Below, one piece after another: positions 1 through 64,000 of a stretch of DNA of 64,000 nucleotides. Origin of the DNA: Cordia subcordata (Eukaryota; Streptophyta; Magnoliopsida; Boraginales; Cordiaceae); NCBI GenBank assembly GCA_028554755.1, contig JAPTOF010000021.1, positions 261,501 to 325,500 on the forward strand, written 5' to 3'. Position numbers and translations under genes: made by a program. The notes beneath the pieces are model-generated. The model was given only the letters and a program-made list of their open reading frames with translations, made no database searches and had not been told where the DNA came from. Every line of letters begins with the position of its first letter. The first letter of the stretch is position 1.

Positions 1-123
1 GAAATGATGGGCCTTTTTGACTCTAGAATTGGGTACTCAATCTCGTTACCTGAAAAACTAGATCGGAGTAAAGGCATAATTTTGGGCCACTACACCTTGT
101 AAAAAAGGTAATTGAATAATTAA

Positions 124-605
124 GGACAGGCATTCGCTTGAACCAAACTAAAACCAAAGTCATATTTGAATAGCTGAATTATTAACTTTTTTAAAAAAAA
201 AAAATAATAATCAAAACAAAATCAATTTATATTGATAACTGAAATTATTTAACTGAGTTTCGTTGGTTTGGTTTCGATTATCAACCAAAACAACCAAATT
301 CTAAAAAGAATCGTACATTGTTCACAACTAACCAAAATAACCAAATGTATTTGCAATTATAATTATTAAATTCCAATATCCATTATCAAAATTCATAGTA
401 TGCGTGCAAGAGCAATACATACATATATATACATATAAATACATATACATATTTGTATATGAAAAATAGTAACTAAATAATATTTAGCTTTTTGATTACT
501 AAACGAATTGTTAAATAAATAACCGAAATTAAACCGAGAATCCGATTTGTCTATTTTCAATAATCGAAATGAAAACTAAACACAAAAACAATTGAACTAA
601 AGCTT
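124..605. repeat. AT-rich dispersed repeat, possible degenerate hAT-type MITE
   Basis: No gene is visible here. The stretch is AT-rich and repeatedly uses words such as accaaact, aaccgaaatt and ggtttggttt, beginning near 124 with a form like gacaggcattcgcttgaacc. The same vocabulary recurs at 48163-48745, so the two probably belong to one dispersed family. Ends and target-site duplications cannot be placed with confidence. Confidence 0.35.
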
Positions 606-2000
606 ATATTTGTAAACAATGTTTTGTATAAACAACTAAAACGACACATGTTTTGAAACAGGTTCTGCTGTCCTTATGTTAAATGTTGACAGACCCTTTG
701 TACCAGAGATTGGCCACTTGCAAGATTGGGAGGGCCGAGCATGAAAGTAGGCCATGTTTTCGTATGAAATGGCCCGTCCTAGCAATTTATGTCTTGCTAT
801 GTTGACAAACTTGAGTGGACCACTTCATCGTATACAAATTAAGGTTGTCGTTGGATGAATCATCATCATCATCGTCATCGTCATCATCATCAGATTGTCA
901 AGCCCGTAATGAAGCTAAAAGCATAGTCGTATATGATTAATGCCTTTGCCAATGAGTATTAGAATTGTAGCCTTGTGAGGTTGAGTTTTAGCTTTCCGGC
1001 ACATGAAAAAACCAGAAAAAAAAAATACAGAAAAAAAAAGAGCAAGTTGTCGTCAAGCAATTTTGCCAAAAAGTACGTAATTAAACTCACTGAAAATGAC
1101 CCAAAAGTTTCCACCAAACACAAACAACTATTTCACAATATCCATTTTATACCCACGCAGCTAACATTTTATATTAGAATATGCTATGATTCCTTTTTTT
1201 CATTATGGGCCTATTTTGAATTTTTTTTTTAATGGAAAAACAATTTCTTGAAGAAGCACATCTTTGGTTGGTGTAATAGTATTTGAATTCAATCCTAAAT
1301 AAAAAGAGGAAAAGTAAATAAAAAAAATTTTTGACTTTTCAAAAAAAATAAAAATAAAAATTAAAACATTAAAATTTTTTTATAAAGCTAGAAAAAATCA
1401 ATCAAAACTAATGCTTTTGGAGTAAACAAGAAAAGGCTGCAGAAACTTCACTGCATTGACGTATAAATTCGGAATGCGAAAGAAGAACAAAAGGGAAAAC
1501 TTGGCATGCATTAATTGCTATAAAAGCAGCTAAAATAGTAATTATGAGCGAGTGATGGTGATGCAAAGGACACGTGCCCCTAATACCTTAGTTAAAACAT
1601 CACTTCAAATTTAATAAAGCAACAGATCTATTTAGATTTCTAACTCTTCACAGTTATGGAAATTGAATTTTATTATAGAAAATCTTTAATTCACTAATGA
1701 AAAATGAGGAAAGAAAAAGAAGGTTGGTAATATAAATAAATAAATATATATATATATATATATGGACCCCCCGAGCCCGTCCCGTCCAAAGTATTTGTCG
1801 ATGCCGAGTAGGCTGTGGCTGCTTCTTGTTTCCTTTTAACGCGCAAATACAGAAAATAAAATACCAAACGCCGTCGTTGCACCTTATTATAAATTTAAAA
1901 AAAAAAAAAAAAAAAGCACGCCCTTTTCCTTCGAGGCCTTTGTTCATCCTGTTCTTGCTTTCTTTTCTATCCATTTCCACTTCCATTTCCATTTCCTAAT
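606..2000. other. Intergenic DNA upstream of the thioredoxin gene
   Basis: No supportable coding region. A short (CAT/CGT)n stretch lies at about 857-893, long A and T runs at 1190-1380, and a (TA)n run at 1743-1763. The last few hundred bases should hold the promoter of the thioredoxin h9 gene; no single motif stands out enough to call. Confidence 0.5.
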
Positions 2001-2016
2001 TTATATCGTCAGCCAG

Positions 2017-2380
2017 GTAAATTTTTCCTCTACTCTTCATAAATTTCTATAGATATTTTGCAATTCTTTTATTGTGCAAAAGTTGTGTGCTTTCAAGATA
2101 AATTGTCGATTATTGGTGTTGAAATGGATTGCAAGTTGAGGATTCCACTTGAAGGTGTATTTAAGGCCATTCAATATAGACATATATCACTTATTAAGAT
2201 GCAATTTTTGTTTCTCTAATTTCATTCTTCTTCTTCTTCTTCTTTTTTCTTTCTTTCTTTTTTTTTAAAAAAAAACAAAAGCTTTTCTTATCTATATTAA
2301 GCGTAAGGTTCTGTGGTAGCTTTGGTCCAAAAGGTGGGGAATTAACTCAAAAATTCATCACTTCGTTGCTTCATTTGCAG
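2017..2380 (+). other. Probable 5' UTR intron of thioredoxin h9 gene
   Basis: A good donor (ccag|gtaaat, exon end 2016) and a good acceptor after a pyrimidine-rich tract (tttgcag|gttcag, exon start 2381) bracket this stretch just upstream of the start codon at 2428. This is inferred from splice-site quality only. Confidence 0.5.
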
Positions 2381-2427
2381 GTTCAGATTTGTTTTTACTA
2401 AGCGAGAAAGATAGAGAGGATACAGAT

Positions 2428-5152
2428 ATGGGAAAATGTTTTTCTAAGGTGTGTGTTTTTCCGAGCTCATTTCCTGAAACATATCATCGTGCTAAGGTTG
2501 AAGTTACATGACGAAATTCTTTTAAAGTCCCTTTTTGAATAATTGATTGGTATAAGTGTATACTCTGAATGAACTAGCATATGGTTGTGCGTGTTTGTTA
2601 GCTGTAATATTGTCAGCCATTTTATCTGGATAAGAATGTGTCAGATGGGAATAAGCTTGTACTATCCTAATTCTCCTTAAGAAAAGAGAATAGACACAAT
2701 CTTCACCTTCAGGAGACTGTTATGAAGCTACCTACTAGCCTCAATTTCACTAGCAAGCTGGGTCTTCATTTTTACCGTCCCCTTGTGCGTACTTGCCTGG
2801 TGATTCTTTGTCTAATATAACTTCTTGGAAGCCATTTCAATCTCTGTTTCCGTGTAATTGTTGGCAAACCCCACCAACTTCTAAATTTTAGAACCTTATC
2901 ATCAACAAAACTTTTAATCTTTGATCAAGGCGAAAAAAGGGTTTGTTTGTAAAATTATGTCATCATGTGGGTGTTGACATGAATGATATCTTACTAGATG
3001 GAACCAAAAAGCTGCGGTCTTTTGGTGCTGGAAATTCTGTGTTTGTTAGCTTGGGGCATACATCGGGCTTCAACAGGAGGAGAGTCTAGTGCAGTCAAGA
3101 TTGATCAAGTGTCTTGATCTAAAGTCAAAAAGTTCTCAGAACTATTATGGTTCAAAGCATAAAATAACCTTCAGATGTTAGCCCGTTTGGGAGTAGTTAA
3201 TATTTTCCTGCATTGTATTTTGAAGAAATCTACTAACTTTAGTATTTCCGCAAGTGAGGCTTACTCACTTAAAGCCTATTTGAGTGGTGTTTTCTATCTT
3301 GTTGCCCTTATGCATACTTTTTCAGCCTAATTTCTTTGGTAATTGGAATTTCTTTTTCCTGAAAATATTTGCAGCCAACGAATGATGACGATGATAGTGA
3401 TCATAATGTTGAATTTGCTGGTGGGAATGTGCACCTTATTACCTCAAAAGACAGTTGGGATCAGAAACTGGAAGAAGCAAGGAGGGATGGAAAAATTGTA
3501 TGTAATCTAGCTGTTGTCTAGAAATGTTAGGACACTCTATCACCGTAATTACTCTTTTTATTTCAATTATGATTTACAATATTAACATTTTCTGGAATAT
3601 ACATATAGAGATTTACATATTGAAATCTCAACCATCATACCTGGAGTAATATTTCTAGAATGGAATCTAAAGTCTTTGTCAATGTTGATTATTGCATGAG
3701 TGGATGGACATGATCATATTATTCTTTTATGTATTGATAAATGGGTAAATCATATATTTCTCCCTAATAATACCATGCTGCCTGAGGCTCTGTAAACGTA
3801 CTGTGTCTTTTCATGATATTAGCACTTGACTGCCCTAAATCTCTTCATGGTGATAATCATTTTGCTAAAACCCTACCCTTGCTTGAGACAACCTCTTATT
3901 AGATTGGATAACTGATTGAGAAGCTTACTAAAATAAACGAAAATAACTCAGTAAAATTTCTTCCATGTAAGGGTGCAATGAGTAGGGATAGATTATGCAC
4001 TTCGCTATTTTCATTTTGCTGAAGCCATCGCCTCTATATTTGGTTATTCGGTGGCTTGGCCATTATGTTCTGAGAGTTTGATATTACATGAGGTGATGCT
4101 TCTAGGAAAACTAATTATGTATATATGATTATCATAAAAGGAAAAGTGCAACTGGAAGAAAACTGGAAATAGAGAATACTGACTCTTTCAGAAAACAAGG
4201 ACCTGCACATTGTGGGTTCGAACTTCCCCGTCCCTTTTTTTTTTTTTCCTCCCTCTGATTAATCATGGTTTACCATGTACATGTCGAAGAGGACAAAATT
4301 ACCAAATAGGTCACACATTTCTTATTAAGTTGAGCAAGTAGTTCTCTGAGGAGTTCAGTAATTACTTTGACAAACAATAAGCATGTGCGGAGTTGCTAAC
4401 TAGGTGTCAATGTCCAGTCCCTTCCCTCCTCCCTGTCTTTCAGATGCACTCGTACAGGTGAACTGAAGTTGTGAATAGATGTTCTAGTTCCTATGCAATA
4501 ATATGGGGATGTCATGGAGATTATTTTTTGCAAGCTTGACATGCGACTTTTTTCAGCATTCCACATATCTAATGAATTGATTATTATTTGGCAGGTCATT
4601 GCAAATTTTAGTGCAACGTGGTGTGGCCCTTGCAGAATGATTGCTCCATTTTACTGTGAACTATCCGAGACACATCCGTCTATGATGTTTTTAACGGTCG
4701 ATGTTGACGAATTAACTGTAAGTATCGTTGAAAGAGTTAAATGAATTGAATAAGTTGTGTTTTACGCCTTTTGACTTGTGGATGGCTTAATTACTTAATC
4801 ACTGCTAGATTTTCTCAGAACCTGCCTTTAGCTAGTCACTCATCAGTGAAACACGTGTTATGCTAGTACATCCTTGAAGTTTATAGCCATCAACGAAGGC
4901 ATAAGTGATGACATGATTATAGATGCTTCTTGAATAAATGTTACTAGAACAAGTTATTTGTTTTGGCAGTAAACGTTTAGCATAATCAGTTGTTTGCTTC
5001 AGGATTTTAGTTCATCCTGGGAAATTAAAGCAACTCCAACCTTCTTCTTTCTAAGAGATGGACAACAAATTGACAAACTAGTGGGAGCCAACAAACCAGA
5101 GCTGCAGAAAAAGATAACTGCCATATTGGACTTTGCAAACCCATGTCAGTAA
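2428..5152 (+). CDS. TRXH9: Thioredoxin h9-like (subgroup II h-type thioredoxin)
   Basis: Four exons: 2428-2448, 3375-3497, 4595-4717 and 5003-5152, all joined in phase 0 with GT-AG introns, giving 138 residues. The active site WCGPC falls at residues 57-61 (Cys58/Cys61), preceded by the thioredoxin strand VIANFSAT and followed by VDVDEL and the cis-proline loop KATPTFFF. The first exon encodes only MGKCFSK, a Gly2-Cys4 N-terminus that in Arabidopsis TRX h9 is myristoylated and palmitoylated, placing it at the plasma membrane and allowing cell-to-cell movement. The family reduces disulphides in target proteins. Length and the NVEFAGGNVHLIT segment match TRX h9 (At3g08710) very closely. A leader intron probably lies just upstream. 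Nothing looks broken. Confidence 0.93.
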
Positions 5153-5635
5153 TTCTTGTGGTTGGCTGTGAAGTTAATTGGTGTATGTATGCGCAATTGT
5201 ACATTGTAAATTTACTATATTTGATGGTGTACTCGTTTTGTTCAGAAATTTGTGCTCGCACTTGGATTTTTCCTATGAAGAGTAATATTTACTATTTAGT
5301 AAGGAACTCCGAAAGTGGCATACTCTTTGTTATTTGCATTTTCAAATTAATGTGATTGAATAAGATGAGCAGCATCGTAGCTTGGCTTTACACTTCCATC
5401 CTCAGGAAAGTCTTAATTATCTTAGCTTAGCTGGATGATGACGCTGCGTGGTGCCTCGCTATCATCGCGAATTAGCAGCCGTTGGCCATGTTATAAATTG
5501 GTCGTAAACCAGGGGGATTAATTTTGTAAATATGATGAGCTAAGTCTTAAATTCTTGAAGGCTTAAGGATTGACCCGAAATAGGAAGTTCATGACGTATG
5601 AAGTTATGATTTGAAGAAAACCAACTAACCATTAG

Positions 5636-5681
<46 letters not shown>

Positions 5682-6491
5682 TGTATGATGAGTGTGGAGA
5701 AAACGCGTAAAAACAGGCTGAGAGAAAAAGAGAATATAAAAAAGCAAGGCTTGTCCGTTGGACGCTAATACATGTGGGCGTACGTGCTTGCTTGTCTGGG
5801 TGTCCCGTTATCTTTTTTTTTTTTTTTTTTTTTAAACTTTAACTACTATTGTATCTCATTCATATCAGTATCAAATGAGAGTTTTAATGGGTTTGTTTGT
5901 TTGAGCTTCACCTAGCCTAGCCTATGCCATAACACTCAACGTGGAGCGCATAACATATCTTCTTGACCCAGTAAACAACAAAAAAGGACAAGATGATGGT
6001 GGTGGTGGAGAAGATGAGATGACAGTCAAAAATGAAATTAAAACAAATAAGAATTGACTTGATTCTTTACGTCTCTTCCCGCTTCCATTAACATATCACT
6101 ACCATTCACATCAACTTTCCCCTTGAACATACATACATTTTGCACTGTAAATGGCAAAAAAAGAAAAAGAAAAATGACATATACATGCAAACTTCTCCAC
6201 CATAAAAATGGCATTTAGTTTCTTCATCTCACCCGGCAAACGACACAGAAATGCCATACATACCTCTGTCCATCAGAGTCGTAGATACAAAACCATTGAC
6301 AATTTCTTCCACACTCTATATAATCACAGGTACAAATTGCACAAGGATTTATGAAATAACAAAAACCAAAGAGGACCCAAGTAAATATTATGTTAAAAAA
6401 GAATAAGATACAAACCGGAAAGCCTCCCTCGCGATTAACAGCTAACGCCCTCGTCACCACTGGCATCACAAATTGAATTTTCATTCACATC
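5153..6491. other. Convergent spacer between TRX h9 and FERONIA genes
   Basis: Holds the 3' UTRs of two convergent genes, an ATT microsatellite (5629-5681) and a poly(T) run. The ORFs here are short and unsupported. Confidence 0.6.
5629..5681. repeat. (ATT)n microsatellite
   Basis: A near-perfect ATT/TTA trinucleotide run in the spacer between the thioredoxin gene and the 3' end of the receptor kinase gene. A poly(T) run follows at about 5813-5833. Confidence 0.9.
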
Positions 6492-9176
6492 TCAACGTCC
6501 TTTTGGGTTCATGATCTGTGAGAAGACGGCACTTGGTGTTAACCAGTCTGAGTCTTCACTTGCAAGACTCCGACCACCAATGCTCATGGACATTCCACTG
6601 CTTTGTGAAGCTGTAACGCTGCTGTCAAAACCTGGAGATGCTTTGGTGTCCTTCCTCCCCTTATGCATGACATCAAATGAGCCATCTTCAACATCCACTC
6701 CTCCGACAACCTTGCCACTCTCCTCTGCGCTGTCCTGCAGTTGCAGAGCGAACTCAAGGTTCCACAGCACATCACCCATTGAGGGCCTTTCGGTCCCAAC
6801 ATCAGCCACACACTTTACTGCTGTCTCAGCAAATTTCTTGAAGCACTCTGGTGCAATCTTCCCCTCCAGGTAAGGATCAACAATCTGCTCAAGGGTTCCC
6901 TTCTTACAACAATGTAAAGCCCACTCTGCCAAGCTCACTTGCTCCTTCGCAAGTGTAGGATTCAAAGCAGGTCGAGCACACAGGATCTCGAAGAGTACTA
7001 CCCCAAATGAGTAGACATCAGATTTTTCAGTCAGTTTCTGCCTTCTGAAGTATTCAGGATCCAAGTAACCAAAACTACCCTTCACTACCGTACTGACATG
7101 GGTGTGATCCAGTGTTGGACCTGTTTTTGACAAGCCAAAATCAGAAACTTTTGCCACCCATTTCTCATCCAGAAGGATGTTAGTTGTCTTGACATCACGG
7201 TGGATAATAGTGTGCTTGGCACCAGTATGAAGGTAATGCAAACCACGAGCAGCGCCAATGCATATTTCAAGCCTCTGTTTCCAAGGGAGAGGGGGCTTTT
7301 GGGTCTTGTATAGATGCTCACGCAAAGTTCCATAGGCCATGTAATCGTATACGAGTATCATTTCAGTGTTTTCCTCACAATACCCAATCAAGGATACAAG
7401 GTGACGGTGGCGAAGTTTGGAAAGCATTTCAATCTCTGTTTGGAATTCATGCACACCTTGTTCGGAGAGTGGGTTCCCACGCTTAATTGCAACTTTTGTG
7501 CCACCGTCAATTTCTCCCCTGTAAACTTTCCCAAATCCTCCCACCCCAAGGAGGAGAGCCTCGTCAAAGTTATTGGTGGCAGCTTTGATCTCGGCAAATG
7601 AAAAGTGGCGACAAAGATTTGAAGGGAGTGAGGAAGCATAACTTCCTGTGGCATTTGACTTTGCAGAGCTTGAAGTATGAGAATTTCCATACAGAGAGAG
7701 GGGGAGCCACCCATCACTCGTTGTGGAGTCTTTCCTGTTCTTGCGGTTTCTGGAGACAAAGCATACTAATAACCCAATGAGAAAGACTGCAGCAATTCCA
7801 CCTCCAACGCCTCCACCAATAGCTGCCTTTTGATTCTTTGATTGCCCCGATCCAGATGATCCCGGATCTGATGACTCCATCGGTGGTTTTGGAGCTGGGA
7901 TAGGATTAGGACCTGCAAGACTCCCACGAGTATCATTGACTTTGAATATCTCCAGCCCGTTCAAGATTGCGTCATAGTAATTGGATCCTGAGGGAGCATT
8001 AGGATGTAGTGCAAGCCAAAAATCTTGCTGTGGTGGACCATTTGGTACCGGCACGATGAAATCCTTGTACACTGGAACCCCATTTTTCTCACCGCCCCAA
8101 GCAATTACATCTGCGGCTTCAAATGCAGTGCGATTATTGAGGTAGATATCGAACACTCTCTGGTTAATTTTGGTGATATTATCAATAACCTCGCAGAAAT
8201 GCAGCCTGACCAGGTAGGTAAACCCTGAGTCGACCGTGAAAAGCCAAGTCAGATTAGACTGCACGTTAACTTGAGAGTTGGGACCCATTGCTCTATAAGT
8301 TCTGTACACGTCAAGAGGGGCAACATAAGTTGGCATTGTTACAGGATAGGTGATATTCACGTCTCGATCAGCAACCATTGTAACCCCAAAGCCAGCCCCA
8401 AGTACATAGCCAGAATCATCTATCCACGACCTGTACATACCCGTATCACCTGAGGGTGAAATGTCATTACCACCCACATTCAGCCGATAAACGTTCTCAA
8501 GAGCAGTCATATTACCGACAACGAACGGCGTATTCGTGCCGACGATCATGGTAGTACCGTCAGTCGTATTATATATATCATCAGGATGGGAAACAATCTC
8601 GATCCCATTAACAAATGCAAACGAGTCTGGGGTATTTGAAGCGGGAGCAAAAGTTACGGTCAACGTGTCGGAGGGGACATAAACCGAGTACTCCTTGAAG
8701 ATGAAATCGTAATTAAGAGCTTCGGTGGTTTGCTGGGCACTGAAATTGGTCAAGAGTGTATGAGATCCAGCAGAGACGGAGAACACGGCATTAGATGCAT
8801 TAAGGACATTGTAAGTATCAGGGTAGAAATAGAGGCGGAGAAATTTGCGACCAGAAGCAACAGGGAATGAGTAGGTGAAGTTGGATTGGAAAATGCGAGC
8901 CGTCGTGTAAGGGACTTGAGGAACGGAGGGCTTCTGGACGGCAGCAGTGGAAGTGGATGATTTGCCAGTGAGATTAAATCGTTTGTCGTTGTCAGTAGTC
9001 CATTGCCGGCCATCGGGATTGGGAGAATCAGGACCCCCGCAATTGAGTAATAAATCGTCTTTTGGCGCATAATCGGCAGCACTTGCAACACATGTGGCAA
9101 CTACCACAGTAATACTCAAGATTTGAAGCTGTAAGAGCAGCTTATTGCTCTTGGTGGTGTTGATCATGTTCTTCAT
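6492..9176 (-). CDS. FER: FERONIA-type CrRLK1L receptor kinase
   Basis: One uninterrupted coding exon of 894 residues, almost the length of Arabidopsis FERONIA (895). In order: a signal peptide (about 1-33, hydrophobic core then ASA), the malectin-like ectodomain starting DYAPKDDLLLNCGG and holding ENVYRLNVGGNDISPS and TYLVRLHFCEV, a transmembrane helix near 450-475, a juxtamembrane segment (GWLPLSLYGNSH) and a kinase with GVGGFGKVY, VAIKRG, HRDVKTTN (catalytic Asp about 661) and DFG. The tail ends GGRSLASEDSD...SAVFSQIMNPKGR as in FERONIA. The family senses RALF peptides and cell-wall pectin at the plasma membrane and controls growth, fertilisation and immunity. ATG at 9176 is used here; an in-frame ATG at 9203, the first after the inferred leader-intron acceptor, would add nine residues. 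Confidence 0.95.
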   Translation of the reverse strand: MKNMINTTKSNKLLLQLQILSITVVVATCVASAADYAPKDDLLLNCGGPDSPNPDGRQWTTDNDKRFNLTGKSSTSTAAVQKPSVPQVPYTTARIFQSNFTYSFPVASGRKFLRLYFYPDTYNVLNASNAVFSVSAGSHTLLTNFSAQQTTEALNYDFIFKEYSVYVPSDTLTVTFAPASNTPDSFAFVNGIEIVSHPDDIYNTTDGTTMIVGTNTPFVVGNMTALENVYRLNVGGNDISPSGDTGMYRSWIDDSGYVLGAGFGVTMVADRDVNITYPVTMPTYVAPLDVYRTYRAMGPNSQVNVQSNLTWLFTVDSGFTYLVRLHFCEVIDNITKINQRVFDIYLNNRTAFEAADVIAWGGEKNGVPVYKDFIVPVPNGPPQQDFWLALHPNAPSGSNYYDAILNGLEIFKVNDTRGSLAGPNPIPAPKPPMESSDPGSSGSGQSKNQKAAIGGGVGGGIAAVFLIGLLVCFVSRNRKNRKDSTTSDGWLPLSLYGNSHTSSSAKSNATGSYASSLPSNLCRHFSFAEIKAATNNFDEALLLGVGGFGKVYRGEIDGGTKVAIKRGNPLSEQGVHEFQTEIEMLSKLRHRHLVSLIGYCEENTEMILVYDYMAYGTLREHLYKTQKPPLPWKQRLEICIGAARGLHYLHTGAKHTIIHRDVKTTNILLDEKWVAKVSDFGLSKTGPTLDHTHVSTVVKGSFGYLDPEYFRRQKLTEKSDVYSFGVVLFEILCARPALNPTLAKEQVSLAEWALHCCKKGTLEQIVDPYLEGKIAPECFKKFAETAVKCVADVGTERPSMGDVLWNLEFALQLQDSAEESGKVVGGVDVEDGSFDVMHKGRKDTKASPGFDSSVTASQSSGMSMSIGGRSLASEDSDWLTPSAVFSQIMNPKGR

Positions 9177-9207
9177 GGTAAGTACATAAATGCGTGAATC
9201 CATATCT

Positions 9208-9527
9208 CTGAAAGAAACAACATCACAAGTAGGAAAAATCAAAAAGACTCGAACAATACTCAACCAGAAATGCCCGCGAACCAAATACAAAACACCAAGT
9301 AAAATACACAAAAATAATAATAACAATACTTTAATTTGGTGCTACTGTGTCTAAAATTTTTCGAGGCAGGTAAAGGGGGAAAAAAGGGGTCAAATTTTGC
9401 TTCAAAGAGATGAAAAAATTCAAAAAAAAAAAAAAAGGAGAAGGAAAAATAAAAGGGGATGTGAGACATAACAGAGCAAAGGAGGCAGGGAACACACGTA
9501 CACATATACACATACATATACATATGC

Positions 9528-9558
<31 letters not shown>

Positions 9559-9772
9559 TATATATATATATGTGTGTAAAAAGGAAGGAGAAAAAGGAAA
9601 AAAAGAAAGATGAGATATTTAGAGAGTAAGATTTATAAACCAAGTTGATAGATGGATCTAGAGAAGACACATAAAAATGGAAGGACAAGCAAAATAGTAT
9701 GAGAATTGAATTGAAGAGATAGTAAAAACTAAAAAGGAAAAAGAAGATAAAATTGAGTAGAAGAAGAGTTAC
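9208..9772 (-). other. Probable 5' UTR intron of the FERONIA gene
   Basis: On the minus strand a donor (agag|gtaact, exon end 9773) and an acceptor (tctttcag|agatat, exon start 9207) bracket an intron just upstream of the start codon. It contains an alternating CA/TA tract. Intronless coding regions with a single leader intron are common in CrRLK1L genes. Inferred from splice-site form only. Confidence 0.5.
9496..9575. repeat. (CATA)n/(TA)n microsatellite in FERONIA leader intron
   Basis: An alternating purine-pyrimidine tract of CATATA, CACATA and finally pure TA units, within the inferred leader intron. Long ORFs read through it are artefacts. Confidence 0.85.
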
Positions 9773-9780
9773 CTCTTTTC

Positions 9781-9829
<49 letters not shown>
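9781..9829. repeat. (ATT)n microsatellite next to FERONIA leader exon
   Basis: A pure ATT run lies immediately beyond the inferred leader-intron donor, so it would be transcribed in the 5' UTR. A (GAA)n tract follows at about 9868-9890. Confidence 0.85.
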
Positions 9830-11120
9830 GCGTTTGATCAGTGTCAAAAAGATTCCACCACCAGCAGCAGAAGAAGAAGAAGAAGAAGAAACCTCAAGTC
9901 TTTATGAAGTCAATCCATGTGAATATAGAGATGATCGGAGAGAATAATAAGAGCAGAGAAAGAGAAGCTCAGCTCCGCTCAGCTCAGCTAGGCTGTCGCC
10001 GATGTCTTTATGACTTATGAGATGGGAGAGAAGTTTTCATGTATCTACCTATCTATCTGTGCATCAATCAACGGAATAATTTGTGCTCTGCTAATAATAA
10101 TAACAACTATAATAATAATAATAATAGAAAAGGAAAAAGCAACTACATTTTTTTTTTTTTTTTTCTGGGGATGGTTTCCTAGTAATCTCACTAAAAACCC
10201 GCGTTCAAACTGACGACTTTGCCCTTAGTGGCGTGGGAACTTAGAAAACGACAAATACTAAATTCAACGGGACGTCGTGGTGGTGACTTTGTTATAGTTG
10301 GCCATAGTAGTCCAAGGGACGTGGGGCCTTTATTACCCACAATATTTCTTTCTCATTCGGCTATTTCATACCAATCGCCTTTTTTTTTTATTTTCTTTTT
10401 CTATTTAACTAACTGCTCCTGATACTGCACGCTATCACTAGAATAATAATAATACTATATCCTTCTTTTTCCTCACTCTCCTCATCAACTTTTTGATTTT
10501 TTCTTTTGCTACTCTCCTAGAACATTGAAAAGTTACGTTAATCGCCAATTTTATCAGGTATGACATGTGTCTATTAATTGTGAAACCAATAAATAAATGT
10601 GATTTGCAAATTCTGGACTTTGCTGAATGTATTTTTTTAGCAACGACACTGCTGCCACTATTCACTCTCTTAAATATATATTTATATATATACACACAAA
10701 GGGTGAATAGAAAGGAGCCAACACTCCCTTCAACTAAGTTTGAAAAGTTGCTTGGCCGTTGATTACTTCTTCTTTTTTTAAAAAAAACAAAATTATTGTA
10801 GTAAATATATGTTTCTACCAGTTAAACGTGTTTTCAGTTAACGTGTTTTTCTTCAAATAACAAACAAACAAACAAACAAATAGACAAAGAAAATGAAAGA
10901 AAAATATCTCACAGCTTTTGGGCCTGCAAAATCATATGAACAAGAAACCAACGGGCCTGATTTGGGCCTGCAAAACCGTTTTGCTGTATAGTGCCACCCG
11001 GCCCCGCTCCACCTGTGCAAAGTATTCATTCATTCCCTTGGACTGAGAAGCCTAGCATAATTCCCAGGTCAAATATGTATTTCGCACTCTCGCAAGCTTG
11101 TGGAATGTAGTTGCCTGCCT

Positions 11121-11122
<2 letters not shown>

Positions 11123-11152
<30 letters not shown>
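11123..11152. repeat. (TA)n microsatellite
   Basis: A pure TA run in the intergenic spacer. Confidence 0.9.
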
Positions 11153-11154
<2 letters not shown>

Positions 11155-11619
11155 TAATAATTGGTTTAACTTGTTAGAAATAATCAATGAAGGTTGGTAG
11201 AGCGTTGCATGCATGGCATTCCCGCAAAAGAAAACATGATGGAACAGTAAACTAAGCTTCTTTTTTCCAATCTCTAACCGCTGGCTATGTGTTTAAAGCC
11301 TGATGATGATTGAAATTCATACAGTTATTTTTGGTCATTCATTTTAAAAATAATAATAATAATAATAATAATAATAAAGAAAAGGATATCCAGCAAGAAA
11401 TTAATTAATTGCGGTACGTACCAGCAGGCGAACAGCTTGCTTTCCTGATCATTCAGCTGAAAGCATTCACAAACCCTGCTGATGCATCGTCGCCCTACCT
11501 AGCTAGATGGCTATCTCGGTCATTTTTAATTAGCTAATTGCTTATAATTTTAACTTAATAGTTGGTCGTTGTGCAACCAATAACTGCTTTAATTACCAAC
11601 AAAAAAGAATTCAGACAGA

Positions 11620-11621
<2 letters not shown>

Positions 11622-11662
<41 letters not shown>
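11622..11662. repeat. (AT)n microsatellite
   Basis: A pure AT run in the intergenic spacer; a similar one lies near 12308-12341. Confidence 0.9.
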
Positions 11663-11663
<1 letters not shown>

Positions 11664-12304
11664 GTGGAAACAGAAGGAGCCCAGTTGCTAGATGATGATC
11701 TCTGTACATTTTTCGTCTCGAAAGAAGAAAAATAAAAATACATATATAGGAACATAAATGAAAAATACCAGTCGGTTTGTTTTGTCTCTATACGTACTAC
11801 CACAAGAGGTTAAACCTTGCTAGAATACATCGTCAATATTGTCTATATACCCCCAAACGTATGTAGAATCGACAACAAATTAAACACAAACAAAAAGGGA
11901 AGACTGGAACTAGATTCTGCTCTTCCGTTCATTTTGTTAGCTCCTTCCTTAATTTAGTTAAGCTTCCACCCCGATCGAAAGCAAGAATATCAGTTTGAGT
12001 AACGCAAACATTAAACATTAGTGAGAATTCAATGCCTTAATATAACAGATCTTGAAATACTATTTTTGCATCTCTCTCACCAAATCCACCAATATTAAGA
12101 TTACTCACTAATGGTTGATCAAATTTGATATTGATCAATGATAATGAAAAAGTGGTTTTCTTACTATTGTGCTAACTCATTATCTAAATGAGTCGCACAT
12201 ACACCCTAATGCATGTTCTGTTCTTCAGCACTAAGGACATCTCCAAAAAGTGAGAGATTTCATGACGACTATAACCCCTAGCCTTCCAAGCTAACGATGC
12301 AGGT

Positions 12305-12345
<41 letters not shown>

Positions 12346-12968
12346 ATATATGTGGGCTTTCTCTGTGGAAGAAATCATTTTATTTGCTTTGTGGCCGGCC
12401 GATTCGTGTTGAGGTAATTTAAGGATTACGCGTTATTCATTCTATTTTCATTTCCTAGCTTGCTGTCCCATCCAAGTATTGGTGCAAAGGTCGGGAATTT
12501 AAGTGGGTAGGGATCGCAATCAAACGTAATGTTTTGGCATTCTCAAACACACTTCACAACTGGAAAATGGGAAATCTTAAATAGTCACACGTTGTATTTT
12601 TTTGGCTGTGCCTTTATCTTTTTTAGGGCATAAACTTTGACTGTAATTTCTCTTTTTTCAGACCAAAAGAATCTCGGTCACAACTTATTAAAGCATTTTG
12701 CTCATACGTGATTAATGTATCGTACGTATTAATTTTTTTAATGTATTAGACCAAGAAATTTCGCGTGCATAGAGCCAAGGCCTAAGAGATTGGGCATGAA
12801 TTACTGTAAAACCAATATAACTGAGTGTTTCATTAGGTTTGGAACTTAAGCCATTAATGTCATCTTCAGTGAATTAATGTTACCGCACTAACATAAAGCG
12901 CGTTGAACTTCTTTTTCTTTTAATAGGCATGGAGTAGACTTAATTACTTATCAGACCAAGCGACTATG

Positions 12969-12982
12969 CCCCCCCCCCCCCC
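12969..12982. repeat. Poly(C) run
   Basis: Fourteen consecutive C residues. Homopolymers of this kind are prone to length error in sequencing. Confidence 0.9.
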
Positions 12983-13685
12983 GCCAAACACCCCGCCACC
13001 ACCTTTCTTAGGCCCTGTTAACTTGTAGAAGTTATCTTACATATATATATAGAGTACATACTATATATGACTTTGAAGCAAAGGACCAATATTAATCTGA
13101 CACCTTGCAGAAAAATACATTGATAACGTAGCTTCATCAGCTGATCATAATGAAACACACAGTGAACTATTTCACAACGCTTAATTCCTCAGATTTCTTA
13201 AAGCACTGATTAGGACATTTGAACTGCAGCTAGCTGAGAATATCAGTCGGTGAGGATATAATTAGGCAATTCAGATGAACTCTGATCACAGAAACTTCTT
13301 TCTCAACATCCATATCATTAGTGATCATTAAGTGTTTCTTTAAGTGCGTTCAGCATTTTGTATGTTCTACCTTGACGATATTTCTCAAGAAATATTCTGG
13401 TAAAACAGTGAGGAAAGGGGATATATAGCTAGAAGGAAGAAGAGGTGGTAGACCCACCATTTTGATCTGTCTATCATATTCATATGAGAGACAGAGCATC
13501 TTTGCTTGTAAGGAAGCTATATGCACTTCAACACTTCTCTTGAATGGCAAATGTTGTCCATTACCAAGCATTAACTATAGCGCCCGCACACCTCCCCCCC
13601 TTCCCCCACAAAAACACACACCATTACATGTATATATATACAGGTTCGGAGGATACCACGTGCCGCGGTCATTGATCTTCTAAAA

Positions 13686-15831
13686 ATGGAGGTGAAAGAG
13701 TATGAGTTTTCTTCTAAATCCATTCTTCTTGTTATCATTCTCGCAACATACCTTAATGTTTTGAATTCTGATGCACTCAAAGACTATGAGAATGAGAATC
13801 CTACATCTGTAGACAAGAGTCGTCATAATCTTTTATTACAATCGACCACTGATCAAGGGTACTATATAATTACAACTCTTTTTCTTGTATTTCCCTCCCT
13901 TTTCTTGAGGTAGCCTTTTTATTTTTTATTTTGAAAGTTATTAGATCCTTGATCTGCTTATTTTTGCTTGCAGGATATATGATCCAATTAGCATGGAAGA
14001 AGACGAAGAGTGGACAATGGTTCAGAGAAATGGCAACCAATTCATGGTTAATGGCCAACCTTTTTATGTCAATGGATTCAACACTTACTGGTTGATGGTG
14101 TTTGCAGTGGATGAATCTACCAGAGGCAAAGTCACTGAGGTGTTCAAACAGGCATCCTCTGTTGGTCTAACCGTATGTCGGACTTGGGCATTTAATGATG
14201 GCCAGTGGCGTGCGCTTCAGAAATCACCATCAGCTTATGATGAAGATGTTTTCAAGGTGCTGGTTTTTTTGGTTGTCGATCCTACATGACAAGTGTAGTT
14301 ACTTGTTACTTCAACCGAGCAGAAGAATCTTCCTTGCTGCATCTTTTTCACTTTAAATTTTTTCTTTTGGTGTGGTAGGCTTTGGATTTCGTAGTAAGCG
14401 AAGCGAACAAGTATAAGATCAGGCTTATACTGTCATTAGTTAACAACTGGGACGCATATGGAGGGAAATCGCAATATGTCAAATGGGGTAAAGATGCTGG
14501 CCTCATTTTGACTTCTAATGATGACTTCTTCTCTCATCCGACTCTCAAAAGCTACTACAAGGCTCATGTCAAGGTGCTACTTCTTTCTTTCAATAGATAG
14601 CATTACTACAACCCATTCTTGAAAACCCAGTGACTTCCCCCCTTTTACATATTTGTATATTGTACTAATATGCATCTATGCTTGTCCTGCAACATATTTG
14701 ATTCTCTCTCAGGCTGTGCTTGATAGAGTGAATACTTTCACCAACATAACATATAAGGATGATCCAACTATTTTTGCTTGGGAACTAATGAACGAACCAC
14801 GGTGTGAATCAGACCCTTCTGGAGATAAACTTCAGGTTGGTTTCTTTTCTTCGCCAACTATTTATCACACTGATATTTGAGGTGTATGGCAAGGAAATCT
14901 AAAATCTTGAAAGTTTTTTATACCTTCTACTTCAGCATATCGTTTTCAATAATTCAAATGTGTCTTAAAATGCAAGCAAATCAAGTCTACTGATGTCGTA
15001 TCCAAATAAAACCGTAGGCTTGGATAGAAGAAATGGCAGTATATGTGAAAAGCATTGATCCAAAGCATTTGGTGGAGATTGGGACAGAAGGTTTCTATGG
15101 TCTCTCTACGCCTAATAGGGCTCAAGTCAACCCAAATAGCTATGCTCAACAGGTTGGGACAGACTTCATAAGGAATCACCAAGTTCTTGGGGTTGATTTT
15201 GCTTCTGTTCACATCTACCCGGACTCTTGGTAAGACATACAAGCACTAAAACAAATTGGATTCCCCTTTCCCCCAAGGTTTTATCTCAGCTGCACAGATA
15301 TAGTTTGGCAAATTGCAATGTGTATGTGCTTTTGCGTTTGTGTAGATTGCAACAACAGTACATCACTGATTAGATTAATGCATTCTCTGCTGTTTAAGGA
15401 TTTCACCAACAATTTCTGATTCTCATCTCGAATTCACCAAGTCCTGGATGCAATCCCACATTGATGATGCTGAGAAGTATCTCAACATGCCTGTCATATT
15501 CGCAGAATTTGGCGTCTCTACAAAAGATTCTGGGTATAACTCAACTTACAGGGACACCCTGATTAGCACTGTGTATAAGGTCCTCTTGAACTCGACTAAG
15601 AAAGGAGGAAGTGGAGGGGGATCCTTACTGTGGCAGCTATTTCCAGAAGGGACAGATTACATGGATGATGGGTATGCGGTTGTTCTCTCAAAATCTCCTT
15701 TGACGTCAGATGTTATCTCCCTTCAGTCCACCAGGGTAAAGCTCTTCAACTCCCTGTGTAATTGGAAGTGCCATTGGGGTTGCAAGAAGAAGCATGCTCT
15801 AGAGACTTTTCTCTTTCATGATGAGCTTTAA
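13686..15831 (+). CDS. Mannan endo-1,4-beta-mannosidase (GH5), MAN6-like
   Basis: Six exons, 13686-13858, 13974-14256, 14379-14573, 14713-14835, 15018-15229 and 15399-15831, join in frame to 472 residues. A hydrophobic segment (about 10-27, [15 protein letters not shown]) is a signal peptide or signal anchor. The glycoside hydrolase family 5 fold is clear: [19 protein letters not shown], the acid/base Glu245 in [17 protein letters not shown] and the nucleophile Glu365 in VIFAEFGVS, then LLWQLFPEG. The family cuts internal beta-1,4 links of mannans in the cell wall. The C-terminal stretch [13 protein letters not shown] is cysteine-rich; I recall a similar tail in MAN6-type enzymes, where cysteines were linked to dimerisation, so MAN6 is the best guess among paralogues. 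The gene converges on the S6K gene. No defect seen. Confidence 0.92.
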
Positions 15832-16579
15832 ATGTATACACTTAACGTGTAATATTTATAAGCAGCAAACTCAAACACTGCAAGACTATTTAGCATATGT
15901 CTTTCCCCACAAGATTATGAAGTCCAAGATGCATTGAGAGCAGCTCATACTGTATACAGATAAATGCTAATATTTTCATCAGAGATTCATCGGTCTTAAG
16001 TGTCCAAAAGAGACTACAGAAAAGTATCCGAGGAAGATTATCCTGTTTGTTTTACTGCTATATGTTCAAACTGTCTTAACAGATTTCTGAAACCAATCAA
16101 AAGAAGATATAAATTTTAACTTCAAAGTCTGATGCTGCATAATTCCTATGGAGATATATATGACTGGCACTTTATGAGTTTAACCTACATGCTGGGCAAA
16201 CCAAATGAAGCTCCAGATACCTAAAATCGTGGTTATGTTCATGAACAATATCAGCCTATTCTTCATATATGTAACGTCCCAAAACCTTATCTAATGTGGA
16301 AAATGTGTACGCAAGTGTCTAAAATGAATTTAAACTAACAGTCAATTATTTGCAGCACATTGGACTTTCATTCTGAATTTTATTACAACTAGAAGTTAAA
16401 AACAATACAACCATGTTCAGAAATACAAACCAACATAATTCTGAACACATTAAGTGTTGGCAGTTAGATATCACCCAGCTTAAAGTCACTACTCCCAATA
16501 ACTATGTAGATATATAATAGAGACCAAGAAACTCCGTTCTAACTCAAGGGACTATTCTGTAAAAAGGCAGCAGGAGGCC
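15832..16579. other. Convergent 3' UTR region, mannanase and S6K genes
   Basis: Non-coding apart from the shifted-frame S6K C-terminal stretch at 16539-16588, described with that gene. The rest should be the two 3' UTRs; no repeat or RNA gene recognised. Confidence 0.5.
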
Positions 16580-18878
16580 TCACGTAAGAAACCCTCCGAA
16601 GATGTTTCCTTCAATCTTGGGACTGGAAACTGGAGAGTCCAGCAATGGCATGTCTGTCCAGCGCTTATCGAAGTTGGCAATACAGTGTTTCCCAGCGACT
16701 TCAGGGCGAAAGCTTGGCTGAATTTCCCTGGCCTCCAATTTCTTCCAATTTATTGACCTGAACCACTTGTGGCCCTTTATTTCATCGCTTCCCTTTCTTC
16801 CACTACCTAGTCGATTGCTCAGTTCCTTTTGCAGCAGCTAAAATTTACAAGGAAAAAGTGTGGTTTCAGTACTTAATCATCACAGCAGTAAACAGAAGAC
16901 ACAAAAAAGTGAACATTGCAGAAGAATGCTCCTCTATCCTTGCTTAATGAGAAAGGTATTACCATAAGTTTGAAATTTTACATCAGTTATAATCTAACTC
17001 AGGGCCCCATATATGGACCACGAGTAGTGGTAAAACTCTTCAAAAAGGATTACTTATTATTTTCATACATGAACGATGATCATCCTATCTTATTCCTCCT
17101 AAGATATCATAGATTAAGGGAAGAAATGAAAGGAAACAGGTTAAAGATCTGCAGAGTTACCCCTTTCAGCAAAGAATGTGCTTCACTGGACAAAAATGCA
17201 GGCAGCTTTACTTTATACTTGATTATCTTTTGCTGAACTTTTTCTCGATTTCCACCAACAAAAGGAGGCTATACAAGCAGGAGATTATAAGTTTAGCAGG
17301 GTATACTTAGTTAAAGTGTCCAACATATCTAGCAATGAAAAAAAAAAAAAAAAAACTTTGAAGAAAACGAGATAGCAGAACCATATAGGCAAAAGAGTCA
17401 ACCCACTTTCCCTGAGGGTTTTAGGTTGAATGATTGAGGAGGGAGGAAGACAAAAGTCTGGCGCATTGCAGTCAAGTAGAGAAGAGATAAATAGTTCCAG
17501 CATGAAGACTGCTAACCTTTCCAGTGAGCAGCTCAAACAACAGAATTCCAATACTCCACCAATCTGCAGCCTTGTCATGGCCCTTCCCAAGAATAATTTC
17601 AGGAGACATATATTCCACTGTGCCGCACAAGGAATTTGTCCTTGTATCCTCAAATTGTTTTGCGAATCCAAAGTCAGTCAATATCACCTGCAAATATACA
17701 AGGAACAAGCTGGTATATCTTATGTGGCTAAATACATGCACAATGCAAATGCACAAAAACATAGAAGAGTAAGGAAGAGCGTATACATGGCCATCTGCAT
17801 CCAGTAGTACGTTTTCTGGTTTAAGGTCTCTGTGCATAATTCCATTTGCATGAAGGTGAGACACGGCTGAAACAATATCTGCTGTGTATATATGAGCAAG
17901 ATCCTCCCTGAAAGCCATGAAATGTAATGAGCAACATCTCTCCAAGAATTTACAAGAACATCCAAAGCAATAGATGGACTATATATACTGGAAAAGACCC
18001 TGGTGGTAGAGCTGAAAGAAAAGGTGTCCACCATTTATGAAGTCCAGCACTAGGTAGAGCTTGTATTTTGTCTGCAAAGTGCAGAAGGAATCTTACAACT
18101 AAAATTCAATTATCTAGAAAAGATTCAATTAACCTAATTATAATTGACTTTGCTGTTGACATTTTTTCCATACTGTCTGGGACTATGCCTGCTGGTAGAT
18201 GGAGGAGGTTGAAGAAAAATTAGCCAAAAATTTGTCAAAGAAACTTACTTGGAATGAGTATCTGAGCCGAACAATAAAAGGATGATCTATCTTTGCCAGA
18301 ATATCTCTCTCCTCCTTCATGTATTTAGCATGATTCTTCTCCATAATCTTTTCCTTCCTCATGACCTTCATAGCATATATCTCTCCCGTGCCCCTCTTTT
18401 TCACTTGATACACTTTTGCAAATGCTCCCTGACCAACAACTTTCAAAAGCTCAAAATCTTCAAGGCCAATTTGCTGAGATACAGAACCATTGACAGAGAA
18501 TTCCTGATCTTCTTTACTTGTCCCTTCAACAGCAGACTCGGCCACCAGTTCCGTTGAATCTTCAGTCTCATGGATGCTGAGCCTGCTATGTTTCAGTGAT
18601 TGGCCAACACAAATGGAAGGGCCAACTGAAGAATGTGGACGATTGTAGATGACCTCTGAATCATCATAGACAAGCTGAGCTGTATCTGCTTTTAGAATCA
18701 AACCATCACATTTACCATTGATCACAACAACCGAGGCCGGACCAAATACATCATCAAAATCTAACTCAAGCTGGTTTGAGTTAACAACATCAGGAGGACT
18801 CACAGGTAAAACTAGCTGACACCGAAAGGAATTACAAATCTGAACTTGTGTCATTGTGGATAGCTGAGAGGAAACCAT
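16580..18878 (-). CDS. S6K: Ribosomal protein S6 kinase-like AGC kinase with frameshifted C-terminus
   Basis: Six exons on the minus strand: 18878-18249, 18071-17989, 17907-17787, 17687-17517, 17268-17161 and 16837-16580, all joining in frame to 456 residues. The N-terminus has LDFDDVFGP, like the segment of Arabidopsis S6K1/2 tied to RAPTOR binding. The kinase (from about 140) shows VVGQGAFAKVY, AMKVM, HRDLKPEN, DFGFAK, the activation-loop NSLCGTVEYMSPE with the PDK1-site Ser, and WWSIGILLFELLTGK. AtS6Ks are TOR targets that promote translation and growth. Two oddities: the third Gly of the glycine loop is Ala, and the hydrophobic motif reads NIFGGFLT then stop at 16580, because one base appears missing between 16589 and 16588. 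In the shifted frame the usual YVRPP continuation follows, to a stop at 16539-16541. Confidence 0.88.
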
Positions 18879-18935
18879 GCTGCCAGCTGATATTGACTTA
18901 AAGGGATAGATGAAGATGACCAGATATCAATATCC

Positions 18936-19950
18936 TGTTAGAAACTAGTAATAGTAATAGAATGCAAAAATAGTAACAAGGCAAATAAAAAACTGAACTG
19001 GAAATAACAAATAAAGAAGAAATAGTCGAGGCTCGAGATACACGATTTCCTTAAAGGATTTACGCCCCTTCTACAGTGCTAAAGGTTATGGCGTATCCTT
19101 CCCAGGATACAACGACTATACCTCTTGACTATGGTAGCACACCGAAGCAAGAGCCGGCGAACCAGAAGCGTAGGACTCTCTCTGTACGAGGGAAAATACG
19201 ACTAGCAAAAATGCTTATACTATTACACTATATGCTAATACGAGAATGCTACTATTTTTTTTCCCTGGCTCCTTCTGGGCACGGCTATATATAGTGGAGC
19301 AAAGAGGAGCAGTCAGCAAATAGCCATTAAGGGAGCCATAAACATGTCCCTCCAACAGTCAAAAACGTCCACAAAATAAGCTCACCTGATGCCAACGTGC
19401 TAAAAAGTAAATCCCGAGCTTTAATATATCAGTTACGTCCTCCTCAAACTCTTCAGGTGTTTGAGTTTTTTTTCCCAAAAATACAAACCGGAGTGAAAAA
19501 TCGTGCCACACCCACACCCGCGCCGCGTCCCCGGACCCGCCCCGCCCCGCCCCGCCCCGGCCGAGCCGTGCGGTGCGGGAGGGCGCGCGCGCGCGCGTGT
19601 GGTGGGTTTAGTACCATGCCCACCATGTATAGTCTTCCCTCCATATGCCTCACTGGCACACCTCATAAAGAAATCTATATATAAAGTGAGAAAAATTTAA
19701 TGGTTTTCCTATGTGGGATACAAACCCACAGATAATCAAATCTAACAACCAAACTAGTAACCCACTCAACTTTGGTTGCTAATTTCTCATTTACCTTTAA
19801 TCCGTTTTTAACATGTAAATATATCATGTTAATCCATTCGAAACAAGGAACATAACGATATCAACAACAGACCCTTTTGACGTGCGGGACCTAACTCAAA
19901 AATTGAGTCAATATTGCTTTGACCTCATGTTAAAGCATTCTAAACTAACA
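18936..19950 (+). mobile_element. Solo LTR of an LTR retrotransposon, TSD TATCC
   Basis: The element starts TGTTAG and ends CTAACA, the terminal inverted repeat expected of an LTR, and is flanked by identical 5-bp copies of TATCC at 18931-18935 and 19951-19955. At 1015 bp with no internal domain it is a solo LTR left by recombination. A TATA-like ctatatatag at about 19283-19292 followed by a downstream region suggests plus orientation, antisense to the S6K gene. It lies between the S6K start codon and the inferred leader exon, so inside a leader intron. A striking GC-rich patch occupies about 19500-19600, with CCCCG units and an alternating GC run. A related sequence occurs at about 26195-26290. 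Superfamily (copia or gypsy) cannot be told from an LTR alone. Confidence 0.85.
19500..19602. repeat. GC-rich island inside the solo LTR
   Basis: A run of cccgccccgcc-type units passes into an alternating GC stretch and then gtgtgg, in sharp contrast to the AT-rich surroundings. It is CpG-dense and would be a natural cytosine-methylation target and a candidate Z-DNA former. It is part of the LTR, not a separate insertion. Confidence 0.7.
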
Positions 19951-19979
19951 TATCCACTACAAGATGATGTCCTGACTAA

Positions 19980-20171
19980 TTAAACACCAGGCTGAGTGGT
20001 GGTCTCAAAGGGGTCGGTTGCTTTATTGATCACCAAAGAGAGATGAGTGAACAACAAGGTAGGAGTCTTGAAGAACTTGGAGAATAAACAGACCAGAATC
20101 CAGAAAACGAAGTTGTTCTTGTTTCCCGCTTTAGAGGAAACTAAAGGTGCCCCAGTGGTCTCCGAATTCAT
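19980..20171 (-). CDS. Small ORF of unknown function in S6K leader region
   Basis: An ATG-initiated frame of 63 codons on the minus strand, preceded by a possible acceptor (gctgatag|attt, exon start 20191). It encodes a polar start (MNSETTGAPLVSS), a hydrophobic middle (FVFWILVCLFSKFF) and a polar C-terminus (TTTQPGV), so it could be a small membrane-associated protein. I do not recognise the family. It lies between the inferred S6K leader exon and the S6K start codon on the same strand, so it is either an upstream ORF in a retained leader exon, a separate small gene, or chance. The clean composition and splice-like context make chance less likely, but nothing here proves translation. Confidence 0.35.
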   Translation of the reverse strand: MNSETTGAPLVSSKAGNKNNFVFWILVCLFSKFFKTPTLLFTHLSLVINKATDPFETTTQPGV

Positions 20172-20746
20172 GAAGATCCTGGCTGTCAAATCTATCAGCA
20201 AACAAACAAAATACCAAAAAATAACAAGTTAGTTAGAACGCCTCAGGTACATCATCTTTTATGGCTGCCAATTGATCATAACTAATTAATTCGTTTTCAA
20301 GATTTATATATATATTGAAGTGATCTAGAATAGGAAGATTAATCATTAACAAAACATTAGTTAAACATCTATGCAGATGACACTTCAATATTCAACAAGA
20401 TTAGCCAAAAATTTAAAAAAAAAAAAAAAACAAAGGAAAGCATAAAATTTGCATATAGAAAAACATGGTTTAACTTGTAATTCTCAAAAGATGCGAATTG
20501 TGAGCAAAAGGCAATTGGATAAAGATTTAATCCATCAAGAAAGCAGAAAGAATAAGGAGGGGCTAGGGACATGCATGAACTGTAAACTGATGATGAGCTA
20601 TAAATTCTTTTTCTACATACCCATTAATTAATTGCTAAGTATATTTAACAACAGAAAAAAAAAAAAAGAGAAAAATGGAAAGCATAAGATAAATTTTGGT
20701 TGAAACAAATGAAAGTAGGAGGAAAGTATTGAGTACAAGAGATTAC

Positions 20747-20830
20747 CTTGGCTGGCCGAGTGGTGCAGTGTTGGTATCGGTTTGGAAGTTAGAAAGAGGA
20801 GAGGGAGACGTTAGTCGTTAAAAAAAAAAA
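20747..20830 (-). promoter_or_regulatory. Inferred first (5' UTR) exon of the S6K gene
   Basis: On the minus strand a pyrimidine-rich leader-like stretch (ctctctctctc then ctccctctcc) runs to an excellent donor, gccaag|gtaatc, with exon end at 20747. This looks like a plant 5' UTR exon spliced over a long leader intron to the S6K start codon. The transcription start is not determined. A Helitron-like element begins about 30 bp upstream. Confidence 0.45.
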
Positions 20831-21072
20831 AAGAGAGAGAGAGGTTTCACGTCGCCACTTCTACAATATTAAAAAGAGGGACTTTTGCCAGCAACTATTC
20901 ATGCATTGGTCGTCTGGGTGGAAAGGTAATTTTGGATCATATACTTTTTTTTTCTCTCCCTTTTTGGCTCGGTAATCAGAGCTGGTGTTTGTATAATTTT
21001 TTTTTCTCTTTTTCTGGATCTTCTCTTCCATTCATCATTCTTTTTCTCCCCTCATTCTCACCTGCCGATCTC

Positions 21073-21202
21073 ATCCACAAGTGAAAGATCAAAGATAAAT
21101 TCTTACCAAATTCATCATCTGGGATCTGCGGAAAGGTATCCACAAGTGGAAGATCAAAGATAGACTCTTATCAAATTCATCATCTGGAATTTGCGGAAAG
21201 GT
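21073..21202 (+). repeat. Tandem duplication of a 65-bp leader-like segment with a splice donor
   Basis: Two adjacent copies (21073-21137 and 21138-21202) start atccacaagtg and end gcggaaaggta, differing at a few bases. Each ends with a splice-donor-like ggaaag|gtat or ggaaag|gtaag; only the second is a strong donor. The stretch before it is CT-rich like a plant 5' UTR. Confidence 0.85.
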
Positions 21203-21383
21203 AAGATTTAATGCTATTTATCAATTAGGTGATGGATTAACTATCACATCAATTGATTGTTATTTTTGTTCCTTATTTTTTTTTTACCCTAATTTTTTAT
21301 TCTAGGGTTTGTCAAGTTTTATTGAGAAATTAGGTTAATATAATTATAGACTTGCTTTAGTGGCTTAAATTTTGATATTTAAG

Positions 21384-21640
21384 GCTACTATTGCTTCCAA
21401 GTTAATTGCTGAAGCAAAGAGAAAGGTTAGTTGCTGCTATATGAGTTAGCCGTTGTTATCATTCAACTTATTTATTGTACATTACCAGAGTTGAAGGTGC
21501 AGAACAATATTGCATTAGATTATCTGCTAATATGTGTGTTTTTGGACTCTTTAAAATGGCAGAAGTCTTCTACATATCCAAAATATGAAAGTGGGACCAC
21601 CTGCGGCTATGAATTCGATGCTCGGGCAGACTTTATACGG
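21384..21640 (+). pseudogene. Two captured exon-like pieces of an unidentified gene
   Basis: Pieces at 21384-21425 (14 codons, ATIASKLIAEAKRK) and 21563-21640 (26 codons, beginning KSSTYPKYESGTTCGYEFDA) are each bounded by AG and GT splice signals, both in phase 0 and free of stops. I do not recognise the parent protein. They follow the duplicated leader segment on the same strand, as if the 5' end of one gene had been captured. A further C-terminus-like piece may lie at about 23461-23521 on the plus strand (ending DAMWVP then stop). Confidence 0.35.
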
Positions 21641-22351
21641 GTAATTTTATGAGCTCTTGTGATATTATGTAGATAGGAACTTTAATTCTGATCTAGCTTG
21701 AATGTGAAAGATGAATCTTACCATAAGAACCTGAATGAAAAGAAATGCTTGTACGACATACCTTCACACTTAAGCTGATCATCTCTGCCATTATTTTTGA
21801 AAAAAGGAAATAACTGATGTGTGTAGCGTCAAAATAAATGATGATATTAGTTTCTACCTGTGAACTAGACAAATCTGTGAATCCGCAGTGGTATAGTATT
21901 TGTATTTATAAATCATACCTTACAAGTCTGTATGATAATTTCGAGAAGAGATAAGAATCGGATATTTTTTTGTTTTTCCTTCTGGATAGGTGCAATTACC
22001 ATCAGCAATAATTATTTAGATTTCATAGAACATTCACAAATATTTGAATGTGAGGCTCCAATTGATTGGCTTTTTTTGACAATTTACATCAGTTAACCAA
22101 ACTATTCAGTCTGCAATACCTAGATATCTGATACTGAGGTTCAAATTGATTCGTGTATCTCTAACAATGTATATCAGTTAAGCAAAATTCTGCAAGTATC
22201 ATATAAGTAAACCTGTATATTTCTTTTTGTAGTTTGTCCAACTTTGAAACAAAGACTGGACTTCAATCTTGCACACACATCTTCATTTGCAGTAAGGCAT
22301 GCATACAACAAAAGTTTGTACTTAAAATAAAGGGTAAAAATGCATCAGTAC

Positions 22352-23073
22352 CTCTACAGCATCCACCACAGTTGTTGCTATGTCATATGTAATTTCTTGA
22401 AATGTTTCATCCAGGAAGAACACTATAGTTGTCAGCTTTTTACAAGTCAAGAGAGCTTTGATTTCTTCACGGCCAGGTATTGTATGCCTAGGTCCGGCCT
22501 TAACAGAATGCTTCAAAGCATTTAATGTGTTTAATGCAAGCTCTTGAACCTCAGAGTCAAAATTCTCTCCATATGCAACATTGTGGACATACTTAGATAA
22601 GTAGCCACCAATTTCCTTGCTAGGAGGCATGCAGGATGCACATAAATACATTAGCTCCCATGCTTTAAGCAAAGATTGCCTATAAATAATTGAAGCAAAT
22701 AGGTGAAAAGTATGCCAAATGTGGCTAATATGTATATATACAGGCACATATGTACATACATATATATGTATAAATAAACACAAATGGAGCAAAGAGAGAG
22801 ATTTTTCAACTTCAAAATGACCAAAGAGGCATACTTATCAGGATTGTTTCGTGTTTGCTTTGAAATTTGAGCAAATAGTTCGTCTCGAAGCTCAGAACGC
22901 TTCAAAGCATGCTTATACAATTTCCCAACAAGCTCAACATGTTCATCCAAGCTTATAGGAGTTATCCGTTTGGAGGAATCTACTCCTATGTACTTCAAAA
23001 TGGTCTGGAACAACTTGATTGCCCTACTTATGAGGTCACTATTTATTTTTAGTATTGAAGTTGGTATTGGTTC
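22352..23073 (-). pseudogene. Captured fragment of kinesin-like calmodulin-binding protein (KCBP), MyTH4 domain
   Basis: Two exons on the minus strand, 23073-22835 and 22679-22352, join in frame across a GT-AG intron (AA|G giving Lys). They encode EPIPTSILKINSDL, then VELVGKLYKHALKRSELRDE and LFAQISKQTRNNPDK, then KAWELMYLCASCMPPSKEI, KAGPRHTIPGREEI and KKLTTIVFFLDETFQEITYD. This is the MyTH4 region of plant KCBP (ZWICHEL), a minus-end kinesin active in trichome branching and microtubule organisation. The FERM, coiled-coil and motor parts and the N-terminus are absent on both sides, so this cannot make a kinesin. The reading frame is nevertheless intact, pointing to recent capture or some constraint. 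It lies inside the Helitron-like element. Confidence 0.8.
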
Positions 23074-24183
23074 CTGTCAGAAGTTGCATTCTTTATTTAA
23101 GGATCAAAAAGTCAGAAAAGTAAATAATGTTAAGAACTTTTTAGTAGTATTGATTTTATTAATGTCAGCTGGTTTATTAGCTATACTCCTCATGGGCCAT
23201 CTGGGTGCTTATGAAACTTCTTTGTTAGATTGAGTATCACATCATATAACTACTAACTTTAGATTCTCACATGCATTAAGCAATGTAACCTACACCAGTC
23301 CATCAACGTATAATGCTATATGTTTTGGAACTTGTTTAATGCTTTAAGTTTGATACTCAAGTAACATGGTTAAGAAGTAAAATATGTAATATGTATCTAT
23401 CCATGCCATATTTCACTTTCGGGCGCTTACATTTTGTTTGTTTTCCGCTTTGAATTTCCAAGGTCAAATTTAGATTCTAAAGAATGCGAAGCCAGTAAAC
23501 CTGATGCTATGTGGGTACCATGACATTCCCATCTACAGAATCAGTCTTTCCTTATTCGTCGATATAATCTATCGACAAGTTGTTGTTAGGTGCCTCTGTC
23601 ATAACTGATTCGGGTGGGAAGACGATCTGGAAGATGCAAAATTCTGGGTAGGCAGCTTTACTTTTTCATTCTGTTCTAAAAGGGAGAGATGCAATAATGA
23701 GAAGCACAGACTCAAAGGTGTTGATGGCCTACATTGTGCTTGGATAGGGAGGTCTATACATATTTAGCTTGTATGTTATACAGGATGTAATAAACTGCTG
23801 TGAGATTTATATTATTTATTAATGCCAAGTATTCATATTTTACAAAAATTGACTAGAAATTTGTGGTTGTTAGCACATTCTACTCTTCAAATATCCACTA
23901 CTAAATGTTAATATATCAAATAGTTATAGGTTTGTAAATATTTAGAAACTACTTCATATGAAATATCGGAAGTAGTTAAAATCATGAAACTATTCATTTT
24001 GCTAACATGTAAAAGATGTGTTATATGGAGGTATTTATAATTATGCAAATTATGGTGTATGATTATTTTTCATTTTCATTTTTATTACATATAAATTTTA
24101 ATCATCAAATTATAATTTATATAAATTTTCTATAATAATACTATTGGGCAATGGCTGTGCCTTGCACGGCCCTTCACAACTAG

Positions 24184-25270
24184 TAATTATAAACATGATC
24201 CCTATTTTTAGTGGGTCACCGAGGAGTAGTAGGAGGCTTGGCCTACCTGTATTATGTACATATCCACTTGTAATTGAGATGTTGCATGACTTTTAATAAT
24301 GATAATGTGTTAATTAATACTAATTATTTCTTTAATAAATAAAATACACTAATTAGTTCGAATAAATTTTTAAGCTGTGACACTTATATTGTAATGTTAT
24401 GGTGGATGAGGCATTATTGGAGCTTCCTTTAGAATATGCTCCAATTATTTATTAATTTTATGTTTGGTTTTTGAGTTGGTGGAAGCAAGTTTACGTTCTG
24501 TGACCCGCCAGCCACGCATTCCGTTCAAAAATATTCTTCTTTTTGTTTGTTTGTTTGGTTTTTTTGTCTTTCAAGTTTCATACTAGTCTACAATGCGGTC
24601 AAAATGATCGTGGCTTGCAACCCACTCGATAACTTGCGCAAAATTCCGCTTAATTTCTTACTCATGTTTATTTCTAAATGTGGAACCAATTACGTATATC
24701 TTTCCAAAACAAAAGATATTGATTTGTTAGATGTTTTTAAAAAATTAAGTTTCACCACAATTTTTATTATAATATATAAAACTACAACTAATTGAGTGGC
24801 TTTAAAAATCACTAATTTACAATTCTATCAATTTGGTTGGAATAATTTTTCTTTTTCTTTTCTTTTCTTTTTTTTTTTTTGTTTTTTGACGGTGGGGGGA
24901 GGGGGGGAGGGGTTGTCCAAAGAGATATCTAATTAAAAACCGAAAAACATTACAAATAAGGCCAAGTCCAAATCAAACCAAACTCGAGTTTGGACAAACA
25001 CAAAACAACCAACAAAATATGACACACAATGGGTCAAATGACAAGCCTGTTTATAGACATGAAACCTATTAAGAAAGCCCAACTAACACCAACAAACACC
25101 ATCACAGGAATAGAAAAACAATTCATTCCCACCAGTAACAAAAGACACCTTTGCATCACCATCATTTGAATACCACCAAGATTGCCAACACAATAAACTC
25201 ACCATAAGACTCAAAAAAAGCTTGCAAAAGAGGGTGGTTAAGCAGTCACATCAGAGCAACCAAAAACACA
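24184..25270. other. Intergenic AT-rich DNA
   Basis: Nothing coding is supportable. A T-rich tract and a G-rich patch (24891-24912) are the only landmarks. The T-tract could be the poly(A) tail of an old minus-strand retroelement, but no LINE domain was recognised to its right. Confidence 0.5.
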
Positions 25271-25583
25271 TAGTACAAATATGATTTTAATTGGACTCAA
25301 TGCCTGGACAAAGGTTGGGCCAAAAGATTTGAAACCTAAATGGTCCAAACATCCCAAAAGAAAGAACGAATCCTTTAAGTCTTGAGTTTGAACAGGTGTT
25401 ATAAAGACCATTATGACCCTCGTAATATAGTACAAATATGATTTTAATTGGACTCAATGCCTGGACAAAGGTTGGGCCAAAAGATTTGAAACCTAAATGG
25501 TCCAAACATCCCAAAAGAAAGGACGAATCCTCTAAGTCTTGAACTTGAACGGGTGTTGTAAAGACCATTATGACCCTCGTAAG
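25271..25583. repeat. 157-bp tandem duplication
   Basis: Two adjacent copies, 25271-25427 and 25428-25583, both begin tagtacaaatatgatttt and end ttatgaccctcgta, with only a handful of differences. The flanks do not resemble a gene; a recent duplication inside older repeat DNA is the simplest view. Confidence 0.85.
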
Positions 25584-26079
25584 CAAGAACAAGAGCAAGA
25601 GAAAGAGCAATTGACAAAGTGAATTATAGACGACACATACATAGAGCTTGTGGATAAAGGTATAACATAAAGGATAAGATCTGCAAAGCAACATCGTTTG
25701 GGAAAATCACTAAATTCATAATGCCAACACATACCATGGATCAGATGAAATAAACAAAGCATGATGCACGCAACAACTCATAAATAGAAGAAAAGGTCAT
25801 GAAGAACTTAGATTTTAGAACAAATTAAAGAGATATAGCTAAGAAACCGCCAAATAGTAAACCCAACACAACAACACTAAAGAAAGACACAACGTCTAAT
25901 AGTAGGAAAAGAAAAACAAGCGAGAGATTAACGAAAATTAAAGAAAATGGAGTAACAGCACAGTTGGGCCAAAAGAGAATCACGAGCTTGTCCTGAAATG
26001 AACAACCTTATGGATAAACAAAAATGGGATGAGCCAGAATAGTTTTTGAACTGTTTTATTTAGAGTCTTCATTCCAAGG

Positions 26080-26465
26080 CACTTGTTAGCATCACCCAAT
26101 AAGGCTTTTATATATAGAGCAGATGAAAACTTCTTAAACTTTCTATGTATGAGCTTTTTCCACAGGAAACTCCTACAACAAAAAAAGCCAAAAGCTAATT
26201 TTGATTGTCAATTTCTCATTCACCATAAATCCGTTTTTGACATATTAGTATACCATGCTCATCTACACGAAACGAGGAATGCAATGGTACCAAGATCAGA
26301 CTCATTCACTAAGCGTTCTCAACCTAATTTTTGTATCAAAATGGCTTTACACTCTATGTCAAAGAACCATCTAAAACTTACACTTCAATCTCTAACTTTT
26401 CAACAATGCTCAAAAGATTGCGTACATACCATTGAAGATGAGTGGTCATGCGAAAGCTTGGTGGA
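26080..26465 (+). mobile_element. Degenerate LTR-like remnant related to the solo LTR
   Basis: The stretch around 26195-26290 (aatttctcattcacc, aatccgttttt, ccatgctcat, cgaaacgaggaa) matches the solo LTR at about 19780-19870 with scattered differences in the same orientation. Flanks are diverged and ends cannot be placed. A foldback MITE is inserted at its right edge. Confidence 0.5.
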
Positions 26466-26474
26466 AGGCACTTA

Positions 26475-26867
26475 GGATTTTTTTTAAGAATGACTCAAAA
26501 TTTAAAATTTATAATGAAAATAGCCTTGTTTTGAAATGGTTTTCAAAAATAGCCTTTTCGGCTTTTCAATAGTCGATTTCGGCTTTTGAATCAACAAAAA
26601 TGCTGCAACTAACGGTACCACAATTTTCGGCTTTTGAATAACCGAAATAGGCTATTCAAAAGCCGAAATTGGCACGTTTCCCGCAATGCGTTCAAGTTGG
26701 TCAAAATTTGGCCGAAAATTGTGGTACCGTTAATTGCATTATTTTCGTTGATTCAAAAGCCGAAATCGGCCATTCAAAAGCCAAAAAGACTATTTTTGAA
26801 AACTATTTCAACACAAAGCTATTTTCATTATAGATTTTAAATTTTGAGTCATTTTAAAAAAAAATCC
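26475..26867. mobile_element. Mutator-type foldback MITE with 9-bp target duplication
   Basis: A 393-bp element with terminal inverted repeats of about 160 bp. The left arm starts ggattttttttaagaatgac and the right arm, read in reverse complement, starts ggatttttttttaaaatgac; the arms remain alignable through the cggcttttgaat motifs to ggtaccacaattttcggc. Flanks are identical 9-bp copies of aggcactta (26466-26474 and 26868-26876). Nine-base duplications and long inverted repeats starting with G fit Mutator-like elements. It has no coding capacity. Transcribed, it would form a long hairpin and could give small RNAs. Confidence 0.82.
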
Positions 26868-27192
26868 AGGCACTTAGTAGCAATAAAGAAACAGAAATTC
26901 TTACTTCAATGGTCTTATCCGAAAAGAATTCTATCCTATGGGTTATAACTTACATAGAAGATTGATGGAACTAATGGCACCGACTTCGACAAATGAGGGA
27001 GCAAAAGCTGGAAGATTACATTATTGAGTTCCGACGCGACAAGCATTCACCCTTAGAGTTTCACTGTCTAATTCATCGACCTGCACCAAGGATTTTCAGG
27101 CTTACTTGACTGAATCATGACAGAACTAAGCCTTTTTCCAGTACATGATGTGTCTAGTGCAATTAGCACAGTGATGACAATAGAAAGGAAAA

Positions 27193-27831
27193 ATGGGACT
27201 CATGGTGAAAAGAAGTCTGAAACAGAAAGCTCTAAATAGAAAAATAAGTTCAACCACAAACATTCACAGAAAGGCAATTCAACATCTAATTCAGTTAAAA
27301 CTGACAAAAACTGTGATCATTGTAGAATTTCAACAAAGAGGGTTGCTAAAAGCTACATCTAGAACTGCTTCCCCAGAAAATGGAAAAAGGAAGAGAAAGG
27401 AAGTGCACCATTACTATGACAACTACTGCAGAAGTCGTGGAACTCCAACAAGTAAGCACTGCGGGTATAAGTTTGTCTTTGATGGCCAAGCCCAAGGAGA
27501 CAAGCTCGCAGCCGTTCTCTTTGCCTAACATTTAAGAAGCATTGTTGTCTATGCTTAAACAAGTCAACTAGGAACTGATAGATGCAATCTCTGGCCAAGG
27601 AAGCCAGAAGAACTTTCTTTTAGAGAGACTAGTACGAAAATTGTGTTTGAAACAACGTCCCACCCTTACCCTTATACTCTGGGTTGGATTCGTGAATATG
27701 CTGATATGAAGATCAAACCATTGTGGTTTGCCATTACTAACCAATTCATTGATGAAGTGGTATGTGAGGTGGTACCTCTTGATAGTGGCAGAACTTCTCC
27801 AGGACAAGCAGGGCCTCCTAATTCTTTTTGA
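27193..27831 (+). mobile_element. Degenerate Ty3/gypsy pol fragment (protease region)
   Basis: The plus-strand stretch at 27643-27831 encodes HPYPYTLGWIREYAD, then FIDEVVCEVVPLDSG, resembling the plant gypsy polyprotein around the aspartic protease (forms like HPQPYKLGW and DEVLCDVVPMDA). The following GRPW region is scrambled (SPGQAGPPNSF). Upstream frames to 27193 are broken and not clearly assignable. An old, dead insertion. Confidence 0.45.
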
Positions 27832-27839
27832 AAAAAATA

Positions 27840-30800
27840 TACACATATAATATATTTCATTTTAGAAAAAGATACTAAGAATTTTTATAATTGGCCCCTC
27901 CATTTTTTTTTTTGAAAAAGTATACATGTATAATATAATTTTTCTTTAAATGGTTATTTATACTTATTTTTCATTTTTTATACTTTGTATAGGTTGACTT
28001 ATTATTATTTACGATAAATCTAACTATCATAATGTAAATGTTGATTGAATTATTCAATCTAGGTGAACATCAATAATTTTATCTTTTTCTTACTAGTTAG
28101 TGTAGAAATTCATTAAGTCTTAATTCGTTATTATTATTTTTTTATAAAAGAATATTGAGAAGTATTATAATTAGGGTATGCTATTGTATTATTATGATTT
28201 GTGTTCGTTTTTAAAAATTATTAGCATATAGACATGCCTTATGATATTGAAAATATATATACACTTTGATAATTTTTAAATTGATTTTTTTATATTCGTT
28301 ATAATGTTAATAATTGGGCCCCATCAGTGGAGGCGTTAACAAATTTTGGGGTCAATTGACCGTTCTTTTTTTTTTTTAGTATACAAAATAGGTTTTTTTT
28401 TTAAGTTTATCCTATTTAAATATAATTTAATTGAACACTCTTAACTAAAAAAAATAAGAATTGTTAAAAAAACTCAATTATTTTGAAAGTGATAGATTAC
28501 TTTTAAAATTAACAATGCTGTAATTTTTAATGATGTTTACAATATTGGATCTCACTAGGTCTAGTTGTAACATATTAGTTAATAGTTATATATATATATA
28601 TATATATATGTAAGATTACTTTATTAATTCAATATTGATCTAATAAAAAAAAATCTAACTTTCGCTATTAACCTCCCAAATTTTTCGTTCAAAGTCCACC
28701 ACTGTCTCTTCACATACGCCAAGTAATCCTAAGCAATCCATACCCATGGGCAAGAGATATAATCTATTTGTTCAACCATCACTAAAAATTATGGAACTGA
28801 TCATGGATGATTTTTGCAACAGCCACTAAAATTTATGGCACGCATTTAGCACAATCAATTTGAGCAAGTTAGCAACAACAGTAGAGGGATGTTTGAGATT
28901 TTAGCAACAGCAACAGCATGTAGCCAATAAATAAAATACTAGATGCTTTGTTCTAGCAAGATGGTAAAAAAAAAAAAAAACTTATTTCTCAAAAAATTGC
29001 TTCTCTGTTCTTCCAGTTCCAATTTACTAAACGCATCCCACTTTATTTCCTTTCTTCTGGTTACAACTTCGAAGTTTTTTCCTCTCCCTGAGATATAGAT
29101 TGCATTTTGCAAAACTGAAGAAAAATAAGCAGATCATTTTAAAAAGCTTAAAATTCTTGTTTCTTGAAAAAGCTGAAATTGAATTTTTCTTGAGTTTTAT
29201 TTATTTATTTTTAAATTTAATCCAAATATTTATTAAAAAAAGATGTTTCTTTTTCAAGAAAAAAATGTGTATATATGTCTATTCATTTGTCACTATTTGG
29301 TGGGTCACATCATGCCAATATAGCATATTTTAATAATTTAATTAACATAGCATATTTTAATTATGTTTTATCATTTTTTTTTTTTAAAAGGGTTAACCAA
29401 AGGAGAACCCCTTTCCCACCTGACCAGAGGCCCCTTAACCAGGCGGGAGGTAAATCGAGGGATGTGCGTGAGTGGCACTGCAGGAGAGGACCAACGGCGT
29501 GGAAATCCAAAGAATGACCCGCAATATTTCAATGAGATCGCGCCACACGGACTCGATCCCGCGTTGTCAGGGTGTCTCCACCCTAATCACCTGGCCACTT
29601 ACCAACTCACCTATGCCCCTGGGGGCATGTTTTATCATTATATATAATTCTTTGGGTCTTTATACATATATGTAAATTGAACTAAAAGAAACATTTGATT
29701 ACATCAAAAACATTTTAAAGCAAATTTATAATATTATTAATTTAAAGTACCATTTCTAATACTAATACTATTAGTATTTTTTTATCATATTTATCATTAC
29801 ATGTATTATAATTTTAATCATATTTTATAAATTAATTTAAGATACAATTTCTAATATTAAATACATAAAATTTAATAATATCAAATTCATTTTACTCCAT
29901 TCTATTTCAGCTTGCTAGTCCCTATCTTAAGGGGTGGATAACAACATCCATATCGTGAAGATATAAAATCTATGTATAAATATGTATATGTATTTAATAT
30001 TATTTTTACATGATGATATGCAAGATCATGAATTTAGGGTTTAAGTAACTATAACTGTTTCGATAGTTGATAACTGCTATATTTTAACTGTTAGCAAATA
30101 GCCATTTTAACTAGCTGGTTAAACAAAATTGGTTCGACAAAATTAGTTATTGAATTAGGTGATGAAAGTAAATGAAAAAAAAGACATTAATATTACGTTA
30201 TTATTTTTATGATACTTATAATTATTAATACTATTATTGGACTAAGATAATTTATTTTATAATTAGATATATATATATATATATATATTTTAGTAATATT
30301 TTATTATCAAAACATAACAAAATTAATTTTTTTGACAACACATTTGTATTAATATTATCAAAAGATATTTCTAATATATTTAAAAATTATTTTGTCAAAT
30401 AAAATAATAAATGGATGGATAAAATTTATACCTTTTTAATATATTTTGATATGAGTAGAATTTGAAATTAATTTTTGTATTATTTTTTATTTAAATTTGT
30501 GAAAGAAAAGGTAAAATGTAAAAGAATATTGAAGGGAGACTTCGATTTTCAGGAAAAAAAAATGGAGAAATGGCAGAATTGACACTATAAGCTTTTATGA
30601 AAAGTAAAACTCTTTGAAATGCTAAAAACTATTAAAAATTTATTTAAAAAACTTTATTTTACCAAATAACAATAATTTGAAAAGATAATATATATTGGCC
30701 TAATCAAAACAATAAAACTATTTAAAAAATTATTTTTTGATATTGCCGAACATTGCGTTAGTGCTAAACCCGTCTCTAGCTTCTCTTTTCTTTCTTTTTT

Positions 30801-31740
30801 TTTTACTTTTTTTTTTCTTTTTAACCTACTAGAAAAGAGCCTGTTGTCTTTAAACTCCATACTCTACAAGTTGTTTAGGACACGTCAAAATTCTACTTAC
30901 ATTAGAAGGTTGGTGTACGACAGCGGTCCTATAAAAGCTTCTCTTATCAAGTTAACAGGAATATTAAGAAATTAATGAAATATATGTAAAATTATAGGAG
31001 AGAGAGTGAGACAATTGAATTTTCTATATTTCCTTATTTTTCATTATCATTTAATGTTACACAAAATGATTGGAATTGAATATATGTCCTACTAGAGCAG
31101 TATCTTTTTTTTTTTTCTTATATAGTTTCATTCTCAATAGAATTTTTGTTTATCTTCAAATAATTTTGAACTATATTATATTTTGAGCCGCAACTCATCT
31201 ACTTTTGTGAGATATATTAGATGACAAATGGCCCGAAATTTATCATAAGAACCATGAGTTGTATGGTATGATTTTTGTTTTTCCTTTTTTGCTAATGGGA
31301 GGAATTTTTGTGCATTACATATACATAATTTAGAACAATCTCTTAAATAATTAATTTGTGAATTTCAATCTAACTCAATTTTGGGATAATTCTCCTTCAA
31401 TAGATTGACAAATAACACCAACTTAAAGTAAAACCACTAGATTTGCATGTTCTCTGTTACTACTTCAGAGCTTTTAATTTTCTAATTTTTTTTTTAACTT
31501 TAGCTTTTATGGGGAATTTTTTTTTTTTTAAAAACTAGTTAAACAAGTCAGTTTTAGCTTCTGAAATCACGATAAATACTTTTGAGTGTCTAAAAGTGGG
31601 ACCAAACATACTCGACATAAAATATGAGATACACCGACTTATTGTTTTTAATAATAAATGAAGAATGAATTATACTTATGCAAAGGTAGAACAACAAGAG
31701 AAAGTGAGCATTAATAGAAATACAGAAATGAATTTCATTT
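27840..31740. other. AT-rich intergenic DNA with old repeats
   Basis: About 3.9 kb without a supportable gene. It contains a clear tRNA-derived SINE (29376-29626), AT microsatellites (near 28590-28609 and 30266-30288) and many A/T homopolymers. Everything else is unassigned. Confidence 0.55.
29376..29626 (-). mobile_element. tRNA-derived SINE with 13-bp target duplication
   Basis: Read on the minus strand, the 251-bp element starts with a tRNA-like head: box A-like TAGGTGAGTTGGTAAG and box B GGATCGAGTCC, then an unrelated body ending in an A-rich tail (the T run at 29376-29385 on the plus strand). It is flanked by identical 13-bp copies of ATGTTTTATCATT at 29363-29375 and 29627-29639. These are the marks of LINE-mobilised SINE insertion. 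It is non-coding; ORFs over it are accidental. Confidence 0.85.
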
Positions 31741-32439
31741 TATTAATTAAGAATGAAATAATATATTAAAACATGACATGTATTTGTCACAATTCTTAAA
31801 ATTAAGAAAAAGTCTTAATATAAATAGATAAACAATAGATAGAGGGAGAAAAAAGAGAGAGAAAATAAGAGAGGGAAAGAACAGAGGGGGAAGAGTGGGG
31901 CAGGGCACCGACGAGTCATCAGTCATCACAATTTCACAGCAGAAAAGAAAAAACAAAAAGAAAAAAAAAAACAAAAAGAAAAGAAAAAAGCCCAAAATAG
32001 GTGCTCCTCCCATCGCCCCTTTTCTCTCTCCCCACGCTGTCTGTGGCCTTCATCTCAATCTCAGCATTTTCAATTAAACCAAAATAAATTGGTTCTGTTT
32101 ATTACGGTTTTTTTTTTGTTTCTGGGGAAAAAAGAAAGAAAGAAAGATAACCACGAGAGGATTATATTTTACGTGAAAATTGTTGTTACAGAGAAAAGCT
32201 GATCAAAGTTTGGCTGGGAGTTTGGCAGATCTGACGGATTTCGAATTCAGTGCATTGATTGATTGAATGCCATCATCATCGTCACCATCGTCTGCGTTCT
32301 TTCACCATTTTCGAGAGCCCATAAGTTAAAAAAAATAATAATAATAAAAGGACTCTGTATTCTTCTTATTTCGTTGCAGCATCAACAACAATTACATTTC
32401 ATTTTGCTCCTGTCCACATCAACCTTCAATTTTGCACAG
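31741..32439 (+). promoter_or_regulatory. Promoter and first 5' UTR exon region of the ALA1-like gene
   Basis: Contains purine-rich and A-rich stretches (31840-31995), C/T-rich sequence (32010-32060) and a leader that ends at a good donor, gcacag|gtaatg (exon end 32439). The transcription start is not determined. Confidence 0.4.
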
Positions 32440-33197
32440 GTAATGCCCCCCCTTTTTAGCTTTATTAGATCTGCATTCTTCGTACATTCACTATAAAACA
32501 TTGATTTTTGTTCGCGACTCTTGCTGCTTTTTTTTAAACAAGTGGACGTTAAATTTATCCATTTATTTTCTTTTTTGCTATTTATTTTTCTCCACTTAGA
32601 AAGTTATAAGATTTAGGCTTGTGTTTATTTATTTGTTTCTTTTGTCTGTGGCGATTTCAGTTTTGGCATTTGGTGTTGTTGGAGGCCGTGGACAAATCAT
32701 AGATTTGTCAATTTTATTGTGAGACACTTTTTGTCTTTCTCTGCTGTGGAAAATTTTGTTGTTATCCCAGAGGGAGAAAAAGGAAGATTAAAAGTGATTA
32801 TATTTTTGCTTAGGGCTTCAAAATTCTCCTCAAGCAGAGCAAGCTGTTTTGGGGATATAGATAAAAACTTGTTCATATTCCCGGGCAAGATATCGAGAAG
32901 GAAAAAAAAAAAAAAACCCCTTTGGTTGAGATTTAATTTTGACTACCTACGTTGTCTTTTGGGGATGTCCAATTGTTGATAACCTCACAGAATGGTTAAT
33001 TAAGTTTGGCATCATTCGATTCTATAGTTTTGCTTTTTGGCAAGGAACATCCCAGGAATGGGGGTTGAGGAGATGTACAATTATGCTAGGTGAAGGGATA
33101 CATGTTCGGGGTGCCTCGTGCTTTTGAAGTTTTTCTAGGATCTGAATACTTGTTTACGGGTTGAGCTATACAATCATTTCCAATGTGTTACTACCAG
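32440..33197 (+). other. Probable 5' UTR intron of the ALA1-like gene
   Basis: Donor at 32440 and acceptor ctaccag|ggaatt (exon start 33198), ten bases before the start codon at 33208. Without this splice several upstream ATGs would precede the coding frame. Confidence 0.5.
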
Positions 33198-33207
33198 GGA
33201 ATTCTTT

Positions 33208-36200
33208 ATGACTTCAGGCAAGCCATTGCTGTTGCCATCTGAGCCTCTATCCTCTGCCAATCCCATTCCTAGACGTCATAGTTCGTCATTGAGTATTGGC
33301 TCTCTGGGACGTCTTTGTCATAATTCATCGCTATCCTCTTCCGTTTTTGACGAGTCACATGGAAATGGTTTATATGACGTGAAGGAGGAGGAGGACGAAG
33401 AGGGGGAGCTGCAGGAAGATCTTGCTCCTATTGGAGATATAAGGGGTTTAGAAGGTTCTGTTACACGCTCAACAGGGGTTGTGAAGAAGGAGTTCTGGTC
33501 AGCTGAGCTTTATTCACGCAGGGATTTTCCATTTGAATACACCCCACGGGAGAGAAAACGCTTGGTATCGTGGGGTGGTGTCATGGATCAACAGCGGAAT
33601 ATTGCAACCTTTGAAGTTTCTAGTGCCTCGCCTCGTGGCCATGTTAACATGTCTAAGCCTTCACCTCATGTCCAGGAGAAGTTAAATAAATCTCAGAGGA
33701 TTTATCACAAAAGTATGCAGCTGGAAGATAAATTATTGCATGAGAACTCTCGGTTGATCTATATTAATGATCCAAAGAGGACTAATGATAAGTTTGAGTT
33801 TTCTGGTAACGAGATCCGTACGAGCAAGTATACTCCTCTAAATTTTTTGCCGAAGAATCTCTTCATTCAGTTTCATCGGGTCGCTTATTTGTACTTTTTA
33901 GCTATTGCGGCACTGAACCAGCTTCCACCTCTTGCAGTCTTTGGAAGAACAGTATCTCTGTTTCCTCTTCTTTTTGTTCTTTCTGTGACAGCTATAAAAG
34001 ATGGGTATGAGGATTGGCGAAGACATAGGTCAGACAGGAACGAAAATAACCGCGAAGCTCTAGTGATTCAAGATGGCGAGTTCCTTCTGAAGAGGTGGAA
34101 AAAGATACTTCCTGGTGAGGTTATGAAGATCTTTGCTAATGAGTCAATTCCTTGTGACATGGTCTTGTTGGGGACAAGTGATCCTAGTGGAATTGCTTAC
34201 ATCCAGACAATGAATTTGGATGGTGAATCAAACTTGAAAACAAGATATGCTAGACAAGAAACAACTTCATTGGTACTCGAAGGCGAAACAATTTCAGGGG
34301 TTATCAGATGCGAACAGCCTAACCGGAATATCTATGAGTTCGCAGCCAACATGGAGCTTAACGGTAACAGGTTCCCACTCAGCCAATCAAATATCGTCCT
34401 GCGTGGGTGTCAGCTGAAGAACACAGACTGGGCAGTTGGTGTGGTTGTTTATGCTGGACAGGAGACTAAAGCCATGCTTAATAGTGCTGTGTCTCCATCG
34501 AAGCGAAGCAGACTGGAAACATACATGAACCGAGAAACTCTCTGGTTGTCTGTATTCCTGTTCATCATATGCCTGGTTGTGGCAGTTGGGATGGGTCTGT
34601 GGTTAAAGCGCCATGAGTCTCAACTTGATACTCTGCCATATTATAGAAAAAAGTTCTTCAACCGAGGGGAATCTCCTGGAGAAACTAACAAATATTATGG
34701 GATTCCCATGGAGACTTTTTTCTCATTTTTGAGCTCCATCATAGTTTTCCAGATAATGATACCGATATCTCTCTATATTACTATGGAGTTGGTTAGGTTG
34801 GGGCAGTCATATTTCATGATTGGGGACAAGTATATGTATGACAGTAGCAGCAATTCCAGATTCCAATGCAGATCCTTGAATATTAATGAGGACTTGGGTC
34901 AGATACGTTATGTGTTCTCTGATAAGACTGGAACTCTAACTGAAAACAAGATGGAGTTTAGAAGGGCAAGCATTTGCGGGAAAAACTATGGTGGACATTC
35001 CAGGGCTGGAACATTTAAGGATGCAAGCCTTGGAGGTATGACTGATAGACCTACTTTATTCTTGGAGATATCTGCCATTTGTTACAGTTCTTATTATAGA
35101 ATCACTAGGCAATTTAGGAATTGGTGGTTTCTTTTGCAGAACACTAACAGATTGCAGTTTTAGCACCTTTATTGTTCAAACACCATTGTACACCTTTCTT
35201 GAAATTGGAAAATAGATTAACAAATATTTGTGTAAATGTTGACTCGCCTAAAGTGTTTGTATCATTTTAATGTTGTAAAGGATTTGAGTCTTCTTGAACA
35301 TCGTTTATTGTTGACTTGTTCCCTGTAACATAGCCGAAGCTAAAAAGCTTTTGCTAGATGAAGCTAGTTGTGGTCTCACTTGTAAATCGTATCTTTTATG
35401 CTCATTTAAGAGTGTAAAAGTGAAAAAGAAGAGCAAATGAGGCGTTGTGATAATCTATTAGAATTCGTTTTAGCGATGCTGCATCTATATTGCTTATTGG
35501 AGGCAGATAGGAAAGGAAACAAAAGAAGGAACACTGTTGTGATTTTTATTTATCAAAGCTACTTGTGAGTCCTCAGAATGTGTCCTACTTTTGTCATTGC
35601 ATATAGTTGTTGAAACTTTGAAGGGATGGTGTGTGTGTCTTTACCAATTTTCCTTTATTATTACTGCTCCAAAGGCTTGCAAGTCGCAAGAGACTGGAAC
35701 CATTGCTTGGACTTTGGATCCCATTAGCAGCAAATATTTAGTCCAGAGGATTAGACACACGTTTAGGTGAGTTCGTTAATGAGGATTCTGCTCCTCCCCT
35801 GAAGGCCAGAATTCCAGCTGATATGAAATGATATGAGATCTTCTGCTATTCTCTCTGCGGCAATAATGGGTTAAAAATCTCTTTATTGAATGTGAAATAA
35901 TAACCTGACCAGTTTACAACACATCAGATTGATGAATCACTTTACATGAACCAAACCTTTAAATATCATGTTGCTTAACTTGGTTGGATGCGGTTACCTC
36001 TTTGATAACAAGCTTGTGACCCCATTATTATCCTCTCCTAGTTATCAGCACTAAGACAGATATTCCGGCAGCTTACTTTTGTCCTCCAGAGACCTAAGAT
36101 GCCTTCCATCAGGTCATGTAAAGTACAGTAAAGATTTGATCATATAATGTACAATGAAAGATGCATGCTGTTTCAATTCTTGAAGTTTTGCCCCCTTTAA

Positions 36201-39200
36201 ATTCCTTTGTTTCTCTTTGTCTTGTTCTTCCTCATATCTGTTGAGGAGTGGTCTCTTTCTGATGTAAAATGTACTCTTAAGAGTAAATTATGACTTATTG
36301 TGCATTCCATGACTAGGCCTATGCCACTTCTTCTTCTTCTTCCCTTTCTATTTTTACTTTGTCTTTGACAAATAAGGATTTCCAGTTCTCTGATGTGGGT
36401 TATTTTTCTAATGAACTAGTGCAGCCCAATCAATGGAAGCCCATGTAGGTAGAAGAAGATGGAAGCTCAAATCAGAAGTCACCACTGATCCAGAGCTCAT
36501 GGAATTGTTACATAAAGATTTAGATGGAGAAGAAAGAATTGCTGCACATGAGTTCTTTCTGACACTGGCAGCTTGTAATACAGTGATTCCTATTCTTACT
36601 GAAAGTGCATCTTTTGGTATTGGTGATAGTTTGGCAGCCATTGAGTATCAGGGGGAATCTCCTGATGAACAAGCGTTAGTGTCTGCTGCCTCAGCTTATG
36701 GCTATACACTCTTTGAGCGGACGTCTGGCCATATTGCTATAGATGTGAATGGTGAGAAACTAAGGTATGAGATTCTCTGACTTCATATTTTCACTGTCGG
36801 ACATGGTTCTCTGATCTCACTGTGAGAAACAAATGTATGGTGAGATCATACAAATCAATCAGGCATCTTTTTGTGGTTGGATTTTCCCTTTCATCTGCCA
36901 TATTCTAATACTCTCAGGCACATCAGCCTGATGTTTCTTTACCATGTCTTCCTGTTCTAGATTTTTCACTTGATGAGCATCTGGTCCCGTGATTATTAGC
37001 AACAGTTGGTTTGCTTTCTGATTTTGGACCTAGAGTTGTAAAACTCTCTTCCTTTAGTAGCTGAAGAATGGAAACAATCAAGATTGTCTAAGGCTGGTTT
37101 GGGCTTGGAAGGGTGGGTAAAATATTGGGAAAATAGAGTTTAGGGCTTGGTAATGGTTAAGAGAGAGGTTCTTAGCTAAAAGAATGGGGAGAGAATGAGT
37201 TGAGGGATTGTTTGGGTGCTAAGGGACAACACCTGAGCATATAAAAAGAAAAAAAAGAAAGAAGAGATGAAATGGAGAGACATCGTTTCTCCTTCTCAGG
37301 GCTAAGCATATTATGTCATAAATTATCAAATAATCCCTATTCAGCTTTGCCTCTGGATTAAAAGACTATGAATATAGGCCTTGGGGTTTCTTGACCCTTA
37401 ATCACGACTTAAAATTTTATGACACCTAATACAGTTAGGTTATATCGATTAAGAGACTTTTCTAGAAAAATGAGCAATTTCTATTAGATTCAAACAAAAT
37501 TTATAACTAATTTAAGGTTCTTGGAAATGATCAAAAGAAAGTTCCTGATGGTAGTAGCATTTGTTAATGAATAAGCCTTTTTACTGCCTCAAATCAATGG
37601 TCTAAAATGGACTGAACTGGAAATTTGTGACTTACACTGTTACTGTGTGTGTCTCCCCCCACAACCCACCCAGCCTTCCCCCTTTCTTCTTCTCCTCTCA
37701 TCCTCCTGATGCTTTGTTCACCATTCAAATGAATCAGCTCATCCACATCAAATAAATCCAATGGTTTACCAGTTTAGCACTGCATCACAGATTTTGCAAA
37801 TCACTTTGCTTCTATGTGATTTTTTTCATGTACTGGCAATTTTCATAATTTCCAGCCAAGAAAGATTTGGTATTAATATGTCATATCAGTTTGTATTTCT
37901 GTATAGATATGATCATGTCTCATTGATTTACGTGTGAGAGAAGAAACATATTATAGCAAAGAGGCATTTATAACATATTTAATTCTATTTTAGTTTTTGT
38001 TTTGAATTTCCAATCTCCAGTCAGAACTGTGAGTTAGTGAAGTTGTGGGTGTTTTCACTTTTAGGATCTTTTGGTTTATTACTACAGAACTTTTGCCCTG
38101 CCATTTAACACATGGAATTAATCCAGGTTCTTACTCCGCATGGGTCTTGCGTTTTCATATTCTTTTCAAAATATAGAGAGGTCATAGATTAATCAATTAA
38201 TCAAATATTCTTTTACTAAAATTTGAGTAGAAAATCACGACAGGCTTTAACTGATAATCAGCTGCTGTACATCTGCACATGCTCTTTTTTCTAAAAAAAT
38301 ATATATTTTTTTCCTGTTCATGCTCATGCTATAGTGATTTGATCCATGTGGACCTGATGGTTATTGACAATCATGTAGATTGCTGTTTTGATCTACCCTA
38401 TAATCTGGGTTTTGATGTCATCTCCTATGTTGTCGTTTCTCTGTCTCCTCTTTGCTTGAATTTCAAGTAATTTGATGGTTACGATTGCATGTGAAATGCA
38501 GGTTGGATGTTTTGGGTCTACATGAGTTTGACAGCGTTCGCAAAAGAATGTCGGTTGTTATCAGATTTCCAAACAATGCTGTGAAGGTCTTGGTGAAAGG
38601 GGCTGATACTTCAATGTTAAGCATTTTGAAGAAAAATCATGAAAGAGATGATAACTTGAGGCACGCAACTGAGAATCATTTGAATGAGTATTCTTCCAAA
38701 GGCTTGCGCACCCTTGTAGTTGCAGCCAGAGATCTTACAGGCAAAGAACTTGAGGAGTGGCAGTACATGTATGAGGATGCTAGTACATCCTTGACTGATA
38801 GGTCTATAAAATTGCGTCAAACAGCAGCTCTCATTGAATCCAACTTAACTCTACTTGGGGCCACTGCAATTGAGGACAAGTTACAAGAGGGTGTACCTGA
38901 AGCTATTGAATCACTGCGCCAAGCAGGTGTAAAGGTGTGGGTTCTTACCGGAGATAAGCAAGAGACTGCAATTTCAATTGGTCTTTCTTGCAGACTCTTG
39001 ACTGCAGATATGCACCAGATTATTATAAATGGAAATTCAGAGAGTGAGTGCAGAAAGCTGTTGTCAGATGCTATGGCCAAATATCATTTGAAGTCGTTGT
39101 CCAGCTATAGAAATCAGAACTTGCAATGTGAAAAGATTGATGAAAATGACAATCATGAAAATCCTGTTGACTCGAAATTGTCAGGTTTACAGCAGCAGTA

Positions 39201-41074
39201 TTTTGGACAGGAAGCTGGAATTTCAAGTGCTCCTTTAGCACTTATCATTGACGGAAATAGTCTAGTGTACATACTAGAGAAAGATCTGGAGTGTGAGGTA
39301 TGAATTATTTCCTACGCTTGTCAGTTGGAAAATGTACCTGTTTCTCTGATGGCTTGAGATCTATCCTGGTATTCTTTTTACACGTTAGAATTGTTATTTT
39401 CTTAAGTGATACTTTTTTGTTGTTCAACAGCTGTTCGATCTTGCAACGTCATGTAGAGTTGTGCTCTGTTGTCGTGTTGCACCTTTGCAGAAAGCTGGAA
39501 TTGTTGACCTAATCAAGAGCCGTACTGATGATATGACACTAGCGATAGGGGATGGTGAGTTGATAATTTGTGAAGGGTATATCAGATATGATATTTTTGG
39601 TTAGCTTCAGTTTAAATGTGATAAAAGGGAAGTACATTTGCAATGGATTATTTGCCTATATTAATATTCCTGAAATATAGAACGAGATTATAGGAATTTT
39701 TTGGATTTTGTATGCATCTGATGGACTAAATCTTTGTAGGAGCCAATGATGTTTCAATGATTCAAATGGCGGATGTGGGTGTTGGAATTTGTGGTCAGGA
39801 GGGGCGTCAAGCAGTGATGGCATCAGATTTTGCCATGGGACAGTTCAGATTTTTGAAAAGATTGCTATTGGTGCATGGACATTGGAATTATCAACGTGTT
39901 GGTTATTTGGTGCTTTATAACTTCTATCGTAATGCGGTGTTTGTATTGATGCTTTTCTGGTATATGCCATTTCCTTTGATTCTATTGCCATAGTTTTGTT
40001 TCTTTTCTTTTTGTTGCTTCTCTTAATATTACTTTGTTCTTTCCTTAGGAGACTTTTACTTGTATTCTGATTATCTTCTTGACTAATCTCAACTTTGAAT
40101 AATTTCATCAGCGTCTGGTGCATTTCAGATTGGATCACTAAGATGTTGCTCTTGCCTTTTTTACCTTGCACTGTGCTTATGTACCGTTTGAAAAGTTACT
40201 AATTAGGTTTTTAAGTATTATTTGATGCATGGTAAGACATGTTACAGGGTCATTTTTCAACTGAGTCCTTTTTCTCTTTTTCCTGCAGGTACATTCTCTC
40301 TGCTGCTTTTTCCACAACTTCTGCACTAACGGACTGGAGTAGTGTTTTCTATTCTGTGATCTACACTTCAGTACCTACTATTGTTGTTGGCATTCTGGAC
40401 AAGGATTTAAGTCATAAGACGTTACTCCAGTATCCTAAACTCTATGGCGCTGGCCACAGACAAGAAAGTTACAATATGCACCTCTTTTGGATCACAATGA
40501 TTGACACACTGTGGCAGAGTCTCATTCTCTTCTATATACCTGTATTTACTTATCGGGAGAGCACAATTGACATATGGAGTATGGGTAGCCTATGGACTAT
40601 TGCTGTTGTTATACTTGTGAATATGCACTTGGCAATGGATGTTCGACGTTGGGAAATATTTACTCACTTAGCAGTATGGGGATCAATTTGTATTACATAT
40701 GGCTGTGTGGTGATATTGGACTCCATACCTGTTTTCCCGAACTATGGGTCAGTATATAATCACGCTGGTTACTATGTTGCATTAAGGATATGCATTCATT
40801 AAAACTTATTTGTTTTTGTTTAGCTTTTATATTTGTCATTCTTATATCTTGAATATAAGAAATGTCTACATTGTGCAGGACAATATACCATCTGGCAAAG
40901 TCACCGACCTATTGGCTCAACATTCTGCTCATAATAATTGTAGGATTGCTCCCTCGCTTTTTTTTCAAAGTCATATATCAAACTTTCTGGCCATCAGATA
41001 TACAAATAGCTAGAGAAGCAGAGATATTTCGGAAGCGGCCTAGTGATTTGGGCCAAAGCACGGTCAGTACTTAG
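33208..41074 (+). CDS. ALA1: P4-type phospholipid-transporting ATPase (flippase), ALA1-like
   Basis: Seven coding exons, 33208-35035, 36425-36764, 38502-39297, 39431-39554, 39740-39959, 40289-40747 and 40879-41074, join in frame to 1320 residues. Landmarks: [11 protein letters not shown] and [19 protein letters not shown] (first membrane region), actuator-loop [11 protein letters not shown] (338-341), catalytic Asp572 in [47 protein letters not shown], the hinge [19 protein letters not shown], then C-terminal membrane helices. P4-ATPases move phospholipids from the outer to the cytosolic leaflet, usually with an ALIS/CDC50 partner; Arabidopsis ALA1 acts at the plasma membrane in cold tolerance and antiviral RNAi. 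The N-terminus (about 1-175) is longer than in Arabidopsis ALA1 and includes an acidic run [12 protein letters not shown]. Introns 1 and 2 are 1.4 and 1.7 kb. No disabling change seen. Confidence 0.94.
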
Positions 41075-44000
41075 GCTGATGTGCATACTGTATAGCCTTC
41101 CTGTCAACCCTGCTCAATATAGCTTCCCTTGAGTTTGTCGGGCATGTGCTTGTTTGGTGAGTCCACTTATGAATTTTAAATTTTCAAGCATTCTGATTCT
41201 CTAAGATTCATTGTAAGGATTCTGCTTTTCTAAAATGACATGTATTCATTGGAACCTTGTTTAATTAGCTTTGATGGTGAACTCACTTGATGCTGAATTC
41301 TTGTACTACCAATTTTGCAGTTGATCAGTTTTTCTAATAATACTCTATGTAGAGAATAGGACGCTGTTATGGTAATTCTGTTCCTGTAGTTTCGATGTGT
41401 AATAAAGTTGAAATGGGACAGTTCAATTTTTTATTTCCTGAGTAACAGTAGATTTTGCGTCAGCTAGCTTGCCGGTGATTGGTTGGTTGAAGAACATGGC
41501 CCTCTTTTTGTGCCGAAGTTTCAACCAAGCTCAATTGGCGCAAACTTATGTGGTGTGTGGCTATTTAATATCACTTTATCTAGCTTTAAGTTAGCGCCTA
41601 ATTGCATAATTTTACAAGTTGCCATTTACTGCTACTAGAATAGATTCTTCAACCATGACTTAGACATTTCAAATCATCTCTCTTGTGATTTTGGATCTAG
41701 CCGTATCTTTCTTGCCTCCTCGTCCTTTGTTCAGTTTTCAAGATTCTGGATCTGAGAATGAAATAATAAGATTGAAAAAGGTTATAAATGATGCTCATTT
41801 AATTATTTTCCTTCTTTTACTTGTGGACTTTGCTGATACTTGAAGTCTTGAATTCTTCAGTTGAGTTGTGGTTGCTGATTGCCAAAGTAGGACTTGTAAA
41901 CCAATACAAAAGGAGAGAGCTTGGATTCACTGGTTGAATGTCATAAAGGGGAAGAGAGGGAGACTCAAATTCAAGGAGAGTTGATTGTTGGCGACTGAAG
42001 ATATGATGACCCTATGGAGGAGTGAAATGGCAAATAAAGCCTGAAAGAGGATGCTTGAACACTCTGCTTTATAGTTGTGGGATGCGGATTGCCAGGTGAA
42101 ATGGCGGGTTGAGTGTTCACGAGGTGAACCTCTGCCAGCTTCAGTAGTGGCTGGAGAAGAGAAAGGAGAGAAGTGAAATTGAATATAGATACATAAAGAA
42201 AGTGAAGTATATAATAGTCTTGTGTAAAGATCAGATGTGTAATTCTTACACTTGTAACAAATTAAAGCAAGTTTTTCGCTCATCTCAGGTATGTCTTTTC
42301 TTATAGACTTGAAATTTTAATAAGCAGCTAATGGTATGACAAGCTAGGAGATATCTGTATCATGTTGCTCGTAAGCAAGCCCTGTAGTATTTACAGCGAG
42401 GGTGTCAATGGCTCAAAGGCATCTCCCAGTAACGAGGAATCCAGAAATACCCTGTAATTTCCAGTGAATTAAATGCACACCCCAGCTGGCTATTCGCAGG
42501 AAGCTAGGGGACTAGATGTGTATCTGTTGTACATGCACCTTTCTTTTTCTTTTTCTTTTTCCTTTGCTACTTCTGGTCAAAATTTATGCCTCTGCCTTTG
42601 CTGATACATCGAGTAAGGGACCTTGATGCAGTTTACTTGTGTTGATGAATCTCAGTTTCTGGTTGCATTTAGCGTAAGTGCAAACTTGAGAAACTACAGC
42701 TGTTTATTTTAGCTGATTGGGAAAGCTTGGAACCTCGGGTAGCGTTTTAGTCGTTTCTTTATTTGTCGAATAAAGGTGTTTTGTAGAAGGACGACTCTAA
42801 TGAATGTTGATTAGTTTATTGTCTTGAAAATAATTTCAGGAACTCCAGAATTAGCATTTCAGTTAAATCATAATTGTCCTACTTGTTTATATTCTGAAAT
42901 TTGTTGGTGCTAGTGCAGCAATGAATTAGCAGCAAGTGTGTGCGTGTGTGAAATGGAGTACACCTTTTCTGTGTGGTGTGAAATGGAGAGTAAACCTTTT
43001 CCTCTTGTGAGACTTTTAATTGCTCTGTCCAATTAAGGATTCCATTTGCAGTAAATAGTCGAATTTGCTCGGCAGTTGAGACCCATCTGTGTGTGTGAGC
43101 CAGGGGCGTGGGGGGTGGGGGGTGGGGGGAGGGGGGGGAGGGGGGGGTTCTCTTTTCAAACGTGTGAAGTAGGATGGCAATGGAGCGATATTTGTTACTC
43201 CTACTTCTCACATGTTCATAAAATTCCTATTCCTACCTTTACCTTTTCCATATACTTCAGTACCGAGACAAGTTCCCAGCCTCCTATTGCCGTTCTTGCC
43301 TGGATGAAAGAAAAATTTTGCCTCCCTCCTATAGATTATTGGCTAACAAAGTCAATAGTATTAAAATTTTTTTGAAGTATAATAATACATAAGAACATAT
43401 TAAAAATAAGTTAACTTGTACCACTAATTCAATGAAATTTCTAATAATACAATGTTTATATTAAAAATATATAAAAATATATTTTATATAAGTATATAAT
43501 GATAAATGTTTGTATTAAAAATATATAACGACATACTAAAAGTAACAAATATACTTATATAGTAGGCAGGGTAGATAAATTTTCACCTTGCCAAAACCCC
43601 GCCTCTAGCAAAGGTTTTTGTCAAAAATCCCACCCTATTCTTGCGTTACTCTCGTAGAGTAGAGCAAGATGGAATACTATTGTCATTTCTAATGTGGTTT
43701 ATTCTTGAGATAAGCCACATTCCGTCTTCATTGCTGTGCGATAAGTTGGTATCTTTGGGAGGTCTTACCGCATGTGAAGAGAGAATAAGCTTTTGAAGTT
43801 GATTCCCTTACGGTTTATGAAAGAAGAAAAGATGCCATTGGCGTTACGCGGAATAAATGTAGAATCATTTATTACTTATATGGGGACTGGGGAGTTAAAA
43901 GCAAAACTCAAACAGTTCACATTGTTATTTCTTATATGACTATCTCCTTGGTCATATTGAGTGGTGAATTTTGGTATAGGGGTTGGATAACTTTGAATTT

Positions 44001-46006
44001 TTCGTTTTTCCTTTTGTTTCTGAGTTTGAGTTATGCGTCAAGATTCACGTGCTTTGAAAATTACTTGAAAATATTCTGATTACTGGGGATCACTATCTAC
44101 ATCTTCATTGTAAAATAATTTTATGTTATTTTAACTGATAACAATATATTTATCTGTCTATTCTATATATATTATTAGCTTTGCCCCGTTTTTGACGTCG
44201 CTTGATAACGAGTCACAAAGCCAAGGCCAATGCGACAAGTCGCTGTAGAATTGACTGTACACGGTTGACCAGCTTCTACATGTGAACGCATGTTTTGAAT
44301 TTTGGACCGCCCTAGTGTGAACTCTCTCCTTGTTCTCATCTAATGACTCTATACTTTCCCACCAAGGAAAAAAAAAAAATTCTTTTAATATCTATTTCTT
44401 TTAATATAAAACGATATCTACACACCCCATCAACATTATGTAGCTGAGTAAGGTTCATTATATAGGTATTGATGTGACAATTTCGGAATATTTAGAAGGA
44501 TAAAATTTTTACATATACTAAATTGCTTCTAAAATTATTATTAAATCGAAATGCCACGTAACCTTGGCCAACTCTAATTGCTCTCTTATTTTTTTCCTTG
44601 CATCTAAGAAATTTGTAACATTTTCTTACTTAGAGAAATTCTTTAGCTCAATTTTACTTTAATAGTTTCTCTATTTTTAATCAAACTTTTGTTTAAAGAA
44701 ATTTCTATTTTAGATTTCCTAATATTGTTATAGGGAATAGATTTGCTATCCTACATGTGGAAATATTCATATTTAATTTAAAGGACGAGTTAAACAACTC
44801 TACATGTAGAAATAGCGATGGTAATTTACTGAAGGAATTTTTCCCCAAATATTTCTCTATACGTGGGGAAAAAAAAAAAATTGGAGAATCTGTTAGAGCC
44901 ATATTGCAAATGCCGTTTCACATATTCCAACATGAAGTCTTATATGCCCAGTTACTGTGATTGTGAATTTGTGATGGTGGGATGGGCAAGAAAAAGATTG
45001 GTTAATGCCTAATATATCCTCAGTGAGATTAACTAGGCTTTTTTTTTTTAATTAAAAAAAAAGACTAAGACTAGATTAATGGAAATGGAAGATTAATATA
45101 AATACAGTGAGTTTAAATGGACCCAACATCGGACCAAAACCATTTCATATCATTAATTTTAAAAATCTTAATTATTTATGTGTATAGAATATAATTTTAA
45201 CTATTTATAAAATTTCAAATTTTAAAAAGAGCAAGTAATGGAAAAAAGAAAAAGCATCTTCAAAAAATTACCTCTTTTGAAATTTGACTGTCATCAATAA
45301 TTGAGAATCCTAGTCCTCCAACATCTACCTAAAGTTTAAGATGCATTGGGATTAATAAACAGATAATATAATAATTTAAAGAAATAATTTAAACAATTGA
45401 GATTACATTTTCAACAAGTAATAATAATTGAGGTTCTAATTTTAGAAGGTGATAAAAAATAGATTTGGATTTGGGGGGTAAAAAATGAAAGAGAAAAGAT
45501 GGTAGTGTAAAACCTGACATAATAGATGAGGTGGGGGGATGACAAAGCGTAGCAACGTCACTAACATGGCGTACAATGGCTCGACAAACTTTTAGAATCA
45601 GTAGAGGAACGCGCCACACACGATGCGTGTGAAAATAGCTCCAAACAATAAAAGCTCTCTGCCTCGTACCTGCGTGTGAAAAGATAAAACTTTTTTTTTG
45701 TCGTCCTCAAAGATGACAAAGTTTGTATTATTGACGCGATGATGTGCGCGAGTTGGGGGCGGGGTTAGGGGGTGGGGTTTGATATCTATACATGATATGC
45801 AAGATAAGATCCACGAATTTTCCTAGCACGAAAACCTCTAGCTTCTTTCTTTTTAACTTTTTATTTTTATCTTCCAAATATATATATATAAATGTGCGCA
45901 TCACGATTTATTTGATATGTAAAACCCCTCTTCCAGTTCCACATCTCTTTAGAGATATCTAATCCTAACTTCAGTTATTATCGCCTTTTGGTGGGTGGGT
46001 AAGCTA
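41075..46006. other. Spacer between ALA1-like and WRKY genes
   Basis: Roughly 4.9 kb with no supportable gene. The first 350 bases are 3' UTR, with an aataaa signal near 41400. A G-rich tract lies at 43103-43147. AT-rich repeat-like DNA at about 43370-43640 includes a gcaaaggtttttgtc-type unit that may be a degenerate MITE. The final kilobase is the WRKY promoter, where a W-box-like TTGACT occurs near 45282. Confidence 0.5.
43103..43147 (+). repeat. G-rich tract, candidate G-quadruplex
   Basis: At least six runs of four or more G separated by single T, A or C bases on the plus strand. It is non-coding, about 2 kb past the flippase stop codon. Confidence 0.75.
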
Positions 46007-47460
46007 ATGATCATGTCACACACAGAGACCATGGAGTTGTGTGAATGGGGGCCTGAAAATATATCAAAGAATGGCAAAAGGGCAATTGAAGAGCTGATTC
46101 GAGGACGTCGACTCACCACCCAACTTCAAGCAATTATCCGGCAACCCTCTGCTGTTGCTGATTCGTGGTCGTCGGAATCGGATCTGGTGCTGAAAATCTT
46201 GGAATCACTAAACGAAGCTATTTCAATACTCAAGACCTCAACTGAGAGGGATCAGCTGGCAGCTGCTAAGAGTACTCATGATGACGCCCCCAAATCCGAA
46301 GATTCAAGTGAGAGTTGCAAGACATCGTCTGCATTTAAAGCCCGAAGAGGTTGCTGCAAAAGAAGGTATATTTCTTTCTTCAACCTAACTACTACTGCCA
46401 CTCCTCTGCTTTAGCCCATAACCATTTTTTGCCTTTTATTTTTTATTTTATTTAAATATTCTAGGACTACTCTGCTTTAGTTGTGTAATGAACCCCATCC
46501 AAGAGGTGTTTAGTACAATCAATTTGGTAGCAATTAAAATTTTGTCGCATGAGCGCTGAAGAATCACTTGTGGTACTTTGGTTTGTCATTAGCAGGAGAA
46601 CTTCAGAGACATTGAGAAGAGAGACACCAAATTTGATTGAAGATGGGCATTCGTGGAGAAAATACGGCCAAAAATTCATCCTCAATGCCAAACACCCAAG
46701 GTTGGTTCTTTTATTTTATTTTATTTTAAATTTTAGTATTGTATTTGCAATTAGACAGCAAACAACATGTGGAAAAAATATCCAACAACAACAAAGTGCC
46801 ACTATTCATTGATTTATTAGTTAAGCATCATCATCATCATCATCTCAATCATTTTAATATAATAATATTGAAAATTAATTGAATTAAAAATTATATGGCA
46901 GAAATTACTTCAGATGCACCCACAAGTACGATCAAGGGTGCCAAGCCACAAAACAGGTGCAAAAGGTGGAGGATGATCCACCCCGATTTGTGACCACCTA
47001 CTACGGCCGTCACACTTGCCGAAATTTACTCAAAGCAGCACCCCAAATCATCCTGGACTCTCCAGAGATCGATGCTGATAAAGATTCCTCCATCCTATTA
47101 AGCTTTGCAGCCGCGTCAAACACGAATCCAATTATTATTGGCAACAATCAATCATCGTCATCAAGCAAGACTTGCGATAATATTGGTGCCTGCACCAGCT
47201 TTCCACCTGCTTCTTCATCCTCGTCCTTATCGGTGAAAGAGGAAATCAAGCAAGAGATTCAAAGCTTGCACCAATACAGACCGGCCTTATTTCCATCTCA
47301 TGATGATGATGATGATGATGATGATGAGTGCAATTATCTAACAAATTTCAAAGCTTATTCCAGCTGCACACCAAGCCCTCGCAGCTGCTCGGAGATGGAT
47401 ATGATGCGGATGCCACCCGTCCTCCTTGATTTTGATGATGTTTTGCAATTTGAGTTTTGA
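46007..47460 (+). CDS. Group III WRKY transcription factor (WRKY70/54-like)
   Basis: Three exons, 46007-46365, 46596-46700 and 46902-47460, join to 340 residues. The first ATG at 46007 is used; a second ([12 protein letters not shown]) is two codons on. The DNA-binding domain is interrupted by an intron at the usual group III position: [31 protein letters not shown]. The zinc ligands fit C-X7-C-X23-H-X-C, the group III signature. The N-terminus ([15 protein letters not shown]) and the basic GCCKRR before the domain resemble WRKY70/WRKY54, which bind TTGAC W-boxes in the nucleus and balance salicylate and jasmonate defence and senescence. The C-terminal half has an eight-Asp run from (GAT)8 at 47302-47325 and an acidic end, [10 protein letters not shown], a likely activation region. 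The exact orthologue is not certain. Confidence 0.92.
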
Positions 47461-48162
47461 TAAAGAGCTTCCATTATCAGCTGTAGCTTTTCCCGAATCA
47501 ACACAAAATGACCGCTTGGCTTTAGGGAACTTTGTGCTCTAAAATCTCAACAGAGAGAGGTTGAGTGTGTTTCTAGATTTTGTATGAATCTTTTGTGTGT
47601 ATACAAGTAAAAAACCCACATCGTCAGGAGAAAATGCAAATTTATACGTATATAAATAATTATGTATCCTTAGCGAGAAAAATTAATTTTTTTCTTTTAA
47701 AGAAAGAAAAAAGAAAAAGGCAAGAGCCTCTCACTTGATAAGCTCGCCTGGAAGGAACCATTGGTGGTTCCATTTTCGGATTTAAATTTGTGAGGGGGTG
47801 ATAATCCTTCTCCATGATTAAAAATTTGAGAATTAGAATTGAAAAAGAAAAAGAAAGCAGAGAGTGACAAAAGCAGGAAAGGGGGGGGGGGGGGGGAGCT
47901 AGTGGGACTGCCGCTAAACAACAAACTATCAATCCCTTTAACGAATTCATTTCTATTCTTATTCTACCAGTGAATGTGAACGTGAATGCGGGAACCCATT
48001 CCTCTTTCTCTTTCTCTTATTTTTTCTCTTTTCAAACCTCGTGCCAACAAAGTGGGGTCCACTCTTTTTTTTTTTTTTTTAAAATCAAAGTGCCATCATA
48101 TCGGATTACATGCCAAGTGTTGCCATCACGACTCCTGACCAACCAAGAATGATACATTAAAA
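47461..48162. other. WRKY 3' UTR and spacer
   Basis: Holds the WRKY 3' UTR and simple repeats: a run of 16 G at 47881-47896 and a poly(T) run near 48066-48080. No gene is seen. Confidence 0.5.
47881..47896 (+). repeat. Poly(G) run
   Basis: Sixteen consecutive G residues; length is likely variable or error-prone. Confidence 0.9.
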
Positions 48163-48745
48163 CAGGGGCGAGCATTGTTCAAATGTAATCAAATAATCAA
48201 ACCAAAACACAAACTTTGGTTTGGTTTTTTATATTCGGTTCAGTTTTAATTATCAGAAATAGGAAAATTCGATTTTTAGTTTAATTTCGGTTATTTCTGT
48301 AGGAATTCAGTTAATTAATTATCAGAAATAGGAAAATTTGATTTTTAGTTTAATTTCAATTATTTCTCTAAAAATTCAGTTAATAACTTAAAGAAATTTT
48401 TATTTTATTATTATTTCAAGTTTGCATTCATATATATATATATATATTTACAAGTTTATATTTTTTTAATAAGCATTAATGAATTTCGACGATGGATATT
48501 GAAATTAGTTATTATAATTGCAAAGAAACTTGTTTATTTAATTACTTTTAAATTATGTATGTCTTTTTTTTTTTAAGAAAGTAAAAATAGGTCATTTCGG
48601 TTATAACCGAAACCAAATAAAAATTTTTCTATTATTAATATCGTTCGGTTCAATTTTGGTTATTAATTTTTAAAATTTCGAAAATTTGGTTCTTGAAATT
48701 TGGTTTTAGCTTCGATTCAGTTAAACTGAATACCCACTTTCGTTG
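48163..48745. mobile_element. hAT-like MITE or dispersed repeat, with internal 69-bp duplication
   Basis: The left edge CAGGGGCGAGCATTG resembles hAT-type terminal repeats, and the body uses ggttcggttt and aaccgaaacc words common in such plant elements. The right end is ill defined; tacccact near 48730 may be its degenerate terminal repeat. Possible 8-bp flanks cattaaaa (left) and ctttaaaa (right) differ at one base and are not convincing alone. Inside, 48249-48317 and 48318-48386 are tandem copies starting attatcagaaatagg. Confidence 0.45.
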
Positions 48746-48873
48746 TTACTTTAAAAGCCCAAACTTATGTTTCTTTCCCGCCCAAACTTTAAAATGGAAA
48801 TGTAGATCTTGTAAAGAAACTTATATCTGAGATTTCTATCATTTCATTTCTTGGGCTTGATTATCAGACTAGC

Positions 48874-48877
<4 letters not shown>

Positions 48878-48909
<32 letters not shown>
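48878..48909. repeat. (GA)n microsatellite
   Basis: A pure GA run upstream of the vacuolar sorting receptor gene. A CTCACG/CTCACT repeat follows at about 49137-49178. Confidence 0.9.
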
Positions 48910-48911
<2 letters not shown>

Positions 48912-49074
48912 AAGTGTTATATGTTAGTCAAGGCAGTGTTAAAAGTTGCAGCCCAGACCAGCCCACACTGTAAGGCCCTGTTGGAAATTCCTAGGTGAGT
49001 TGGACCCTACCCACATCGGAATAGGAGATTATACCAGGCCCAAGACAACCTAAATATCCAAGATATAATCACTA

Positions 49075-49107
49075 CACGTGGCGTCCTGCATGCAATCCAT
49101 GCACGTG
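49075..49107. promoter_or_regulatory. Two G-box motifs upstream of the VSR gene
   Basis: CACGTGGC at 49075-49082 and CACGTG at 49102-49107, about 550 bp before the start codon. The first matches the ABRE/G-box core bound by bZIP and bHLH factors. The spacing between the two (27 bp) could allow joint use. Function is inferred from sequence only. Confidence 0.3.
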
Positions 49108-49577
49108 TTAACATATCCAACCAGAAATGCCACGCTCACGCTCACGCTCACTCTCACTCTCACTCTCTCGCTCACTCTGTGTTATACGGCTCCGTCTACG
49201 CTACAAGAAATATAAGTACGACCTGAAAAACGTGCCATTAGTTGCTTCTCATGCGTAAAAGATATCTCCAGACGAAGACAAATTCATTAAAAAAAACAAA
49301 AACCTTTATATGCTACTTCGCATAAAGACATTTTGTCTTTTTCTTTTTGTCCTTTTCTCTTGTGTTGATCTTGTTATGCTCTTCTATTTTACTATTTTTT
49401 TCACCCTTCTCAAATACAATTACCCATTAAGAGAAAAAGTCATCTTAATCCCTGATTATTAGAGATTTTGATCTGGGTTATCGTAACTAATATTAAAGAT
49501 TCAACTTTTCTGCTGTTAGCTGATAGGATTTTGTTTAAATTTGACTAAATTTTGAGTTTTGGCTTCTGGGAGTTGTG

Positions 49578-49578
<1 letters not shown>

Positions 49579-49608
<30 letters not shown>
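49579..49608. repeat. (TA)n microsatellite near VSR start
   Basis: A pure TA run about 50 bp upstream of the VSR start codon, probably within or at the edge of the 5' UTR. Length variation here could affect promoter or leader. Confidence 0.85.
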
Positions 49609-49612
<4 letters not shown>

Positions 49613-49654
49613 TAAATTTATTTTGTTTTAATTCGTAGTAAGGTACATAAGAGT

Positions 49655-52600
49655 ATGAGGGAGAAGCTAAGTCTTTTGGTGTGTGTTTGGTTTGTTTTAT
49701 GCGGGTCTTGTTTGGGAAGATTTGTTGTGGAGAAGAACAGCTTGAAGATAACATCACCTGACTCAATCAGAGGTGTTTATGAATGTGCAATTGGGAATTT
49801 TGGGGTGCCTCAATATGGAGGAACCATGGCTGGTACCGTCATGTATCCAATAGCCGATCACAAGGGGTGCAAGACTTTTGAAAGTCTGGATATCTCCTTG
49901 AGAACCAAGCCTGGAGGCATGCCTGTCTTTCTTCTTGTTGATCGTGGAGGTAAAAGTTCCTCCCTTTCTTTTTTTTTCTTTTGTTTTTGTTTTCTTTTTC
50001 CCATTTGGGACGTGTTCATGGTACTTTGTTTAATTTGGGCTGGTTTAATTGCACTTTGTTTTTTTTTTTTGTTTTTTTTTTGGGTGTTTAATTTGGTAAC
50101 TAGAAGTTCCCTGGAATAGGAGGAGGTTTCATGTTCAACTAATCATGCGGTGCTGATACTGTACAAAGTCATGCGATTAATATATTATTATATCTATTTA
50201 AGCTTCATTGCATTATTTATCAAATTTAGTACCTTCTCAGTTTAGTTGTAATCAATACAATTTACTCTTATCTGAAGTATAGTATTTACAATGTAACTTA
50301 AGGAAATTCGTGAGAAATTCTTGAAAGGGCTTAAACACAGTTATAGCTCCTTTAAATAGAAGGAAGGCTATTAACAAATTGACCTGGCTAGTTTTCTTGC
50401 TTATCAAAGTGATTCTATTTTTCCTTTTCTGGCCTGCAATACTTGAGCCGTTGTTTCCTTTTGCATATTATATTTAACACAAGACAAGATTAGTAAGGGA
50501 TAGTGCTTTGAACCATTGAAGACGATTGTCCACATGGTTATTTGTAGTGACTTCTCATTTTGGTTAGCAGACCCCACATAGTGAGACAAGGCTTGATTTG
50601 GTTTGGATTACCCTTCTGGTATATATTTGCAGTTGCAACTTAGAGGTTGCATAACGTGATTTGAACACACTGTTGTTTATTTTTCATAAAGGCCCAAGTT
50701 ATCTTTGTTTGTTGATCTACAGATTGCTACTTCACGTTGAAGGCGTGGAATGCTCAAAATGCTGGAGCGGCAGCTATTCTTGTTGCAGACAACAGGGTTG
50801 AGCCTCTAATTACCATGGACAACCCAGAAGAAAAAGACGCACAGGCAGATTATCTGGAAAAGATAACTATACCATCGGTTCTCATCAACAAAGCTCTCGG
50901 GGATGACATTAAGAAAGCATTATCTCAAGGAGACATGGTCAGCATAAATCTTGATTGGAGGGAGGCTCTTCCACACCCTGATGAGCGTGTCGAGTATGAG
51001 TTTTGGACAAATAGTAACGATGAGTCTGGTCCCAAGTTTGAAAGTCAGATGGAGTTTATAAAGAATTTCAAAGGATTTGCCCAGACACTAGAGAAGAAAG
51101 GATACACTCAGTTCACACCACATTATATAACTTGGTATTGCCCAGAGGCATTTATTTTGAGCAAACAATGTAAATCTCAGTGCATCAACCATGGAAGGTA
51201 TTGTGCACCAGATCCTGAACAGGACTTCAGTCGGGGGTATGATGGGAAGGATGTTGTTTTGCAAAATCTACGTCAAGCTTGCTTCTTTAAGTTAGCAAAT
51301 GAAAGTGGAAAGCCATGGCTTTGGTGGGACTATGTGACAGACTTTGCGATCCGCTGTCCAATGAAAGAGAAGAAGTACACGAAAGAGTGTGCAGATCAAG
51401 TAATCCAGTCCCTAGGTAGGTCTTGTTTCATCTCTGAGTGCTTGAAATTTGATCTTTGTGGTTTATGCTTGTTATGATGTCTACGTCTTCCTATGTAAAA
51501 TATTCAATATTTTATTTCTTTCAGTTCGTCAACCTCATGATAGGTCTTATGTCTCATCGTTAAGGCTGTCAGCTGGCAAACCGTATATCTATGTATAGTT
51601 ATTCCAGTCCCAAGGAAGGTTGTGTGTTGCTCGTTTGATGCTTGAAATCGTGATATCCATATAAGCAAAGTGAGCTTGAGGGAATAATTACTTTTCCCTT
51701 TTCCGCAATGTCTCGCCCCCTCATTACAGGTCATGTATATCATCATTTAGGATGTCAGGTGGCAGACTGCAATTTTTTTTATTCATTTCTGAAGTGCTTG
51801 ATTCGTTGTAGTGCGAAAAAAGTATTTACTGCTGCCTCTTGATTGCAATATCTTTATTTCTTCAAACATTCTTGTATTTAGTCAGTTGTTAATGTTGATT
51901 TGTACATTAACTATTTTAACCATATATTATTAATTTGCTCCAGTGCTTTCTCTGAAATTTTTGATAATATAAGCAGTTTGACACCAAAAGCTTTCTGGGT
52001 GATGAACAACTCATCACCAGTTTCTTTGTATTATGTATGATAATTTTGCTGACTTTAGGTTTTCTTAAGAACTGTTATAAACATCTTCCACCATCTCTAT
52101 TGAGTTCCTTGATCTCTTTACTTGCTTGAGTAAACTGTTATTCAGGTAATTATATTACAGAAGTCAAGGTTGTGTATATGAGGTGACTAACCAAGCCTTA
52201 TCTTGTCTATTGTGACACAACTTTCAGGCATAGATGTAAAGCAGATAGACAGATGTGTTGGAGATCCTTTGGCAGATGTTGACAACCCTCTTCTAAAGGC
52301 TGAACAGGAGGCTCAGGTTTAGCTGCTGATGCTTTTACGAGTCTTTTGCCACCTCGATCTAGTTGATTTTCTGTGATTGACCTTGCATCTGATCTGGCGG
52401 CTTCTTTCAGATTGGCAAAGGATCTCGGGGTGATGTGACCATCTTGCCAACTCTTGTTATTAATAACAGGCAATATCGAGGTATGGAGTGAATGAATTTT
52501 GAAAGTAATCTATCACACTTCTTAACCAAATTGGAGAGTCAATTCATAAGTGCCTCTCAATAAACTGTGTATCCGTATCCTACTTTCAGGGAAGCTGGAT

Positions 52601-54707
52601 AAAGGAGCAGTTCTCAAGGCCATATGTTCTGGTTTCCAGGAGACCACTGAGCCTGCTGTTTGTTTAAGTGCAGGTGACTGTTCTACAACTTGTCTTTCAA
52701 TGTTAAAGGCGTAGGAATATTTCTTCTTAAGCAATTGCCGTTATCATTCAAATCCAGTTTCCTTGGTTGCTGCAGTCGTATCGGCTACCTTTGGCCCTAT
52801 CAAATTTAGTAGTGATAATAAAGCTTTGGTCACTGCAGCAATTTTCCCATGTTATCATCCAATCTATTTTTCCTCCTTCATTCATGTTAATTTATAATTT
52901 TACTGTGTTTTGCATATGCAATCTAAATCCTGTACACGAGAGGAGTTGCAAAGTGACTATTGCTTTAAGACAGAAGCAGAAGACACCAAATTTACTACTG
53001 CTACAGAAGCTGTAGTCTTTCACAAGTTGCTAGTTCTGTTTCTTGTCCTCCCATTGGAAAAATGGAAAAATGAAAAGATTGTTAGTAATATAAGGTATAG
53101 GTGGACAGTATTTCTGGGAGAAAAAAAAAAAAAAGGCAAAGAAATTGGACTATGTAAGGCCATTTTGTCCCAAAGTAATCTATGCATGAATGAACTAAAA
53201 GTCCTGGTATAATTCTATGATAAACTGCTCAATCTCCAATTGTGGCGGTATGTGAAGTTGCTTTTATGTGTTCTGTATGCAGATGTAGAAACTAATGAGT
53301 GCTTAGAGAACAATGGTGGGTGCTGGCAGGATAAGGCTGCTAACTTGACTGCCTGCAAGGTAATTGTATCTCATTGGAATTTGTTCTCGTAAAACCTCGT
53401 CCTGATTTGCATCTCTTAAACTTTAACCCTGACACAATTAGATGGTACTGTAATAGGACACCTTCCGCGGGAAAGTTTGTGAATGTCCTGTTGTGCAGGG
53501 AGTAAAATTTGTAGGTGATGGTTACACTCACTGTAAAGGTAGTTTTATGCACATGCACAAATTTCTTTTTAATGTGTTTAAATGAATAAATATGGTTTTC
53601 ATTGCATATCCGCTGATGCTACATGTATTTATTTTCTAACTGTGGTCTTTGACTTTCTATTTGGAAGCTTCTGGACCATTACGATGTGAGGTAAGTAATG
53701 GAGGTTGTTGGAAGGAAACCAGAAATGGGTGGACGTATTCTGCTTGTATTGTAAGTAGTCTCCTTGAGTAACGTACTTAAACTTGTGCTACATCCATTTC
53801 AAGGTCAACCGTCACTTTCCCAAATTGTCCCTGGTCTGAAATTATGATAAACAACAAATGTTTAAATTCATTATGGCTTTTCTTAGGATGATCATACCAA
53901 AGGTTGCGAATGTCCTCCTGGATTCAGAGGGGATGGTGTTAATAGCTGTGAAGGTATCGAGACGCTGTTGGTTAAAGTTTCACTGTGTTAACACCAGTAC
54001 ACAATGAGTGCCGCGGTTGGAAGAAAATTTAACTTACAATTCCACCCGTGTTTCAGATATCGATGAATGCAAGGAAAAGCTGGCTTGTCAATGTCCTGAG
54101 TGCACATGCAGGAATACCTGGGGTAGCTTGGAGTGCGGTTGCAGAGGCAATTTACTATACATGCAGGAGCATGACACATGTATAAGTAAGTCTGAGCAAT
54201 TCCTATAATGATATGGTAACTTCCGGGTCAAGAAATGGATACCGGCTGAGGCTAATTTGAATTTTAGCAACTAGATAATTGTCGAATATTGACCTATCTG
54301 CGAGTCTTTCACTTGACGGAGCAAATGATTTGTATAAGTTATATACGGATATCACACGACTCACGTCCCCTTTCTGCTGCTATTCAACTATCCGAAAACT
54401 GCAGGCAAGGGCGGCAAAACAGAACTCAGCTGGGGCTCTGTTCAGGCTATCATTTTTGGTTTAGCTGCTGCAGCATTAGGAGGATATGCACTCTACAAGT
54501 ACAGAATCCGGGTACATCTGTTACTTGAGTGTCTTTCTTTTTGTTTTCCAACAATAATACGTCTCTAAAGAGCAATGTTGTTCACTTTTTGGTACACAGA
54601 GATACATGGATTCAGAGATCCGGGCAATCATGGCGCAATATATGCCCTTGGATAATGAAGGAGAGTTGCCCCATCATGTCCACCGTCAAGGGCAAGGAAA
54701 TGTCTGA
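49655..54707 (+). CDS. Vacuolar sorting receptor (VSR/BP-80 family)
   Basis: Twelve exons: 49655-49949, 50723-51415, 52228-52316, 52411-52480, 52590-52673, 53283-53359, 53457-53538, 53668-53750, 53887-53953, 54057-54185, 54405-54511 and 54600-54707. They join in frame to 627 residues. In order: signal peptide (1-21), [19 protein letters not shown], a protease-associated domain with [20 protein letters not shown], the central domain ([31 protein letters not shown]), EGF-like repeats ending in DIDECKEK, a transmembrane helix (about 567-587) and a cytosolic tail with YMPL at 606-609, the AP-binding sorting signal. VSRs carry soluble cargo with NPIR-like or C-terminal signals to the vacuole. Ser200 and Phe204 ([10 protein letters not shown]) stand where the family normally has two cysteines (pattern NDECGxKC). 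Confidence 0.94.
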
Positions 54708-55517
54708 CAAGATAGGTGCCTCCTTCGCCTTAGCATTGGGCTTGGCCTTGTCAGCCAAGTTATGATATTGGAGAATACGCAGTGGTATTCACACGCCGGC
54801 ACACCACGATGCTCAAAAACTATTACTAGTTCATACCGTCGGCCGGAACACAATAAAGGCTAAAACTATTACTACTTCATACCGTTGGCCGAAGCATAAT
54901 AAAGGCTATTCTACTGCTCTTCAATACCTTTTTGGACTTTCTTTGCCATGATTTTGGCACTATATTAGCTTGTGCCATAGTGACAAGATTGGCAAATATC
55001 GCTTGGAATAATAAATAGTAGTTGGGAATTTAGGGCATCGAACAAATAATCTGTCACTCGAAGCCATTATCAAACTTGAAATCATCCCAAACACATTCTC
55101 CTCTCATATTCAAGACCTACTTAAATATCATTCTTGGAGCTGAGACGTTAAAACAGTATTCATTGGTCACCAATGCTGGCTGCATTCATCTTCTCTGCTT
55201 GCCCATCTTTATTACATCGATCTTTGAAACACCAAGCAATGGTGCATATAACCATTACAAGGTTTACAGCTAAACTAGAAACCAATCAGCAGCAGTAGCC
55301 ATAAGTATCAGCTTTCCAATGCCCACGGAGTAGCAACAAGACTCGACTGAAATGAGCAGCACGTTTTCACTGTAAGTGCATAATCATATGCAAAAGCAAA
55401 AACACCTAGCAATGGTGCAGTTTCTCCTCTTACTTATAATAAAATGGCTTTGATCTACCAGGCAGAAAAGATTAGCATTCTTCAAGCTGTAACTATTACA
55501 TGTATATTGACCCGTAT
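54708..55517. other. Convergent spacer between VSR and FAX3 genes
   Basis: Holds two 3' UTRs. A short imperfect repeat (aaaactattactacttcataccgt-like) occurs twice at about 54816-54905. No gene seen. Confidence 0.5.
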
Positions 55518-58500
55518 TCAACTTTCTGACTCCATTTTAAGCTCCGACACTTCTGAGTGGCCACCATCCCTAAAGATGCGATACGCATAGAATGCTACCA
55601 TTGCACCACTGCAAATAAAAACGGCAGATTGTTAGACATCTCGAATCTAACTGACTTTCATCTATTTAAACAAAAGCAACGTCCATTTCATGCTTATATG
55701 CGTCTTCCAACTCTGGAGCAGCCAATCATTTCATAATTAGAGAGCAGCATCATTAGATGCATACTGGTGGGCCTATCTTGTTCTCATCAAAGTCAAAAAA
55801 CTATGGCAAACTACTCCGTTGGAGCCCCAAGTTACTCTAGATAGCACTCTTCTCCAGTTCAAATCCCTCACTAAATTCTTTGCCGGGTGAACCTCAAGAC
55901 ATTTCATTTAAATTGGAGAAAATACTAGTTATGAGCTACGTTATCTGTTGACCAACAGAATCATTTATCTCCAAAAGCAAAGAAATTATAGGCGTGCTTC
56001 ACAAAAACATGAATCAATTAAAAAGCAGAATTTTAGTGAGATTTGGAGGACAAGCTTGTAAAGCTGAAAAACAAGCAACAGGTTTTGTCCTCTATGCTGA
56101 TCAGAGGATCACTAAGCATTTCTATACCAGCTGCAAGCCTCAGTAAAGACACCCAACTTTCACCATCTTGCTGTAGTGGCCCTCAAGTCTTATAGCTAAA
56201 ATCGTTTATCAAGTAAGGGAGAATTAACGTTCATGAATTTTAGAATAAAAGCAGCCAACCAGACAGGATACAACAATACACTAGTATTACATGTGACGTG
56301 AAAAATCCTCTTTCTAGCAATTGCAAAGAATCAAAACCTGATAAGGGTCACAATGAAGTTGAAAATGAATGGCCTCTGCAAAAGATGAACCGGAAATGGT
56401 CAGTTACTACAGAGGAGGTGCAACTACTCTCCGTAGCATTTAAGACTCAAGAAATAATGCTGAAAATACCGATAAGACCAAACCTACCACAAACAGCAAC
56501 CGAAGTTCGCGTAGAAATAAAATGGTAGCAATTGCTGCATAAGAAAAAGCAAAACCCATAAGAATTTTAAGATAACTCAACTCTAAATAAGAGGTACAAT
56601 AGACAAATTTATATGGAAGACAAAAAAATGCATGCCCCATCAGTAGCTAAAGAACAGGTGCCTTCTTATTTCAACCATAGAATTAAGAACCACATGATAA
56701 TTTATTTTGAATTTTGAATGTAAAATTCCACTCTGAACAATAAAGCTTATGCCTACCGCAGCTATCTATGGACAAACCATATAATGGACCAAGCCCTTGG
56801 CTAATGGCCTCCACTTTCTTCAAAAATCTTTTACATAGTGATGGTGAGGTGGCTTTATGCCAAGGCATTTGTTAAGGTTCTATTCAGAGAGTATTAATAA
56901 TTCGCCAACCTGCCTGCCCTTTCAAGGCTAAAGGATTTGACTCTCCCTTCTTCCAGGATCTTAAACTCGAGACACTTAATGCCAGGAGAGCACCGCCAAG
57001 TATAACACCAAACCTAACGGCAGAAGTGCTGCCTGTTATCATGAAGGAAAGAAAGCCCCCAACTGAAAGAAGAACACCTGCATTGCATGAGCAACATGAT
57101 CAAACAACTGGAAGTTCAGCGGTATGCACCTCCTACACTAATGAAGGGACAAGTATTGAGGTGGAACAAAAAAGATAATAATTTAAAGAAACCTCAGCAT
57201 ACTGATAACGTTGTCGAGATAAATTACCCTCATGCATATATACCTACCATATGGTACCCCAAGGTAGAAATCTAGTACTTTAGAGACATCATTTATTTCA
57301 TCAGCAGAGGCAAATGTTTCCACAATATCCTTCACTTGTTCAGGAGAATTCTCTGCAGCGGTTGATAAGTATTCCTTACTCTCCTCACTAATTTCTTTTG
57401 CGATCACGCTTAAATCCTGTCTCGCTTTCTCTGCTTCAATTTTAAGTTTCTCCGCCGTGTCTTTCAAAATGATAATAGCTTTTTCAGAATACACTTCATA
57501 TGCTTCCTGGGAAATACTCTGCAGCTTCATAGCTTGTTCCCTGAAAGAATCTAAAGTTTGTTTCCAGGCTTCCTGTGATTCTTCAGCTCTCACTTTGACA
57601 TCAGTTTTGTCCTCCACTTCAATATCTGACGGCTTCTGGAAATGCAGATAAAAATAACAATGCAGTGACGAAACCATTCACCAACAAATATATCAATAGG
57701 AAGAAAACCATCACACCATCACAGACACAACCCAAGCAATGTTTAACATTGCCATTGAGCTTGCAAGTGCCATTAAAAATATATTTTGAAGAAGAGTTGC
57801 CGCATCCTCACTCCAAATGCCAAAGCCAACAACGCGGAGGTCTCTCACCAAATTTTAAGTTCAACTAAAGCAATAAGAACGATAAAAAGATCACTACTTT
57901 TTGACTTTTGAGAAATCTAAATTGTGATGCACCGAACCAGCCGTACCTAGACAATCCCAGGCATGACCAAACAGCACCAGAACATAGTCTAGCAACCAAA
58001 TTTCTATATTAAAGACGAAGGTAGAAACACAAGTGAACGGCCAAATAAAGGGAAACTCGGTGCAGTAACACCTAAATAGTGCCACTTTTTTTTTTTTTTA
58101 AATTGCCTAAAAATGAAAGACCATTGCTTTTGAATTTGTAAGATAGTTATACACTAAGATAACAACCAAAGAAACCAAAAACCCTTTTTCCTAAAACCCT
58201 TTTTTGACTTCAATATCGCAAAATTCATAAAATAAAAATAAAAAATTATGAACCACCAAAGCAGCAAAGAAAATTAATGAGCAACAAAATAACAAATTGA
58301 ATGATGGAACAGAAGCGAAGTGAGCCTACCGATTCGTCATGAGAAGAAGCTGAGCGTTTAGTAAAAGCCCGGGAATGCAAAGGAGAGATAGCAAAACCGA
58401 GCCATTTCCCTCTGGGAGAAATGGAAGGAGCAGCAGCGGATAGTTTCAGAAAGTTGGGTCTTCGGAGAAGAGATTGAAACCCTAACGATGACGGCGCGTG

Positions 58501-58590
58501 CAACAACGCCATAGAAGAGGCAGAAGGCCTGCTGCTAAAGCTAGGGTTAGAGCTACAAATAGCAAGCGACTCTAATGTACTACTCGGCAT
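55518..58590 (-). CDS. FAX3: Plastid fatty acid exporter FAX3-like (Tmemb_14 family)
   Basis: Six exons on the minus strand: 58590-58330, 57635-57248, 57077-56910, 56534-56488, 56375-56338 and 55608-55518, joining in frame to 330 residues. The first 85 or so residues are Ser/Ala-rich with few acids, a chloroplast transit peptide. A long charged helix follows (AEESQEAWKQTLDSFREQAM to SEESKEYLSTAAENSPEQVKD), then PYGVLLSVGGFLSFMITGS, VRFGVILGGALLALSV, SLRSWKKGES, ATILFLRELRLLF and VTLISGAMVAFYAYRIF, the four hydrophobic segments of the Tmemb_14 fold. Arabidopsis FAX proteins pass fatty acids across the plastid inner envelope; the helical insert before the membrane part fits FAX3 rather than FAX1. 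The two small exons (47 and 38 bp) were placed by frame and splice signals. No defect seen. Confidence 0.88.
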
Positions 58591-58967
58591 TATATACGAA
58601 TACGAGAATGTGTTGGGCTGTATTATGAAAAAAAAAAAAAACTCTTATTATTATTATTACAATACTGCTGATGATATTTGTAATAAGTAGTAGTATTAAT
58701 AGTGTTAGGGGAAGTCAGGTGAAAATTTGCAAAGGTGGTTGGTGAAGACGACAGAGGCGAAGGGCCCCTTTTCAAAGTGCGCCGTGCGCCCCCCAAGACG
58801 TTTTTGTAGAATGCGACGCGCCTATGGCCATTCAGCGTGTCCGATTTTGGATTCTTTCTTGGAGTATTTATTGTCTCAATATAAAAAAAGAAAAACATAA
58901 ATCGTCTAATTCAACAAAATTGAAAAATAATTTTAAACATTAAATTGTTATTATCATTACTTGATAA

Positions 58968-59001
<34 letters not shown>

Positions 59002-60547
59002 ATTTGCCCATTACTTATTGATTTGTTTATGCTAATTTGCATTTCTCGGCCAAAGTTATGCTAAGAGTTCCTAATTTTTAGAAACTTAAAAGTACTTGTT
59101 GTAATTTTAAAAATTGAAACTAAATTGTTTGGTATATTTTTAAAGAGTTTTTCTATGAAAGTTGAAAAATAAAAAAAATTTGATAAACTAGAAGCTCCAA
59201 AATAGAACTTTTCAAAAAAAGGTTTTGAAAAGCTTTTTTTTTTTTAATGATATTAGAAATTTTTTTCTTTCATTTTCTTCAAGAAATATTACTTCATCTT
59301 TTTAAAAGTTCAATATTACCTTCAAAATAACTAAAAGTTCAACTACTAAAATATAAAACCAAATAATCAACTACCTTTATCCAATAACAACTTTTACTCA
59401 AAACTCTACCACTAAAAGTTCAATAGCTAAAATCTCATGACTAAGCCAAACAATGCTTAATTATTGAAGTGTAAAGTTATTGTCTTAAAGAAACAGAGCT
59501 GATAAAGATATTTTTTTAGACAAACACATTATTATGGCATTAACATATGCATATATCGCGATAAAGAAAAAAAATATGTCGAGTACTACTTACGTGTATT
59601 TTTTAAAAATTTAAGAGTTACAACGTTATATCAGCTAATTACATTAAAACAAATATAAAATCTTAATAAAACATAATAAAATATGAAATATATTAATATA
59701 AAAAACTTTTTAACAATGACTTAAATAATTTAGAATTTATATTATTACATTCTGTGCATCACATTCAGATGCGAACAACAACTAGTAATCAAACAAATAC
59801 CGCAAGTACCTGAGCTTCAACTGCACTACAATGCGTAACACAAATTAAAAGTCACGCGAAGTTCATTCTGGCATGCTTATGGAGGGAGGGGACAAGCAAA
59901 GAATATAATGCGTTTCCCCTATCCCACTCCTCCCAATCTTCAAGTCTCCAAGTCTCCAACATGGTTTTGTATCTAAGCATCGATGCTTTCCTTCATATAA
60001 ATCAGACCTCAAGAATCAGTTAAAAGTCATATTCCCGTGCATAGCCTGCCTTAGATTTAGCTTCCAACTTAGATTGCATTGAAAGTAAACTTCTCTTGTA
60101 TAAAAAGCCCACTTGGTAGTATATATCCGAAGCTTCTTCCCATCCAGAGCTACAAATGATTGTCCAACCGGGGAACAATACAATCCGACATGTCCATCAA
60201 CATGGTCCAAAGAAAAGAAAACCAAACGAAACCTTATAAATAGTGACACGCGTTAGTATCATAAATAAAGGGATCTCGAGAAAGATGATTTTTTCAAACA
60301 CAAAATACATTTACATTTGCTGATTGCTTCAAAATTTACATTAATTTCTGGCCTCGCCAAGATGGCATTCTCTACAAATTTTCTGTACAAACTGTCAGCA
60401 ACCAATTTGTAAAATTTGAAGAGCAATTAAGAGACTACAGGTATAAACTATGAAAGGCCAGCTAATCTTCATTTTCTTTCTGCTATAAAGTAGCACATCA
60501 CCCTTCTTCAAAACAGTTCTCGTATTTTCTTGACATAGATACTGATG
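58591..60547. other. Spacer between FAX3 and the membrane-protein gene
   Basis: About 2 kb AT-rich DNA holding the FAX3 promoter and 5' UTR (right of 58590) and the 3' UTR of the next gene (left of 60548). Includes an AT microsatellite near 58971-58998. No coding region supportable. Confidence 0.55.
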
Positions 60548-63500
60548 CTAATCCTCCCAGTCATCGTCCCATCCTTCTTTCCTCGAAGACCTCGATGTGA
60601 GGCCATTAGCGGAGATGTTTCCTGTGTGATGTCCATTCGTTGACTTCACTGGACCATCATCGTCCCAGTCATCATCCCAGTCCTGATCCCAATCTTCTGC
60701 TGTGACCACATTGGCAGGAGCAGATTCCGGCAACCCCATTTCAAGTTCTTGATATGGAACTCCACCCGACCGTCTCCTCTTACTTAACCTGCAGCAGGCC
60801 CATGTTCCACCCACAAGGAACACTACCAGAAAGGAGAAGTAGGCACCGTACAGGGGAGTCACTTGCTTGGAATAAAAGGAGAGTTGCTGTATCAAGTTTT
60901 CTGCAGAAACAGGACGATCCAACTGAAGCACACATTCTCCACTACCAGCATTTAGTATCACTTTTGTGCTCGTATGCACAGTTGATGTGATATTAATCTA
61001 TCAAGAGGCAAAAACGAAATCACTATGATTAAAGTCACACAACATAGTCTGTGCATGCATGGAGAAAAGAAGCTCTCACTGATTGAGAAGCAGCTCTATT
61101 TGATATAATGCAACTAAACAAAATGTAATGGAAACGGAATGACCAGCAGTCCCCTTCCCATGTAGCTGATACGCCACTATGAAATAGAAGCTTTAAGTAC
61201 GCATGTTAAGCTATTTAGAGAAAGAGCAGAAAGAAGAAATAGTTAGCACGAAAACATCAGGAAACTGTCCATTGGCAATATAAGAAATGAAATTGGTTAA
61301 GAGCTACTGAAGCACAGGCCAACAACCTTTGCACCCCGCAAAACAACCCCCCCCCCCCCCCGGGCTCGCGGCCACCCCCACAAAAAAACAAAACCACAGA
61401 AAACCAGTAATAACCTAAAGTAGAGAAATAATCCACCCAAATCCATAACTGAATAGTCATACTCAGTATATTTTACTGTCACTGGAGTAGAATTTTAACC
61501 TCCACTGTTGGTAACAAGTCTATGCCCCATCCAACAAAATGCAATTTAAGAAATTAAAGAATTAGTACAGCTTATGTACATAAACCTTGCTCCGCTTACA
61601 TGAGGTCAACTTAGAAAAGGATTCTCCAAATTCCTTGAGGAAATTAATTTTCTCTCTAATCGAATATGCTAATTTTATTGTCGACAGTCAGGGAGCATTC
61701 ACCTGTAGACATTTGCTTGTTGGATTTCAGGGACACCATGTTAATATTTCAGAAAGGATGCAGCACTCAGCAGAGTTTAGTCTAACCCAACAGCAACCCC
61801 CAACCCCCGACCACAACAACGCCCAAAAAAGCCATCTCTCTCTCTACTTATGTGCAGAAAAATTCTCTAGAATTGACTATCAAAATCCTTCTACTTGTAA
61901 TTGCAGGATTTCTTATATCATTCCACAATCCATAAGTACATAATCATAAAACAAGAGGCAATGGAAGAAAGATGCAGATACATACCCTTCTACTCTGATG
62001 CTTGGGTATTTCAAGAATTGGCAAAGCGTTATCCACATTAGACAACATACTTATATTCACACTCAAACTGCCTTCCCCTTTATTTTCCACCACAAGGAAC
62101 TCTTCCTTGGAACCTGTAACAACAAAGAATAGTAAGTTATCTTCATTTATAGTACAGAAACACTCTCTTGTTTCTCCTTCCATCTAATATTTCTTGTAAT
62201 TACTATGTCTAGTAATGAAAGGAAAACATGTTTAAAAGGTTCAAGTGCCTATGTAGTATATCCACAAAAATTAAAAAAATGAAATAATAAAAAATATATT
62301 AGGAAAAAAATAAAGAAAGAAAAGAAAAAAGAAAGAAAGGAGCTGCTTTACATCAAAAACTTTAAAAAATGCTTTCAGGAGAACTTGAAAACTTATCTAA
62401 TCACTCCCTAGAGGTTGCCTATTAATAATATGTATATTAATAAGAATAAAGCATTTCATGATAGTATACTATAAACATCTTTCAAACTAGAGAAATATTG
62501 GAAGATGCTTGCCAGTGAAGATGCCTTTAGGGGTCTGCCAATCTGTAAAGAAGGATTTTACTTTGATAGAATAGAGAATTACCACTATATACAGCCTTCA
62601 ACTGTCAATACCTACCTCTAGCCAAGGTATAGCTGGTTAAATTTTACTTATACTTGAAGATGACTACAAAATCTGCTGCAGGTTCATGGATCATTTTCTT
62701 GGAAAGAGGTATATAATCACTAATATAGTCGATTCACACTCAACTAACATTTTAAGATTGGCAATCTATAATAACAAGATGCTGATTTTGCTACAGGTGG
62801 TACCTAATACCTTTGAACGAGCACAACTGAAGACAAATCACAAGTCTAAATGTCATTGAAAAGACAGAATGAGCAGTACTGCCAATGCAATATCAATGAA
62901 GAATTCACTAAGTCCTGATTGACATCTACAAGTAAATATTTACAAGTAAGTTAGCAAAATGAATCTTATTCTTTTTTTTTTTTTTTGGGGTTCATCTAGC
63001 AACACGAGTCGTCATAATTGGTGATCCATAGATAACGATGTTAAGCTACAAATGTTTAGTGGTAAGACAATGACCAAGTTATTTGGAATTTCTTCTTTTT
63101 TCCATGAATTAGCATCTCAAGGTCCTTCAATTGGTTCCCGGTCTATTTCTCAATGTAAGCAGCTGCTCATTTAGGAGACTGAACACATGGATGCTCAAGA
63201 AAGCTCACATTCAATGACAAATACCTAGCTCCATAAAATAAGCAAAACAGCTATTCACCACCAACCATTACCATTCAGAAAGTTTGATCTTCCGACAATG
63301 ATCAACTCTTTGCAATTATTTATAAAAATGTCAAATTCAGCACCCAATGAAGTATTGTTGCAAGCTCAACTGTGTAAAGCATGCAACTCTAATAAGTTGA
63401 TTTCACAGGTAAATTAGATATCCTTCTTGCACTGCATATCTAAGATGATCCAGCAAGCCCATGACTTTTAGAGCTAGAAAACCAAACTTGTCTATGCAGT

Positions 63501-63900
63501 TGAGGATCAATTCAATATCATCTTTGTTGAACTTCCTTCTGTTTAACCAACAAGTAGTGCCACTATAGAGTTATAGCATTCAGTGAATTATGAATATTCC
63601 AGCTGGTAAAATGACTCTGTCATAAAAAGTGAAAAGTTTACCGTTTTGAAACGTCTCAATGCAAGCAAGCATATCCTTGTGATCTCTGCATGAATTGGAT
63701 AAACCCCCGCAACTCCCTTCATTCTTCAGCTGTGACTTTGTCGAATTATCCGTTTTTCCATCCTTAGCAACACCCTGATCAGTGTTATTATCCATCTTAG
63801 CATCCTTAGGCTTCTCCTTTCCAGAATTTTCTGTGCTAATTGGATTCGATTTTGTACCCTTATTATCTCCGGCACTTAATGGACTAGGAACAGGTGATAA
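60548..63900 (-). CDS. Single-pass membrane protein of unknown function, DUF7356-like (5' end outside window)
   Basis: Three 3'-terminal exons on the minus strand: 63900-63642, 62113-61986 and 60997-60548, joined in frame (CAAAACG|GT) to give the last 278 residues; earlier exons, with the expected signal peptide, lie beyond 64000. The first visible part is a low-complexity Lys/Asp/Asn stretch (SGKEKPKDAKMDNNTDQG), then a cysteine-containing lumenal or extracellular domain (GSCGGLSNSCRDHKDMLACI, VVENKGEGSLSVNISM, LNAGSGECVLQL), a transmembrane helix (YGAYFSFLVVFLVGGTWACC) and a cytosolic tail rich in Trp and Asp, ending GWDDDWED. It resembles a plant family I recall as DUF7356; no function is established. 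The Trp-Asp repeats in the tail may be a protein-binding element. Confidence 0.72.
61347..61361. repeat. Poly(C) run in intron
   Basis: Fifteen consecutive C residues within the intron of the membrane-protein gene. Confidence 0.9.
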
Positions 63901-64000
63901 CTGCAATAAACATTTCCCCTCAAATATGAAAACACCAGAACAAATTTTTACAGTCTCGAGAATAACCGTCTTTAGTCAATAACTAACCATATCTAAGACA

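What the first reader, a model, noticed from the sequence alone, without database searches (positions are those of the whole stretch)
16539..16600. S6K gene: one base missing exactly at the TOR-phosphorylated hydrophobic-motif codon
The last exon reads NIFGGFLT then TGA. Plant S6Ks have F-x-x-F-T-Y-V-R-P here, the Thr being the TOR site (Thr449 in Arabidopsis S6K1). If one base is missing between 16589 and 16588, the next frame gives YVRPP and a normal-looking tail to a stop at 16539-16541. The conserved shifted-frame tail shows the loss is recent or an assembly error. If real, it makes a kinase without its TOR site; the activation-loop Ser remains.
Basis: partly seen in the sequence, partly recalled or inferred. 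Interest (0 to 1): 0.75.

Follow-up and report, generated by a model that had tools for sequence, protein, structure and literature searches.

The report
Plant S6 kinase with broken end
One of three S6-kinase genes in this plant's assembly is one base short at the place that the growth regulator TOR switches on; the gap is really in the assembled sequence, but a recent mutation in a spare copy and a sequencing mistake remain about equally likely.

Summary
The minus-strand gene 18878-16580 is a plant p70 S6 kinase with six coding exons and GT..AG splice sites. As read it encodes 456 aa ending NIFGGFLT*. The usual continuation, YVRPPAAFLQNSPLS*, lies in another frame at 16586-16539.

Three S6K loci were found in the assembly (472 Mb, 62 contigs). 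The other two, on C56 and C1, keep FxxF/Y-T-Y. An ALA1-type flippase tree places the source beside Lithospermum (Boraginales).

The window copy departs from conserved S6K positions more than any of 113 relatives (15 of 210 columns; C56 3 of 210). The neighbouring ALA1 does not (2 of 627), so the faster evolution is specific to this copy. It lies in the kinase domain and N terminus, not the C-tail. The shifted tail is as conserved as intact tails, so the shift is very recent or an error. No frameshift showed in 46.7 kb of receptor-kinase matches, which limits but does not exclude an assembly error.

Verdict: an ordinary, partly redundant S6K with an unverified recent frameshift. If real, it leaves an FxxF-ending kinase without the phosphosite. 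Reads or RNA would settle it.

The parts
18249..18878 (-). S6K coding exon 1 (ATG at 18878; N-terminal region, G-loop, catalytic Lys, alpha-C Glu)
17989..18071 (-). S6K coding exon 2
17787..17907 (-). S6K coding exon 3 (HRDLKPEN)
17517..17687 (-). S6K coding exon 4 (DFG, activation loop NSLCGTVEY, SPE)
17161..17268 (-). S6K coding exon 5
16580..16837 (-). S6K coding exon 6 as read, AGC C-tail with turn motif (LLDSPVSSP) and FGGF, ending LT + TGA (16582-16580)
16584..16591 (-). Place of the one-base deficit: from the second Phe codon of FxxF (16591-16589) to the Tyr codon of the shifted frame (16586-16584)
16539..16586 (-). Shifted-frame tail YVRPPAAFLQNSPLS + TAG; not translated in frame as read

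Best explanation
The gene is an ordinary plant p70 S6 kinase, the S6K locus linked to an ALA1-type flippase gene, and one of three S6K loci found in a probable Boraginales genome. A very recent one-base loss has shifted the frame at the hydrophobic-motif phosphosite. The mRNA would encode a 456-aa kinase that keeps the kinase domain, activation-loop Ser, turn motif and FxxF, but ends two residues after FxxF, without the TOR-phosphorylated Ser/Thr, the following Tyr or the tail. Such a protein should be blind to TOR at that site, could still dock PDK1 through FxxF, and is probably tolerated because two other S6K loci keep the site and because this copy already evolves faster. Shown: the sequence, the frames, the other copies, the copy-specific divergence. 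Inferred: that the loss is real in the plant, that the gene is expressed, and how the protein behaves.
For: Gene otherwise intact: six exons, GT..AG, one frame, catalytic landmarks present. Relatives: 98 of the 120 listed match F..F[TS]YV[RK]P; in an alignment of 113 of them, T 73, S 39, N 1. Redundancy: C56 ends ENPFKGFTYVRPAASFLAN* and C1 ends GEHFQGYTYVAPNPWLSSK*. The DNA search with the last exon finds one 100% copy and two diverged ones, no second haplotype. Copy-specific faster evolution: the window deviates at 15 of 210 conserved columns against a maximum of 11 and median of 2 in 113 relatives; C56 3 of 210, Fisher p 0.006; window ALA1 2 of 627, plus 1 gap. Longest terminal branch of 29 tips in the S6K tree, 0.275, against 0.148 for ALA1. 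With 25 asterid relatives only: 21 of 241, relatives' maximum 15. Few frame breaks elsewhere: 19 long receptor-kinase rows in the own genome, 46,692 bases (rows, summed), each aligned in one frame; 17 of 19 without an internal stop. The seven ALA1 exon matches each run in one frame with three relatives. The mannanase exons that I joined align over 4-367 of 385 residues.
Against: The shifted tail shows no decay: mean identity to relatives 9.19 of 15 against 8.83 among relatives, and 59 of 113 relatives score lower. The AGC C-tail deviates at 0 of 21 conserved columns, so the motif region was constrained until now. This is the only lesion seen in the gene. All of this fits an assembly error equally well. 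No reads, RNA or second accession could be examined; the closest full-length proteins are 73% identical, one shorter one 75% over 90% of the query. Zero frameshifts in 46.7 kb still allows, at 95%, about 0.09 errors in a gene this long. Those rows are a favourably selected set, leave some gene ends uncovered, and 2 of 19 hold a stop that I did not examine.
Confidence: 0.5

Rival explanations
1. Assembly or consensus error: the plant's gene is intact and the missing base is a base-calling or polishing mistake at 16591-16584.
For: The tail in the shifted frame is as conserved as in intact relatives, the C-tail before it deviates at 0 of 21 conserved columns, and there is no other frame break or early stop in the gene. 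Technology and coverage of the assembly are unknown.
Against: No frameshift in 19 long receptor-kinase rows, 46.7 kb, nor within the adjacent ALA1 exons, the joined mannanase exons or the exons seen of the other two S6K loci. No run of one base longer than three stands at the site. The genome is in 62 contigs, which suggests long accurate reads (inference).
Confidence: 0.42
2. Functional divergence: the copy has lost its TOR switch as part of a change of role, ending in a near-terminal FxxF like the plant AGCVIII kinases and PKA.
For: Kinase domain changed at 12 of 168 conserved columns while catalytic residues and FxxF stay. Most plant AGC kinases that PDK1 may activate end in FxxF without a following Ser/Thr (PMC3499706 passages). 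One Gossypium relative cluster has N at the site (P0113).
Against: The shifted tail has not decayed, so any loss is too recent for the older kinase-domain changes to be adaptations to it. No expression or activity data.
Confidence: 0.05
3. Frame restored in the cell by splicing or ribosomal frameshifting, so the kinase is ordinary.
For: 27 GT-AG pairs of at least 50 bases within the last exon would join the two frames; 6 of the 27 reach YVRPP.
Against: None of the 27 translations keeps FGGF, and the 6 lose most of the C-tail. No X XXY YYZ heptamer in frame within the stretch scanned, from 60 bases before the site to 15 after its start.
Confidence: 0.03

Closest known systems
Arabidopsis S6K1/S6K2 (AGCVI, p70 S6 kinases)
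   Same: Kinase domain, activation-loop Ser in NS.CGT, turn-motif SP, FxxF some 15 aa before the usual end. The review gives FTNFTpYVRP phosphorylated by TOR at T449/T455 (PMC7988200 section 4).
   Different: As read, the window protein stops two residues after FxxF and has no Ser/Thr-Tyr there.
Wheat TaS6K1
   Same: Same family; the hydrophobic-motif site is a Ser (S467), TOR-dependent (PMC7719826 passages, one of them in the abstract). Shows that Ser is a working alternative to Thr.
   Different: Motif intact.
Plant AGCVIII kinases and PKA with terminal FxxF
   Same: Near-terminal FxxF without a phosphorylatable residue next to it (PMC3499706 passages).
   Different: Different AGC subfamily by sequence; here FxxF is followed by Leu-Thr, reached through a frame shift and not a conserved end.
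S6K-type models with an altered motif: Gossypium P0113 (DFNYIRP), Glycine P0280/P0281 (DHFQGLGFHLATQIF), Cannabis P0269 (ends FKEF)
   Same: Phosphosite replaced or missing in annotated relatives.
   Different: Annotated gene models, not checked at DNA level here; independent of this locus.

Membership tests
Plant p70 S6 kinase (AGCVI) | Closest relatives are plant S6Ks over the full length | tested here: met
   the best 120 of 6013 include many AtPK2/AtPK19 names (the S6Ks), mostly 65-75% identity; RPS6KB1 is best in the PDB
Plant p70 S6 kinase (AGCVI) | Intact kinase core (G-loop, Lys, Glu, HRD, DFG, [AS]PE) | tested here: met
   Third G-loop Gly is Ala, as in 47 of 113 relatives
Plant p70 S6 kinase (AGCVI) | Activation-loop Ser for PDK1 | tested here: met
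   NSLCGT; Ser in 113 of 113 relatives
Plant p70 S6 kinase (AGCVI) | Turn motif Ser-Pro in the C-tail | tested here: met
   LLDSPVSSP from residue 436
Plant p70 S6 kinase (AGCVI) | Hydrophobic motif FxxF/Y-[S/T]-Y, TOR site | tested here: not met
   FGGFLT* as read; the remainder is in another frame
Plant p70 S6 kinase (AGCVI) | N-terminal TOS region binding RAPTOR | not tested
   The conserved N-terminal stretch around DFDDVFGP is present, but the motif was not mapped and binding cannot be tested here
ALA1-linked S6K locus | S6K gene close to an ALA1-type flippase gene | tested here: met
   Window: S6K 16.5-18.9 kb, ALA1 33-41 kb. Close locus tags in Nyssa 015105/015109, Anisodus 003721/003722, Lonicera 016500/016499 (names; distances not checked)
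AGC kinases ending in FxxF (AGCVIII, PKA type) | FxxF at the extreme C-terminus as a conserved end | tested here: not met
   Two more residues follow, and all 113 relatives in the alignment continue past FxxF; sequence is AGCVI

The most novel reading that the evidence does not exclude
The frameshift is real and fixed: one of three S6Ks in this lineage has been uncoupled from TOR in one step. It would be a 456-aa kinase with a PKA/AGCVIII-like near-terminal FxxF that PDK1 can still load, working beside two TOR-responsive S6Ks, and a natural test of whether plant S6K activity needs hydrophobic-motif phosphorylation.
Probability: 0.12. Interest if true: 0.55.

Novelty: new variant of a known kind. 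Interest (0 to 1): 0.3.

Why it matters
If the loss is real, it is a natural TOR-site-less S6K beside two intact paralogues and bears on an open point: whether hydrophobic-motif phosphorylation is needed for plant S6K activity. One review describes it as the docking step for PDK1, yet cites yeast work that found it dispensable (PMC7988200). If it is an error, the locus is an ordinary S6K and the value is only a correction to one assembly.

Tried and rejected
Splice rescue: 27 GT-AG pairs in the last exon join the frames, none keeps FGGF. Programmed frameshifting: no slippery heptamer in the scanned stretch. Processed retrocopy: rejected, introns present. Generally fast lineage: rejected by ALA1 (2 of 627) and the C56 copy (3 of 210). 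Window copy as the plant's only S6K: rejected. A surviving homoeologous block on C15: the receptor-kinase gene has an 85-87% copy there, but S6K, ALA1 and mannanase do not appear in C15:6340000-6429999. A same-species or Lithospermum copy of this S6K type, with or without the motif: none recognised by name among the two lists of 120 (6013 hits in all, 4170 hits in all; the rest not shown). The one Lithospermum entry there, P0275, is 88% identical to the C1 copy and 64% to the window copy. dN/dS could not be done: no coding DNA of relatives was on hand. No structure was predicted: the spliced protein is not contiguous in the window and the result would not decide the question.

Full report
What is there. 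The minus-strand gene at 18878-16580 is a plant p70 S6 kinase. Its six coding exons (18878-18249, 18071-17989, 17907-17787, 17687-17517, 17268-17161, 16837-16580) all have GT..AG borders and join in one frame. The best 120 of 6013 relatives are mostly full-length proteins of 65-75% identity, many named AtPK2/AtPK19, and RPS6KB1 is the best solved relative. G-loop, catalytic Lys, alpha-C Glu, HRD, DFG, SPE, activation-loop NSLCGT, turn motif LLDSPVSSP and FGGF are present. The only defect seen is at the end: after FGGF the frame reads LT and TGA (16582-16580), while YVRPPAAFLQNSPLS plus a stop stands in another frame at 16586-16539.

Is it more than chance? Yes. The shifted tail scores 52 against the family tail and 0 of 20,000 shuffles reach that. 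It agrees with 113 relatives at 9.2 of 15 columns on average. The pattern F..F[TS]YV[RK]P is found in 98 of the 120 listed relatives. In the alignment of 113 (7 of the 120 dropped for length), the site is T in 73, S in 39 and N in 1. Thr is therefore the commoner but not the only possible lost residue; wheat uses Ser there (PMC7719826 passages).

Where it is. The window lies in a 472,264,809-bp assembly of 62 contigs, at C14:261501-325500. In a tree with 117 of 120 listed ALA1-type flippases, the window's ALA1 groups with the two Lithospermum sequences (FastTree support 0.994), and the C1 S6K is 88% identical to a Lithospermum S6K fragment over 330 residues. The source is therefore probably a member of Boraginales (order looked up). 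Close locus tags of S6K and ALA1 in Nyssa, Anisodus and Lonicera suggest that this is the old, linked S6K locus, not a dispersed copy.

Other copies. A protein search of the own genome returns 120 matches, mostly other kinases; 93 of 1085 first-look candidates were scored. By identity, three loci are S6Ks: the window, C56:2503899-2506613 and C1:12507999-12512850. C56 ends ENPFKGFTYVRPAASFLAN* and C1 ends GEHFQGYTYVAPNPWLSSK*, so both keep the site. A DNA search with the last exon finds the window at 100%, C56 at 78% and C1 at 67%, and nothing else. So there is no second haplotype copy to compare with. The Pfam C-tail family PF00433 alone rang only at C1, and it is not in the Pfam result for the window protein.

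Copy-specific divergence. Of 210 columns conserved in at least 95% of 113 relatives, the window protein departs at 15. The relatives, tested by leave-one-out with gaps counted, have a median of 2 and a maximum of 11. The C56 copy departs at 3 (Fisher p 0.006 against the window, columns taken as independent). C1, of a more distant group and typed without its first part, departs at 28 with 11 gaps. ALA1 beside it departs at 2 of 627 with 1 gap (relatives' median 5). For trees I chose 28 relatives by hand, matched by genus or, in three cases, by a related genus. S6K of the window has the longest terminal branch (0.275) while its ALA1's is 0.148. By mean distance to the relatives the window ranks third for S6K, and its S6K/ALA1 ratio (1.33) is second to Pterospermum's 1.36. 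In the larger FastTree one relative, P0091, has a slightly longer branch (0.240 against 0.238). With 25 asterid relatives alone the window departs at 21 of 241 (relatives' maximum 15); at columns invariant in the others it departs at 9 of 179 and P0091 at 10 of 190. The departures are 3 of 19 in the N-terminal part, 12 of 168 in the kinase domain, 0 of 21 in the C-tail and 0 of 2 in the shifted tail. This is faster evolution of a gene that still looks selected, not the wreck of a pseudogene.

Real or error? The shifted tail is not decayed: window 9.19 of 15 against 8.83 among relatives, with 59 of 113 relatives lower. The 40 columns before it are at least as conserved as in relatives (28.4 against 27.0). 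The frameshift must be very recent or absent from the plant. For the assembly's reliability, a search with the window's 944-aa malectin-like receptor kinase (domains) gives 49 rows, 19 of them long. These 19, the window's own included, sum to 46,692 bases and are each aligned in one frame; 17 have no internal stop and 2 have one, which I did not examine. With zero frameshifts the 95% upper bound is about 6 per 100 kb, or 0.09 for this gene; the set is favourably selected. Three ALA1 relatives each match the window in seven exon pieces with one frame per piece, and the joined mannanase exons align over 4-367 of 385 residues. I hold a recent real loss at 0.50 and an error at 0.42.

How it would work if real (inference). 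TOR phosphorylates the Ser/Thr after FxxF, which docks PDK1, which then phosphorylates the activation loop (PMC7988200 section 4). T449A in Arabidopsis S6K1 abolishes the phosphorylation seen with the phospho-specific antibody (PMC4321543 passages). Most plant AGC kinases that PDK1 may activate end in FxxF without a Ser/Thr (PMC3499706 passages). The window protein would resemble those: FxxF kept, phosphosite gone. [quoted passage not shown] I saw the title in reference lists and the review's remarks, which also note limits of that system, not the paper (not held). So loss of the TOR site need not kill the kinase, and C56 and C1 keep the motif in any case.

Novelty. S6Ks and their hydrophobic motif are well known. 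Relatives with an altered motif exist among annotated models: Gossypium P0113 (N at the site), Glycine P0280/P0281, Cannabis P0269 (DNA not checked). In the listings I noticed no title on a natural plant S6K that has lost the motif; only listings and the passages and section named above were seen. I rate it a variant of a known kind with modest interest until reads are checked.

Noticed in passing
22323-23076 (-): Two adjacent exon-like pieces with MyTH4 domain matches, resembling part of a plant kinesin-like calmodulin-binding protein (name recalled). In the open frames listed between it and the S6K start I recognised no continuation, so it looks like a truncated gene piece.
   Followed up: partly
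25270-25583 and 26475-26867: A 157-nt direct tandem pair (96% alike) and an inverted pair of 157-nt arms (90% complementary, 79 nt apart).
   Followed up: no
6492-9326 (-): Malectin-like receptor kinase of 944 aa in one exon, with an 85% identical copy at C15:6416527-6419310 that has one in-frame TAG in the match; no other window gene tested was found beside that copy.
   Followed up: partly
relatives P0113, P0280, P0281, P0269, P0256: Annotated S6K relatives with an altered or missing hydrophobic-motif phosphosite (Gossypium N; Glycine changed end; Cannabis model ends at FxxF; Genlisea partial model ends FKGFNYV).
   Followed up: partly
29366-29632: A segment of about 260 bp that matches two places in the C15 stretch fetched (83% and 90%), so probably a dispersed repeat.
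   Followed up: no
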